A DNA stretch of 49,634 bases from an uncultured Microcaldota archaeon (GTDB taxonomy: Archaea > Micrarchaeota > Micrarchaeia > Norongarragalinales > CAINOH01). The stretch spans positions 1-49,634 of the forward strand of contig CAINOH010000014.1 in assembly GCA_903851445.1 (NCBI GenBank), written 5' to 3'. The notes beneath the pieces are model-generated. The model had not been told where the DNA came from. It saw nothing but the letters and a program-made list of their open reading frames with translations, and ran no database searches. This document shows positions 1 to 49,634 of the stretch, in pieces. Position 1 is the stretch's first letter, and every line of letters starts with the position of its first letter. A program made the position numbers and the translations under genes.

Positions 1-1
1 A

Positions 2-742
2 GCAAATTATGACACTGCCGCTGTCGGAACCGACAAGACCATTACAGTGGTTTACGCGATAACCGGAGCTGACGCAGGAAACTACCTCGCGCCAGTGGAT
101 TACGTTGTAACTACTGGTGTGATTACTAAGAAGCAGTTGACGGTCACAGCAAACAATGGCTCTAAGACGTCCGGTAGCACGTTGACTTTTGCAGGGACTG
201 AGTTCACTGTAACTGGTCTGGTAAGTGAAGACAACGTAACTAGTGTTACGCTGGTCAGTGATGGTGCAGCGTCATCTGCGGCAGTAGGGTCGTATAACAT
301 CACGCCAAGTGCTGCAGTTGGAACCGGACTCGACAATTATAACATTGACTATGTCAATGGTACCCTGACAGTCAACCAGGCAAGCAATGGCGGTGGCAGC
401 AGCAACGGCGGTGGTTATTACTACTATGGCGGAGGCGGAATCATTTCGACTCCGACTCCCACGCCGACTCCGAAGCCCACGGCTCCGACTGTAACGCCTA
501 CTCCGACTCCGAAGCCACCCGCTGGGACGCCGATAGTCCGGCCAACTGTGACTCCGACTCCAACTCCGGCACCCACTGCGCAGCCAACTGCGACTCCCAC
601 GCTTAGTGCCGGAACAGGTCTGTTCGTAGGCTCGCTCTTGGACGGCAATGGCAACCTGACTACTGGCGCATTGCTGGGCATATTGGTATTGCTCCTAGCA
701 GCAGTAGGCTATGTGTGGCAGCAGAACGCGGGAAAGCCTTAA
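2..742 (+). CDS. C-terminal part of a large surface protein with YDG/MBG-type beta domains (5' truncated)
   Basis: The frame is open from base 2, so the gene begins upstream of the window. The first ~38 residues look like the end of a YDG-type repeat (GADAGNY motif). They are followed by an MBG-type beta domain beginning KKQLTVTANNGSK and ending NGTLTV. Next come a Gly/Tyr-rich stretch (SNGGGYYYYGGGG) and a ~55-residue linker of TPTPTP/KPTAP repeats, typical of extended cell-wall-spanning stalks. The last ~30 residues form one hydrophobic helix (GALLGILVLLLAAVGYVW) and a short basic tail, which fits a C-terminal membrane anchor. Such domains occur in adhesin-like extracellular proteins of bacteria and archaea. 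The surface role is inferred and the number of upstream repeats is unknown. A hairpin terminator follows the stop codon. Confidence 0.8.
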   Translation, partial: ANYDTAAVGTDKTITVVYAITGADAGNYLAPVDYVVTTGVITKKQLTVTANNGSKTSGSTLTFAGTEFTVTGLVSEDNVTSVTLVSDGAASSAAVGSYNITPSAAVGTGLDNYNIDYVNGTLTVNQASNGGGSSNGGGYYYYGGGGIISTPTPTPTPKPTAPTVTPTPTPKPPAGTPIVRPTVTPTPTPAPTAQPTATPTLSAGTGLFVGSLLDGNGNLTTGALLGILVLLLAAVGYVWQQNAGKP

Positions 743-748
743 GCGGCT

Positions 749-790
749 AAAAGGGAAACCTTTTCCCTTTTTCTTCTTTTTTTATTTTTT
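749..790 (+). terminator. Intrinsic-type hairpin plus T-rich tract
   Basis: Seven bases after the stop of the surface protein, AAAAGGGAA and TTCCCTTTT can pair around a very short loop. A run of almost pure T with a few C follows. This is a plausible transcription end for the upstream gene. Confidence 0.6.
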
Positions 791-858
791 AATTGCCTAG
801 CTTGGCTTTTCTTAATCGCCTAGCCTCGCGCTTCTTAATCGCCGGGCTTTTCTCATTG
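791..858. repeat. Three imperfect 23-bp tandem units
   Basis: Units start at 791, 814 and 837 with AATTGCCTAGC, AATCGCCTAGC and AATCGCCGGGC. The first two end in TTCTT; the third is more diverged. They lie in the 226-bp intergenic space between the surface protein and the DRG GTPase. No gene is evident there apart from the terminator and the downstream promoter. Confidence 0.55.
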
Positions 859-942
859 TAGCGATGACGCCCTTCCTTTTGCCTTGCAGCAGCCGCCCCT
901 TCCAAAGGAAGGCCATCATACGCCTTTTACTATATTCAAGGC

Positions 943-951
943 GCATATAAT
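943..951 (+). promoter_or_regulatory. TATA-like box for the DRG-type GTPase
   Basis: CATATAATA is centred about 22 nt before the ATG at 969 and no Shine-Dalgarno sequence lies in between. This spacing fits a leaderless archaeal transcript. Confidence 0.5.
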
Positions 952-968
952 ACCAGTGACAATTACTA

Positions 969-2063
969 ATGGGAATATCAGAGAAGCTCGCAGAGCTTGA
1001 GTTAGAGTATTCAAAGACGCAGAAGAACAAGCGCACTGAGGGCCATCTCGGAATACTCAAGGCGAAGATGGCGAAGCTGCGGCGCGAAATCGTCGAGGGC
1101 GCAAGCGGGAAGGCCGGCGCCGGCGGAGGAAGCGGCGGGTTTGACGTGCGCAAGGCAGGCAACGCGACAGTGGTGTTCATCGGCCTGCCTTCAGTAGGAA
1201 AGTCCACTATGCTCAATGCCATGACCGGCAGCAAGTCAAAGATAGCGGCATACTCTTTTACCACGCTTTCCTGCATTCCCGGCATAATGAAGCACAAGGG
1301 GGCCCAGATACAGCTCCTTGACCTTCCCGGGGTCATAGGCGGCGCGTCCTTGGGAAAGGGCCGCGGACGCGAGGTCCTTGCTGTTGCGCGAAACGCCGAT
1401 TTAGTCCTCCTTATTCTTGACGTCTTTGACACGAATTACCGCGACAAGCTCATTGCAGAGCTTGACAACATGGGAATAAGGCTTGACCAGACGCCAGTTG
1501 ACATCGCAATCGAGCCGGTTACGCGCGGCGGCCTGAACATAGTGTTCTCGAAGAAGCAGACGCACGGCCTTGATGCAAAGATTGTCACCGGAATCCTCAA
1601 GGAATACGGAATCTTCAACGGCAGCGTCATAATCCGCGACGACGCCACTGTTGACCAGCTCATCGACAAGCTCACAGGAAACCGCAAGTACATCCCGTCG
1701 CTTACTGTCATCAACAAGATTGACCTCGTGCAGAAGGACTACCTAAAGCAAATCAAGTACCCGTTCGTGCCAATCTCGGCTGACAAGGAACAGAACATCG
1801 AGAAGCTCAAGGACGAGATTTACTCCGCGCTCAAGATGATCCGCGTGTACACGAAGTCGCGCTTCGAGGCAGCCGACGACGAGCCCCTAATCGTGAAGGA
1901 GGGCACTACCGTGATTGCAGCTTGTGCGCAGATTCACAAGGACCTGAAGCAGAACTTCAAGTTCGCCAAAATATGGGGCCCGTCAGCAAAGCACCCGGGG
2001 CAGAAGGTCGGCGCAGACCACGTGCTAAGGGACGGGGACGTGTTCAAGGTCGAGACCCGTTAG
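969..2063 (+). CDS. DRG-family (Obg-like) GTPase with TGS domain
   Basis: A developmentally-regulated GTP-binding protein homologue of 364 residues, the usual length for archaeal DRG proteins. The order is an N-terminal basic helical region (1-45), a Gly-rich turn, then the G domain: P-loop GLPSVGKST at 72-80, switch II DLPG, and NKID as the G4 motif. At the C-terminus is a TGS domain ending PGQKVGADHVLRDGDVFKV. DRG proteins associate with ribosomes and translation factors; the exact role in archaea is not settled. ATG at 969 was chosen because it directly follows a TATA-like box and begins the conserved N-terminal helix. The gene stands alone, followed by tRNA-Leu on the same strand. The identification is firm. 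Confidence 0.95.
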   Translation: MGISEKLAELELEYSKTQKNKRTEGHLGILKAKMAKLRREIVEGASGKAGAGGGSGGFDVRKAGNATVVFIGLPSVGKSTMLNAMTGSKSKIAAYSFTTLSCIPGIMKHKGAQIQLLDLPGVIGGASLGKGRGREVLAVARNADLVLLILDVFDTNYRDKLIAELDNMGIRLDQTPVDIAIEPVTRGGLNIVFSKKQTHGLDAKIVTGILKEYGIFNGSVIIRDDATVDQLIDKLTGNRKYIPSLTVINKIDLVQKDYLKQIKYPFVPISADKEQNIEKLKDEIYSALKMIRVYTKSRFEAADDEPLIVKEGTTVIAACAQIHKDLKQNFKFAKIWGPSAKHPGQKVGADHVLRDGDVFKVETR

Positions 2064-2128
2064 GCTGCCCGGGGCACCTGATAATAATTTATCCAGCAAA
2101 AATATCATTACTGCCAAAAACGCCTTAT

Positions 2129-2274
2129 GCAGGGGTGGCAGAGCTTGGTCAAATGCGCAGGACTTAGATGAATGTCCCCGGAATGAATGGGAGCGGAAAA
2201 CCAAGGCGCTTCCGGTGATTTTCCGAGAAATCCTGTGCCTTAGGGCTGCAAGGGTTCAAATCCCTTCCCCTGCA
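2129..2274 (+). tRNA. tRNA-Leu (anticodon TAG) with an intron
   Basis: The acceptor arms GCAGGGG and CCCCTGC pair perfectly, with discriminator A73. The anticodon stem is CAGGA/TCCTG around the spliced loop CTTAGAA, giving anticodon TAG. The long variable arm fits a class II leucine tRNA. The T arm is AAGGG TTCAAAT CCCTT. An insertion of about 61 nt interrupts the anticodon loop after position 37. A T-run from 2276 to 2282 probably ends transcription. Splicing would need the archaeal splicing endonuclease and RtcB; RtcB is encoded at 35.5-38.4 kb in this window. Confidence 0.93.
2169..2229 (+). other. Archaeal tRNA intron (position 37/38)
   Basis: The boundaries are set by restoring a 7-nt anticodon loop and 5-bp stem; one or two bases of slippage are possible. 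The insert contains an internal hairpin formed by CCGGAA and TTCCGG. The exact bulge-helix-bulge geometry was not verified. Confidence 0.8.
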
Positions 2275-2320
2275 CTTTTTTAAAAAAAATAATAAAAAGA
2301 GGGTAATCCCCTCAAGCGAT

Positions 2321-2545
2321 TTACCTTCGCTCCCGCTTTTCCCAGCCTAAAATCATCGCAATCCCGATGATGGCCACTGCAAGCGGTATCCACGGAATGT
2401 TGAACGTCCACCAGCCAAGGTCGTGGCCGAGCCAGCTTACGCCTACTGCGAGTACGAATATGCCGACGAACAGCTTGCCGTAGCCATGGCCGCAATGGCG
2501 CATATGCCTTTTTTCATCACTGTCTTTCCTTGCCAAGAAAACCAC
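2321..2545 (-). CDS. Small two-helix membrane protein (LiaI/LiaF-like TM region)
   Basis: 74 residues with two predicted transmembrane helices: LFVGIFVLAVGVSWLGHDLG, then IPWIPLAVAIIGIAMILGW, ending in a charged tail KRERR. This resembles the short LiaI/DUF5668-type transmembrane modules in bacterial and archaeal envelope proteins. No catalytic residues are seen and the function is unknown. The GTG at 2545 lies about 30 nt after a TTTAATAC box on the minus strand, which suits a leaderless start. An internal ATG at 2503, just before the His/Cys-rich MRHCGHG segment, is an alternative. It is divergent from the gene at 2614. Confidence 0.6.
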   Translation of the reverse strand: MVFLARKDSDEKRHMRHCGHGYGKLFVGIFVLAVGVSWLGHDLGWWTFNIPWIPLAVAIIGIAMILGWEKRERR

Positions 2546-2613
2546 CTTGATTCCTTGGGTGCAGAGGGGGTATTAAATCGTTCGCGTGATTATGATTTTT
2601 AAAAGGTGAAAAA

Positions 2614-3123
2614 ATGGCACGCAAGTTCGGTTCAGAGGAATACCGTTTGTTGCACGAGCAGGGCAAATTTTCCAAGGGCAGACACCTGATTGTCACCCAC
2701 GTTTTGAATGCAGGAGAAGACCACAACTTCATAGTGGGACATCTTGTCGACAAGGAGACAGGCTCTACAGTAAGAGGGCATTTCCGGTGCGCAAGCGAAT
2801 ATGCTGAGAGCATCCGCGATATTCGCACATGGAGAACAAGGCTTACGCTTGCACGCAAGGAAAAGATGGCAAAAGCCCAGGCAGTGAAGAAGATAAAGCA
2901 GGAGTACAAAGAACAGGAAGACGGGTTTAACTCTCATCTCAACGAGATTAAGTTGATTTTAGCAAAGAGAGCTATGCACGCGTTGGAGCTTCCCAAGGGA
3001 GTCGAAATCAAACCGGGTCAACTCCTGTCTGAAAAGCCCGTTAAGGCACGAGAGCTTACACCGGACGAGTTAAGGCAAATAGCCAAAAAGTATGCTGAAG
3101 CCATAGACACCATTGCAATTTAG
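2614..3123 (+). CDS. Hypothetical basic helical protein
   Basis: 169 residues, not recognised. The N-terminal half (1-80) has alternating hydrophobic and polar segments suggestive of a small beta-rich fold (RHLIVTHVLNAGEDHNFIVG). The middle, around 85-120, is a highly charged helix rich in Lys, Glu and Gln. The C-terminal part is again helical and acidic/basic (TPDELRQIAKKYAEAID). No signal peptide or membrane segment is present, so it is probably cytosolic. The start is well supported: AAAAGGTGA sits 5 nt before the ATG. It is monocistronic and lies between a divergent small membrane protein and the MFS transporter. Confidence 0.65.
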   Translation: MARKFGSEEYRLLHEQGKFSKGRHLIVTHVLNAGEDHNFIVGHLVDKETGSTVRGHFRCASEYAESIRDIRTWRTRLTLARKEKMAKAQAVKKIKQEYKEQEDGFNSHLNEIKLILAKRAMHALELPKGVEIKPGQLLSEKPVKARELTPDELRQIAKKYAEAIDTIAI

Positions 3124-3208
3124 ACGTTAAAGGAAGCTGACGCGGCTATGACACGCAAGTCTAATTGAACCGAACCGTCAGGTAATCGTCACTTGGCGAG
3201 GTTGCCAG

Positions 3209-3217
3209 ACTTATTAT
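3209..3217 (+). promoter_or_regulatory. TATA-like box for the MFS transporter
   Basis: CTTATTATT is about 21-25 nt before the GTG at 3234 with no ribosome binding site between them. This supports a leaderless GTG start. Confidence 0.4.
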
Positions 3218-3233
3218 TCCCTGCCTGCCGAAT

Positions 3234-4484
3234 GTGGGTTGGTGGTCTTGTTTGGACGCAAGGGCAAAGGCGGGCTGGAAGGTTGTCGCAGGCGGGGTGC
3301 TCATCAACCTGATGCTTGGAGTGACTTACACTTGGAGCGTGTTCGCCGGTCCGCTTGCGGATAAGTTCGGCTGGAGCCAGATGCAAGTGCAGCTTGCGTT
3401 TTCCGTGATGCTTGCGGCTTTCGCGTTCTCGATGATCCCTGCTGGGATGCTCATTGACCGCCGCGGCCCGCGGGTTGTCGCGCTTGCTGGCGGCCTGCTT
3501 TTGGCAGCGGGTTTTGTCGCAACAGGCCTCTTTGCGACAACGCCGCAGTTGCTCTACATCACCTATGGCCTGCTTGCAGGCGCGGGGGTCGGCATTGCCT
3601 ACGGCACGCCCATCTCCGCGGGAATGAAGTGGTTTGAGAAAGGCAAGGGGCTGGTAAGCGGGATAATCGTGTTCGGCTTCGGGTTTGGCTCGCTTTTGCT
3701 TGCGCCTGTTGCAAAGGAACTCATAGTTTCGCAGGGAGTCCAGCAGGCTTTCATTGTGCTTGGAATAGTTTTTGCCGCGGTAATCAGCCTTGGCGCGATT
3801 CTTTTGAGGAACCCGCCGGAATACAAGCCAACAGCACAGGCAAAGGGCATTTCCGCGTTCGGCATCCTCAAAAAAAGGGAGTTCTGGCTCTTGTGGCTGA
3901 TGTTCGCCCTGTCCTCGGCAGCGGGGCTGATGGTCATAGGAAACCTTGCGACTTTTGCCAAGCTGTCGTTTTCCACAGTGCACGGGATGGAAACTGGCGC
4001 GGCTTTCTCGCTGGCAGCGCTTGCGGTTGGCGTGCTTGCGGTCTTCAACGGCCTGGGCCGCATCTTCGCAGGATGGCTTTCGGACAGGATCGGCAGGCCA
4101 AGGACGATGCTTTTGGCGTTCGGTGTGCAGGCAGTGGCGGTAGCGTCCATAATGCTTGCAGGTTCGCTTTCGCCCTGGCTGCTCTTTGGCGTGATGTGCG
4201 TTGTCGGCCTGTGCTTTGGCGCGAACTTTTCGCTCTTCCCGTCGGCAACAGCGGACTATTTCGGCACCAGCAACAGCGGAGTGAACTATGGTCTGGTGTT
4301 CACAGCGTACGGCGTTGGCGGCATCATCGGCCCCCAGTTGATGGCGATGATGCTTGACGCGTCCAAGGCAGCAACCGGCGCGCTTACAGTTGACGCTTAT
4401 GGGACCCCGTTCCTCATCGCAGGCGTGATGGTGGCTGTTGCCGCGCTGGCTTCCCAGCAAATCTGCAAGCCCAACCCGTCTTGA
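3234..4484 (+). CDS. MFS transporter, OFA (oxalate/formate antiporter-like) family
   Basis: 416 residues with about twelve hydrophobic helices. The N-terminal half carries the hallmarks of the OFA branch of the major facilitator superfamily: GVTYTWSVFAGPL in helix 1, the loop 2-3 motif GMLIDRRGPR (variant of GxxxDRxGRR) and GTPISAGMKWFEKGKGL in helix 4-5. The second half repeats the loop motif as GWLSDRIGRPR. Family members exchange organic anions such as oxalate/formate or monocarboxylates; the substrate here cannot be read from sequence. The GTG start follows a TATA-like box. No metabolic gene is adjacent to hint at the cargo. Confidence 0.88.
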   Translation: MGWWSCLDARAKAGWKVVAGGVLINLMLGVTYTWSVFAGPLADKFGWSQMQVQLAFSVMLAAFAFSMIPAGMLIDRRGPRVVALAGGLLLAAGFVATGLFATTPQLLYITYGLLAGAGVGIAYGTPISAGMKWFEKGKGLVSGIIVFGFGFGSLLLAPVAKELIVSQGVQQAFIVLGIVFAAVISLGAILLRNPPEYKPTAQAKGISAFGILKKREFWLLWLMFALSSAAGLMVIGNLATFAKLSFSTVHGMETGAAFSLAALAVGVLAVFNGLGRIFAGWLSDRIGRPRTMLLAFGVQAVAVASIMLAGSLSPWLLFGVMCVVGLCFGANFSLFPSATADYFGTSNSGVNYGLVFTAYGVGGIIGPQLMAMMLDASKAATGALTVDAYGTPFLIAGVMVAVAALASQQICKPNPS

Positions 4485-4588
4485 AGCGACTCCAGCGCTA
4501 TTGTGCCATATTGGCAACTGATATAAAGGGGGCAAAATTAACCCGTTAGGAATAAATCCGCTTATGGGCGTTTTGGAGAGGGAAGAAG

Positions 4589-5269
4589 ATGGCTGGAAAA
4601 CCAAGAACTGGCAAGGCAAGAAAGGCAGTGCGCGCAAGGCGGGCAACAGTCCGCAAGGCCGCGCCGGCGGTTGCCCCGCGCAGGGCAAAATCAATGCATA
4701 TGTCCCTGTTTGCGGCGTTCCTGTTCGTGTTCATCGTTGCAACATTCAACTACATCACAGCAGCCATCACATACGCAGTCCACCTGCCAGTATACCTCGA
4801 CACTTGGGCGACCTCGCTTGCGGTGATGATAGCCGGCCTGTGGGCGGGAGTTGCGGGCGGCGTGCTTTACAACGTCGCCATGGCGTACTTTTCCTGGGGC
4901 TCGACGCAGTGGGTTTGGGCGTTCTCAAGCATCTGGGTGGCGTTCGCAACGTGGATGCTCTACAAGGACGGCTGGCTCACGTTCAAGGAGCCGTCAAAGC
5001 TCCTCCTCTCCGGCCTCGTGATTGCGGTCACCAACACGTTCATCGTGTTCTCGATAAGCATAATGGCGTTCGGAAAGTATCCGACGTACGGCTCGACAAT
5101 ATACATCCAGGAGGCGCTCTACAAGATGCTGCCAAGCCCGGCAATAGCATCGTTTGGCGAGACGCTCCTTGTGAATATCGCCGACAAGCTGGTTTCCCTC
5201 TCGCTTGCAACAGCGGTGTTCACGTACTTGCCCAACAAGTTCAAGGCATACTTCCACAACAAGTGGTAG
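4589..5269 (+). CDS. ECF transporter S-component-like membrane protein
   Basis: 226 residues. A ~35-residue Arg/Lys/Ala-rich N-terminal extension (KARKAVRARRATVRKAA) precedes about six hydrophobic helices. The segment LPVYLDTWATSLAVMIAGLW followed by GGVLYNVAM resembles the LDxxGT...G...N core of substrate-binding (S) components of energy-coupling-factor vitamin transporters. The ATPase and T subunits (EcfA/EcfT) are not in the window, so it would have to share a module encoded elsewhere. The ligand is unknown. A purine-rich GGAGAGGGAAGAAG lies directly before the ATG. The basic N-terminal extension is unusual for the family. Confidence 0.65.
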   Translation: MAGKPRTGKARKAVRARRATVRKAAPAVAPRRAKSMHMSLFAAFLFVFIVATFNYITAAITYAVHLPVYLDTWATSLAVMIAGLWAGVAGGVLYNVAMAYFSWGSTQWVWAFSSIWVAFATWMLYKDGWLTFKEPSKLLLSGLVIAVTNTFIVFSISIMAFGKYPTYGSTIYIQEALYKMLPSPAIASFGETLLVNIADKLVSLSLATAVFTYLPNKFKAYFHNKW

Positions 5270-5278
5270 ACGGCACAA

Positions 5279-5320
5279 GGCGGGCTTTTGCGGCCCGCTC
5301 TTCTTTTTCTTTTCAATCTT
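5279..5320 (+). terminator. GC hairpin and T-tract after the S-component gene
   Basis: GCGGGC and GCCCGC pair around a short loop and are followed by TCTTCTTTTTCTTTT. The site lies between two convergent genes. Confidence 0.65.
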
Positions 5321-5336
5321 TCTTCTTGCGTTTTTT

Positions 5337-6107
5337 TTAGATTTCCAGAGCCAGGCCGTCGCTTGCGCAAATCGTGTTGGAAAAAATGGCTTTGGCGGCC
5401 TTGCAGGCGGCTTTCCTGTCCTTTAGCGCGGGGTACTTGTGCGCCGCAAAGTGCGTGAGCGCAAGGGCCTTGGCTTTCGCTTCCAAGGCCAGCTTTGCCG
5501 CAATCTCGGGACTCATGTGCGGCCAGGCCGGGTCGTATTCCTCTTCGGGAACGAGTCCGCATTCGGCAATCAAAAGGTCGGCGTTGGCTGAAAGCGCCTT
5601 GATGGCATCGCACGGCCCGCTGTCAAGGCAGTGGGCAACAGCCTTCTTTTTGCCTGCGTTGGCAACCTCCAGCCGGAAGCCGATGCAGGGGTCCCCGTGC
5701 GAAAGCCACTCTGCATCAATAGTATATGAACCAAGGCTGTCGGAAATCCTATTTTTTCCAAGTGCAAGCTCAAACACCCCGACGTTGGATAGGCTCTGCA
5801 ATGCGTCGGTAAAAGGGCTGTTTACGATGAACTCAATGACTTTCTTTCCCTTTGGCTGCACAAAAATGCGTATTTTGGGATAGTTGAACCGGTTAAGCTG
5901 GTGCAGGCCTATGATGTGGTCAAGGTGGAAGTGGGAGATAAATATGTCAAGCGGCTTTGAGCAGTCCGGCGCAAAATCCAGGAGCCTCCGGATGCCGTCT
6001 CCTGCGTCAAAAAGAACGTAGCGCTCGCCCGTGTCAACAAGGGTGCAAATAGTGTTGCCGGTCCCTGTGGAATACCAGCCATTCGTTCCGAGGAAGGTGA
6101 TGCGCAT
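5337..6107 (-). CDS. Metallo-beta-lactamase-fold hydrolase (RNase Z-like)
   Basis: 256 residues. It begins MRITFLGTNGWYSTGTGNT, the typical first strand and loop of the RNase Z/beta-CASP-related MBL group. The metal-binding motif is SHFHLDHIIG, with later ligands in HGDPCIG, HCLDSGP and LTHFAAHKYP. The length suits a single-domain MBL phosphodiesterase of the RNase Z or cyclic-nucleotide phosphodiesterase type. The flexible exosite arm of true tRNase Z is not obvious, so tRNA 3' processing is not claimed. The ATG at 6107 was chosen over longer reading because the fold starts there; an in-frame extension would run into tspO. It lies 20 nt downstream of tspO and is probably co-transcribed with it. 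Confidence 0.85.
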   Translation of the reverse strand: MRITFLGTNGWYSTGTGNTICTLVDTGERYVLFDAGDGIRRLLDFAPDCSKPLDIFISHFHLDHIIGLHQLNRFNYPKIRIFVQPKGKKVIEFIVNSPFTDALQSLSNVGVFELALGKNRISDSLGSYTIDAEWLSHGDPCIGFRLEVANAGKKKAVAHCLDSGPCDAIKALSANADLLIAECGLVPEEEYDPAWPHMSPEIAAKLALEAKAKALALTHFAAHKYPALKDRKAACKAAKAIFSNTICASDGLALEI

Positions 6108-6127
6108 TGGTAAAACCAGGTCTTCCT

Positions 6128-6622
6128 TTAGCCGTTGAGGACCCAGACGGAATAGTTCAAAAGCGACGCGAAGCTTACCCACAAAAGGTATGGGAGCAGA
6201 AGCCAGGCTGCTGCCTTTGAAACCCGCGAGAATACCGCAATTGTCGCGGCTATTGAAACCCAGAGAAGGGCTATCACGACAAGGCCGGCAAGGGGCGAGT
6301 GCATCCCAAAGAACACGATTGACCACAATACGTTCAGTGCAAGCTGGAGCGCATAGGCGCCGATTGCAGCATTCCGGCCAGCGCCCTTGAAATTCTTCTG
6401 CCACACGAGAAAGAATGCAATCCCCATCAGGACGTAAAGCACGGTCCAAACCGGGCCGAACACCCAACTAGGGGGCGTGAATGCGGGCTTTGCAAGCTGG
6501 GCGTACCAAGTGGGAATTGAAGGTATGGTAAAGAGCGAGCCGACAAGGCCGGCAACCAGCGGGACTGCAATGCTTGCGGCAAGCATCCAAGCCTGCCTGC
6601 CTTTTGGGAAATCATAGGCCAT
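6128..6622 (-). CDS. tspO: TspO/MBR family tryptophan-rich sensory protein
   Basis: 164 residues with five transmembrane helices and the family signature: WYAQLAKPAFTPPSW, FGPVWTVLYVLMGIA, then ALNVLWSIVFFG, and PYLLWVSFASLLNYSVW at the end. TspO proteins bind tetrapyrroles and related hydrophobic ligands and act in stress responses in bacteria and mitochondria; archaeal roles are poorly known. A GGTGG sequence lies 6-7 nt before the ATG. It is upstream of the MBL hydrolase on the same strand and divergent from the Nudix gene. Confidence 0.95.
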   Translation of the reverse strand: MAYDFPKGRQAWMLAASIAVPLVAGLVGSLFTIPSIPTWYAQLAKPAFTPPSWVFGPVWTVLYVLMGIAFFLVWQKNFKGAGRNAAIGAYALQLALNVLWSIVFFGMHSPLAGLVVIALLWVSIAATIAVFSRVSKAAAWLLLPYLLWVSFASLLNYSVWVLNG

Positions 6623-6723
6623 CTGGAACCACCATATCTTTACGCGTACAGAAGTCTTTTGCTTTTGGGAATAAAAAAGGGCGCGGGAGGGGCAGTCACA
6701 CCCCTTCGCATCAGGCTCGCACC

Positions 6724-6731
6724 GTATTTAA
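6724..6731 (+). promoter_or_regulatory. TATA-like box for the Nudix hydrolase
   Basis: TATTTAAT is centred about 27 nt upstream of the ATG at 6755. There is no ribosome binding site, so a leaderless transcript is likely. Confidence 0.5.
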
Positions 6732-6754
6732 TCCAAAGAAGCCAAAAAGACATC

Positions 6755-7189
6755 ATGGACCACCCTTCGATGCGGCCAAAGGTGGGCGTTGCGGCAATCA
6801 TAGTCCAGGATGGAAAGGTCCTGCTTGGAAGGCGCAGGGGCGCGCACGGCGAGGGCGACTGGTGCTTTCCGGGCGGCCACCTCGAATATGGCGAGACTGT
6901 TGAGGATTGCGCCAAGCGCGAAGCGATGGAGGAGACCGGCCTGGGCATCAAGGTTACTGGCCGGGCGCCTTTTACCAACGATTTTTTTGAGAAGGAATCG
7001 AAGCACTACGTAACGCTTTTCGTGGTTGCCAGAATCGAGTCTGGCGCGCTTACTAACCGTGAGCCGCAAAAATGCTCGGGCTGGCAATGGTTTTCCTGGG
7101 ATGCGCTTCCAAGCCCGCTCTTTCTTCCCATCATCAACCTTTTGAAAACCGGCTTCAACCCCGCCGGCGGCCTGCCTGAAAAAAGGTAG
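6755..7189 (+). CDS. Nudix hydrolase
   Basis: 144 residues. It contains a complete Nudix box of the GX5EX7REUXEEXGU type: GGHLEYGETVEDCAKREAME followed by ETGLGI. The family hydrolyses nucleoside diphosphates linked to another group, using Mg2+ bound by the box glutamates. The preceding strand KVLLGRRRGAHGEGDWCFPG is typical of MutT/DIPP-like members. The substrate is not determinable from sequence. The start at 6755 is preferred to an upstream in-frame codon because it follows the TATA-like box at leaderless distance and begins just before the fold (RPKVGVAAIIVQDG). Confidence 0.92.
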   Translation: MDHPSMRPKVGVAAIIVQDGKVLLGRRRGAHGEGDWCFPGGHLEYGETVEDCAKREAMEETGLGIKVTGRAPFTNDFFEKESKHYVTLFVVARIESGALTNREPQKCSGWQWFSWDALPSPLFLPIINLLKTGFNPAGGLPEKR

Positions 7190-7218
7190 CCATTTATACC
7201 CCCCACAGGGTTATCTAT

Positions 7219-7248
7219 ATGGACGAAAAGTCCAGGGGGCAAAGGTGA
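7219..7248 (+). CDS. Possible leaderless mini-ORF upstream of the Yip1-like gene
   Basis: A nine-codon frame encodes MDEKSRGQR and ends TGA two bases before the next gene's ATG. ATTTATACC at 7192-7200 lies about 24 nt before its ATG, so the transcript could begin exactly here. Its last codons are the AAAGGTGA ribosome binding site of the following gene. It could be a leader peptide affecting translation of the membrane protein, or chance. There is no evidence of expression. Confidence 0.3.
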   Translation: MDEKSRGQR

Positions 7249-7249
7249 T

Positions 7250-7879
7250 ATGGATTTGTGCAAGACGTGCGGCACGTGGCAGCAGGCGATTGCTGACCCG
7301 AACAGATTCTTTTCAAAGTCAAAGATGAAACCGGACCTGTCCACTGCGGTAAAGTGGGCAGTGATTGGGGGAGTCGTCAGCGTCTTTCTCAACGAGCTCG
7401 TGCTTCTTGTCAATTCAAAGACCGACATCGCAAACGCCATAGTCAGCATTCTAGTCAGCGGCGCTATAATGATGCCGTTGCTCCTGCTCATATCCTCAGG
7501 GGTCCTGCTATTGTTTGCGAAGCTTCTAGGCGGAAAGGGCGCCTATAACGTCCAGACTTACGCGATGGCAGCAATACAAGCGCCATTGTCAATAGTTACT
7601 GCGATCGTTGCGTTCGTGTTCGACATCCTGTTCGCGCCAACAAGCTACCTGTATGGTATGCCCATTCGCACGGGCGGCACGGGAATCGTATACGGGTTCC
7701 TGAGCTTTGTGATAATGCTGTACGGGCTCTACATGATGGTGATGGCGTTCCGGAGCGTCCATAAGTACAGCACCATGCGTGCAATCGGGACTTTGCTGGT
7801 GCCGGCAGTGCTTATAGGAATCCTTGCCGCGCTTGCCGCGATGTACCTTACCATTGCAGGCTATTCGATGGCTGCCTGA
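7250..7879 (+). CDS. Yip1-domain-like polytopic membrane protein
   Basis: 209 residues. A short cytosolic N-terminus with two Cys (LCKTCGTWQQAIADPNRFF) leads into five hydrophobic helices. The pattern is typical of Yip1/DUF1282 proteins: an initial 'DPxxFF' segment, a helix near residue 35, then LLLFAKLLGGKGAYNVQTYA between helices 2 and 3. The C-terminal helices include GFLSFVIMLYGLYMMVMAF. Yip1-like proteins in prokaryotes are of unknown function. An AAAGGTGAT site lies directly before the ATG. The EGF-repeat gene follows 17 nt downstream on the same strand and may be co-transcribed. Confidence 0.75.
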   Translation: MDLCKTCGTWQQAIADPNRFFSKSKMKPDLSTAVKWAVIGGVVSVFLNELVLLVNSKTDIANAIVSILVSGAIMMPLLLLISSGVLLLFAKLLGGKGAYNVQTYAMAAIQAPLSIVTAIVAFVFDILFAPTSYLYGMPIRTGGTGIVYGFLSFVIMLYGLYMMVMAFRSVHKYSTMRAIGTLLVPAVLIGILAALAAMYLTIAGYSMAA

Positions 7880-7896
7880 ATTTTGCTGATAGCATT

Positions 7897-8802
7897 ATGG
7901 AGAACGACAAAAGCAAGGGCCAAGTTTCATACCTAGTGCTCGGCGCGCTGGTTGCGCTTGCAGTCGTCGCCTATGCGGCTTACTCAAACGTCCAGGTCAG
8001 GGCATCCGTTGCAACCGCGCTTGGCCTTGCAACTACGAACCCGCTTTGCCTCCACGGAAAGCTTGCTGCTGACAACGTGACCTGCAACTGCCTTTCCGGA
8101 TGGAACGGGACTGCCTGCAGCCAGCCGATTTGCAACTCTTCGTGCAACCACGGCTCGTGCGTTGCCCCCAGCACCTGCGGCTGCCAACCCGGCTGGTCCG
8201 GGGCGCAGTGCACCATTCCCGTCTGCACACCGGAATGCATAAACGGCTTGTGCGCCGAGAACCACACCTGCCAGTGCGCGAAGAACTGGCAGGGAGTGTC
8301 CTGCAACGTCCCGTTGTGCGACAAGCCCTGCATGCACGGGAGCTGCCAGAACGACCGCTCCTGCCTGTGCGACGACCTGTGGTCCGGGCAATACTGCAAC
8401 ATCACCCAGTGCAAGCCCGAATGCAAGAACGGCTCCTCGTGCAACGAGCAGCACGCCTGCGAATGCAAGCCAGGGTTTGCCGGAGCAGACTGCTCAACAG
8501 TGTTTTGCGAGCCTGAGTGCGTGCGCGGGACGTGCAACGAGAACCGCACGTGCACCTGCCCAAGCGGCTGGAACGGCACTGCCTGCGACGTTCCGGTATG
8601 CACGCCTTCTTGCGGCCACGGCACTTGTTCGGAAAGCCACCAGTGCGAATGCGAGCCCGGATGGGACAGCAACGGCGCCACCTGCAACAACCCGGTTTGC
8701 GACCCGTCGTGCCTGCACGGCGCGTGCAGCGAGAACCTGACCTGCGCCTGCAACGCTGGCTGGAACGGCACCGCCTGCGACGAACCGGTTTCAGCTGCCT
8801 GA
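7897..8802 (+). CDS. Membrane-anchored protein with EGF/tenascin-type Cys repeats
   Basis: 301 residues. One N-terminal transmembrane helix (YLVLGALVALAVVAYAAYS, about 12-30) is followed by one partial and seven complete ~31-residue repeats to the C-terminus. Each repeat fits CxxxCxxGxCxxxxxCxCxxGWxGxxCxxPV; examples are CTPSCGHGTC, CECEPGW and CACNAGWNGTAC. This spacing is the EGF-like/tenascin pattern, with six cysteines forming three disulfides in known proteins. Topology would place the repeats outside the cell, suggesting adhesion or cell-cell contact. EGF arrays are common in animals and rare in archaea, so transfer or independent amplification is possible. The start is the ATG at 7897 right before the helix; no strong ribosome binding site is seen. 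Confidence 0.85.
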   Translation: MENDKSKGQVSYLVLGALVALAVVAYAAYSNVQVRASVATALGLATTNPLCLHGKLAADNVTCNCLSGWNGTACSQPICNSSCNHGSCVAPSTCGCQPGWSGAQCTIPVCTPECINGLCAENHTCQCAKNWQGVSCNVPLCDKPCMHGSCQNDRSCLCDDLWSGQYCNITQCKPECKNGSSCNEQHACECKPGFAGADCSTVFCEPECVRGTCNENRTCTCPSGWNGTACDVPVCTPSCGHGTCSESHQCECEPGWDSNGATCNNPVCDPSCLHGACSENLTCACNAGWNGTACDEPVSAA

Positions 8803-8870
8803 TTAAAGGTTAATATTTGGAAAAGGCATAAATCTACTAAGAGCAGGTCGCAGCCGTTGCCTTGATTCAT

Positions 8871-9812
8871 ATGAAAAATATTGCCTTTAGCCTGTGCGTC
8901 GCCCTTGCGTTCGTTCTACTTGCAGGATGCGCCCAGCCTGCTGTAACCGCCACGCCGGAGCCAACAGCAGCAGCTACAGTGACGCCAACTGCTGCTTACC
9001 ACAAGCCGGTCATAGTTGTCACCACGTATTTCCTTGAGGACTTCGCAAGGCAGGTCGCAGGCGATGGAGCGACAGTAGTGAACCTGCTTCCCGATGGAGC
9101 CAACCTGCACACGTACGAGCCTAGTCCGAAGGATCTGGAACTCATCAACTCAGCTGACATTTTCGTGTTCAACGGAGCTGGTCTCGAACCTTACGCCGAG
9201 AACGTCGCAAAGTCGCTTCCGAAAACCGTCCGGGTAGTGGAAGCCTCCGCAGGGCTTACGCTCGTTGAGTCGGGTGACAAGGACTACGGGCTCTACGACC
9301 CGCACGCGTGGCTTGACCCGATGATGGCAAAGAGGGAACTCATATGGATTCAGAACGCGCTGATTTCAGCGGACAGCAAGAACTCCGAATACTACCAGGC
9401 GCGCACTTCAGCATACTTCACCTCGCTGGACGAGCTTGACGCCTACATCGAAAACAGGACCGCCAACCTGTCAAGCCGCGAGTACATAGGCTTCCACCCG
9501 GCGTTCACCTACTTCAACGCAAGGTACAACCTCTCTTACGCCGCTGTAATCGAGGAGTTCGCGGGCGACGAGCCGAGCGCGCAGGAGATGGCGCGCATTG
9601 TCGACACCGCGCGGGCAACCAACATCCGCACAGTCTTTGCCGAGCCGTTCCTTGACCCACGGGCTGCGAACGCGATTGCAAAGGAAATCAACGGCACTGT
9701 TGAGATTCTCAACCCTTTGGAAACGCTTACCGCAGAGGACCGCGCGAATGGCAAGGATTATCTGTCCGTGATGCGTGAAAATGCTGACACGCTCTCAAAG
9801 GTGCTTTCGTGA
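8871..9812 (+). CDS. znuA: Zinc/manganese ABC transporter substrate-binding lipoprotein
   Basis: A cluster A-I (ZnuA/TroA-like) metal-binding protein of about 313 residues. A signal peptide ends in lipobox LLAGC, so it would be lipid-anchored. An Ala/Thr/Pro-rich linker follows, then the binding protein fold. Metal ligand motifs are GANLHTYEPSPKD, DPHAWLDP, and GFHPAFTYF, with a late acidic ligand near AEPFLDPRAANAI. No His-rich loop typical of many ZnuA proteins is present, so zinc versus manganese is undecided. The ATG at 8871 is preferred to an upstream TTG at 8862. Its stop overlaps the start of the ATPase gene, so the two are translationally coupled. Confidence 0.92.
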   Translation: MKNIAFSLCVALAFVLLAGCAQPAVTATPEPTAAATVTPTAAYHKPVIVVTTYFLEDFARQVAGDGATVVNLLPDGANLHTYEPSPKDLELINSADIFVFNGAGLEPYAENVAKSLPKTVRVVEASAGLTLVESGDKDYGLYDPHAWLDPMMAKRELIWIQNALISADSKNSEYYQARTSAYFTSLDELDAYIENRTANLSSREYIGFHPAFTYFNARYNLSYAAVIEEFAGDEPSAQEMARIVDTARATNIRTVFAEPFLDPRAANAIAKEINGTVEILNPLETLTAEDRANGKDYLSVMRENADTLSKVLS

Positions 9813-10582
9813 AAAAGGCAGCCCGCCAAGACAGCCGCACTGTCCTTGATTTTGACAACATCTCGTTCTCCTACGCAGGCGAGCCCACGATTGAAAACGT
9901 CTCTTTCGCAGTACAAAAGGGCGACTTCTTGGGGATAATCGGGCCGAACGGCGCTGGGAAGAGCACGCTGTTCAAGATTGCGCTTGGCCTGGAAAAGCCG
10001 ACCTCCGGCAGCGTGAAGCTCTTTGGGAAGAAGCAGGCTGATTTTTCCGACTGGCACCGCATCGGGTTCGTGCCGCAAAAAGTGCAGTTCGACCCCAATT
10101 TTCCGGCAAGCGTTTTCGAAGTGGCTGCAATGGGCCTTGCCCAAAAGCCGGGGCTGCTGATGCTTTCCGACGAACAGAAATGCGCAGTGAAAGAGGCCTT
10201 GCACGAAGTTGGATTGGAAAATCAAGCGGACAAGCGGATAGGCGAGCTTTCAGGAGGCCAGATGCAAAGGGCTTTCCTCGGCCGCGCCCTTGTTGCAAAG
10301 CCAGACCTTTTGCTGCTTGACGAGCCGACTACCGGGATAGACTCGCAGCAGCAGGAGAAGTTCTGCTGCCTCCTTGAGCGGCTCAACAAGGCGGGAATAA
10401 CGATAGTCATCATCTCGCACGACCTCACGTTCATGTCCTACCTTGTAAACAAGGTAATCTGCCTCAACCGCAGGGTGTTCTTCTGCGGCCACCCAAAAGA
10501 CATTTCTAAAAGCGGCGCGCTGCCAAAGGCGTACGGCCACGCAGTGCACGCGATTACGCACGACCACGAGCATGGCGCTTGA
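9809..10582 (+). CDS. znuC: Metal ABC transporter ATP-binding protein
   Basis: 257 residues with a complete ABC ATPase core: Walker A GPNGAGKST, Q-loop VPQKVQ, signature LSGGQMQR, Walker B LLLLDEP and the H-loop IISHDL. The sequence belongs to the ZnuC/MntB-type ATPases that energise cluster A-I metal importers. The GTG start overlaps the last codons of the binding protein gene by 4 nt. The C-terminus ends in a His-rich stretch (HAVHAITHDHEHGA) that could bind metal. The permease gene follows after 19 nt. Confidence 0.95.
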   Translation: MKKAARQDSRTVLDFDNISFSYAGEPTIENVSFAVQKGDFLGIIGPNGAGKSTLFKIALGLEKPTSGSVKLFGKKQADFSDWHRIGFVPQKVQFDPNFPASVFEVAAMGLAQKPGLLMLSDEQKCAVKEALHEVGLENQADKRIGELSGGQMQRAFLGRALVAKPDLLLLDEPTTGIDSQQQEKFCCLLERLNKAGITIVIISHDLTFMSYLVNKVICLNRRVFFCGHPKDISKSGALPKAYGHAVHAITHDHEHGA

Positions 10583-10601
10583 AAAGAGAAGATGACAGAG
10601 A

Positions 10602-11405
10602 ATGCTTGAGCTTTTTTCCTATACTTTCATCCAGAACGCCTTTTTTGCGGGCACAATAGTTGCGGTAATCTGCGCGGTGCTAGGCCTGTTCATCGTGCTG
10701 CGCAAGCTCTCGTTCATGACCGACGGCATCGCCCACGCGAGCCTTGCTGGGATTGCCGCTGCGATAGCGCTCAAGGCCGACGTGCTGCTAGTGACCGGCA
10801 CGGTCGCGTTCCTTGCGGCTTTGGGAATCAACCGCATCCGCGAAAAGATGAAGATCTCGGGTGATGCGGCAATCGGCCTGCTTCTTCCGGTTGGCCTTGC
10901 AACTGGTATCGTCCTGCTTTCGCTTGCGCACGTCACAAGCGTGGATTTGATGTCCTATCTTTTCGGAAGCATCCTCGCAATCACAAGCTCGGACCTGCAG
11001 TTCATAGTAATATTCGGCGCAATCGTCCTCGTGGCTGTTGCAGTGCTGCGAAAGCAGATGTTCTACATCGCTTTTGACGAGGACAGCGCCAAGGCAAGCG
11101 GCTTGCCCGTGTCCGCAATCAACTACGTGTTCTTTGGCCTGGTTGGCATCACGGTTGTTCTTGCGCTCAGGGTTGCGGGGATAATGCTCGTCTCAGCATT
11201 GATGATCATCCCGCCGCTTTCCGCGCTCCAGCTCAAGAAGGACTTCACAACCACTCTTGTCCTCTCCGCTGCCTTTGGAATCCTCTCGGTGTGGGTTGGG
11301 ATAATCGCGTCCTATTATTTGGGAGTTGCAACGGGGGCTGCGATTGCGCTCTCGAGCTTTGCGCTATTTTTGGCTGCGTCTGCGGCGAAACGACTGAAGC
11401 TTTGA
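10602..11405 (+). CDS. znuB: Metal ABC transporter permease (ABC-3 family)
   Basis: 267 residues with about eight hydrophobic helices and the ABC-3 family signature. MTDGIAHASLAGIAAAIAL lies near residue 40, IGLLLPVGLATGIVL near 95, and the ATPase-contacting region includes AFDEDSAKASGLPVSAINY. It forms the membrane channel of the importer with the two preceding genes. Only one permease gene is present, as expected for a homodimer. A short GC-poor intergenic region with no clear regulator site follows. Confidence 0.95.
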   Translation: MLELFSYTFIQNAFFAGTIVAVICAVLGLFIVLRKLSFMTDGIAHASLAGIAAAIALKADVLLVTGTVAFLAALGINRIREKMKISGDAAIGLLLPVGLATGIVLLSLAHVTSVDLMSYLFGSILAITSSDLQFIVIFGAIVLVAVAVLRKQMFYIAFDEDSAKASGLPVSAINYVFFGLVGITVVLALRVAGIMLVSALMIIPPLSALQLKKDFTTTLVLSAAFGILSVWVGIIASYYLGVATGAAIALSSFALFLAASAAKRLKL

Positions 11406-11464
11406 TTCACAGACAGACTAAGGTAGACAGACTGCAAGTGACGGGCGTCACGCGCTTTGCTTCC

Positions 11465-11767
11465 TCACTTTTTCGGTCGTCTTAAAGCTTCGTTTTTCTC
11501 ATGAAACCTGAGTGTTTCATCGGCCAACGTTCTAATAACAGGCTCTGAGTGATTACGGAGAGATTCAAGTTCCGTTCTAGTCAAATTTTGAACTTCCGCA
11601 TCCTTATGTCGCAGCCCTCTTGCATATGCCGCCATTACTGCTTCGACATCCGCTTTGCTAGGTGCTAGCATCTGGCGCATATTACCCAATACATCTCGGG
11701 CCACAACAATTGAAACGGATTTGTGATGTAATATATCTTCCAACGCATCAAGATGTTTTCTGTCCAT
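11465..11767 (-). CDS. Hypothetical all-helical protein
   Basis: 100 residues, not recognised. Composition and periodicity suggest four amphipathic helices (ALEDILHHKS, DVLGNMRQML, KADVEAVMAAYARGL, LTRTELESLRNHSE) and a basic C-terminus. No Cys motif or membrane segment is seen. The gene is lower in GC than its neighbours. Translation is plausible because GGTGA lies 6 nt before the ATG and ACTTTATTTG upstream could be the TATA box. It sits downstream of, and convergent to, the metal transporter permease. Confidence 0.6.
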   Translation of the reverse strand: MDRKHLDALEDILHHKSVSIVVARDVLGNMRQMLAPSKADVEAVMAAYARGLRHKDAEVQNLTRTELESLRNHSEPVIRTLADETLRFHEKNEALRRPKK

Positions 11768-11817
11768 TCAAAATCACCACTTTCTTATTGCATCAAATAA
11801 AGTAATCAGCAAAACCT

Positions 11818-12432
11818 TTATTGGCCTTTTCCTTCGGCCTTTGCCGCTTCCTTCGGCTTTCTCAAAATCGTGATGTATCCCGTGTGCGTCAGCCCGGTTG
11901 TCGCAGGCCTGCAGCCGTGCGGCCGCACAAGAAGCTCGCGCTCGATTGTCTCAAGCGAGATGATGTGGTCAAACCCAAGCTCGAGGCCAACGGTTACGAA
12001 CGTCTTTACCTGTTCCACGTTCGGGTGGTAGCCGGTGCAGTACCCACCGGCGCGCAATGCCGCGAAAGCGTTGGGAAGCGCCTTTTCCGAGCAGGCCATG
12101 TCAAGGTTTACCAGGTCAAGCTCGGTCTCCTCGATTTTTTCAAACACGTCTCCAACCTTGAGCTCAACTCGGTCGGCAAAGCCCGCCTTCTCCACGTTCT
12201 TGCGCACTAGCTCGGCAAAGTCCTCGCGTATGTCATAAGCGTACACTTTGCCTTCCTTCCCAACAAGCGATGCTAGGTAAATGGTGAGAAACCCGCTTCC
12301 TGCGCCGGCGTCAAGCACGCGGTCTCCGGGAGCCACTCCGGTGTATGCGGAGATAGTTGACGCGTCCTTGAGCAGGATTACCTGGGGGCCGCGCTTGAGC
12401 TTCTTGTATAAAGTTACCGGGAACAAAAACAA
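11818..12432 (-). CDS. trmI: TrmI-like tRNA (adenine-N1) methyltransferase, short form
   Basis: 204 residues of a class I SAM-dependent methyltransferase. The segment RGPQVILLKDASTISAYTG followed by DRVLDAGAGSGFLTIYLA matches the TrmI/GCD14 family entry to motif I. NLDMACSEKALPNAF fits motif IV, and the C-terminal VRPHGCRPATTGLTHTGYI is characteristic. In archaea TrmI methylates A57/A58 of the tRNA T loop. The usual N-terminal beta domain (~70 residues) is missing, so tRNA binding may be reduced or supplied by another protein. The start is a TTG at 12432, or a second TTG at 12426, behind AAAAAAGGTG. It is the last gene of the purine operon, 21 nt after purM. Confidence 0.82.
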   Translation of the reverse strand: MFLFPVTLYKKLKRGPQVILLKDASTISAYTGVAPGDRVLDAGAGSGFLTIYLASLVGKEGKVYAYDIREDFAELVRKNVEKAGFADRVELKVGDVFEKIEETELDLVNLDMACSEKALPNAFAALRAGGYCTGYHPNVEQVKTFVTVGLELGFDHIISLETIERELLVRPHGCRPATTGLTHTGYITILRKPKEAAKAEGKGQ

Positions 12433-12453
12433 AGCACCTTTTTTCGTGGTTGA

Positions 12454-13545
12454 TTAGACTAGATTGAACTTTCTGTCCTTGTACTTGGCCTCTATGCGTC
12501 CTGCCTTGGAAGTGACCGCACCTATGCGTTCGCACGCAAAGCCGTTGTTTGTAAAGAAGTCCATCGCGCCTTCGGCACCCTCTGCCGGGACGACGAGCGC
12601 AAAGCCCCAGCCCATGTTGAACGTGCGGAGCATCTCCTCGTCAGTGATGACCTTGCCCATCTTCCTGGCAGTTGCCTGAAGGACGTCGAATATCGGCTGG
12701 GGCTCGAAGTTGTCGAACTCCAGGCCAATGCCCTTGTTGAATGCGAACAGCTTGTCGAACTTGGGGTAGGCGTCGCCTGTGATGTGCACAGCTGCCTTTG
12801 CCAGGCCGGTTGCCTTTTGGAACGCGCGGACGGTCTTTGCATAAATCTTGGTCGGAGCCAGGCACTCCTGCACAAGGGGCAAGTCAAGCCCGTCCACTTT
12901 TGTGAACGGGTCCTTGTAGTAACCGCCCCATTCGGAGAACAGTACTTGGCGCACAAGCGAAAAGCCGTTGCTGTGCAGGCCGGAGCTTTCAAGGCCGATT
13001 ATCGCATCGCCTGGCTGCAAGCCGGTCCCGAGTATGAGCTCTTCCTTGTCCGCCTCGGCATAAAGCGAGAAGTTGAGGTTGTACGGGTTCTTTCCATAGC
13101 CGTTGACGAGCGACGGGACGTCGGCAGTCTCTCCGCCGACTACTGCACAGCCTGCCTGCTTTGCGCCCTTTTCTATTCCCGCGACAAGCGCTGAGATGAG
13201 CGCCTTGTCCGAGTGGTGGATGTCAATTATGTCAACCAGGAGCCTGCAGTCCAGGCCGCAGCGAGCCGCGTCGTTTGCGACCATCGCAACCCCGTCGATT
13301 CCGATTGTGTCGTGCCTGTCCGCAAGCTGGGCGAGAAGAACCTTCGTGCCAACCCCGTCCGCAAGGAGGGCGCTGTAATGGATGTCGCCGCTCTTCACAA
13401 GGTTGAGGTAGGGCGTGTGGAAGGTGCCAACGGCCATTGTGCGGCCGAATACCGAGAAGTCCTTGGCCTTGGCGCGTGCCTTGCGGTCAACACCTGACTT
13501 TGAATATGTGAGTTCCTGGATTTTTCGTGTCATTGGATTACCCAT
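12454..13545 (-). CDS. purM: Phosphoribosylformylglycinamidine cyclo-ligase (AIR synthetase)
   Basis: Catalyses FGAM + ATP to AIR, the fifth step of purine synthesis. 363 residues, close to the usual ~345. Family motifs are SGDIHYSALLADGVGTKVLL, NDAARCGLDCRLLVD, CAVVGGETADVP and GLESSGLHSNGFSLVR, with the C-terminal NMGWGFALVVP. The ATG at 13545 is favoured: AAAGGAAAAGA lies directly before it and ATGGGTAA overlaps the purQ stop by 8 nt, suggesting translational coupling. A shorter start (MTRK) lies at 13533. It sits between purQ and the trmI-like gene. Confidence 0.96.
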   Translation of the reverse strand: MGNPMTRKIQELTYSKSGVDRKARAKAKDFSVFGRTMAVGTFHTPYLNLVKSGDIHYSALLADGVGTKVLLAQLADRHDTIGIDGVAMVANDAARCGLDCRLLVDIIDIHHSDKALISALVAGIEKGAKQAGCAVVGGETADVPSLVNGYGKNPYNLNFSLYAEADKEELILGTGLQPGDAIIGLESSGLHSNGFSLVRQVLFSEWGGYYKDPFTKVDGLDLPLVQECLAPTKIYAKTVRAFQKATGLAKAAVHITGDAYPKFDKLFAFNKGIGLEFDNFEPQPIFDVLQATARKMGKVITDEEMLRTFNMGWGFALVVPAEGAEGAMDFFTNNGFACERIGAVTSKAGRIEAKYKDRKFNLV

Positions 13546-14383
13546 TCTTTTCCTTTGCTTTCCGGCCAAACTCGACTATTGATTCAAAGAACGGCCTTCC
13601 GTCTGCGCTTGCCTTTTGTAGGCCATCTATACACCAATATGGGTCGTTCTGTGGATAAAGGTATTTTTCGGGGTGCGGCATCAGGCCAAGCACATTTCCT
13701 GTGCGGTTGCAGATGCCTGTGATTGCATCAGTAGAGCCGTTCGGGTTGTCGGGAAACTTGTCCGCAATCTTGCCGTCTGCAGTGGTGTACTTGAAGATTA
13801 CTTGGTCAGTATCATAAAGTTCTGCAAGCAACTCCTTAGACTCGGGAATGAATTTTCCCTCGCCGTGGTTTATCGGACAGAATATCTTCTGCACTCCGGC
13901 CATAATCTCGCGCTTTCTTGAGACGTTGGCAAAGCGCACCCACCGGTCTTGGAACCTCCCGACGTCGCTTTGGAAAAGGGTGCAAGTGGGCTTCTTTGAG
14001 AAGCTCCCGTCATCACCGCCGGGAAGCATTCCCGACTTTACCAGCACCTGGAAGCCGTTGCAGATGCCGATTACGGGCTTTCCGTTGCGGATGAAGCGAT
14101 CAAAGTCATCTCGCAGGTTGAACTTTATCTTGTTACCAAGGAGTTTTCCCGAAGTGATGTAATCGCCGTACGAAAAACCGCCCGGGATGACCGCGACGTC
14201 ATAATCGGATAGCTTCTTGCGCTTTTCCAAAAGCTCCAGGATGTGCACACGCTCGGGCGCGGCTCCCGCAAGCTCGAAAGCGTGTGCTGTCTCGACGTCG
14301 CAATTGATGCCAGGGGCGCGCATTACGAGCACCCTAAGGGCATCGGCCGTTGCTTTTTCCTGTGCAGACTTTTGAATTGCCAT
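13538..14383 (-). CDS. purQ: FGAM synthase glutaminase subunit
   Basis: 281 residues of a class I glutamine amidotransferase that feeds ammonia to PurL. The nucleophile elbow is PVIGICNGFQVLV, and the catalytic His and Glu are in GLMPHPEKY near the C-terminus. The N-terminal RVLVMRAPGINCDVETAHAF is typical of archaeal PurQ. The family usually has ~225-270 residues, so there is a small extension at the start. The start is supported by AAAGGA 8 nt upstream. It is 21 nt after purL and overlaps purM. Confidence 0.96.
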   Translation of the reverse strand: MAIQKSAQEKATADALRVLVMRAPGINCDVETAHAFELAGAAPERVHILELLEKRKKLSDYDVAVIPGGFSYGDYITSGKLLGNKIKFNLRDDFDRFIRNGKPVIGICNGFQVLVKSGMLPGGDDGSFSKKPTCTLFQSDVGRFQDRWVRFANVSRKREIMAGVQKIFCPINHGEGKFIPESKELLAELYDTDQVIFKYTTADGKIADKFPDNPNGSTDAITGICNRTGNVLGLMPHPEKYLYPQNDPYWCIDGLQKASADGRPFFESIVEFGRKAKEKNG

Positions 14384-14404
14384 CTTGCATTCCTTTGCTT
14401 TATT

Positions 14405-16834
14405 CTACCAATCCATCGGCTTTTTCCAAGCCGCCTTGAGTTTTGAAACGTCAGCATCAATCGCATTCTTTCCTGCAAGCCCAGCCACAGTTAATTTCCT
14501 GTCCGCAGTAACCGCGCCTATTTTTGCAACCGGCAGGCCCTTGAACTTTTCCTCAAACTTTGAAGCGTTTGCAGGCTCGACCTCAACTACAAAGCGCGAG
14601 TTGGACTCCGCAAACAGCACGAAATCGTCGCGTTTTTCTCCCTCGTAAATGACTTTGCCAAGTGAAATTTCTGCGCCAATCTCAGAGCCAAAGCACATTT
14701 CTGCAACCGCCACGGCCAAACCGCCTTCGGAGCAGTCGTGGCAGGCGCGCACGAGCCCTGCGTTGATTGCCGAGTGCATTGATTCGAAAATCTTTTTGGA
14801 TTCTTTGGCATCGACTTTCGGTGCGTTTCCACCGTCTACGCCCTTTCTGTAATAATACTGCGAGCCCCCGAGCTCCTCGAAAGTCTTTCCAACAAGGTAA
14901 ATGGCGTTCCCTGCTTTCTTGAAGTCAGCAGTGACGCACTTGCGCACGTCCGGCACCTTCGCTGCAGCGCTAATCAGGAGCGTGGGCGGGATTGCGATGG
15001 TGCGGTCAGCGAGCTTGAACTCGTTGTGCAGGCTGTCCTTGCCGCTCACAAACGGGGTCAGGTACTCGACTGAATAATCGTAACAGGCCTTGCACTCCTC
15101 GACAATGTCGCCGAGGTTTTCCGGGTTCTTCGGGCTTGGGGCGCAGAAGTTGTCCAAAAGGACGGTCTCACTAGGGTTTCCACCCACGCAGACCACGTTC
15201 CGCAGGGCTTCGTTGATTGCACTTGCCGCCATCGCGTAGGCGTCAATTGTGCCGTAAAGCGGGTTCAGGCCGTTTGCAACAGCTATCCCCTCGTAGGACT
15301 CCACAAACGGCTGAAGCACAGACGCGTCGCCGTGTCCGTCCATCCGCTTTCCGTTCATCGACTTGATTACATTGTGCGCCTGCACCTCGTGGTCGTACTG
15401 CCGCACTGTCCACTCCTTGGAACAGGTGTTCCAACCGGAAAGAAGGGAGATTAATTCGGAGGTGATGTCCTTTGGAGCAGAAATCTTCTTTGCGTCCTTT
15501 GCATTTCCAGTTGCAGCCGCAAACTCCTTTGCCTTTCTTTTCCTTGCAGCCATCTTCTTCCTTGGAACTTCCTTGTGCAGGAAACCACAGTCCAAGTCGC
15601 AGATTACGTCGGCGCCGTGCTTGACTACGATGCGTCCGGTGCCGGTCATCTTGCCGATTACAACTGCCTGCACGTTCTCGCGCCTGAAAAGCTCGACAAG
15701 TTCGGCTACTTTTTCCTGCGATACTGAAAGAATCATCCTCTCCTGCGACTCGGAAACCCAGATTTCCCAAGGCTTGAGCCCCTTGTACTTGAGCGGAGCC
15801 TTCTCAAGCCAAACTTCGCACCCAAGGATTTCCGCCATCTCCCCAACAGCTGACGAGAAGCCGCCTGCGCCGCAGTCGGTCACGAAATTGTAAAGTCTCT
15901 TGTCACGCGCCTGCAAAAGCCCGTCCATTACCTTGCGCTCCTCAATCGGGTTGCCGATTTGCACTGCGCCGGTGCAGGCGTTGGCATCAAGTTCGATTGA
16001 CGAGAAGGTTGCGCCGTGTATTCCGTCGCGTCCGGTTTCCGCACCAACCGTGACTATTGCATCGCCTTTCTTGGCGGCCTTTTCGTGCATCCCCCGCGGC
16101 ATGAAGCCGCCCGTACCGCAGAACACCAATGGAGCGCCAAGGTAGTTCTCGTGGAAATAATACCCGCCGTTGATTGTGGGGATGCCCATCGGGTTGCCAT
16201 AGTCGCGGACTCCGGCCACTACCCCGCGAAGTATGCGCTTTGGGGCAAGAATTCCCTCCGGAACTTTTGCAGAATCAAAATCCGGTGGTGCAAGGCAGAA
16301 TACGTCTGTGTTGAAGTAGGGCTTTGCGCCAAGGCCCGCACCCAAGACGTCACGGATGACCCCGCCGACTCCGGTGTTCGCGCCTCCGAACGGGTCGAGT
16401 GCGGACGGGTGGTTGTGGGTCTCGGCCTTGAACGCGAAATCGTACTTTTCATTGAACTTGACTATGCCCGCGTTGTCCTTGAATATCGAAACCAGCCATT
16501 CCTCCCCGCGCTTTCCAAGCTTTGCTTTTATGTCAAGCGTGGCCTTGCGAATCAACGAACTAAAGAGACCGTCGATTTTCTCAATCTTTCCAGAGCCGTT
16601 GTCGTATTCAACCTCTGCTGTGAAGGTCTTGTGCTTGCAGTGCTCGCTCCAAGTCTGGGCAACAGTCTCAAGCTCGGCCTGCGTCGGGTTTCTTCCAAGT
16701 TTCAAAAAGTGGTCCTGGACCTTTTTCATCTCAACAGCATCAAGAGAGAGGAGCATTGATTGCGAAAGCTGGACAAGGCCGTCGGAGTCGAGGTCCAAAA
16801 AGTGAACTGCTTTCTCGTTTTCCATTCTTATCAT
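14405..16834 (-). CDS. purL: FGAM synthase large subunit (small-type PurL)
   Basis: 809 residues, slightly longer than the ~720-780 of most small PurL enzymes. Key regions are TWSEHCKHKTF, AFKAETHNHPSALDPFGGAN, RDVLGAGLGAKP, HGATFSSIELDA and CHDCSEGGLAVAVAEM. It uses ATP and ammonia to turn FGAR into FGAM, in complex with PurS and PurQ. A Lys/Ala-rich insert around 450-475 (RKKMAARKRKAKEFAAATG) is not part of the usual core and probably forms a surface loop. The start could be ATG 16834 or 16825; neither has a strong ribosome binding site. It is 9 nt after purS. Confidence 0.95.
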   Translation of the reverse strand: MIRMENEKAVHFLDLDSDGLVQLSQSMLLSLDAVEMKKVQDHFLKLGRNPTQAELETVAQTWSEHCKHKTFTAEVEYDNGSGKIEKIDGLFSSLIRKATLDIKAKLGKRGEEWLVSIFKDNAGIVKFNEKYDFAFKAETHNHPSALDPFGGANTGVGGVIRDVLGAGLGAKPYFNTDVFCLAPPDFDSAKVPEGILAPKRILRGVVAGVRDYGNPMGIPTINGGYYFHENYLGAPLVFCGTGGFMPRGMHEKAAKKGDAIVTVGAETGRDGIHGATFSSIELDANACTGAVQIGNPIEERKVMDGLLQARDKRLYNFVTDCGAGGFSSAVGEMAEILGCEVWLEKAPLKYKGLKPWEIWVSESQERMILSVSQEKVAELVELFRRENVQAVVIGKMTGTGRIVVKHGADVICDLDCGFLHKEVPRKKMAARKRKAKEFAAATGNAKDAKKISAPKDITSELISLLSGWNTCSKEWTVRQYDHEVQAHNVIKSMNGKRMDGHGDASVLQPFVESYEGIAVANGLNPLYGTIDAYAMAASAINEALRNVVCVGGNPSETVLLDNFCAPSPKNPENLGDIVEECKACYDYSVEYLTPFVSGKDSLHNEFKLADRTIAIPPTLLISAAAKVPDVRKCVTADFKKAGNAIYLVGKTFEELGGSQYYYRKGVDGGNAPKVDAKESKKIFESMHSAINAGLVRACHDCSEGGLAVAVAEMCFGSEIGAEISLGKVIYEGEKRDDFVLFAESNSRFVVEVEPANASKFEEKFKGLPVAKIGAVTADRKLTVAGLAGKNAIDADVSKLKAAWKKPMDW

Positions 16835-16843
16835 CGCTTTTGC

Positions 16844-17329
16844 TTATTTCAATATCTCAAACCGCTGAATCATCGCGTTTGCCAGAAGGCCTTTTGAAAT
16901 TTTCACTACATCCTGCTCGGAAATCCCATCAAACGCAAAAATCCTTGAGCTTCGGACGTGAATAGTGCCATTTGCAATGCCCAAAACGTCCGCAGAGCCT
17001 TCGGATGCTGCCGCGCCGGTGTTGTCCGTGACACCGTCAAGGAACCTGACCTCTGATTTTGGCCAGTTTACCTTGAGAATGGATGAGTCAATGGAATATT
17101 CTTGAATTACGGGGTCAGAGAAGAGCTGCTCGGCAAGCGTGGCGAGCTTGTCGTTTGTCAAATCAACAGAGTCTGAAGAAATGTAATAGACTTCAACCAT
17201 CCGCACCTGCTTCAAGCCGCTAATTCCAAGGTCGGACTTGGCGCCGGATTGCACGCCTTCGGCTACAGGGTCCCTGCACCCGACTTTAGTGGTGACTTCT
17301 ATCCTGTGAATCTTGTCGGATTTTGCCAA
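16844..17329 (-). CDS. purS: Double-length PurS-type FGAM synthase subunit
   Basis: 161 residues, about twice the usual ~80 of PurS. The first half (8-90) has the PurS pattern: RIEVTTKVGCRDPVAEGVQS, then DLGISGLKQVRMVEVYYI. The second half (95-161) starts EVRFLDGVTDNTGAAASEG and repeats the motif order as IHVRSSRIFAFDGISEQDV. GVTDN-type segments occur in the N-terminal domain of larger PurL proteins, which structurally mimics a PurS dimer. So this looks like a covalently joined PurS dimer on a separate chain. Translation likely starts at a TTG at 17329 behind GGTGT. It lies between purE and purL. Confidence 0.85.
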   Translation of the reverse strand: MAKSDKIHRIEVTTKVGCRDPVAEGVQSGAKSDLGISGLKQVRMVEVYYISSDSVDLTNDKLATLAEQLFSDPVIQEYSIDSSILKVNWPKSEVRFLDGVTDNTGAAASEGSADVLGIANGTIHVRSSRIFAFDGISEQDVVKISKGLLANAMIQRFEILK

Positions 17330-17343
17330 TTGTTACACCGGTT

Positions 17344-17838
17344 TTACCCGCGTAGCTCGTCGTCAGCTGCGAATACCTTGTCGGAAACCTTCTTCTGGTA
17401 CTCGGAAACCTTGGCGCCAAGCTTGGGGTCGCCTGTTGCAAGGATTTTTGCAGCAGCAAGGCCGGCGTTCTGCGCGCCCAGAATCGTCATGTGCGATATG
17501 CCCGAAGGCATGCGCAGGCAGGAGAAGATGTCGTGCTCGTTGTCCGAGTTTGGGATGGTGACTATGGGAAGGCTGGTTGTGCCTGCAAGCATCCCCGAAA
17601 GCGCGTTGGACATTCCGACAACCGCGATGATTACAATCTTGCGTCCTTCCTTGGACTGCTTTTCGTACTCCTTTGCAATTGAAATCGCGTTCTCCGGAGT
17701 CTTATGAGCCGAGGCAACTCGCATCTCGTTTGCAATTCCAAACTCGTTGAGGGTCTCTATGACCTTCTTTGCAGTCTCGGCATCGCTTTTCGAGCCCATC
17801 ATAATGACCGCCAGCGGCGGCTTGAGTGCGCAAGTCAT
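17344..17838 (-). CDS. purE: Class II-type PurE, AIR carboxylase
   Basis: 164 residues. The motifs MGSKSDAETAKKV, RVASAHKTPENA, VVGMSNALSGMLAGT and CLRMPSGISHMTI followed by NAGLAAAKI match class II PurE (direct CO2 carboxylation of AIR) better than class I. Class I has SAHRTP and GGAAHLPGM and needs PurK; no purK is in the window. The product is CAIR, used by PurC, whose gene is immediately upstream in the operon (20-nt gap). A GGGGGATTGAA precedes the ATG. Class assignment is by motif only. Confidence 0.93.
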   Translation of the reverse strand: MTCALKPPLAVIMMGSKSDAETAKKVIETLNEFGIANEMRVASAHKTPENAISIAKEYEKQSKEGRKIVIIAVVGMSNALSGMLAGTTSLPIVTIPNSDNEHDIFSCLRMPSGISHMTILGAQNAGLAAAKILATGDPKLGAKVSEYQKKVSDKVFAADDELRG

Positions 17839-17858
17839 TTCAATCCCCCAGTTTTGCC

Positions 17859-18791
17859 CTATTCTATCTTTTGCCCGGTAAGCTTTTCATATGCTTCCAA
17901 GTACTTCTGCGTCGTCCGGTCTATGACGTTCTGCGGGAGCCTTGGTGCGGGCGGCTTCTTGTTCCAGCCAATCGAAGAAACATAATCGCGGACCATCTGC
18001 TTGTCGTACGACGGCGGGTTGTAACCCGGAGCGTAAAGTTCGGCAGGCCAGAACCTGGAGGAGTCGGGAGTAAGGGCTTCGTCTATGAGGATGATTTTGT
18101 TGCCATCGCCGCCGATGCATCCAAACTCGAACTTGGTGTCTGCAATGATGATTCCGCGCTTTGCCGCATAATCCGAGGCGTACTTGTAAAGCTTGATTGA
18201 ATACTCTTTTAGCGTCTCAAAAGTTTCGGTGCTGCCGACTATTTCCTTGGCATTGGACTCGTTCACCGGCTCGTCGTGCCCCGCATCGGCCTTGGTTGTC
18301 GGCGTGAAGATGGGTTCGTCAAGCCGTTCGGACTCCTTCAACCCCGGCCTCAACTTAATCCCACAGACTTCGCCGGAATCGCGGTAGCTTGACCAGCCCG
18401 AACCTGAAAGGTATCCCCTGACCACACACTCGAGCTTGATCGGTCTTGTTTTTTTTACAAGGCTTGAGCGAGCCTTGAGCAAGTCTGGATAATCCGAGAA
18501 CGGCTTTGGGTAAGTCGAGACGTCAGTTGAGATGAAGTGGTTCTCGACAATGTCCTTTGTTTTTCCAAACCAGAATGCTGAAATCTGGTTAAGGACAGCA
18601 CCTTTTTGTGGAATCGGGTCGTCGAAGACTACGTCGAATGCGGAAAGCCGGTCAGTTGCGACAAAGACTATCTTGTCGCCGGCATCGTACAAGTCGCGGA
18701 CCTTTCCCCTTGAAAGAAGCTTTGCTTCGGGAATGTCGGTCTGATAAACCGGCTCAATCGGGTTGAGTTCCTTGAGTTTTCCCATTGGCAT
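17859..18791 (-). CDS. purC: SAICAR synthetase
   Basis: Joins CAIR and aspartate using ATP. About 310 residues, nearer the longer yeast-like form (~305) than the ~240-residue bacterial form. Motifs are LLSRGKVRDLYDAGDKIVFV, TDRLSAFDVVFDDPIPQKG, RPIKLECVVRGYLSGSGW and IADTKFEFGCIG, plus LIDEALTPDSSRFWPAE. The start is probably the ATG at 18791 or the one at 18785. A longer frame to 18827 would overlap purA and adds residues not typical of the family. Confidence 0.95.
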   Translation of the reverse strand: MPMGKLKELNPIEPVYQTDIPEAKLLSRGKVRDLYDAGDKIVFVATDRLSAFDVVFDDPIPQKGAVLNQISAFWFGKTKDIVENHFISTDVSTYPKPFSDYPDLLKARSSLVKKTRPIKLECVVRGYLSGSGWSSYRDSGEVCGIKLRPGLKESERLDEPIFTPTTKADAGHDEPVNESNAKEIVGSTETFETLKEYSIKLYKYASDYAAKRGIIIADTKFEFGCIGGDGNKIILIDEALTPDSSRFWPAELYAPGYNPPSYDKQMVRDYVSSIGWNKKPPAPRLPQNVIDRTTQKYLEAYEKLTGQKIE

Positions 18792-18816
18792 CACAAAATG
18801 AATGAAATACAAAAAT

Positions 18817-20160
18817 CTATTTTGCAAAGATGATTGACTCGCGTTCAGGGCCTACTGAAACCGAGATTATCGGTATTCCGGAAAGCTCGCTGATTTTGTT
18901 TACGTAAGCGATTGCGTTCTTTGGAAGCGCGTCCAAGCCCTTGGTTTTTCCTTCCTTGGCCACTTTCGCCCATTCCTTTTCGGAAAGGTCGCCAAACCCG
19001 GCCATCTTCTGGTAAACAGGTTTCGCTTTTTCAGTAGCAAGCGGGTCAGCAGGGTATTCCGTGACCTTCTTGCCAGCTATTTCGTAGGAATTGCAGAACG
19101 AAATCTCTGGCTGGCCGCCAAGAACGTCAAGTTTGGTGATGTGCATTCCGGCAAAGCCGTTCAGGCGATGCGAAAAGCGTAAAGCAACCAAGTCTAGCCA
19201 CCCGGTGCGGCGCGGCCTGCCGGTTGTTGTGCCGAACTCGCCGCCCTTTTGCCTCAATTCATCAGCGACTTTCCCTGAAAGCTCGGTCACGAACGGACCG
19301 GACCCGACTCTAGTGCAATACGCCTTGACAACTGCCTCGACCCGGTCAATTGAACGCGGGGGCACGCCAACTCCGATGCAAGCTCCTCCTGCAATCGGGT
19401 GCGAGGAAGTGACGAACGGGTAAGTGCCGAAAGAATTGTCCAAAAGAGCGCCTTGAGCGCCTTCGAAAAGCACTTTCTTGCCTGCATCAAGCGCATCAGT
19501 GACTTCAAGGTTCACGTTGGCCTGGAATCCCTCGAAAAATGGCGGTATTGCCTCAAGCTCCTTTATGGATTTGCGGCATAATGCATCAATCTTGATACTG
19601 AACATCTTCTCAAGGATTTCCTCGTGTGCAAAGACAGCAGCCTCGAGCTTCTTCGGCCAGTCCTTTGCAAAAACATCAGCGAACATCAAGGCAGTGCGCA
19701 GCGCAAGGTCGGAGTACGCCGGCCCGATGCCGCGCTTGGTAGTGCCGACTGCCTTTCCTTTCTTGGATTCTTCCTGCATCCCGTCCAAAAGCCTGTGTGT
19801 GGGAAGTATGAGCGGAGCGCGGTATGCAATCCCAAGCTCTTTGGGGGTAATCTTCACCCCAGCTGCGCGCATTTCCTCCATCTCTGCCTTGAGTGCAAGC
19901 GGGTCAAGGACCACCCCTGCTCCGATAAGCGAACGCTTGCCGCGGATGACGCCCGAGGGCAATAAATGCAACTTGAATTTCTTGCTGCCAACTATTACCG
20001 TGTGGCCTGCGTTCGGGCCGCCCTGGTAGCGCACGACGATGTCGCTGCGCTCAGCCAGCACATCAACAATCTTTCCCTTGCCCTCGTCTCCCCACTGGGC
20101 TCCGACTATTACTGTTGAGTGGGGTTTTGAATAAGGCTTGAAATCGGATTTTTTGTCCAT
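18817..20160 (-). CDS. purA: Adenylosuccinate synthetase
   Basis: Converts IMP, aspartate and GTP to adenylosuccinate. 447 residues from the chosen ATG. The N-terminal P-loop region is VIVGAQWGDEGKGKIVDVLA, followed by RYQGGPNAGHTV with the catalytic His, GTTKRGIGPAY, EGAQGALLDNSFGTYPFVT, and the C-terminal GRPRRTGWLDLVALR. The ATG at 20160 is preceded at good spacing by AAGTGA. An in-frame GTG at 20175 is less likely. It lies between the divergent purP and purC in the operon. Confidence 0.96.
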   Translation of the reverse strand: MDKKSDFKPYSKPHSTVIVGAQWGDEGKGKIVDVLAERSDIVVRYQGGPNAGHTVIVGSKKFKLHLLPSGVIRGKRSLIGAGVVLDPLALKAEMEEMRAAGVKITPKELGIAYRAPLILPTHRLLDGMQEESKKGKAVGTTKRGIGPAYSDLALRTALMFADVFAKDWPKKLEAAVFAHEEILEKMFSIKIDALCRKSIKELEAIPPFFEGFQANVNLEVTDALDAGKKVLFEGAQGALLDNSFGTYPFVTSSHPIAGGACIGVGVPPRSIDRVEAVVKAYCTRVGSGPFVTELSGKVADELRQKGGEFGTTTGRPRRTGWLDLVALRFSHRLNGFAGMHITKLDVLGGQPEISFCNSYEIAGKKVTEYPADPLATEKAKPVYQKMAGFGDLSEKEWAKVAKEGKTKGLDALPKNAIAYVNKISELSGIPIISVSVGPERESIIFAK

Positions 20161-20199
20161 AAGAATCACTTGCACCGCGAATCCTATAAAGGCACGGGA

Positions 20200-21330
20200 C
20201 TACGTCAGGATTTCATCCAGTCTCTTTTCCTTGACCGCCCTTTGCAGCTCGTAGGCGAGGCGCTTTCCTGCGCTCATCTGCTCGCCATAAAGGTAGCCCG
20301 TGTAAGGCGTGAACTGGATTCCGGGCGAGCCGGGCATCCTCATAGAAACATCGAATACGACCGAGACCTTTTTCGGCGGACCTGGCAGAACCGCGCACTG
20401 GAGTGCGAACGGCCCGATTATGCCTGGCGCATATTCCTTTTGGCAAGCCTTGGCGAACTTCTCGCCCATCTCCTGGCACTGGCCGACCATCGACTCGAGG
20501 ATTGTGACTGCGTAGTGGCCGGACTCCTCAAAGGATGGTGACATGAATTGTGAAACCTTCTGCTGTAAGTCAGCGGGAAGCCGGAGGAAGCCGTCGATGC
20601 TGGTCTGGCGGCGCGCGTCGGTGCCGAGGATTTCAGTGCGCTTTGAAAGCGGCGAGTAGAAGTAATTGAAGTTGACTGGCACGCCGATTATGAATTCCTC
20701 GATTACCGCTTTGTCAAGGGCATCCTTGGTGATTTCTCCGCGCTTGATTTTTTCCTTGGAGGTTGCCTCGAAGTCCTTTGCGCTTGAGGCGAAGAAGAAC
20801 GAGCGTTCGAACGTGCGCTGTGCCTCGCTTACCTTGACTATGCAAAGCCGGTCAATCTCGGAAGGAGACTTGAACTGCTTGGGGTAGCGAACGCCTGCTT
20901 TTTGCATCAGGTAGTACTGGTTGCGCGGCTGGGTGCGCTCTTCAGCCCGAAGGAGCATCCTTGAGCCGAGAATCGGCACTGCAAAGTCGTTTTCGATTGC
21001 ATCGTAGTTGAAGTTTGTGTAGACTTGGAACGAGCGGTGCGGCACGAAAACCGAGTTGCGTTTCTGGAGAGCTGAAATCGCGTCTTTTTTGAGGATGTCG
21101 GAGAATTTGTCGAGCAACAATACTTCATCGACGACCCCCAACTCGCGGCCACCCTCTTTCCGGGACTTGTAAGTCTGGGAATAAACCGAGTCGCGGCCTT
21201 TCTCGCAGACTACAAGAGTTCGGAAGCCCATTGCCTTTGCTCCTGCGCACACTTCAAGAGCGGAGTGCGATCCCAGGACTGCGACAGTAATGGGTTTTTT
21301 GGAGTCTACGAGTTTGGAAGCGTCTTTCAT
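20200..21330 (-). CDS. Divergent PurP-family ATP-grasp protein
   Basis: 376 residues, related to the PurP at 21790-22809 along its whole length. It starts ITVAVLGSHSALEVCAGAKA and ends SAGKRLAYELQRAVKEKRLD, like its paralogue. PurP makes FAICAR from AICAR and formate with ATP. Here the Gly-rich ATP-grasp loop (GAAGGRGYF in the paralogue) is replaced by EAQRTFERSFFFAS, and the C-terminus has PGSPGIQFTPYTGYLYG. This is the pattern of the second PurP subgroup, whose activity is not settled. It begins 3 nt after a small membrane-protein gene, so coupling is likely. Whether it is a FAICAR synthetase, a partner subunit or a different ligase cannot be told. Confidence 0.8.
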   Translation of the reverse strand: MKDASKLVDSKKPITVAVLGSHSALEVCAGAKAMGFRTLVVCEKGRDSVYSQTYKSRKEGGRELGVVDEVLLLDKFSDILKKDAISALQKRNSVFVPHRSFQVYTNFNYDAIENDFAVPILGSRMLLRAEERTQPRNQYYLMQKAGVRYPKQFKSPSEIDRLCIVKVSEAQRTFERSFFFASSAKDFEATSKEKIKRGEITKDALDKAVIEEFIIGVPVNFNYFYSPLSKRTEILGTDARRQTSIDGFLRLPADLQQKVSQFMSPSFEESGHYAVTILESMVGQCQEMGEKFAKACQKEYAPGIIGPFALQCAVLPGPPKKVSVVFDVSMRMPGSPGIQFTPYTGYLYGEQMSAGKRLAYELQRAVKEKRLDEILT

Positions 21331-21333
21331 GAT

Positions 21334-21516
21334 TTACTCATCCTTTTTCAGGCGTTCATTCTCTACGTGACGGTCAGCAATCAACAGGGCGACGCTCACA
21401 AAGGCAAAAATGATTGCCCCGATGATCGTGTATTGCCGAATGATGAATATCAGGGCGGTAATTATTGACACAAATAACAGTATGTTTGTTATGTTTCTTT
21501 TCGTCCTATATTTCAT
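21334..21516 (-). CDS. Small two-helix membrane protein, copy B
   Basis: 60 residues from the ATG at 21516: MKYRTKRNITNILLFVSIIT, then a second hydrophobic segment AIIFAFVSVALLIAD and a charged tail. It is a tandem duplicate of copy A (21564-21782), and DNA similarity extends from GAGCTTG before the ATG through about 50 nt of coding sequence. An alternative start at 21564 forms a TAATG overlap with copy A and would add MLLKICKKNLKRRLSL. Function unknown. It ends 3 nt before the divergent purP. The pair is clearly AT-richer than the surrounding operon. Confidence 0.65.
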   Translation of the reverse strand: MKYRTKRNITNILLFVSIITALIFIIRQYTIIGAIIFAFVSVALLIADRHVENERLKKDE

Positions 21517-21563
21517 CAAGCTCAGCCTTCTTTTCAGGTTCTTTTTGCATATTTTGAGTAACA

Positions 21564-21782
21564 TTATTGTTTCTTTTCTACTTCGCTGTTTTTCTTCCAC
21601 CAGTAGATTATCCCAAATATTACGACCATACAAATATTGGCTATTAGCCGATAAGTGAAAGCAAGAGACTTGTTCGGGGTTAGTGCGTCAATTATAAAAT
21701 CCGCTATTATTGTAACAGTTATCAGTATGATTACTGCATATAGCAGTGTCTTTGTTATGTGCCTTTTCATCTTATATTTCAT
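21564..21782 (-). CDS. Small two-helix membrane protein, copy A
   Basis: 72 residues. It has an N-terminal basic segment MKYKMKRHITKTLLYA, a helix VIILITVTIIADFIIDAL, a short loop, and a second helix LIANICMVVIFGIIYWW with a Lys/Glu tail. It starts 7 nt after the purP stop (AGCTTGG before the ATG) and ends in TAATG, where copy B could begin. It shares MKYxxKRxITxxLL with copy B. No known family was recognised. The position inside the purine operon may reflect insertion and duplication rather than a role in purine synthesis. Confidence 0.65.
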   Translation of the reverse strand: MKYKMKRHITKTLLYAVIILITVTIIADFIIDALTPNKSLAFTYRLIANICMVVIFGIIYWWKKNSEVEKKQ

Positions 21783-21789
21783 CCAAGCT

Positions 21790-22809
21790 CTACCCTAGGA
21801 TTTCGTCCAGCCTTTCCTGGTTGATTGCATTCTTGATTTCAACTGCAATGCGCCTTCCTGTGCTCATCGGCGTTCCATACATCAGGTCCGAGTATGGCGA
21901 GCCGGAGATGAACAGGTTTGTTCCTGCGACGATGCGGGCTGAGATTTCGATTACGTAGAACTTCAGGTCGGGAGTGACCACTGTCTCGAGGCAGAACGGA
22001 CCGAAAAGGCCTTTTGAACCGGCAATCTTCTTGGATTGCGCCACCACGCGTTCACCCATCTCGTAGGCTTCCTGCAGCATAGACTCTCGAAGCACAAGAG
22101 AATAGTTGCCGATGACTACGAAGGACGGTTCGATGTCGATATTGCGTTGGTTTCGAAGCGGGATGCGGCCAAGCGAGTCAACGTTGGTCTCGTAGCGCCG
22201 GTCAATACTAGTTACTTCGAGCTTTCCTGTAAGAGGCGAGTAGAAGTAATGGAGGTACACCGTGTTTCCGACGATATATTCCTGGATTACGAAGTCGCTT
22301 CCCTTGACGCGGCTTTCCTGCTCGTTGAAATCCTGTTCGTTCTTGCACAGGAAGTAACCGCGTCCTCCTGCTGCGCCAAAAAGCTTGATGATAACTGGGC
22401 GGTCGATGTGGCTTGCTGATGAGAATTGCTTTGGAACGTTAAGTCCTGCGCTCTTCATCCATTCAAGCTGCTTGAGCCTGTCGGACTCCCAGTCAAGCAC
22501 CTTCTTGTTCCCGTAATACATCGCCTTGATGTTGCGGTTCTGCTCCATCCCAAGGTGTGCTACAAAGGAACCGTGCGGGATGAGAATCGTGTTGTCCTTG
22601 ATAAGTTGGGGCTCGATTTTCGGGTAATCGGAGAGATTGTCAACAACTATTGCCTTGTCCGTAAGGTGCTTGTAGAACTCAGTGTAAAGCCGCTCCTTTC
22701 CCTTTCGGCAGAGCGCGGTTGTCTTGAAGCCCTCGTCGTGGGCGCCCTTGAAAATCTGGAGTGCGGTATGGCTGCCGATTGTCCCTATGCGATATTCCTT
22801 CTTAGTCAT
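21790..22809 (-). CDS. purP: FAICAR synthetase PurP
   Basis: 339 residues, the usual length of the archaeal ATP-grasp enzyme that formylates AICAR with free formate and ATP. N-terminal RIGTIGSHTALQIFKGAHDE, the nucleotide loop KLFGAAGGRGYFLC, the VIQEYIVGNTVYLHYFYSPL strand and the C-terminal IEISARIVAGTNLFISGSPY are all typical. It lies between purB (28-nt gap) and small membrane protein A. A second, divergent PurP follows at 20200. The final step, IMP cyclohydrolase (PurO or PurH), is not in the window. Confidence 0.94.
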   Translation of the reverse strand: MTKKEYRIGTIGSHTALQIFKGAHDEGFKTTALCRKGKERLYTEFYKHLTDKAIVVDNLSDYPKIEPQLIKDNTILIPHGSFVAHLGMEQNRNIKAMYYGNKKVLDWESDRLKQLEWMKSAGLNVPKQFSSASHIDRPVIIKLFGAAGGRGYFLCKNEQDFNEQESRVKGSDFVIQEYIVGNTVYLHYFYSPLTGKLEVTSIDRRYETNVDSLGRIPLRNQRNIDIEPSFVVIGNYSLVLRESMLQEAYEMGERVVAQSKKIAGSKGLFGPFCLETVVTPDLKFYVIEISARIVAGTNLFISGSPYSDLMYGTPMSTGRRIAVEIKNAINQERLDEILG

Positions 22810-22837
22810 AAAGTGTATTTCACATCACAAATGCAAA

Positions 22838-24283
22838 TTATTTGTTTTTGGCAGCAGGTTTTGCTGAAGATGCCACAACGGAATTTATTTTCCTTGCCAT
22901 CCCAAGGGCCTTTTCCTTTGCAAGGCCGGTGTGAGTAGAAGCGTCAAGCAACGCCGGAACCTCAACGGCCTTTACGTACTTCGTAATCCTGCCATCGTAG
23001 CGCAAGACGTCAGCCAGCGGGTTCGGCTTGCCAACCTTGACCGCTTCCCAGGCCTTCATGCACGCCTCGCGGATGACTTCGTGCATCTGCTGCCGGTCAG
23101 CGCCCCTGCGGCCAAGCTCTGCAAGGAGCTTTTCGGTTCCCGAGAATTGCGAGTAGTCTGAAAAGTTCTTCCCAATCTTGTCGTAGTTGATGACCAAGCC
23201 GGAAAGCACTTTGTTTGCCGTCAGGAGCATCTCGTCAAGCGCAAGGAAAGCCTCGGGGATTGCAATCCGGCGGTTGGCCGAATCATCCAAAGTGCGCTCG
23301 AGTATTGCGTTCGAAGCGTTCTCGATTGCGGTTTGCGGCATTGCCTGCACGAAACGCGCAAGAGAGCAGATTTTCTCGCTTGCAATCGGGTTTCGCTTGA
23401 ACGGCATCGCGCTTGAGCCGACCTGCTTCTTGCCGAACGGCTCGGAAAGCTCGCCGAAAAGCGGCGACTGGAGGATGCGAAAATCAAGTGCCATCTTGCT
23501 AAGGGACTGCGAAGCCTGCGCCAAGGCACAGAGCAGCTGGTAGTCCTGCTTTCGCGGGTAAGTCTGGGTTGAGACTTCGAAAGCATTCAGGCCTAGCTGC
23601 TTCATCGCGTATTCTTCCATCTGGCCCGGACTCAACTTCGAACCCTTCAGGACTTCAACGTAAGATGCGGAGGTTCCGACCGCGCCCTTGAACCCCTTTC
23701 CCTTAAGGTTCTTCTCAAGGGCGTCGATTGTCTCCAAGTCTGACAGAAGGTCCTGCGCGTAAATTGAGAAGCGGTAGCCAATGGTAGTGGGCTCAGCTGG
23801 CTGGATGTGCGTGTAGGCCATGCAGGGCTTTCCGGCGTTCTCCTCGATGATTCTTGCCAAGGAGCCCAGGACTTCGATAATCCGGGCCTTTATGATTGCC
23901 AATGCCTGCTTTTGCTGGAGGATTTGGGCGTTCCCGAGGATGTCCTCGCTGGTTGCGCCAAGGTGGATTTTCTTGCCACCCTTCCTGCACTGCTCGGAAA
24001 AGCACCGGATTTCAGCAACAACGTCGTGGTCAGTCTCCTTTTCGATTTCCAGGCTCCTTGCAACGTCGATTTTGTCACAATGGGCCAGGACGTCTGCCAG
24101 TTCGTCCTTTGAGAAGATTCCCGCCTTGCCCTGGGCTGTTGCAAGCGCGCACCAGACCGTTCTCATCGAAAGCCGGGCGTTGCGCTCGGAGAACGCCTCG
24201 CGCATCGCTGGCGAGCCGTATCTTGCGTAGAATACCGAAGAAAAAGAACTAATCGGGTCCTGTTGTTTTGCGTCCAAGTCCAT
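22838..24283 (-). CDS. purB: Adenylosuccinate lyase
   Basis: 481 residues of the fumarase/aspartase superfamily. It acts twice in the pathway, on SAICAR and on adenylosuccinate. Signature loop GSSAMPFKRNPIASEKI, with upstream catalytic regions TDHDVVAEIRCF, HLGATSEDILGNA and CMAYTHIQPAEPTTIGYRF. It is the first gene of the purine operon. The ATG is 26 nt after a TTTAAAT box with no ribosome binding site, so the operon mRNA probably begins at this start codon. Confidence 0.96.
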   Translation of the reverse strand: MDLDAKQQDPISSFSSVFYARYGSPAMREAFSERNARLSMRTVWCALATAQGKAGIFSKDELADVLAHCDKIDVARSLEIEKETDHDVVAEIRCFSEQCRKGGKKIHLGATSEDILGNAQILQQKQALAIIKARIIEVLGSLARIIEENAGKPCMAYTHIQPAEPTTIGYRFSIYAQDLLSDLETIDALEKNLKGKGFKGAVGTSASYVEVLKGSKLSPGQMEEYAMKQLGLNAFEVSTQTYPRKQDYQLLCALAQASQSLSKMALDFRILQSPLFGELSEPFGKKQVGSSAMPFKRNPIASEKICSLARFVQAMPQTAIENASNAILERTLDDSANRRIAIPEAFLALDEMLLTANKVLSGLVINYDKIGKNFSDYSQFSGTEKLLAELGRRGADRQQMHEVIREACMKAWEAVKVGKPNPLADVLRYDGRITKYVKAVEVPALLDASTHTGLAKEKALGMARKINSVVASSAKPAAKNK

Positions 24284-24303
24284 GAAAGATAATGAACTTG
24301 AAG

Positions 24304-24315
24304 CGATTTAAAGGT
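24304..24315 (-). promoter_or_regulatory. TATA-like promoter of the purine operon
   Basis: On the minus strand CCTTTAAATCG (purine-rich BRE-like flank plus TATA box) is centred 26 nt before the purB ATG. All twelve downstream same-strand genes have gaps of 39 nt or less or overlap, so this may drive the entire purB-to-trmI unit. Confidence 0.6.
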
Positions 24316-24381
24316 TTAGAGACGCCCGACTTTGAGGTTAAAATAATTAGGCATCCCAATAAATTAGCCATATTCTCAATT

Positions 24382-24455
24382 GCCTCAGTAGCACAGCCTG
24401 GTAGTGCGATTGCCTTGTAAGCAATAGGTCGAGGGTTCAAATCCCTTCTGAGGCT
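24382..24455 (+). tRNA. tRNA-Thr (anticodon TGT)
   Basis: 74 nt. Acceptor GCCTCAG/CTGAGGC pairs fully, with discriminator T. The anticodon stem ATTGC/GCAAT encloses CTTGTAA, giving TGT. The T arm is GAGGG TTCAAAT CCCTT. No intron. It is immediately followed, after 3 nt, by the first copy of a long direct repeat. Confidence 0.95.
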
Positions 24456-24458
24456 TAT

Positions 24459-24524
24459 AGACCCACCCCCTGCCAAAATAATGGACGAAAACGGCTTAGA
24501 AAAAGCTATTCATGCGACAGAGCA
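24459..24524 (+). repeat. Direct repeat, copy 1 (next to tRNA-Thr)
   Basis: Matches 26086-26152 with one C insertion in a poly-C run and one A/G substitution. It begins AGACCCACCCCC and ends GCGACAGAGCA. The copies are 1.63 kb apart and bracket the transglutaminase-like gene and a transposase remnant. The repeat contains an open frame, MDENGLEKAIHATEH, in phase with the downstream gene. Confidence 0.9.
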
Positions 24525-24536
24525 TATTTTTATTAT
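24524..24536 (+). promoter_or_regulatory. TATA-like box for the transglutaminase-like gene
   Basis: The AT-rich ATATTTTTATTAT begins exactly where repeat copy 1 ends and lies about 26 nt before the GTG at 24556. This favours that GTG over the ATG inside the repeat. Confidence 0.45.
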
Positions 24537-24555
24537 CGCCCTTTCTGATAAGTGC

Positions 24556-25845
24556 GTGAAGCACTGTCCCGAATGCGGAAGCAAGCTGCCCCGGCGCAAC
24601 CCCAAGCACTGTCCCGAATGCGGTACGGCTCTTGCCACTGGTGCCAACGGGCCGGCAGCCGGGACCGATGCAAATGCCGCGGTGCAGCCGGCGCAGCCAC
24701 CCGGAAGCAGCCGGCCGGTTGAGCAGAACAACGGGGCAAAAGTCGCAACCATAGTCGGTTCGGTCGTCCTATCCCTATTGATAGTAATCATTATATTCGC
24801 AGTTTCGCAATTTCAACCAGACGCGCAACAAGATATTTTTCCTACAGTTTTTCCAAGCATACCCGCGTCAAATGCGCCATATTGCGGGGATGGATTGTGC
24901 CAATCCGGCGAAAATTGCGCTTCCTGCCCCGGTGATTGCGGGGGTTGCCTTACTTCAACGCCAAAACCGGCAGATGTGCAGTATCGCCCTGATGTCCAGC
25001 TTGTAGTAAATTATTCCCAGCAACTCCAGGGATTGGCCACAAAAAACGGTTGGTGTGATTATAAAATCAACCCCGATATATCGATTAAGACGCAGGCCAA
25101 CGCCATAATCCCGAAAACCGGCTCGGGTTCGTTCAATTATTTGGATAATTCAATAGCCATCTACAAGTGGGTAAAGGAAAACATCCAATACGAACTTGGC
25201 TCATCGTCGTATTCATCCCAAACGGACATGGAAACGCTTACCGTGCGCGGGGGAAAATGCGACGAGCAGGCGCGACTTTTGGCATCATTAATTTTGTCCG
25301 TAGGCGGCATAGCCCGGGTCATAACGATATCCGAGTGCTCCCACGCGTTTGCGGAAGTGTTCTTTCCAATAACCGACGAGTCCGATAAGACGGTTATTTT
25401 TCAAAAAATACGGCAAGAGTTTAACATCAAAGCGTCCGACATGTATTCTTCCAACGATACGGATGCAAACATCCACGGCATCTGGATACCTTTCGACACG
25501 GCGGGCACTACGAGCCCGGGCCAGATTTTAAGCGAATGCTTACCATCTTATACCAAGGGAAGCACCAAATTTTTCTGCCCAAACCCGTGTGCCAGCCAAC
25601 CCGATAATTTGTATTTTTATGTTGAAAAAAACAATTGTTGGCGTGCGTGTCCTCCCGGCACCCGTACATACCGCGGATCACAGTATATCTGCCATGCCTG
25701 CCCGAGCGATTATCCCTTTTCATATCCCGGGGACCCGTACCTCTGCCATTCTTGTTCGCCTAGCACCCCCTGGTTTTACAACGGATTGTGCTACGGCAAC
25801 TGCCCGTCCGGGACGCGCGGCAATACTGATAATTACTGCGTGTAA
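24556..25845 (+). CDS. Membrane-anchored transglutaminase-like protein with zinc-ribbon head and Cys-rich tail
   Basis: 429 residues from the chosen GTG. Order: double zinc ribbon (CPECGSKLP and CPECGTALA, 5-24), Pro/Gly linker, one transmembrane helix (64-85), a DPANN-style Cys cluster (YCGDGLCQSGENCASC), a transglutaminase-like domain and a Cys-rich tail with repeated CxxC pairs. The triad appears complete: Cys235 in RGGKCDEQAR, His263 in CSHAFAEVFF, Asp314 in IWIPFDTAG. Such domains act as proteases, amidases or cross-linkers; the outside location suggests work on surface proteins. The GTG gives MKHCPECG, the normal zinc-ribbon start, and lies at leaderless distance from a TATA box. An in-frame ATG at 24481 within the repeat would add 25 residues. 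Its low-GC codon usage differs from its neighbours. Confidence 0.8.
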   Translation: MKHCPECGSKLPRRNPKHCPECGTALATGANGPAAGTDANAAVQPAQPPGSSRPVEQNNGAKVATIVGSVVLSLLIVIIIFAVSQFQPDAQQDIFPTVFPSIPASNAPYCGDGLCQSGENCASCPGDCGGCLTSTPKPADVQYRPDVQLVVNYSQQLQGLATKNGWCDYKINPDISIKTQANAIIPKTGSGSFNYLDNSIAIYKWVKENIQYELGSSSYSSQTDMETLTVRGGKCDEQARLLASLILSVGGIARVITISECSHAFAEVFFPITDESDKTVIFQKIRQEFNIKASDMYSSNDTDANIHGIWIPFDTAGTTSPGQILSECLPSYTKGSTKFFCPNPCASQPDNLYFYVEKNNCWRACPPGTRTYRGSQYICHACPSDYPFSYPGDPYLCHSCSPSTPWFYNGLCYGNCPSGTRGNTDNYCV

Positions 25846-25861
25846 TTTGGAACGTACGCGC

Positions 25862-26104
25862 TCAAGCCCAATAGAAAGCCTTGCGGGACGCCATTCCGGT
25901 ATTGTCTTTGATGCGCGAGATGAAGTCTATGAACGAGTCCGGATACTCGAACCGGCCGCCGCGCTTGTCCGCGTTCATACGACCAAGTTCGCCTTCCCGT
26001 GACTGGAAGGCGTTCGGGAGTGCTAAGAGTACTCCCCGTTCGATGTACTTGTCGTCTACCGCTGACAAAGGCCCTGCACCCCGCAAGACCCACCCCCCTG
26101 CCAA
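25862..26104 (-). pseudogene. N-terminal fragment of an IS5-type transposase
   Basis: The minus strand encodes an 80-residue frame containing DDKYIERGVLLALPNAF, then GRMNADKRGGRFEYPDSFID. This resembles the N-terminus of archaeal IS5-family transposases, which read RMN..KRGRPFEYPDSFI. The conserved continuation and the whole DDE catalytic domain are absent; the frame ends SRKAFYWA. No terminal inverted repeats were found. This is a decayed insertion-sequence remnant lying just inside direct repeat copy 2. The family assignment is from memory of the motif. Confidence 0.55.
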
Positions 26105-26152
26105 AGTAATGGACGAAAACGGCTTAGAAAAAGCTATTCATGCGACAGAGCA
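26086..26152 (+). repeat. Direct repeat, copy 2
   Basis: 67 bp nearly identical to 24459-24524. Downstream of it the peptide frame (MDENGLEKAIHATEHFFH) stops at once, so this copy is not part of a longer gene. The stretch 26153-26231 holds nothing further that can be recognised. Confidence 0.9.
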
Positions 26153-26231
26153 CTTTTTTCATTAAACGTCAATACGTATGATAATAATTTCAGGGTATGC
26201 TCTTCTCCGAATAAAGCCGTTTCGGACCGAT

Positions 26232-27323
26232 CTATCGGTTCTCTGCCGGGCAAGAAACTACCAATTTTTGTTCAGCCAGAATTTCGGAACCAGGCCCATC
26301 GCTCATCTTCGCATCAAAGGCGACGTTGAGGTCGTCTGGCAAGTATTCTCCTGGGAAGGACGGGCGGATATCGGACCATTGCGCGGTTTCGGAGCTGTTG
26401 GCTGGCCTTCTGCAGCTGTGCGACTGTTTTTCATAATCAGGTTCTGTCGTCCATGCGCCGCAGGAGAAACTCCCGTCCCAGCTCGGAACAATTGGCGAAT
26501 CCTGCAGGTAAAAGTGAATGAATTCGGGGCCAGTCATGGTGCCGGATATCCGCATACTGTAGGTATGGGCGAATCTCCACCCCTCCTTCTTCGCTTGGTC
26601 CGAGGGCCCATAGTATGTAAGTATCGTGCAGGAGCTGTCATCGATTGTGACTTTTATGTTATTGACAACGCACTTGCTCGCGAAGCAGATGTTATTGTCA
26701 TGGCAGTCCTCGTCAACTTCGCATTTTACACACTTGCCGTTCTTGCACAGGTTGCTCTCGCACTGCGAGTCCGTGCATTGCGGCTGCGGCCTGGCCTTGC
26801 AGACGCCCGACTCGCAGTAGCCCGTGTTGCAGTCAGCATCCTCCGTGCAACCAGTCGGTGCAGGCGACGTTGGCGCTGGGTTGATGGTCAGCGTCGTTGT
26901 CTGGCACTCCTGGTTCCCGTCAAGATCCTTTGCGCACACCGAGAACGTTCGCGTTCCTTCCGCAGTCGGCGTGCCGCTCAACACGCCATTCATGTTCAGC
27001 GAAATCCCGAATGGCGGGAAACCTGTGCCGGAACCAAGCGTGAATGAGTATGGGGGGTGCCCTCCTGTCGGATTTGTCGTCTCCTTGATTCCGCCGCACT
27101 GGTCGCTTGTGCTTTTGAGGTCCGGCTTGCAGAAGGAATAGCTGTAAGGTACACCAACAGTTCCATCTGTGGGCGCCGTGAACGCCGTGAACGCTATCGT
27201 CGTGGATGGCAGAGGGATAGGGATAGGCGATTCCGGATTCGTGCAACCCGCGAGAAGAACTGAGAAGAGCAACAGCGGTAAGATCAATTTCCCTGCGATA
27301 TGCGAATCGGAAATTGTTTTCAC
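26232..27323 (-). CDS. Cys-rich lipoprotein with an Ig/cadherin-like domain
   Basis: 363 residues. A signal peptide ends in lipobox LLAGC, so the protein should be lipid-anchored outside the cell. Residues ~40-150 contain a putative Ig-like domain of the He_PIG/cadherin-like type (GHPPYSFTLGSGTGFPPFGI, NGVLSGTPTAEGTRTFSV). A Cys-rich module follows (CTEDADCNTGYCESGVC, CTDSQCESNLCKNGKCVKC), like the short disulfide-rich repeats of many DPANN surface proteins. The last ~130 residues are not recognised and contain four more Cys. The GTG start overlaps the stop of a 59-codon gene by GTGA, so translation is probably coupled. A binding or scaffold role is likely; no enzyme motif is seen. Confidence 0.8.
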   Translation of the reverse strand: MKTISDSHIAGKLILPLLLFSVLLAGCTNPESPIPIPLPSTTIAFTAFTAPTDGTVGVPYSYSFCKPDLKSTSDQCGGIKETTNPTGGHPPYSFTLGSGTGFPPFGISLNMNGVLSGTPTAEGTRTFSVCAKDLDGNQECQTTTLTINPAPTSPAPTGCTEDADCNTGYCESGVCKARPQPQCTDSQCESNLCKNGKCVKCEVDEDCHDNNICFASKCVVNNIKVTIDDSSCTILTYYGPSDQAKKEGWRFAHTYSMRISGTMTGPEFIHFYLQDSPIVPSWDGSFSCGAWTTEPDYEKQSHSCRRPANSSETAQWSDIRPSFPGEYLPDDLNVAFDAKMSDGPGSEILAEQKLVVSCPAENR

Positions 27324-27499
27324 AAAATGGTTATTGGAAGCCTAATTATAACTCTTCCGCACGCGATGTCATTGCCTAGGATATTATAGGTGATTTTGCC
27401 GCACATCATGCACTCGTTTTTCCTCAGCGGGTTGTCCTGGTAGTGCCTCTCAAGCGCATTGCGGTATTGTCCTTTGTTGGTTTTCTGAAGTCTTGCCAT
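27320..27499 (-). CDS. Small CxxC protein coupled to the lipoprotein
   Basis: 59 residues: a basic N-terminus MARLQKTNKGQYRNALERHY, then RKNECMMCGKITYN with one CxxC pair, a further Cys in DIACGRVIIR and a hydrophobic end. It may bind zinc or another metal as a half-site, possibly as a dimer. The stop overlaps the lipoprotein GTG by four bases, which supports it as a real gene. Not recognised as a known family. The rest of the 324-bp gap holds only a hairpin at 27612-27637. Confidence 0.5.
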   Translation of the reverse strand: MARLQKTNKGQYRNALERHYQDNPLRKNECMMCGKITYNILGNDIACGRVIIRLPITIL

Positions 27500-27611
27500 A
27501 TTCCAGGCAATATTCCCGCGAGAATTTAGGGATGGGTTAAAACTCGGCGTTTGGTGCAGGTTGAGAAAGCGAGATTAAGACGAGTTGCTCTTGCTGGAAA
27601 GAGGAAAGGCG

Positions 27612-27637
27612 ACCTTCCGAAAATATTTCCGGAAGGT
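27612..27637 (-). terminator. Hairpin downstream of the beta-propeller gene
   Basis: ACCTTCCG and CGGAAGGT pair around a 10-nt AT-rich loop, just after the stop at 27648. Only short pyrimidine runs follow on the minus strand, so termination is likely but not certain. Confidence 0.45.
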
Positions 27638-27647
27638 AAAGGTGATG

Positions 27648-29597
27648 CTATCTTCTTGAGAATTCGCGCACGTAGTCGTCCCCGTACGCCGCGAGTATCC
27701 TGCTTCCGTCCGCTGACATGAACGTTCCCATCGTCCCTCGCTGGGTGTTGTCGCTGGCCTTGTAGCCTATTCCCGCCCATTTTTGTGCAAGGGCGGGGTC
27801 GTCATTTGCAGGCGCGGTGTTTCCAAAAAGCGTGTTGCCCTTGTCGTCCAGCACTTGCAGCAGGTTCTGGGGTGCGCCACCGACCGCGATGGTCTTTCCG
27901 TCCGCGCTCATTGAAAGCGCGTTGAACGCGGCATTGTTGCTTGCGATGCGCTTGCGCCAGTACACGCCGCCGGTTGCCGTATCAACGTAGTACACCCAGC
28001 CCTGCATCGTGGAAAACGCCAGTTTGGAGCCGTCGGCGCTGATTGCGCCTGCATAAGGCGCGTGGTCTGGCACGCGGAAGGACCACCTTTCCTTTCCGGA
28101 CGGGTCGAAGGAATATATTGTGCGGCCCTTGCCGGTTGCGTACGTGTTGCCGTTGCCGTCCATCTCAAGCACGAATGGGAACTCGCCTATCCGGTTCTCC
28201 CACAGTTTTTTGCCGCTTGCAGTCTCGTACATTTCCAGGACGCCGTCGCTTCCGCCAACTACTAGGCGCGAATCGTCTGCTGAAAAACGGGCGTTTCGCA
28301 GCCAGGCGAAATCCCCTTCAAAGCCGCGCACAAGTTCGCCTGTCGAGGCGTTTAGCAGGACGAAGGCGTACCTGCTTGAGGGAGCCGCAACCAGCGGGCC
28401 AGTCAGGACGAGTTTGCCGTCGTGTGAAATCTCCACCCAGCGGCGCATGTTTCCTGTCGGGTCCCTTGCTGACCATTTCAGGGAAACGTTGCCTGCAGAA
28501 ATGCCCAGCGCATATACGTAACCGTCGCTGCACGCGGCTGCGACGGTCTTCCCGTCCGAAGACATTGACACGCCCCAGCATTCGTTCTGCGTTGCCTGCG
28601 AAAACACCTGCTTCCCGGTTTTTGCGTCAAAGACGAAGAATAGCGAAGGGACGTTCAATTCGGGCGAGTGCTTTGCCTGCACTGCCACCGCATAGTTCCA
28701 GTCCTTGTCAGCTGCCACGCGGAAGAAACCGTACGGCTCTGAAACGTTGCTTTCCCAGTCAAGCGCGTATGATGCGCTTCTTGAAAACGGCGAAAGCAGG
28801 ATGTCCACCTGCAATTTCTCCCCGCGCATGGGTGAAACGTTTCCAAGGTACAAGTAGCCATATCCTGGATAGCTGATGGTAATGGAATAATTAAGCGACC
28901 TGTAATTGCCAGACGCGGGCCCGAGAAATGAAGCTATGTCGTCCACTCCCGGCACTGCAACCGCGTAATTGCCGTTCCAATCGGTTTTTGCTTCGTAGGC
29001 GCCCCGGCCCGAAAACAAGTTTACCACCACATCCGCACCGAAAACCGGGTTGCCAGTGGCTTTGTCGCTCACCCGCCCGTAAACAATCGCTGACTTGGTG
29101 AGGTTTTCGTCCCGGTCCGAGCCCCGGAAAAGCGTGATGTTGGCCGTTGCCTTGTCGGACTTGTCCGGCTTTTGCCAGAAGTCAAACAGGAGATCCGCCT
29201 GGCCAGGCTCGTCGTTGGATGCGAAATAGTGGAGTGTTTTCTCCTCGCCCGGCGCCAGCGTGAAACTTTCGTTCTGGTAGAAGAATAACTGCCAAGTGAA
29301 CGCCGGCGGGGTGGATGCCAAAGTTGCAGAAAGCGTCTCGTTATGCACGCCGTTGTTCCTTGCCCGGATGAAAAAGTCCACACCGAGGGAAATGACGTCA
29401 TAGGATGCGGCGACCGAGTAATAGCTGATTTCGATGTTGCCAACTGCCAGCGTCTTATTCTCGCCGATTACCCGCGGCTGCATCACAGGATTGGACAGGT
29501 CCGGCTCAACCTGCGAAGGCGGCTGGCCGACGTTTGCGCAACCAAGAAGAAGAATCGCGAAAAGAAGCAGGACCGGAACGGCAGGGCGCCAGAGCAA
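27648..29597 (-). CDS. Lipoprotein with a beta-propeller (PQQ/WD40-like repeats)
   Basis: 649 residues. The signal peptide ends in lipobox LLLGC. Residues ~40-160 form a CARDB/NEW3-like beta domain (FFIRARNNGVHNETLSATL, LAPGEEKTLHYF). Next is a carboxypeptidase-regulatory-like domain (VYGRVSDKATGNPVFGADVV, TDWNGNYAVAVPG). From ~290 on there are blade repeats of the form MSSDGKTVAAACSDGYVYAL, SADDSRLVVGGSDGVLEMY and SADGSKLAFSTMQGWVYYVD, giving a propeller of about seven blades. No catalytic motif is evident, so a binding or assembly role outside the membrane is likely. The palindromic site at 29676-29717 lies in its promoter region. Confidence 0.85.
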   Translation of the reverse strand: MLWRPAVPVLLLFAILLLGCANVGQPPSQVEPDLSNPVMQPRVIGENKTLAVGNIEISYYSVAASYDVISLGVDFFIRARNNGVHNETLSATLASTPPAFTWQLFFYQNESFTLAPGEEKTLHYFASNDEPGQADLLFDFWQKPDKSDKATANITLFRGSDRDENLTKSAIVYGRVSDKATGNPVFGADVVVNLFSGRGAYEAKTDWNGNYAVAVPGVDDIASFLGPASGNYRSLNYSITISYPGYGYLYLGNVSPMRGEKLQVDILLSPFSRSASYALDWESNVSEPYGFFRVAADKDWNYAVAVQAKHSPELNVPSLFFVFDAKTGKQVFSQATQNECWGVSMSSDGKTVAAACSDGYVYALGISAGNVSLKWSARDPTGNMRRWVEISHDGKLVLTGPLVAAPSSRYAFVLLNASTGELVRGFEGDFAWLRNARFSADDSRLVVGGSDGVLEMYETASGKKLWENRIGEFPFVLEMDGNGNTYATGKGRTIYSFDPSGKERWSFRVPDHAPYAGAISADGSKLAFSTMQGWVYYVDTATGGVYWRKRIASNNAAFNALSMSADGKTIAVGGAPQNLLQVLDDKGNTLFGNTAPANDDPALAQKWAGIGYKASDNTQRGTMGTFMSADGSRILAAYGDDYVREFSRR

Positions 29598-29675
29598 GCA
29601 AAACCACCGAATGGCTGATACGGCTTACGAATATAAGGAATGCCCTAAGACAGTAGCCGTCCCTGGCGAGCACTT

Positions 29676-29717
29676 ATAGTTATCACACTTTATTGCCGGT
29701 AAATGTGTGATAACTAT
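29676..29717. promoter_or_regulatory. 13-bp perfect inverted repeat, candidate operator
   Basis: ATAGTTATCACAC at 29676-29688 and its exact complement GTGTGATAACTAT at 29705-29717 are separated by 16 nt. On the minus strand AACTATAAG at its downstream edge could be the TATA box of the beta-propeller gene starting at 29597. A repressor bound here would block transcription. It could also form an RNA hairpin, but it has no T-tract. Confidence 0.55.
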
Positions 29718-29747
29718 GCTAATTCTGCCTTCCCTTCTGAGGCTTGG

Positions 29748-29779
29748 AAATAAAAAAGGAAGAGCCCCGACTGGGCTCT
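29748..29779 (-). terminator. Terminator of the UPF0132-like gene
   Basis: On the minus strand AGAGCCC and GGGCTCT form a stem with a short loop, followed by TCCTTTTTTATTT. It is located just downstream of the stop at 29802. Confidence 0.7.
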
Positions 29780-29801
29780 TTGTTCTTCTTCGTGAACGTT
29801 C

Positions 29802-30131
29802 CTATTTTTTGTACCCTGATTGGCTTGCGGCGTAATCGCCAACAACTGGCGCCACGATGTCCTTCCCCTCGGACGCATTATACCCGAGGTACAGGCAATA
29901 GAGCCAGATTAAGAGACTGGCAACGGTTGAAAGCCATCCGGATATCATGCCTAGTACCCAGGAAACTATGAGTGCAATGATTCCAAGGAGTATGGCTTGA
30001 ATCGCGTGGAATTTCATCCGCTTGTCCTGATTCCCTGCGGTAAAATAGGCGATGATCCCGGACAGCCATTCAAAGATGTACACTATAAAGTACCAAAAGC
30101 CGTTTTCACTTTTACTCGCTCCTTTTGCCAT
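29802..30131 (-). CDS. UPF0132/DUF4870-like small membrane protein
   Basis: 109 residues with three hydrophobic helices. FEWLSGIIAYFTAGNQDKRM followed by KFHAIQAILLGI is the signature of the UPF0132/Tic20-like family, in which the 'KFHAxQA' segment sits between helices 1 and 2. A further helix pair ends in YLGYNASEGKDIVAPVVGD. Function is unknown in archaea. It is transcribed alone with its own terminator between the two large surface-protein genes. Confidence 0.8.
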   Translation of the reverse strand: MAKGASKSENGFWYFIVYIFEWLSGIIAYFTAGNQDKRMKFHAIQAILLGIIALIVSWVLGMISGWLSTVASLLIWLYCLYLGYNASEGKDIVAPVVGDYAASQSGYKK

Positions 30132-30226
30132 ACCCCAACCGCCTCTCCCTTGAATTTACTGCAATAAGTTGGGAAGACGGCTGCGACTTTTAAGTATGCC
30201 GGTCGTTATAAAGAAAGCCCTGTGCA

Positions 30227-33073
30227 CTAAGCGCGCTTGACGGACTTATTTCGTTCCGCAAAGAAGTAAGCCAGCGCGCCAACCGCGCTTCCAAGCACGA
30301 TTATCAGGGCCCAGGCCAGGCGGCCAAAGCGCGCGAACTCCTTGCGCGTCAGGCAGTCCCACAGCATCCACGCCCAGAAGACAAACAGCACTAGTAAGGC
30401 CAGGGGTACGGCAACCAGCGCGGCCAGGACCAACAGCATAGTGACGGGGTCAACGTCCTTCGCGGGCTGGTTTCCGCTTGTCTGGAGGTATGTAATGTTG
30501 ATGTCATTCGTGTTCATGTCGGTAAACCGGCTCGCGTTCAATGTTGAAAGGACGGAAGGCGGCAGGTAAACAGTTGCGTTGGCCAGAAAGTCAAGCGCCA
30601 GGCGCGAGTATCCCAGCGCAGCGGAGTAATTGCCCTTCACAGTCGCGCTGGAGACCGCCTGCAGGTATTCCTTGACGGCCAAAAGTTCCGCCTGGCCAGT
30701 ATCGCTTCTGAAGTGCCAGCCCATCCCTTCCAAATCTTTGCGCACCTTCAGCTGGTTGTCGGCGTATCCGCCTGCATCCGCAGCCAGCGAGTTGAGTGCC
30801 GGGCCGGTGTAGGCTTTCAGGAGAGCGACGCTTTCGTTTTCCTTTCCTGCTCCGTATAGAGAAAGGGCGTTTGCAGAGACCGCTGCGCCTTCGTACTCGT
30901 CGCACCAGCTCTTCCGCTCATTCAGCCACCCGAGCCTCGTTTCCAGCTCCTTCTTGTATTGCGCCGCAAGCAACGCGTATTGCAGCTGCCTGAAGAACTC
31001 TCCCTGCACAGAAAGGAGCGACGGGTCTAAAACCTGGTAGGATATGCTCGTGTTCGTCTCGTAATCCGGGTCAGTAGTCATATAGGCGTAGTGGTAGCCT
31101 TCCTCGCTTTCGGTCCCCACGCCCTCGTATTCGGCTACGCGGCGGTTGTCTGCAATGGCAAAATAGTCGGAAAGGCTTGTAGCCCACGTCGTGTCAACAG
31201 GCAGCCAGCGTCCCTGCAGGTAGGCTTCGTCCCAGGCGTGGCCATCTGCGGTTGTTTCGTTGTTTTGCCAGAGCGCCCAGCCTGAAACGTACCGTACGGG
31301 GATGTTGTCAGCCCTTGCAAGCGCGGCATAGAGGGTGGCGTACCCAAAGCACACGCCGACGCGGTTTTCGAGCGTTGGAATCGCGCCTTTGGACTGACTC
31401 AAGGAATGGTCGTAGCGGATGTTCTTTCGCATCCAGTTGTACAGGCCAAGCGCGTCAGCAGCGGGCCGGCCTTCAGTGTTCTGCCTTGCGACGGCCTGGA
31501 TGCGAGAATCCAGCGACTCTATGTTGGCCGCACTCTTGGTGTACTCGGTGGCTTGCGGGGTTTCGTTCTGCGTAAGCGGAAGCATCGAAAAGTAGTCTAT
31601 CCCGGCGGAGAACACTATGTAGTTTACGGAGATGTTCAGGCTCTTGCCTTCGTCCAGGTTGCCAACCACCCAGGTCGCGTAGAGGTTTCCCGCGCCATCC
31701 TGGCGTTGGTACTGCGGCGGGGAAGAAAATGACTTGAGCCAGGCGAAGGTGTTCGTGTCGTTGCGCAGAAGGGAGAGTGTGACGTTGAAGCCGCTCATCG
31801 TTCCCGGGCCCCTGTTGCGGAAGTAGAAAGTCTTGGTGAAGTTGTAGAGCCGCGGCTTCTGCAGGATGTACGGCGCGTCAGGCTGGTTGCACTGGATGGT
31901 AAAATTGGACGAATGCGGCTCCATTTTCGCCCCAGAATTGTCCTGCACGCCGGCTGCTGAAAGGAAGTACGTGCCTTTCCCAAGGGGCTCGTCAGGCACG
32001 AACTCGAGCTTGTTGATGGTGCTTTTGAACACGTGGCCGGCCACGGTGCCGCTCCCATTGCTTAGGAAAATGCTAGTCTGGTTTATGCTCCCAACGGGCT
32101 TGTTGAAGAAAAGCCCGACTACCGGCCTTATTGATGAGATGTTCTGCCCTGCGTCAGGCTTTGTGGCAATGACTTTCAGTGCCTCCGAGTCAACAGCCGG
32201 TTTTGCGCCATCACAAGTCCCGTTTGCATCGAACGATGATTGGAAGGATGGTGGAATCACCTGGAGGGAGTAGTTGTTTTTAGTATGGAATCCCCAGACG
32301 AACAAGTCGCCCGCGTAGGCGCTTGCTTTGAAGTTGCTGCCATTTGCCTCAACAGAAAATGACGTGTGCTTGTAGTCAACCACACTCTCCTGCACCATCA
32401 CCACCGTTGCCGTGTCCTGTAAGTCAAAGTCCGCGCCGCCTTGCAGGACGTTTACAAGCTGCACGCCGTCGTCCTTGTCTGCAAGCAGGAAAACGGTGCT
32501 GTCAGGATGCAAAAGTACGGTATTTCCGCCGGAAGTTATGGTCAGAGATCCTGTTGACTGGGCTTCGATTATGTAGCCGCTGGTTGTTTCAGTCACTGAA
32601 GTAAGGGACAGTGTGCCGGGAATTGCAGTATCTGCAGTTGCCTGGCTCACCACCTGGTCGTAATCATCCTGCAGGTCGGCAATCTCCTGGTTCGCCTGCT
32701 CTATTCCGGACTGCGCCGATGCAATCAAGCCGGACGCCGTTCCAGCCTGTTCCGCTACGCTTTGCGTGCCCGGCATCCCCGGATGAAAGAGGTCATCACC
32801 GGTGAATTGAATCTGGTTTTGCACTAGCGTTGAAAGCTCGTTATTCTTCAGCGCCAGGTCCTCCAGCTGGCTTATGACATCGTCCCGGGCCTGTTCCCAT
32901 AACTCGATGTCCTTCAAAATCTGCGCCAGCGTATTCTGGTCCTCAACAGTCAGGTATGCCGCATTGCCGTGGATGACGTCCACGGTCACTTCTGTTTGCC
33001 TGCCTGTAGCCTGCACGCTCGAAGCGAATGCCAAAAAACAGAATAGAACCAGGGCAACGGCTCTTTTGTCCAT
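30227..33073 (-). CDS. Large secreted membrane protein with transglutaminase-like domain
   Basis: 948 residues. Order: signal peptide (ALVLFCFLAFASSVQA); a coiled-coil stretch rich in Gln, Glu and Asp (~45-155); a FecR-like beta region (~170-265); an Ig-like Big_5-type domain (RPVVGLFFNKPVGSINQTSI); a beta region; a transglutaminase-like domain; a helical region; and two C-terminal membrane helices (VPLALLVLFVFWAWML, LAWALIIVLGSAVGALAYFF). The catalytic triad is present: Cys near 575 in RVGVCFGYATLYAAL, His near 612 in DGHAWDEAY, Asp near 626 in WLPVDTTWA. The domain would face outward. The ATG at 33073 is preferred to a GTG at 33088 because it starts the signal peptide. Targets are unknown. 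Confidence 0.85.
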   Translation of the reverse strand: MDKRAVALVLFCFLAFASSVQATGRQTEVTVDVIHGNAAYLTVEDQNTLAQILKDIELWEQARDDVISQLEDLALKNNELSTLVQNQIQFTGDDLFHPGMPGTQSVAEQAGTASGLIASAQSGIEQANQEIADLQDDYDQVVSQATADTAIPGTLSLTSVTETTSGYIIEAQSTGSLTITSGGNTVLLHPDSTVFLLADKDDGVQLVNVLQGGADFDLQDTATVVMVQESVVDYKHTSFSVEANGSNFKASAYAGDLFVWGFHTKNNYSLQVIPPSFQSSFDANGTCDGAKPAVDSEALKVIATKPDAGQNISSIRPVVGLFFNKPVGSINQTSIFLSNGSGTVAGHVFKSTINKLEFVPDEPLGKGTYFLSAAGVQDNSGAKMEPHSSNFTIQCNQPDAPYILQKPRLYNFTKTFYFRNRGPGTMSGFNVTLSLLRNDTNTFAWLKSFSSPPQYQRQDGAGNLYATWVVGNLDEGKSLNISVNYIVFSAGIDYFSMLPLTQNETPQATEYTKSAANIESLDSRIQAVARQNTEGRPAADALGLYNWMRKNIRYDHSLSQSKGAIPTLENRVGVCFGYATLYAALARADNIPVRYVSGWALWQNNETTADGHAWDEAYLQGRWLPVDTTWATSLSDYFAIADNRRVAEYEGVGTESEEGYHYAYMTTDPDYETNTSISYQVLDPSLLSVQGEFFRQLQYALLAAQYKKELETRLGWLNERKSWCDEYEGAAVSANALSLYGAGKENESVALLKAYTGPALNSLAADAGGYADNQLKVRKDLEGMGWHFRSDTGQAELLAVKEYLQAVSSATVKGNYSAALGYSRLALDFLANATVYLPPSVLSTLNASRFTDMNTNDINITYLQTSGNQPAKDVDPVTMLLVLAALVAVPLALLVLFVFWAWMLWDCLTRKEFARFGRLAWALIIVLGSAVGALAYFFAERNKSVKRA

Positions 33074-33136
33074 AAACGCGTTACGCACCGGCGGTTAAAG
33101 AAACTGACGGGTGGAAAGCCACAGCCTGCCGGCGGC

Positions 33137-33949
33137 TTAAACCCCGCCAAATGTTCTCTTCAACTTCTTCAGTTTCTCTTCCCGTTCCAAAAGCGCCTTC
33201 TTTGACTCAGGCCCGGACTGTTGCCCGCCTGAAAGTTCCAACACAACGCGCTTCGCTTCGGCTTCCTTTCCTTTGGGAACCGGAATCTTCAGGTTGACGG
33301 TCGTTGACGTGAGACCCGAGTCGTCGCTGGACATGAACGAATAGCGTATCTCAAGTAACGCCGGCTTTCCTTCTGTAAAGAACACGCGATTGAGGCTTGC
33401 ATTGAATAACTTCCACAAGTGGAAGTGGTTGCAGAAGAGCGCTCCTGCCCTGCCGATATAGGTGTCGGTTGCAAAGCGCTTTTCATAAGAGGCGAGCGCC
33501 TTGGGAAAGCCGTAGATTACGGCAAAGCAGCCTACGATGAGTATCGCGCCCGGAGCGAGCGCATTCGCAGGGTCGATGATGTAGGCAAGCCCTTCGCACA
33601 CCGCGACAGTCAAGAGGGTAAAAAACAGGTAGATTAGTTTGTTCCTCGAAAGCTTGCCCTGCTCCTCAGAAACGTAAGGCGCAATCTCCTCTGGCGAATA
33701 CGTCCAGTGCGCTAGCAGGTCCTCTCCGGAAAGCATGCGGTCAAGCCTAAGCGAGCTCCAGAACAGGGCGGCGAAAAAGAGCAGGCCCAGCAGGGAAACG
33801 CACACCAGCAGCAGGCTGAACATAAACCAGCTGAAGCTCTTGACAACGTTGACGCCAAGGACAAACGGAAGGAACGCAAGAACGAGTGCCGCGACTGCAA
33901 TCAAAAGCCACAGGAACGCGCTGTTCTTTTCGTGGTTTGCGGAAAAGCA
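33137..33949 (-). CDS. Four-helix membrane protein with a charged C-terminal domain
   Basis: 270 residues from the ATG at 33949, which follows GGTTAAATG at leaderless distance. Two N-terminal helices (AFLWLLIAVAALVLAFLPFV, FMFSLLLVCVSLLGLLFFAA) are followed by a cytosolic loop and another pair (YLFFTLLTVAVCEGLAYII, AILIVGCFAVIYGF). A soluble region of ~110 residues includes LLEIRYSFMSSDDSGLTSTT and ends in a Lys/Glu-rich helix. It resembles uncharacterised membrane proteins with an intracellular beta domain; no family is named with confidence. Confidence 0.7.
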   Translation of the reverse strand, partial: CFSANHEKNSAFLWLLIAVAALVLAFLPFVLGVNVVKSFSWFMFSLLLVCVSLLGLLFFAALFWSSLRLDRMLSGEDLLAHWTYSPEEIAPYVSEEQGKLSRNKLIYLFFTLLTVAVCEGLAYIIDPANALAPGAILIVGCFAVIYGFPKALASYEKRFATDTYIGRAGALFCNHFHLWKLFNASLNRVFFTEGKPALLEIRYSFMSSDDSGLTSTTVNLKIPVPKGKEAEAKRVVLELSGGQQSGPESKKALLEREEKLKKLKRTFGGV

Positions 33950-34077
33950 CATAAGAGCCAAGTATCCAGCAGGCGCATTTAACCCTTTCGAAGAGGGAAA
34001 GCATCCGGGCACCCTAATGTTTATACGGATTGCCGGGATAATATCATCCAGCATTTGCAATCTTAGGGGCGTTTTTT

Positions 34078-34233
34078 ATGGGAATGTCAAAATCGGACTT
34101 GGTAAGGAAGAGGAACAGCATCAAGACGCGGCTCGAGGAGCTTGAGAAGAAGGCGATGAACGACCCGCTCAAGAGGGACCGCGCGCTCCACGAGGAAATC
34201 GCGGAACTCAAGAAGAAGCTTGAGAACTGCTAG
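34078..34233 (+). CDS. Short charged coiled-coil protein
   Basis: 51 residues, MGMSKSDLVRKRNSIKTRLE and onward, with heptad-like Leu/Ile spacing (LEELEKKAM, HEEIAELKKKLENC) and a C-terminal Cys. Probably one or two helices forming a coiled coil. TATA-like sequences lie at 34018-34042, upstream of the ATG. No homologue was recognised. Codon choice (CTC GAG, AAG AAG) matches the highly expressed style of the neighbouring genes, which supports expression. Confidence 0.65.
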   Translation: MGMSKSDLVRKRNSIKTRLEELEKKAMNDPLKRDRALHEEIAELKKKLENC

Positions 34234-34292
34234 CCTGGATTAATTCCTGACGCTTAAGCAAGAAAAAAGCCCGAAACTCCACATCAGCGCGC

Positions 34293-34982
34293 TTACTTGC
34301 CCCTGTTCTTTGCGGCCGCCCACTCGGGGGAGCCTGAGAGTATCTTCATTACCTTATGCTTGGGACGGGGGTGTTTGGGAAAGAACTCCTGTTCAATCAC
34401 ATTCCAGTTGTAATTAGTTTCCTCAAGCCGGTTCACGATTGCCTCGGGTGTGGGTTTGCCCATACTGTGCCATTCACTTCTTTTGATTCTAAGCAGCCTG
34501 CTTGCCAAGGACGGCACGGTCTGCTCGGACAGGCCGAGATGGTCGCCAATCTGGCGGTTTGACTTGCCTTTTTTCTTGCATTCGGCCATCACGCTTGCGA
34601 CCTTGGCCTCGATTGCAACCGGGTCGGATATGTTGGCCTTGCCTTCGAGGGTACTCCAGTAATCATTAAGCTTGCCCAAGCGCAACACGGGAATGCCATC
34701 GACGGTTTCAACAGCGCCGTGGTAGCTGTCCCAGAACTTCGTGGACACTTCCACATCCGGTGCGACAACCACCTTGGCAGGCAGGTCGTGCTTGCCAGGC
34801 ACTAGCCCGTGTTTTTCTGCCAATTTCTTAAACAATTCAGAACTTGCAATCAGGTGGATTTTACCGGAGTCCCTTTTTTGCTCCACGTTGTGAAGTCGCG
34901 CGGCTGCATCCGAGGACACGAAGTAGTGCTCTGGCTTGAAACCCAGCTTTTGAACTCGCTCGAGCGTGCTTTTCCGGTCCAT
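34293..34982 (-). CDS. Degenerate nucleotidyltransferase-like protein with HTH-like tail
   Basis: 229 residues. The first ~115 align with the neighbouring nucleotidyltransferase: HYFVSSDAAARLHNVEQK for its KYVLIAGGAMVMHGLRKK, then IHLIASSELFKKL for LDISVDPDLFQKI, and PDVEVS for NDVEIS. The GG and DxD catalytic residues are lost (SD and KIH), so transfer activity is unlikely. Residues ~133-170 (KKKGKSNRQIGDHLGLSEQT and onward) look like a helix-turn-helix. The C-terminal ~60 residues are basic. The ATG overlaps the upstream stop in TGATG. It may be a regulator or antitoxin-like partner of the active enzyme; this is inference. Confidence 0.6.
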   Translation of the reverse strand: MDRKSTLERVQKLGFKPEHYFVSSDAAARLHNVEQKRDSGKIHLIASSELFKKLAEKHGLVPGKHDLPAKVVVAPDVEVSTKFWDSYHGAVETVDGIPVLRLGKLNDYWSTLEGKANISDPVAIEAKVASVMAECKKKGKSNRQIGDHLGLSEQTVPSLASRLLRIKRSEWHSMGKPTPEAIVNRLEETNYNWNVIEQEFFPKHPRPKHKVMKILSGSPEWAAAKNRGK

Positions 34983-35518
34983 CAGATTTCCACTTTCTGC
35001 GTTGGGGGGCTCCTGGGCGGGCTCCGCGGAGTCGCCCTCTTGCCATAAACGTATTCCTTCCTTTTAAATTCCGGCCTTGGGTTAAGCCTGTTTTCCCGCG
35101 CTATCGCATTCTCCAGTACCTCAAGGTCTTTCTGGTCCTTTGGCCTGTTGAGTTTCTTTTTGAAGCCGTAGATGTCCCGCAAGGACTGGTGGCGCACCCC
35201 GTCAGTCTCAACAGGAGAGCGCGAAATCAGGCTCTTGCCTCCGGAGGATATCTCTACGTCGTTTGCTATCCGGATTATCGCGTTCTTTTTGAAACCGCCC
35301 TTAATGTATTCTGGCGGCTTGAGCTCTATTGCCCCGAACTTGTGCTTTCCATCCAGGATTTTCTGGAACAGGTCGGGGTCTACTGAGATGTCAAGGTCGT
35401 TGGTCTTCTTCCGCAGGCCGTGCATTACCATGGCCCCGCCTGCAATAAGGACATACTTGTCTTTCGGGAGGTTGAGCTCCTTAAGGCGCTGGATGAGCTG
35501 CCCGCGGTTGAACGCCAT
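34982..35518 (-). CDS. Minimal nucleotidyltransferase (MNT/AbiEii-like fold)
   Basis: 178 residues. YVLIAGGAMVMHGL with GG at 27-28, then TNDLDISVD with Asp41 and Asp43, and a third acidic site near NDVEIS (87-89), give the polymerase-beta nucleotidyltransferase signature. RPKDQKDLEVL is the usual helix after the fold. Such enzymes transfer NMP groups to RNA or protein, for example the tRNA-targeting AbiEii/MenT toxins; the target here is unknown. A Lys/Arg/Pro-rich tail follows. The gene starts 7 nt after rtcB with AAAGGA upstream, and its stop overlaps the degenerate paralogue. All three are probably one transcript. Confidence 0.78.
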   Translation of the reverse strand: MAFNRGQLIQRLKELNLPKDKYVLIAGGAMVMHGLRKKTNDLDISVDPDLFQKILDGKHKFGAIELKPPEYIKGGFKKNAIIRIANDVEISSGGKSLISRSPVETDGVRHQSLRDIYGFKKKLNRPKDQKDLEVLENAIARENRLNPRPEFKRKEYVYGKRATPRSPPRSPPTQKVEI

Positions 35519-35525
35519 AAAAAAA

Positions 35526-38408
35526 TCATCCTTTGATTACGCCAAGCGGGACCATCTTTGCGACAATAGTGCTGATTCCCGCCTGCTCCACTGAGTCTAC
35601 GACTGCGTTGATGTCCTTGTATGCGCCGCCGTACTCTTCGGACACGAGTTCGGACTCGGCAACCTTGATGCTCACTCCGGCCTTTTCCATCTCTGCAAGT
35701 ATTTTGGCTGAGCTGAAGTCGCGCTTTGCCTGGGAGCGGCTCATGACGCGGCCCGCGCCGTGGCAGGAGCTTCCGAAGGTCTTCCTGCTGCCTTCCGCGC
35801 CGCAAAGCAGGTAGGAAGCGGAATTCATCGAGCCCGGGATGATGACCGGCTGGCCTACTGGGCGGTAAGCCTGCGGGATTAGCGGGTTTCCGGGCCAGAG
35901 GGCGCGCGTTGCGCCCTTGCGGTGCACGCAGACTTTCCTCTTCTTGCCATCGACTTCGTGCTCCTCGAACTTTGCGATGTTGTGGCAAACGTCGTAAACC
36001 AGTTCCATCCCGTAGTCTTCCCACTTTCCTCCGAACACCTGCGCGAAGGTCTGGCGCGCAAGGTGGGTCATCACCTGGCGGTTGTTGAATGCGAAATTGA
36101 CTGCACAGCGCATTGCACCCAGGTAGTCCTGCGCCTCCGGGCTTTGGATTGGCGCGCAGCAAAGCTCGCGGTCTGCCAAGTCAATGCCATATTTTGCCTT
36201 TGCAGCAGGAAGCATCGTGCGCAAATAGTCGTCGCAAATCTGGTGCCCCAGGCCGCGTGAGCCCGAGTGAATCATTACCGTGATTTGCCCTTCGCCCGTA
36301 ATCCCGAACGCCTTGGCCTTCTCGGCATCGTAGACTTTCTCTACTCTCTGCACTTCAAGGAAGTGGTTACCGCTGCCGAGCGTGCCGAACTGGGGCGCGC
36401 CCCGCTTCTTTGCCATGTCCGAGAGCTTGGAAAAGTCAGCGCCGTCAAAGCGGCCGTTCTCTTCACAGTGCTCCTTGTCAGCCTCAACAGCATAGCCTTT
36501 GCCTATGCACCAGTCAACGCCTTCGGTGACTGCCCTGCCAAGCTCGGCAACTTCAAGCCGGGTGCGGCTCTTGCTTCCGACTCCGCTCGGGATGTTTGCA
36601 AAAAGCGCCTTTACTAGGTCGTTGATTTTCGGCCGGACGTCCTTTTCGGTCATATTGGTGCGTATGAGCCTGATTCCGCAGTTCGAGACCACGAACCCGT
36701 CGGCAACGAAGTTGTGCGTCTTTGCAACTGTGATGTCGTAGACATCGTCATCGTAGGGTATCTCCTGGATTGACGCAATGGAATCAAACTGCGTGCCATG
36801 CTCGAAAACAACCGCAAGCTCGTCTTTGGTGAACTTTTCAAAAGACGTGAAATTCAGGGTTATCCGCTGGCCTGCTTTTTCGTAATAGTGCCTGCCTATG
36901 AACCGGGCGTTGATGGAACTGTTGCACAGAAGCGACTGAACTTCCTTCAAGGTAAGGCCCTTTGCGCGAAGCTCCTTTGCCTTTCCTGCAGCCCGTATCC
37001 TCACCGCAGTAAGCGCTTTCTTGCGGAGGATATACTTGACCGCGACTCCTGCGAGGGCGGACTTCTTGGAGCTGTATTCGAAACCAATCAACCGGTAAAG
37101 CCGCAGGAGGTTGTCCTCTTCAGCGGATATTTCCAGCCTCAGCCGCACGGTTTCGCCCTGCTTGTTCACAAACTCGTCGCGTTGGGCAATCTTGGTAACG
37201 CTTACTTGGGCTGCTTCCTCCAAAAGCTGCATCAGTTGCACCATGAACTTCCGGCAGGATTCCGCGTGCGTCTTGTTCTTGTTCTGCCCCAAAACCGGGG
37301 CGTTAAAACCAGTCTTTGTATGTACCGAAGGAGAGGTGAGCTCGGCGCCGAAGAAGCCTGCGATGAAAAGCCGCTTTATCCACGCGGGCGTTGCCTTGGC
37401 GGTTATCCAATTTGGTATTGAATAGTCCTGGTCCGTCTTCCTGCCCAAGGGCATTCCAAGGGATAACAACAACTTGCAGAAGTCCTTGGAATAAACATGC
37501 AACTCTGTATTTGTTGAGGTAAACGCCTTTTCCCCGTATTGGCTCGTGATTTTATGCGCCCTGGTGCGCTGAAAGATTGATGATTTGACGCCAATGCTTG
37601 AAAGGTCGGCCTGAATGCGCTCGAGGTCTGGCCTTGTGCCGTAAGCCATTGCACGCAAGTTCTTTCCGCAATAAGTGAGTATCCCGTCGCCGAACATGTA
37701 GCCGAGGAACTTGGCGATTACTGCCGCTTTTTCAACTGACATGCCTGACTCGGAGGTGAAGGGGGCGTCGTCGATTCCTTCAAAAAAGTTCACTGCAACC
37801 TCGTCGTTCTCGCGTAGGCTTCCTGCCTGCACCATTCCTTTCGGGGTGAGGATTGGATGGTCTTCGCTCAGCTTGATGCTCAACCCTGAAGCGGTGGAAA
37901 CCTGGAGTATGCGGCGGTCCTTCCTCTTTTTCATGAACGCGAGTACCGGGCTTGAAGAGAACACCTTTGAGCCTGAGTCAAGGCTGGTAACTGCAAGCAA
38001 AGCCGCCTTTTGAAGCCCTAAAACGTATGCGCCTGCGTTTTCCATCCTTGAGAAGTTGCCTTCAATTGCCTCTATTGGGATTCTCCTGCCAAAACCATCG
38101 AGGATTTTTGAGTCCTTGCAAAGGCAGTTAATGTCATATCCGACACCGCCGGGCGAGACCACGCCTTCCTCCAGGTCAAATGCCGCTACCCCGCCGATTG
38201 GGAAGCCGTAGCCTTCGTGGCCGTCGGGCATCACCATCACTGCATCGAGGACTCCGGGGAGCGTGGCCACGTTTGCTGCCTGCGAAAGCGTGCGGTCGGT
38301 GAGCATCTTCTCAAAGATTGCGTCGTCGCCGTACGCGCGCACGGGCACGCGCATCTTCCCTTCGGGTTTTGCCTGCCTGGTGCAGGGACCGACTTTTTGA
38401 AAATCCAT
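35526..38408 (-). CDS. rtcB: RNA-splicing ligase RtcB containing an intein
   Basis: 960 residues: extein 1-94, intein 95-576, extein 577-960, giving a mature ligase of 478 residues, normal for archaeal RtcB. RtcB joins 2',3'-cyclic phosphate or 3'-phosphate ends to 5'-OH ends using Mn2+ and GTP, and ligates tRNA exons in archaea. Motifs: VMPDGHEGYGFPIGG, GVVSPGGVGYDIN before the intein and CGIRLI after it, LGSGNHFLEVQ, MIHSGSRGLGHQIC and SSCHGAGRVMSR, which contains the guanylylated His. The first extein residue after the intein is the metal-binding Cys (Cys98 in Pyrococcus), so the enzyme is inactive until splicing. Two nucleotidyltransferase-like genes follow directly. Confidence 0.96.
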   Translation of the reverse strand: MDFQKVGPCTRQAKPEGKMRVPVRAYGDDAIFEKMLTDRTLSQAANVATLPGVLDAVMVMPDGHEGYGFPIGGVAAFDLEEGVVSPGGVGYDINCLCKDSKILDGFGRRIPIEAIEGNFSRMENAGAYVLGLQKAALLAVTSLDSGSKVFSSSPVLAFMKKRKDRRILQVSTASGLSIKLSEDHPILTPKGMVQAGSLRENDEVAVNFFEGIDDAPFTSESGMSVEKAAVIAKFLGYMFGDGILTYCGKNLRAMAYGTRPDLERIQADLSSIGVKSSIFQRTRAHKITSQYGEKAFTSTNTELHVYSKDFCKLLLSLGMPLGRKTDQDYSIPNWITAKATPAWIKRLFIAGFFGAELTSPSVHTKTGFNAPVLGQNKNKTHAESCRKFMVQLMQLLEEAAQVSVTKIAQRDEFVNKQGETVRLRLEISAEEDNLLRLYRLIGFEYSSKKSALAGVAVKYILRKKALTAVRIRAAGKAKELRAKGLTLKEVQSLLCNSSINARFIGRHYYEKAGQRITLNFTSFEKFTKDELAVVFEHGTQFDSIASIQEIPYDDDVYDITVAKTHNFVADGFVVSNCGIRLIRTNMTEKDVRPKINDLVKALFANIPSGVGSKSRTRLEVAELGRAVTEGVDWCIGKGYAVEADKEHCEENGRFDGADFSKLSDMAKKRGAPQFGTLGSGNHFLEVQRVEKVYDAEKAKAFGITGEGQITVMIHSGSRGLGHQICDDYLRTMLPAAKAKYGIDLADRELCCAPIQSPEAQDYLGAMRCAVNFAFNNRQVMTHLARQTFAQVFGGKWEDYGMELVYDVCHNIAKFEEHEVDGKKRKVCVHRKGATRALWPGNPLIPQAYRPVGQPVIIPGSMNSASYLLCGAEGSRKTFGSSCHGAGRVMSRSQAKRDFSSAKILAEMEKAGVSIKVAESELVSEEYGGAYKDINAVVDSVEQAGISTIVAKMVPLGVIKG
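36681..38126 (-). other. RtcB intein with LAGLIDADG-type endonuclease domain
   Basis: 482 residues from Cys1 (CLCKDSKILDG) to Asn (FVVSN), followed by Cys+1 of the extein. Block B is LSEDHPILTPKG; the endonuclease helices are FLGYMFGDG and FIAGFFGAE; block F is VYDITVAKTHNFVADG. The penultimate residue is Ser rather than the common His, which may slow Asn cyclisation. The insertion site, between YDIN and CG, is the one reported for the Pyrococcus RtcB intein. The second LAGLIDADG motif lacks the usual second Asp, having Glu, which can still be catalytic. Confidence 0.92.
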
Positions 38409-38530
38409 GGGTAATCACGAAAAACCGGCTGGGATTGGCTTAAAACCAGCCTTATTAATTTTGCATCCTCTTTCTTTTATTTGGGGACGATAAGCCCAAT
38501 AAACTGAGCACTCTCGAAGCGTCCCGGAAG

Positions 38531-38824
38531 ATGGTTGCAATGTGCGCAAAGACCCTTGGAGACTTGAAGCACTCCTACTCGACGTATTATAACGAAAGCA
38601 AGGGGACTATCAGCACCTACGAGGACGGCCTGGAGATGGACGCGCCGAGAAAGATAATGGTGCAGAACAGCTACGTAATCGCATTGGACAAGGTCGCGAC
38701 CAAGGCCCTGAACAAGGTGCAGGTCAAGCTTGACTACTACGACATGTTCGGCAACAAGAACTCGGTCGAGTTCCTGATGCACGAGGACCAGTTCCGCAGC
38801 CTGAAGATGGACCTCAAAAAATAA
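38531..38824 (+). CDS. Hypothetical small protein
   Basis: 97 residues, not recognised. It begins MVAMCAKTLGDLKHSYSTYY and has a beta-rich middle (KIMVQNSYVIALDKVATKAL, KVQVKLDYYDMFG) and a short helix with a basic end. No membrane segment. TTATTAATTTT at 38449-38459 could be the TATA box, with a leader of about 50 nt. CCGGAAG lies next to the ATG. Codon use is in the style of well-expressed genes here. Confidence 0.65.
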   Translation: MVAMCAKTLGDLKHSYSTYYNESKGTISTYEDGLEMDAPRKIMVQNSYVIALDKVATKALNKVQVKLDYYDMFGNKNSVEFLMHEDQFRSLKMDLKK

Positions 38825-38900
38825 GCCCTACGCTAAACGCCATTGGCCAACCCCTACCATTAAAACCGGTCAATCCCTTCATTTTTCCAGCAACATTCCT

Positions 38901-41063
38901 ATGGTGCATCAAATGAAACCCCACGTCAGGCGCGTCCTTGCGCTGTTCCTTTTCCTCTCGGCCTTTGCAGGCGCGGTTGTCATGATGGCGCCTGCTGTTG
39001 ATGACCAGGAGCACGGCATACTGACCGCAATAAACGTCGAGGTCGCCCCCGGAAGCGGGGAACTGGTGCTGCGGCTCCACTCGACTACGGTGAACGCGGA
39101 CACGCAGGACTCCATGCAGACCGCGTTTTCCGAGGCCGCAAAGCTTGCGCAGAGAAACTACGATTCCTACGATTACACCGTGCACTTTGACAGCGCGCTT
39201 GGGAAGATCAGCGGCCCGAGCGCCGGCGCTGCTCTCACAATAATGACGTATTCGGAATTTACCAAAAAGAAAATCCGCGATGACTTCATAATAACCGGCA
39301 CCATCATAAAAGGCGGCGCAATAGGCGCTGTTGGCGGGGTGAAGGCCAAGATTGATGCTGTCGGAGCAAACGGGAGCTACAAGGTAATGTGCGTGCCAGC
39401 AGGCGAGACTGCAGAGTCGGGCGAGAGCATACTCGACTCGCTTTACTATGCCGACTACGCGATGCAGAAGTACAACCTGACAGTTGTCGCGGTTTCGAAC
39501 GTCTCCTATGCAATCAAGATTGCAACGGGCGAAATCGAGCCGCCCGCACAGGCAAATTCAACTGAATTTGTCCCAAGGGAGTACCTTGCATCCAACTCGT
39601 CCTGGCCGTTCTATGCAATATCGCAGTCCACCATTGACGACTCGGAGTCCTCCGGACGCGCTTCGCAACTTTCGGACCTGCAAAAGAGGGCCTTCGAGCG
39701 CCTGCTTGCAGAGTCCAGGCTCCAGCTCTCGCTGGGCTACTATTACTCTGCCGCGAACACCGCATTCCTTGTAAAGAACGCGGTTTCAACCGAGGAGTTC
39801 CGCAACATGACCGTGCAGCAGTTCCGCGCAGTTGCGAACAACTTCCACGAGGAACTTTTGACTATGGAATTTTCAGCCCTGAACTCCACAAACTGGGAGT
39901 GGGTGGCAACATCAGAGATGCGCTATACCTGGGCCAGGCTGCGCACCGAGGGCGTACTCGCCAAGCTCAACTCCAACGCGTCAATAGACAGCACCGCGCT
40001 TTCGAACATGGCAAACGACCTGTCAGCTGCGATGGGATGGTATGACGCCGCCAAGATGCTCAACAACGGCTCGGCGCCCAGGAACGGCCAGAACCTGATG
40101 CCACAGGACAAGGCGAAGTTCGAGGCGGAAAAGTACATCGGCCTGGTTGAGGATGCAGTCAACAAGACAACCACCCTTGACACGGAGATTACCAGCCACC
40201 TGAACTCGTCCAAGGAGCTTTACTCGCAGGGGAGGTACTACGCGGCGATGCTTGACGCGTCCTACTCGTACGCATACATGGCTGTTGAGCGCGCGCTCGT
40301 ATCGCAGATTTCCACGTCGGATGACGCCCTGGCGGAATCCGGGCTGTACGCTGCCGGAGTGATGAACGAGGTCAGCGCCTACCCGAGCTTTGCAGACCGG
40401 ACGACCCGCGCTGGCTGGGCCGACCTTTTCTACGCCCACGCTTACTACAACTACCAGCGCGGGAAGGAGAACTCAGAGTACGGCTCGTATGTCAATGCGC
40501 TCAAGCTGGCAGCGCTTTCCGACGCGTTCCAGCGCGTGTCCGACTTTGCCTATGGGGAGGCGTTCGTGCTGCCCGCTAATGTTTCTGCAGTATCATTGGG
40601 GCAGCTTACCGAGCCCACCCTGCTCCCAACGCTCCCGGGCACCAAGGAACAGACAATCATCATAATCGGCCAGGATGGCGATGAGACGAACCCAACTGAA
40701 AACAACACTTCAATCAACACCACCATCTCGGTGCGGCCGGATGCAAACCCCTCGGTGGCGCTACTCGGCGCACTCCTGCTTGCCCTCCTTCTTGTGGCAG
40801 TCCTCACCGTTTACCTCATTAGCCGGCGCAAGTCGGTGCGCTCCAAGTCCGAACTGGACGCGTTATATGCAAGCGGGAAGATGAACAGGAAAAGGTACGA
40901 TTCACTGAACGCGCGGTACTTCCCGAAAAAGCAGGACTCCGCAGCAACCTCGCCGCGCTGGAACGAGGAAATTTCTGCGCCGCCCGTGCGGTTCAACAGC
41001 AAGAAGGCGATTGCGCTGCCGCCTGCTGCGCCGGGAAGGAAGCGCCTGTACAGGAAGCAGTAG
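38901..41063 (+). CDS. Membrane-anchored S16 (Lon-like) serine protease
   Basis: 720 residues. N-terminal signal/anchor (VLALFLFLSAFAGAVVMM, 12-29), then a Lon proteolytic domain to ~200: catalytic Ser107 in GPSAGAALTIM and Lys148 in GAVGGVKAKIDAV form the Ser-Lys dyad. A long helical region (~230-600) rich in Tyr and Ala follows, then a Thr/Asn linker, a second membrane helix (VALLGALLLALLLVAVLTVY) and a short SHOCT-like tail (KSELDALYASGKMNRKRYDS). No AAA+ module is present, so it is not LonB itself. It may degrade or process exported proteins. The gene downstream is convergent (SpoIIM-like). Confidence 0.88.
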   Translation: MVHQMKPHVRRVLALFLFLSAFAGAVVMMAPAVDDQEHGILTAINVEVAPGSGELVLRLHSTTVNADTQDSMQTAFSEAAKLAQRNYDSYDYTVHFDSALGKISGPSAGAALTIMTYSEFTKKKIRDDFIITGTIIKGGAIGAVGGVKAKIDAVGANGSYKVMCVPAGETAESGESILDSLYYADYAMQKYNLTVVAVSNVSYAIKIATGEIEPPAQANSTEFVPREYLASNSSWPFYAISQSTIDDSESSGRASQLSDLQKRAFERLLAESRLQLSLGYYYSAANTAFLVKNAVSTEEFRNMTVQQFRAVANNFHEELLTMEFSALNSTNWEWVATSEMRYTWARLRTEGVLAKLNSNASIDSTALSNMANDLSAAMGWYDAAKMLNNGSAPRNGQNLMPQDKAKFEAEKYIGLVEDAVNKTTTLDTEITSHLNSSKELYSQGRYYAAMLDASYSYAYMAVERALVSQISTSDDALAESGLYAAGVMNEVSAYPSFADRTTRAGWADLFYAHAYYNYQRGKENSEYGSYVNALKLAALSDAFQRVSDFAYGEAFVLPANVSAVSLGQLTEPTLLPTLPGTKEQTIIIIGQDGDETNPTENNTSINTTISVRPDANPSVALLGALLLALLLVAVLTVYLISRRKSVRSKSELDALYASGKMNRKRYDSLNARYFPKKQDSAATSPRWNEEISAPPVRFNSKKAIALPPAAPGRKRLYRKQ

Positions 41064-41099
41064 ATTCTTGGGAAGAACGCCCCCCCCGCCCAAAGACCC

Positions 41100-41909
41100 T
41101 TAGTAGGAGCTTTCCACAAACGCGCCTATCAACAATAGTGCAATCGAAATCAGCACGAGCACGAACGAGTCGAACAGCACCGACTTCAACTCGGGCCTCT
41201 CGAGGTGCCGGCGCATTACTGCAACAGAGAAGATGCCGCCTGCTATGCTTGCCACGAAATAGGCCGAAAGCTCGAACATTCCGTGCGGAAGCAATCCCAG
41301 GAACGAGCCGAACAGGCCCGCGATTATCCCCTGCTCTGCGATGCGCTGGGCAACGAAAATGCCGATTACCGACGCGTTCCACAATAGTAGGTACAGGCTG
41401 CCCACGCCGTAAAGCAGGCTGAACAGCAGCATCAGCGCAAGGACCTGCATGTTGTGGCCGAACAGGAAACCGAAGAAGTCCGGCCTGATGGCGTTTGCCG
41501 TTGCAACGGCGGTCTGGTTGACCGTGTAGGCGATTGCGGAAATCTCCTTGATTTCGCTGTCAAAAGCCGTGTGCGCAACATCTGGCGGGAGTATGGAGTA
41601 CCAGAACGCGCTTGAGAGGATTGCTCCAAGGAAGATGTAAGTATAGGACTCGAGAAGGAGCTTGTGGTAGTCGAAGAACTTGGACTCGTGGCGCCGCATC
41701 TGCGCCTCCTCCTCCTTTTCTTCCCATATTAGGAGCCGGAACATCAGCGGCAGGAAGGGAAGGAGCGCGAAAATGAGGGGCGTGCCGTTCAGCCCGGGGA
41801 TGGCAAGGTAGACAAGCACCCCAGCTGAGAAGAAGAGGAAGGACACTCCGAGCAGCTTGTAAGGCTGCCGTCTTGCGCACCGGGGCGACAGGATGCACTC
41901 AAGGACCAA
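41100..41909 (-). CDS. SpoIIM-family integral membrane protein
   Basis: 269 residues with about six hydrophobic helices. The segment LLESYTYIFLGAILSSAFWY, then FLFGHNMQVLALMLLFSLLYG, and GIIAGLFGSFLGLLPHGMFE is the pattern of the stage II sporulation protein M family (DUF95), widespread in archaea with no sporulation. Its role is unknown; structural or transport functions have been suggested for bacterial members. The TTG at 41909 is about 28 nt after TGTTTAAACC, so a leaderless start is likely. It is convergent with the Lon-like protease and may share a functional context in the membrane. Confidence 0.85.
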   Translation of the reverse strand: MVLECILSPRCARRQPYKLLGVSFLFFSAGVLVYLAIPGLNGTPLIFALLPFLPLMFRLLIWEEKEEEAQMRRHESKFFDYHKLLLESYTYIFLGAILSSAFWYSILPPDVAHTAFDSEIKEISAIAYTVNQTAVATANAIRPDFFGFLFGHNMQVLALMLLFSLLYGVGSLYLLLWNASVIGIFVAQRIAEQGIIAGLFGSFLGLLPHGMFELSAYFVASIAGGIFSVAVMRRHLERPELKSVLFDSFVLVLISIALLLIGAFVESSY

Positions 41910-42030
41910 ACTAACGCACGCTCAAGCCGAAAGGTTTAAACAAAAGCCTAATGAAAAGCCTACTAATAAAGCAGTAGTAAACAACTGGAAAACAACTGGC
42001 ACGAAAGCGATTTTTGCCCCTTTTGCGTGG

Positions 42031-42387
42031 ATGAAAATGAGCTGGATTTTGTACTCCCTTGCGGCAATGGCCTGCCTTGGCATATCAATGCTTGCGGCAA
42101 AAATGATGTCCGGTTTTCCGGTCAGCGTTTCCACGCTCCTTGACCTGAAGGCGCTGCCGGTAATAGTTGCTTATGCGGGATTCTCCCTTCTTGGCGCCCT
42201 GTTCTTCCTCCTTGCATTGCGCGAGCCCGGAGCAAAAACCGCGGTTGTCGCCTCCATAATAGCGCTCAACGTCGCGCTAGTTGCCATTGCCGCTTACTTT
42301 CTCTTTGCCGAGACGCCGTCACAGCTCCAAATCGCCGGCATCGCACTGGCAATAGTGAGCGTAATACTCCTCTCCTCGGGAAACTAA
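42031..42387 (+). CDS. EamA/SMR-like four-helix membrane protein
   Basis: 118 residues from the ATG at 42031. Four helices: WILYSLAAMACLGISMLAAK, ALPVIVAYAGFSLLGALFFLL, TAVVASIIALNVALVAIAAY and QIAGIALAIVSVILLSSG. The motif PSQLQIAGIALAIVSVILL is typical of the end of an EamA (drug/metabolite transporter) half-unit, so it probably works as a dimer. An open frame extends upstream to 41893, but that part is hydrophilic and overlaps the divergent gene. ACTAATAAAGC at 41961 could be the TATA box. The substrate is unknown. Confidence 0.78.
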   Translation: MKMSWILYSLAAMACLGISMLAAKMMSGFPVSVSTLLDLKALPVIVAYAGFSLLGALFFLLALREPGAKTAVVASIIALNVALVAIAAYFLFAETPSQLQIAGIALAIVSVILLSSGN

Positions 42388-42429
42388 ACAAAAGAACGAA
42401 GGACTCCCTTTCCCTGAGCGCGCTTGCTT

Positions 42430-43380
42430 TTATTCCAACGCAACCTTGGCGCAATAATCCAGGATTGCATCCGCGTCCGAAAACTTGCCCCGCGCGCCGC
42501 CGACTTTCTCGTGCCCGCCGCCGGAGCCGCGGATTTTCCTTCCGACTTTCTGCATCAGGATGCCCACGCTCTTTCTTGCCGAGTCCGACCTTGCTGCAAG
42601 GACTATTCCCTTCTGTTCATCAGCCACAAAGGCATAGTCGGCTCCCAGGCTGACAAGTCCTACTGCGCACTGCAGGTGGAACGCGTCCGAGGTCGAGGTG
42701 GCGACTACGATTCCCGACTTTTCTGTGACCTTGGCCTTTGCCGCGCACGCGATTTTCTTCTTGGCCATCTCCGGGTTTGCAGGCCGCTCGAGTAGTGAAA
42801 GTATCTTCGGGTAATCTTGCCTGCTCCTTCCTGCAAGCTTGAGAAGCCGCGCCATTGCCTCGAACGAGTCGTCGTTTGCGCTCTTCCAGTGCGCAGTATC
42901 CGAGGCTATGCCGGCTGCAAGGAACATAGCTGTCTTCTTGTCCGCTTTCTTTCCAGCTGCGTCCAGGATTCCGAGTGCAATCTCGCTGGTGCTTGAGATT
43001 GACGGCAATTCAAGCGAGAAGTCCGCCTTCATCCTGTCCGAGTGTACGTGATGGTCAAAGAAGGCGACCTTGCCCTTAAAGAGTCCTATTGCATCCGCCC
43101 ATTTTCCGAACGAGTCAAGGGTGCAGGCGTCGGCTATTAAGACGTTGGAGTATCCGTCCAACGACTCAATAGGGGCTATTGCAAGGCCGAGGCTCTTGAG
43201 GACCGCCTTTGCCTGCGAGTTGACTTGGCCTGTTGCGCGGACTTCGCAGTTGCGCACAAGCAGGCTCAATGCAATCGCGCTTGCAACAGCGTCCGGGTCG
43301 GCAATTTCCTGGAAGGTAATCAGTGTCCTGCCCTTTAGAGTGGAGAGGAACGCTACTGCCTTTGCGAACTTCTTTTGCAT
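42430..43380 (-). CDS. DHH-family phosphoesterase
   Basis: 316 residues. DHH domain motifs: DPDAVASA (variant of DADxxxS), DACTLDSF, FFDHHVHSD and GIASDTAHW. The DHHA1 substrate-binding motif is RGSGGGHEKVGGARG near the C-terminus. The arrangement matches NrnA/RecJ-like phosphoesterases that degrade short oligonucleotides or related phosphodiesters using Mn2+. It lacks extra domains of full RecJ. It starts just upstream of the prefoldin terminator and is transcribed away from it. Confidence 0.88.
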   Translation of the reverse strand: MQKKFAKAVAFLSTLKGRTLITFQEIADPDAVASAIALSLLVRNCEVRATGQVNSQAKAVLKSLGLAIAPIESLDGYSNVLIADACTLDSFGKWADAIGLFKGKVAFFDHHVHSDRMKADFSLELPSISSTSEIALGILDAAGKKADKKTAMFLAAGIASDTAHWKSANDDSFEAMARLLKLAGRSRQDYPKILSLLERPANPEMAKKKIACAAKAKVTEKSGIVVATSTSDAFHLQCAVGLVSLGADYAFVADEQKGIVLAARSDSARKSVGILMQKVGRKIRGSGGGHEKVGGARGKFSDADAILDYCAKVALE

Positions 43381-43400
43381 GAAAGAAGGAAAGTAAGGGA

Positions 43401-43431
43401 AATAGAAAAAGAAGCCGGTTTGGAAACCGGC
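43401..43431 (-). terminator. Hairpin terminator after the prefoldin gene
   Basis: On the minus strand GCCGGTTTCC and its complement form an eight-base stem with almost no loop (GCCGGTTT...AAACCGGC), followed by TTCTTTTTCTATTT. It lies about 27 nt after the prefoldin stop. Confidence 0.7.
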
Positions 43432-43457
43432 CGAACTGGCACAGCCGCTTTACTGCC

Positions 43458-43811
43458 TTAGACCACGCCGGTCTGCTTGGTCGCAGCCTCGAGCTTCTTC
43501 ACAACCTCGGTGAGGCTTGTCTTGAGCTTTTCCTCCTGCTTTGCGAGGATGTCCTTGCGCATCTTCAGAGTCTCGGCCTCCTCGGCAAGCTCCTTTAGAA
43601 GCTCGTCCTTTGTGCGGGGCACCATTATGCTTCCTGCAAGCCTGTAGATTTTTCCGGACTTGTCCGCCTTTGCAAGTGCATCCTGGCCGCGCTCAACCTC
43701 TGCCGCACTAAGCTCCATCTGCTGGCGCTGCATCATCACCATCTGGAGCTGCTGCTGCATCCGCTGGTAGTTCTCGTAGTCTTTTTGCAAGTCTTCCTGT
43801 GTGGTTGCCAT
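43458..43811 (-). CDS. pfdB: Prefoldin beta subunit
   Basis: 117 residues, the standard length. Two long coiled-coil helices (QKDYENYQRMQQQLQMVMMQ and KDELLKELAEEAETLKMRKD) flank the beta hairpin around ADKSGKIYRLAGSIMVPR. Prefoldin is the archaeal hexameric chaperone that hands nascent proteins to the thermosome. AAAAAAGGTG lies 9 nt before the ATG at 43811; an in-frame GTG at 43823 overlaps that site and is less likely. It follows the Pcc1-like gene by 21 nt, an order common in archaea. Confidence 0.93.
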   Translation of the reverse strand: MATTQEDLQKDYENYQRMQQQLQMVMMQRQQMELSAAEVERGQDALAKADKSGKIYRLAGSIMVPRTKDELLKELAEEAETLKMRKDILAKQEEKLKTSLTEVVKKLEAATKQTGVV

Positions 43812-43832
43812 AACTTCAAACACCTTTTTTCG

Positions 43833-44111
43833 TCAAACGTCATTTTCCTCTTCAATTACTTTCCTCTGCGGCCGTCCTGCAACCGCGTCAATCACATCGT
43901 AGGTTATCCGCGCGCTTCGCAGGAAGCTCGTCGAGAGCGCCCGCAAGCCGGCAAACGATTCCGACTCCGCGATTGCAAGGATTCTCTTTCCGGAAAGCCT
44001 TGACTTGAGCGTGCCTTTGATTGTTGTAAGGTCCTTTTTCAGCACCGCAAAGGCCTTTTTCGCCTCGGCTTCTGAGGTAAAGTCAAGCTCGAACTCCGCC
44101 TTGAAGGCCAT
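43833..44111 (-). CDS. KEOPS complex Pcc1-like subunit
   Basis: 92 residues. FELDFTSEAEAKKAFAVLKK and RILAIAESESFAGLRALSTS, followed by FLRSARITYDV, match the CTAG/Pcc1 fold. Pcc1 forms the dimerisation core of KEOPS, which makes the t6A modification of ANN-decoding tRNAs with Kae1 and Bud32; those genes are not in this window. The position directly before prefoldin beta is a conserved archaeal arrangement. The C-terminus is acidic (KVIEEENDV). Confidence 0.78.
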   Translation of the reverse strand: MAFKAEFELDFTSEAEAKKAFAVLKKDLTTIKGTLKSRLSGKRILAIAESESFAGLRALSTSFLRSARITYDVIDAVAGRPQRKVIEEENDV

Positions 44112-44168
44112 AGGATAATTAGGGCATCGGCTTGTTTATCATAGTTGTGCAACCTATTGAATGGTGCA

Positions 44169-44597
44169 ATGGCAATGAAAAGGCAAGTCCGCGAGTTGAA
44201 GGCAACAAAGAAGCCAATAGCCTACGCCGCAGGCCTGCTTTTCGACGGCGAGCGGGCGTTTTTCCTGCAGAAAAAGACCCTGGACAACAAGATTGAGCTT
44301 GAGCTTCCGGGCGGAATCGTGATGGAAGGCGAAAGCCCGGTCTCTGTAGTGAGGCTTGCGTTTGCGCAGAAGGCGGGCATTGACTGCGACGTCGGCCAGG
44401 TCGAAACCCAGGGAAAATATAATGTCGGTTCAAGGAAGCGGCGTCTTATGGTGCCCGCAATGGGCCTTTCCTGCAATGCAAAGGACAAGACCGCCCACCC
44501 CTCGGCGCAATACTGCGGCATCAAATGGATAAAGAAGGACGAAGTCAAAAGGGAGAGGCTGGCAAGGAACTCCGAATGGGTCCTCGCCCGCGGATAA
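44169..44597 (+). CDS. Nudix-fold protein with degenerate Nudix box
   Basis: 142 residues. KKPIAYAAGLLFDGERAFFL, then LELPGGIVMEGESPVSVVRL, follow the Nudix fold, but the catalytic REUXEE segment reads LAFAQKAG, so the metal-binding glutamates are missing. A hydrolase role is therefore unlikely; it could bind a nucleotide or be a regulator. The start at 44169 (or 44175) lies about 30 nt after TTTATCAT. It is divergent from the Pcc1-prefoldin pair and convergent with trpB2. Confidence 0.72.
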   Translation: MAMKRQVRELKATKKPIAYAAGLLFDGERAFFLQKKTLDNKIELELPGGIVMEGESPVSVVRLAFAQKAGIDCDVGQVETQGKYNVGSRKRRLMVPAMGLSCNAKDKTAHPSAQYCGIKWIKKDEVKRERLARNSEWVLARG

Positions 44598-44624
44598 TTC
44601 CCTGCTTCCTTTCGCCGGGGAGCC

Positions 44625-45956
44625 TCAAATCTTTCCAGCCATATAGTCCGCGTAACCTTCCAGGTCAAGCTGTCCCTGGCCGCTCAGGTTGAACACAATC
44701 GTCTTTTGCTCGCCTTTTTTCTTGCACTCGGCAGCGACGTCGATTGCTGCTTTGATTGCGTGACAGGATTCGGGTGCTGCGACGATGCCTTCTGTCCGGG
44801 CGAAAACCATTCCCGCCTCGAAGACTTCCTTCTGGCTGTAGGCTACTGCTCGGATGAGCTTGTCGTGCGCAAGGCTTGACACCGTTGGTGCCATTCCGTG
44901 GTAGCGCAGGCCGCCGGCGTGCGACTTTGCTGGAATGAAGTCCTTGCCAAGGGTGTACATCTTGAGAAGCGGAGTCATCCCTGCGGAGTCGCCGTGGTCG
45001 TAGTCGTACTTTCCTTTGGTGATTGACGGCGCCGAGGTGGGTTCGACTGCGATGATGTCCGGGTTGGTCTTCTTTGCAATCTTGTCAGCCACGAACGGGA
45101 ACGTGAACCCTGCGAAGTTGCTTCCGCCGCCCACACAGGCAATCAGCACGTCCGGGGTGATGTCTTCCTTTGCAAGCTGTATCTTGGCTTCCTGGCCGAT
45201 TACGGTCTGGTGGAGCATCACGTGGTTGAGCACGCTCCCAAGCGAGTACTTCGAGTTGGGCGTCTTCACAACCGTCTCGATTGCCTCGCTGATTGCGATG
45301 CCAAGGCTCCCGGAGTGCTCCGGGTTCGCGTCCGAAAGCTTTCTCCCGTACTCCGTCTCGCGGCTTGGCGATGAGTATACTTTCGCGCCGTAAGTCTCCA
45401 TCTGAATCCGCCTATAGGGCTTCTGCTCATAGCTGCTTGCCACCATGAACACGCGGCACTTCATCCCGTAGAGCGCGCAAGCGTAGGAAAGCGCGGTGCC
45501 CCACTGTCCTGCGCCGGTCTCGGTGACCAGCTCCTGCACGCCTTCCTTCATCGCATAGTAGGCCTGGGCTATTGCGGTGTTGGGCTTGTGGCTCCCGCAG
45601 GGGTTCAGGCCCTCGTGCTTGAAGTAAATCTTTGCAGGCGTCTTGAGGTAGGCTTCGAGCCTGTGCGCCCGGAACATCGGAGTTGGCCTGCCGCAGGCAA
45701 AGAGCGCGGATACAACCTCGTCGGGAATGTCTATGAACCTCTGGCTTGACATCTCCTGCCGCACAGCTTCCTTTGTGAATATTGCCTCCAGCTCCTCTGG
45801 CTTTGCGGGTTTTCCGGTTCCCGGGTTCATGGGCGGGTCAAGCGGTGTTGGCAGGTCGGGCAGGATGTTGTAGTACTTTCTGGGCATCTCGTCCTCGCAA
45901 AGGGTTATCTTGTACCCCTTCGAGTTTTTTCCGTACGTGTCGCACTTGCAGCTCAT
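44625..45956 (-). CDS. trpB2: TrpB2-type tryptophan synthase beta chain
   Basis: 443 residues, PLP fold type II. The cofactor Lys124 is in CGSHKPNTA, and the Gly-rich phosphate loop is [11 protein letters not shown]. The long N-terminus ([20 protein letters not shown]) and the [20 protein letters not shown] segment mark the TrpB2 subfamily, which often lacks an alpha partner and condenses indole or phosphoserine with serine in vivo. No trpA or other trp gene is nearby. It starts 6 nt after a winged-helix gene, so the two are probably one operon. Confidence 0.93.
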
Positions 45957-45962
45957 CTTTCA

Positions 45963-46274
45963 TCACTCCTCAAAACAAAGTATGCTTTCGCCCAAAGGCG
46001 TAAGAGTCAGGATTTTGCCCTTGCTTTCGCTGGACCCGCAGTTAACTAGCTTCAAATCACGGAGCCGCTGGATTAATCGGCGGCAGGACGGCTCGCTTGC
46101 AACCCCGTATTGCTCAGCGGCGTGGCAGGCCGCAGTCATAGTAATAAGGTCGCTTCTTGCAAGTTCGGCTACAAAGAGGGCGGCTCGCCGCTGGCCCGCG
46201 CTGAGGCTTCCAAAAAACGTTTCCCGCGCCAAACCCTCAAAATTAGCTAGACTGGAGGCTGGCGCGTTTGCCAT
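45963..46274 (-). CDS. Winged-helix DNA-binding protein
   Basis: 103 residues. LSAGQRRAALFVAELARSDL, TMTAACHAAEQYGVASEPSC and RRLIQRLRDLKLVNC form the helices of a winged helix, and SKGKILTLTPLGESILCFEE is the wing and last helix. This is a typical archaeal transcription regulator size. It lies 6 nt upstream of trpB2 and may control it, but no operator was found. The ATG at 46274 has no clear ribosome binding site. Confidence 0.65.
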   Translation of the reverse strand: MANAPASSLANFEGLARETFFGSLSAGQRRAALFVAELARSDLITMTAACHAAEQYGVASEPSCRRLIQRLRDLKLVNCGSSESKGKILTLTPLGESILCFEE

Positions 46275-46378
46275 CGGCAGTCAACACCAGCATCCTCCAC
46301 ATCAATCAACCTGAAATATCAACTAGAGCTATCGAAGTTTTTAACCCTTGTGCGTCACTTCGTGACTTGGGCAACCAA

Positions 46379-46534
46379 TCAGGATGTAGTTGATTCGTGC
46401 AATGCAAGCCTAACCCGCTCCACGTCTAGGGGGTTGAACGTCTCCTCGCCGCACTCGCACTTGTAGCCGCCTAGAACAAACCCGCGCAGGCTGACCTTTG
46501 CCGGTTTCATTTTCTTACCGCAGACGCAACGCAA
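46379..46534 (-). CDS. 51-residue zinc-ribbon protein
   Basis: Starts with TTG at 46534 behind AAAGGTGA at proper spacing: MRCVCGKKMKPAKVSL, then GGYKCECGEETFNPLDV. Two CxC pairs separated by a short beta hairpin fit a zinc ribbon. Such tiny proteins in archaea may bind nucleic acid or proteins; the role is unknown. A hairpin (GTCAC/GTGAC) follows its stop at 46354-46366. It lies just downstream of the JAMM gene. The remaining gap to 46274 holds promoter-like AT runs only. Confidence 0.6.
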   Translation of the reverse strand: MRCVCGKKMKPAKVSLRGFVLGGYKCECGEETFNPLDVERVRLALHESTTS

Positions 46535-46567
46535 AAAAGTTTCACCTTTCGAATTTATGGCAATAAA

Positions 46568-46957
46568 CTATACTACCGCAAAACTAATTTCCTTTCCCTT
46601 GGAGTCGAAGCACCGCACGTCGGCCCTATTGTAAGGGTAGGCTGCAATCAGGTGGCACGCGCCCTTCTGCGAAAACATCCTCAAGTCTGCCCTGGAGGGG
46701 ATGGCCGGGCCGGTTGGATGCGAGTGGAAGGTGCCCACGATGCCCATTGCTATTGGCAGGTTGAAATCGTTGAATGAGACGCTGGCCTCGTTGGATTGAG
46801 CAAGGGGCGCCAGGTAGAGCCTGTCCGCGAGAATGATTTCCTTGCCCTTCGAGCCTGCAAGCAGAAACAAAAGCTCGCGCGGGTGGGCTTCCTGTGCGCC
46901 CAGGAGGCAGCTTTCAAGCACTTCGCGGCTGATTGTGAACTTCATCGGGTTAGACAT
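46568..46957 (-). CDS. JAMM/MPN-domain metalloprotease
   Basis: 129 residues, a single JAB1/MPN domain. The zinc site is complete: Glu28 in HPRELLFLL, then GTFHSHPTGPAIPSRADLRM with His78, His80, Ser88 and Asp91. Archaeal JAMM enzymes remove ubiquitin-like SAMP modifiers from proteins, or process such modifiers; bacterial ones act in cofactor synthesis. No ubiquitin-like gene is seen here. Starts at 46957 or at the ATG at 46945. It is followed by a small zinc-ribbon gene. Confidence 0.9.
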   Translation of the reverse strand: MSNPMKFTISREVLESCLLGAQEAHPRELLFLLAGSKGKEIILADRLYLAPLAQSNEASVSFNDFNLPIAMGIVGTFHSHPTGPAIPSRADLRMFSQKGACHLIAAYPYNRADVRCFDSKGKEISFAVV

Positions 46958-46990
46958 GACATGACACGGGTCTTGCAGTAAAAAAAACTA

Positions 46991-47074
46991 CGCTGAGGAC
47001 GAGATTCGAACTCGTGCCCCCTTTCGAGGACCGGTTTTCAAGACCGGCGCATTGGACCGCTCTGCCACCTCAGC
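46991..47074 (-). tRNA. tRNA-Ser (anticodon TGA)
   Basis: 84 nt. Acceptor GCTGAGG/CCTCAGC with discriminator G, anticodon stem CCGGT/ACCGG around CTTGAAA (TGA), a long variable arm (TCCTCGAAAGGGGGC), and T arm ACGAG TTCGAAT CTCGT. No intron. Confidence 0.95.
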
Positions 47075-47168
47075 AATAAGGATAGTATTTAGGGCAGTTG
47101 AAGAAATTTAAACCGGGCAGGCAGCGCAGGCTTGCGGCGGGAAAAACAGGGGGTGCTGTGGGGGTGCC

Positions 47169-47513
47169 TTAGTCGGGCATCTCTTCGTATTCGGACTCCT
47201 CGTCCGACCCGTGCTTGCCGTGGGGTCGCGCTTCCAGGGGCGCCGGGAAGCTGTTCCCGCAGGACTTGCACGTCCAGGACATTATGTCGCCGCCCACCTG
47301 GTCAGGGGAGACGTCTGTTGAGTTGCAGAAGGGGCACATCCTCTTGGGCATCCCGAAGTTGCCGCGCTGGTATGCTGGCGGCCTGAAGGCCTCTTCGCCT
47401 GGCGGCCGCTGCGCGGTCTTTGCCCTTACCTCAAGCTTGGGCTGGGGCTTTGGCTTTGCAGCTTTCTTGGCCTTGACGGCCTTGGCTGCGTTCTTAGTGG
47501 GTTTTTTTGCCAT
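47169..47513 (-). CDS. Zinc-ribbon protein with basic N-terminus and acidic tail
   Basis: 114 residues. The N-terminus is Lys/Ala/Pro-rich (AAKAVKAKKAAKPKPQPK), followed by one zinc ribbon CPFCNSTDVSPDQVGG...WTCKSCGNSFP (about 60-90) and an Asp/Glu-rich end. It resembles TFIIS/RPB9-type ribbons and is a paralogue of the 52-residue protein immediately upstream. Basic tail plus ribbon suggests nucleic-acid binding. Function unknown; it lies downstream of S10 in the same direction. Confidence 0.75.
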   Translation of the reverse strand: MAKKPTKNAAKAVKAKKAAKPKPQPKLEVRAKTAQRPPGEEAFRPPAYQRGNFGMPKRMCPFCNSTDVSPDQVGGDIMSWTCKSCGNSFPAPLEARPHGKHGSDEESEYEEMPD

Positions 47514-47564
47514 AAAAACAGGGAGGGCTTTGCGGTTTAATAAGTTATGCAGGCCGCGGTTGCA

Positions 47565-47723
47565 CTAATCTGCCTTGAAGATTTCTATTGCGCTTGGGAA
47601 AGTAGAACCGCACTTCCTGCAGGTCCAGGAAATCAGCGAGCCCGCGACTTGGTCGGGAAAAAGGTCGTCCGAGCCGCAGTTGGGGCAGAGCTTGTCAACG
47701 GTTTTTCCTTTTGTGGAGTCCAT
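47565..47723 (-). CDS. Small zinc-ribbon protein, paralogue of the next gene
   Basis: 52 residues: MDSTKGKTVDKLCPNCGSDD, then FPDQVAGSLISWTCRKCGST. Nearly the whole chain is the ribbon. CPxCxSxDxxPDQVxGxxxSWTCxxCGxxFP is shared with the 114-residue protein at 47169-47513, so they are tandem duplicates that diverged in their tails. It starts 56 nt after rps10 and lies 51 nt before the paralogue. Confidence 0.75.
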   Translation of the reverse strand: MDSTKGKTVDKLCPNCGSDDLFPDQVAGSLISWTCRKCGSTFPSAIEIFKAD

Positions 47724-47779
47724 GCTATCAGCTATACAGTTGAATAAATAAAAAAGAGGGGGGAACTCTTGGAAAGACT

Positions 47780-48085
47780 TTATCCAAGGGTCATTTCGAC
47801 GTGCACGGAATCGGGTATCTTGATGCGCATGATGTCGCGCAGCACGCGGTCGTCAGCGGTGACTTCGATGAGGCGCTTGTGTATGCGCATCTGCCACTTC
47901 TCGTAAGTGTCCGAGCCGTCGCCGCAGGGCGTCTTGCGCGTTGAGATGGATAGGACCTTGGTTGGCAGCGGGATGGGGCCGCGCATGGCGACTCCTGACT
48001 TGTTCGCTATCTCCTTTATGTCCTTGCACACCTGGTCAAGATCCCCGAAATTCTGCGACTGTAACTTGATTCTTGCTTTACCCAT
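47780..48085 (-). CDS. rps10: Ribosomal protein S10 (uS10)
   Basis: 101 residues, full length. ARIKLQSQNFGDLDQVCKDI, then MRGPIPLPTKVLSISTRKTP, and YEKWQMRIHKRLIEVTADDR are the conserved archaeal/eukaryotic S20/S10 segments. It is part of the 30S head. ACAGAGGTT lies upstream of the ATG. EF-1 alpha directly precedes it, the classical archaeal order. Confidence 0.97.
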   Translation of the reverse strand: MGKARIKLQSQNFGDLDQVCKDIKEIANKSGVAMRGPIPLPTKVLSISTRKTPCGDGSDTYEKWQMRIHKRLIEVTADDRVLRDIMRIKIPDSVHVEMTLG

Positions 48086-48149
48086 AGAAAAGAAACCTCT
48101 GTAAAAACATAAAAAATGAAAGAAAGGGGGATTGTGCCCCTGTTTTCAC

Positions 48150-49421
48150 TTAAGCCTTCTTGGGCACCACGTCGAGGATTACTCCTGCTGCAACGGTCTG
48201 TCCCATGTCGCGCATGGCAAAGCGTCCCAGGGCGGGGTAGTCCGAGTATTTCTCGGCACACACCGGCCTTGTGGGCTTTATCATGACAACTGCAACGTCA
48301 CCGGTCTTGAGGAAGTCAAGCCCCTCCTTGACCGGCTGTCCGGTCTTGGGGTCCTTCTTCTCGAGGATGTCGGTGATGGTGCACGCAAGCTGCGCAGTGT
48401 GCAGGTGGAACACTGGCGTGTAGTTCCTGCCAATTGCAGTCGGATGGTTCAGAATCACTATCTGGGCCTTGAAGGACTCTACAACGAGCGGCGGGTTTGC
48501 AGGAATTCCTACGACGTCTCCGCGCTTGATGGCCTTCTTGTCAACTCCCTTGAGGGTGAAGCCGATGTTGTCACCTGGGATTGCCTCGGTGAGGGCCTGG
48601 TGGTGCATCTCGATGCTCTTGACCTCGCCAATGAGCCCCTCGGGCATGACGATGACCTGGGTGTTGGGCTTGAGGATGCCTGACTCGACACGCCCGACTG
48701 GAACAGTGCCCTGTCCGGTAATCGTGAAGATTTCCTGGATTGGGATGCGCAGCGGCTTGTCAGTCGGCTTCTTGGGCTCGATGAGCGCGTTGAACGCCTC
48801 GAGAAGGGTCGGGCCCGAATACCACGGGGTCTTGTCGCTCCTCTTTACGATGTTGTCTCCCATGTACGCCGAGTAGGGTATGAAGGGTATTGCGTCGGTC
48901 TTGTAGCCCATTGGCTTGAGCTTTGCGATGAGCTCGGTCTTGGTCTTCTCGTACGCCTGGTGGTCGTAGTTTACCGCATCCATCTTGTTGATTCCGATGA
49001 TGAACTGGCTCACTCCAAGCACTTTCAGAAGGAATGCGTGCTCGATGGTCTGCGCCTGGATTCCTTCCTTCGCGGAACACACGAGGACGGCGGCATCAGC
49101 CTGTGATGCGCCGGTAATCATGTTCTTTACGAAGTCCTTGTGGCCAGGAGCGTCGATGATTGTGAAGTAGTACTTCTGGGTGTTGAAGTCCCTGTGGGCG
49201 ATGTCAATCGTGACTCCGCGCTCGCGCTCCTCCTTGAGCTGGTCCATCGCGAAAGCGAACTCGAAGGTCGCCTTTCCGAGCTTCGCAGCCTCTTCCTTGA
49301 GCTTGCGAAGGTCGTTCTCGCTGAGTGCGCCGGTGTCGTAAAGGATACGACCGACTGTGGTTGACTTTCCGTGGTCAACGTGGCCGACGAAGATCAAATT
49401 CAGGTGTGGTTTGGCTGCCAT
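48150..49421 (-). CDS. tuf: Translation elongation factor 1 alpha
   Basis: 423 residues. GTPase motifs GHVDHGKST (13-21), DAPGHKDF, and NKMD; the [11 protein letters not shown] switch is typical. The beta-barrel domains II and III contain VGRVESGIL and [16 protein letters not shown]. It delivers aminoacyl-tRNA to the ribosome. A strong GGAGGTAA lies 6 nt before the ATG. The mRNA leader is long if the TATA box at ~49610 is used. rps10 follows after 64 nt. Confidence 0.98.
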
Positions 49422-49427
49422 ACTAAA

Positions 49428-49435
49428 TTACCTCC
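49428..49435 (-). promoter_or_regulatory. Strong ribosome binding site of EF-1 alpha
   Basis: GGAGGTAA on the minus strand, 6 nt before the ATG. It is the most complete Shine-Dalgarno sequence seen in this window and fits a highly expressed gene with a leader, unlike the many leaderless genes here. Confidence 0.75.
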
Positions 49436-49603
49436 AAAAACTGTGATTGTAAAAGCCAAAAGACTGGCAATAAACATGGTCATTTCAGGACTTGATGAAA
49501 CCCCGATTACCCACCAAGGTTGTATAGGGCGGTTGAGTAAAAAATAGCCATTTTGAGCCTGTCTGCTATTCGCCCTCTGATGAGTATCATTACAATGCCT
49601 AAA

Positions 49604-49618
49604 GAGATTTAAAAAGGT
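49604..49618 (-). promoter_or_regulatory. BRE/TATA-like promoter upstream of EF-1 alpha
   Basis: On the minus strand ACCTTTTTAAATCTC. It would start transcription near 49580, giving a leader of about 155 nt. The 213-bp region 49422-49634 contains no gene; a nearer TATA candidate is TGTTTATTG around 49470. Confidence 0.4.
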
Positions 49619-49634
49619 TTTTGATTTTTCGGCT

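Follow-up and report, generated by a model that had tools for sequence, protein, structure and literature searches.

On the surfaces of animal cells, EGF arrays are the usual modules for contact. The window analysed here, an entire contig of 49,634 nucleotides from an archaeal genome assembly (1.09 Mb in 25 contigs, 81% complete, 0.9% contaminated), raises the question of whether an archaeon encodes such an array and, if so, how the protein might be anchored, folded and used. An open reading frame with an ATG start and no internal stop codons codes for a protein with the following parts (the slash marks the candidate cleavage site):

7897-8802, plus strand: EGF-array protein, 301 aa; open reading frame with Pfam EGF families above cut-offs and genome-like codon usage
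7897-7920, plus strand: charged N-domain MENDKSKG with a candidate prepilin-peptidase site KG/Q after residue 8, proposed from motif enrichment; cleavage putative
7921-7986, plus strand: hydrophobic helix QVSYLVLGALVALAVVAYAAYS, residues 9-30, sole membrane segment by hydropathy
8047-8130, plus strand: partial EGF repeat r0, residues 51-78, four Cys, lacking Cys1 and Cys3 in the alignment
8131-8223, plus strand: EGF repeat r1, residues 79-109
8224-8316, plus strand: EGF repeat r2, residues 110-140
8317-8409, plus strand: EGF repeat r3, residues 141-171
8410-8505, plus strand: EGF repeat r4, residues 172-203, one additional residue between Cys2 and Cys3
8506-8598, plus strand: EGF repeat r5, residues 204-234
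8599-8697, plus strand: EGF repeat r6, residues 235-267, two additional residues between Cys5 and Cys6; part of the r6-r7 model
8698-8790, plus strand: EGF repeat r7, residues 268-298; part of the r6-r7 model

The preliminary description of this locus had reported seven six-cysteine repeats and one partial repeat behind a single N-terminal helix; the reading frame, the hydropathy profile and the cysteine alignment show that coordinates and counts are correct. The only hydrophobic stretch (residues 10-28, mean Kyte-Doolittle value 2.27) lies in the N-terminal part, and the protein, which is the richest in cysteine among the ORFs of the genome (46 Cys), ends three residues past r7 without any further domain. 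All six cysteines are present in each of the seven full repeats, and the spacing C-x3-C-x4-C-x5-C-x-C-x8-C is exact in five of them, the exceptions being r4 (x5 for x4) and r6 (x10 for x8). Four residues link Cys6 of one repeat to Cys1 of the next. EGF modules contain disulfides 1-3, 2-4 and 5-6, Cys1 thus pairing with Cys3. Repeat r0 retains Cys2, 4, 5 and 6, the partners of disulfides 2-4 and 5-6; since exactly Cys1 and Cys3 are missing, one disulfide would be lost while the cysteine count stays even, and their joint absence is what the alignment would be expected to show for a disulfide-bonded EGF module. The mean identity between repeats is 43%; r5-r7 are closest to one another (52-65%), perhaps reflecting a later duplication at the C-terminal end of the array. 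Inspection of the repeats did not reveal a calcium-binding EGF consensus.

Searches against Pfam assigned the protein to EGF families far above the curated cut-offs, eight of which were exceeded. The matches included EGF_TEN (8.5e-34), EGF_DL_JAG (2.3e-28), EGF_PEAR1L (8e-26), EGF_Teneurin (5.1e-23), EGF_2 (5.2e-16), EGF (5.2e-8) and hEGF (1.8e-7); at the level of sequence profiles, these E-values exclude a chance resemblance. NCBIfam and PHROGs contained no matching model. Among solved structures, the best sequence matches were WIF-1 (E 4.4e-20), Jagged-1, teneurin-2 and Delta-like proteins, the only relatives found in the PDB being animal proteins, to whose EGF modules the repeats are 34-43% identical. 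A single-sequence model of the full-length protein was poor (pLDDT 52), but an AlphaFold model of r6-r7, calculated with an alignment of the other non-overlapping repeat pairs as input, reached a mean pLDDT of 86.3. In a Foldseek search, EGF pairs from HHIP, DLL1 and Jagged matched this model at probability 1.00, with TMq values reaching 0.81 and an rmsd near 2. The small two-stranded EGF fold is found in the predicted r6-r7 structure as well as in the PDB search. Profiles and predicted structure together make the EGF fold of the repeats well supported. The suggested tenascin-type match needs some modification: profiles, solved structures and the predicted fold support a tenascin/teneurin/Jagged subtype, for which "tenascin" is a name no better than several others, whereas the GWxGxxC ending is a consensus only, with W/F-x-G-x-x-C in six of the seven full repeats and a strict GW in four of seven.

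The gene is present in a single copy in its own genome. PF25024 matched one of the 301 genomes of the phylum, namely the source genome, and the same holds for PF07974; with the EGF-array protein as query, no other carrier was found among 60 relatives, and a genome-contig collection yielded no whole-protein relative. Among 395 archaeal relatives, one further genome (G353), a distant one from another archaeal phylum, matched weakly. Its protein (L117 1273-2373) contains one EGF_2/EGF_Teneurin module above cut-off, which follows a Thr-rich stretch, and a Dicty_CTDC-like Cys repeat; no EGF match was obtained in the 28 remaining genomes of that phylum. The statement that EGF arrays are uncommon in archaea is thus in line with one carrier in 301 genomes of the phylum and two in 395 archaeal relatives, of which the second has only one EGF; the archaeal sample comprised 419 genomes, a subset of the archaea. 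Within this sample, another archaeon does encode one EGF module, but no second array was found in the 301 phylum genomes or the 395 relatives. Since no relative has a homologue, conservation lends no backing to functional sites or to the N-terminus. A viral or plasmid origin was rejected, because tblastn against phages and plasmids gave no match, viral contigs contained no locus matching the protein or the repeat alignment, and PHROGs lacked a counterpart. A literature search on EGF in DPANN or Micrarchaeota retrieved no paper.

The genes adjoining the array are:

7250-7879, plus strand: Yip1-family membrane protein, separated from the EGF gene downstream by 17 bp (Pfam Yip1, 1.1e-11)
8862-9812, plus strand: ZnuA-like protein of zinc/manganese-type ABC uptake (Pfam ZnuA, 1.6e-74)
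9809-10582, plus strand: ATPase of zinc/manganese-type ABC uptake (Pfam ABC_tran, 1.9e-32)
10602-11405, plus strand: permease of zinc/manganese-type ABC uptake (Pfam ABC-3, 8.1e-66)

Co-transcription of the Yip1 and EGF genes is possible. The zinc/manganese ABC genes directly downstream (8862-11405) are ordinary neighbours. Loci of Yip1 homologues from the same order contained no EGF or zinc-uptake genes, but, spanning only about 3.5 kb, they say little on the neighbourhood. Archaeal-type genes lie on both sides of the EGF gene, with tRNA-Leu and a DRG-type GTPase with TGS domain upstream and RtcB downstream. The EGF gene has no introns, and its codon usage is genome-like (z = +1.7; GC3 0.79 vs. 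a mean of 0.69), with TGC in 45 of its 46 Cys codons (88% TGC in the genome). The archaeal genes on the contig and the genome-like codon usage make contamination unlikely; the presence of STT3 and class III signal matches in the genome (see below) likewise conforms to an archaeal context.

The contig shows further features outside this locus. The tRNA-Leu(TAA) gene (2129-2274, plus strand), which was missed by a default tRNA scan, has a 61-base intron after the anticodon. The RtcB RNA ligase (35526-38408, minus strand) contains an intein, its closest model, NF038162 (RtcB_rel_intein), scoring just under cut-off. For PurL (14405-16834, minus strand), the only matches in the genome collection were from Dehalococcoidia/Chloroflexi bacteria (46-52% identity), suggesting that the gene may have been acquired by interdomain transfer. 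A 953-aa protein (30227-33088, minus strand) with a transglutaminase-like core and a weak Ig-like match is possibly a surface protein. A 720-aa protein (38901-41063, plus strand) has a Lon-type protease domain near the N-terminus and no match to the Lon ATPase domain.

The N-terminus KSKG/QVSYLVLGALVALAVVAYAAYS is laid out like a class III signal of archaea, with a basic residue at -2 (Lys), Gly at -1 and an uncharged hydrophobic run after the cut. When [KR][GA]X preceding an N-terminal hydrophobic run was surveyed in this genome, X was Gln in 31 of 59 ORFs, the other 28 having different residues. Given the Gln background of 3.4%, chance alone would place KGQ before an N-terminal helix in about one ORF. 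Glu occurs at +5 in 22 of the 31 Gln-type ORFs; the EGF-array protein belongs to the nine without it, several of which have Asp or Glu one place off, whereas the EGF-array protein does not. Two Peptidase_A24 (prepilin peptidase) genes and 15 class III signal matches over cut-off (PF04021) were found in the genome, but the EGF-array protein is not among its 28 PF04021 matches, even at E 10. There is about an even chance that KG/Q is a true class III signal. On another contig, many pilin-like genes with class III signals are clustered (G000:C9 39138-44962), and one gene of the cluster, at 43047-44090, encodes a Peptidase_A24.

As to disulfide formation, for which the preliminary description had proposed a search for enzymes, the genome encodes a DsbA-like oxidoreductase with an N-terminal helix and a CPYC motif (C9:426433-427458; Thioredoxin_4 2.4e-24, DSBA 3.3e-17). 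A weak candidate, scoring below cut-off, is a membrane protein (C9:102654-103880) in which a thioredoxin-like stretch contains CPHC, and VKOR was not found in the 81% complete genome. STT3/AglB-type transferase genes are present as well; among 14 control genomes, only the four archaea gave STT3 matches. The ectodomain contains 10 N-x-S/T sequons vs. 3.4 +/- 1.6 expected from shuffles with fixed Cys positions (p 0.0002), although several of the sequons share one of two sites within the repeat, directly ahead of either Cys4 or Cys6, and hence are not independent. The helix is likely to be embedded in the membrane with the repeats outside.

Computation supports the EGF fold, the order of the repeats, the single helix and the presence of the enzyme genes in the genome, and we consider it probable, though by some way short of certain, that the protein is an EGF-only surface rod, extracellular, glycosylated and disulfide-locked, acting as adhesin or spacer. 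The N-terminal helix would insert into the membrane so that its charged end faces the cell interior and the repeats lie outside, where the DsbA-like enzyme might help to form up to 23 disulfides. Disulfides and four-residue linkers would lock the seven and a half modules into a stiff stalk, to which AglB-type transferases may add N-glycans. From EGF rods in general, a length of 15-20 nm is reasonable here, which is enough to cross an S-layer. The array could either hold contacts with neighbouring or host cells or span and space the cell envelope; since no domain follows it, the function must reside in the array itself. A prepilin peptidase may trim the N-terminus at KG/Q, and given this site two placements of the protein are conceivable, one within or attached to a type IV pilus-like assembly and the other as a membrane-anchored monomer. 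We infer export, disulfide formation, glycosylation, cleavage and the contact role from this context, the adhesive function by analogy to the fold class. A contact role is the most plausible guess: elsewhere, contact is mediated by EGF rods, LamG and PKD proteins, and small archaea of this type are thought to be partner-dependent (PMC5498576).

A sharper form of the surface-rod reading, in which a true class III signal is trimmed by prepilin peptidase and a minor pilin or pilus-tip adhesin presents the array on a type IV pilus, is a possibility to be taken seriously, if a tentative one. The KG/QVSYLVLGALVALAVV motif and the excess of Gln over background point to it, as do the 15 class III matches and two A24 peptidases, and eight other KGQ-type ORFs also do without Glu at +5; yet the protein has no acidic residue near +5, is not detected by PF04021, and is adjoined by no pilin or assembly genes. 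Should KGQ have arisen by chance, the protein might be a plain signal-anchored envelope spacer, structural and not adhesive. The one chance case expected would accommodate this, and the array runs to the C-terminus without a recognition head domain, but KGQ is otherwise nearly diagnostic in this genome, and we think this rather doubtful. Combined into one proposal, namely a pilin-type, prepilin-peptidase-processed and glycosylated EGF array, an adhesion module of animal type mounted on a pilus or pilin anchor, through which a probably partner-dependent archaeon makes contact with its host, these elements make an unlikely whole.

Explanations outside the surface-rod reading fare worse. A recent acquisition of the gene from an animal or protist, or contamination of the assembly with eukaryotic DNA, would account for the exclusively animal relatives in the PDB and for the lack of relatives in the same phylum. 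It is improbable in view of archaeal-type genes on both sides, genome-like codons, the absence of introns, and repeats that have diverged from one another to about the same distance as from animal EGFs; this divergence fits an old array, and both an old transfer of the module from eukaryotes and its origin within prokaryotes are possible. The position directly upstream of the ZnuA/ABC genes on the same strand might suggest a cytosolic, metal-binding zinc store tied to zinc uptake, a notion which the disulfide-type Cys spacing, the sequons and the N-terminal helix render hardly credible and which we rejected because EGF profiles and fold fit. The EGF-only surface rod is our preferred reading.

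With regard to the preliminary description, both its observation and the EGF assignment are confirmed, rarity is supported within the sample, and the proposed function appears plausible. The pilin-type KG/Q motif in front of the helix, the surplus of sequons and the specific loss of disulfide 1-3 from r0 go beyond that description. A passage in PMC2770060, citing Ponting 1999, describes the EGF repeats of Notch and Notch ligands as eukaryote-only. The clean array, together with the genome's own disulfide, glycosylation and pilin-processing genes, indicates that an EGF module can be encoded in an archaeon, where it is probably used. For ARMAN-type archaea, a role of laminin-G and PKD proteins in cell contact has been suggested (PMC5498576). 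Partner-dependent small archaea must touch cells via mostly unknown surface proteins, for which the EGF array offers a concrete, short and expressible candidate.

Among known systems, the G353 protein is likewise an apparently secreted archaeal EGF protein, but it has one module among unrelated Cys-rich stretches and no array. The EGFs of WIF-1 (PDB 2ygq) are closest by sequence and those of HHIP (PDB 7pgm) closest by fold (TMq 0.81); these animal secreted or membrane signalling antagonists differ in that their EGFs stand beside WIF or propeller domains. EGF1-3 of Jagged/Delta (PDB 2vj2, 4xbm) share the EGF subtype, the GWxGxxC ending and the tandem array, whereas the archaeal protein has no C2 domain and gave no DSL match in the Pfam scan, which sets it apart from Notch ligands. 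Teneurins have a large beta-propeller, a YD-shell and further domains after the EGFs. Their EGF region (PF25024 EGF_TEN, PF23106; PDB 9g41, 8r54) resembles the array in its tandem six-Cys modules of similar spacing and in having one membrane helix ahead of the repeats, on the N-terminal side (type II-like order); in contrast, the archaeal protein, ending three residues past its last EGF, has neither propeller nor YD-repeat shell nor C-terminal domains. The literature searched contains no report of an EGF ectodomain on a class III signal-peptide protein. Archaeal class III proteins such as pilins and Sulfolobus substrate-binding proteins differ in that PF04021 misses the EGF-array protein, but they share with it the basic-Gly/Gln site before the only helix.
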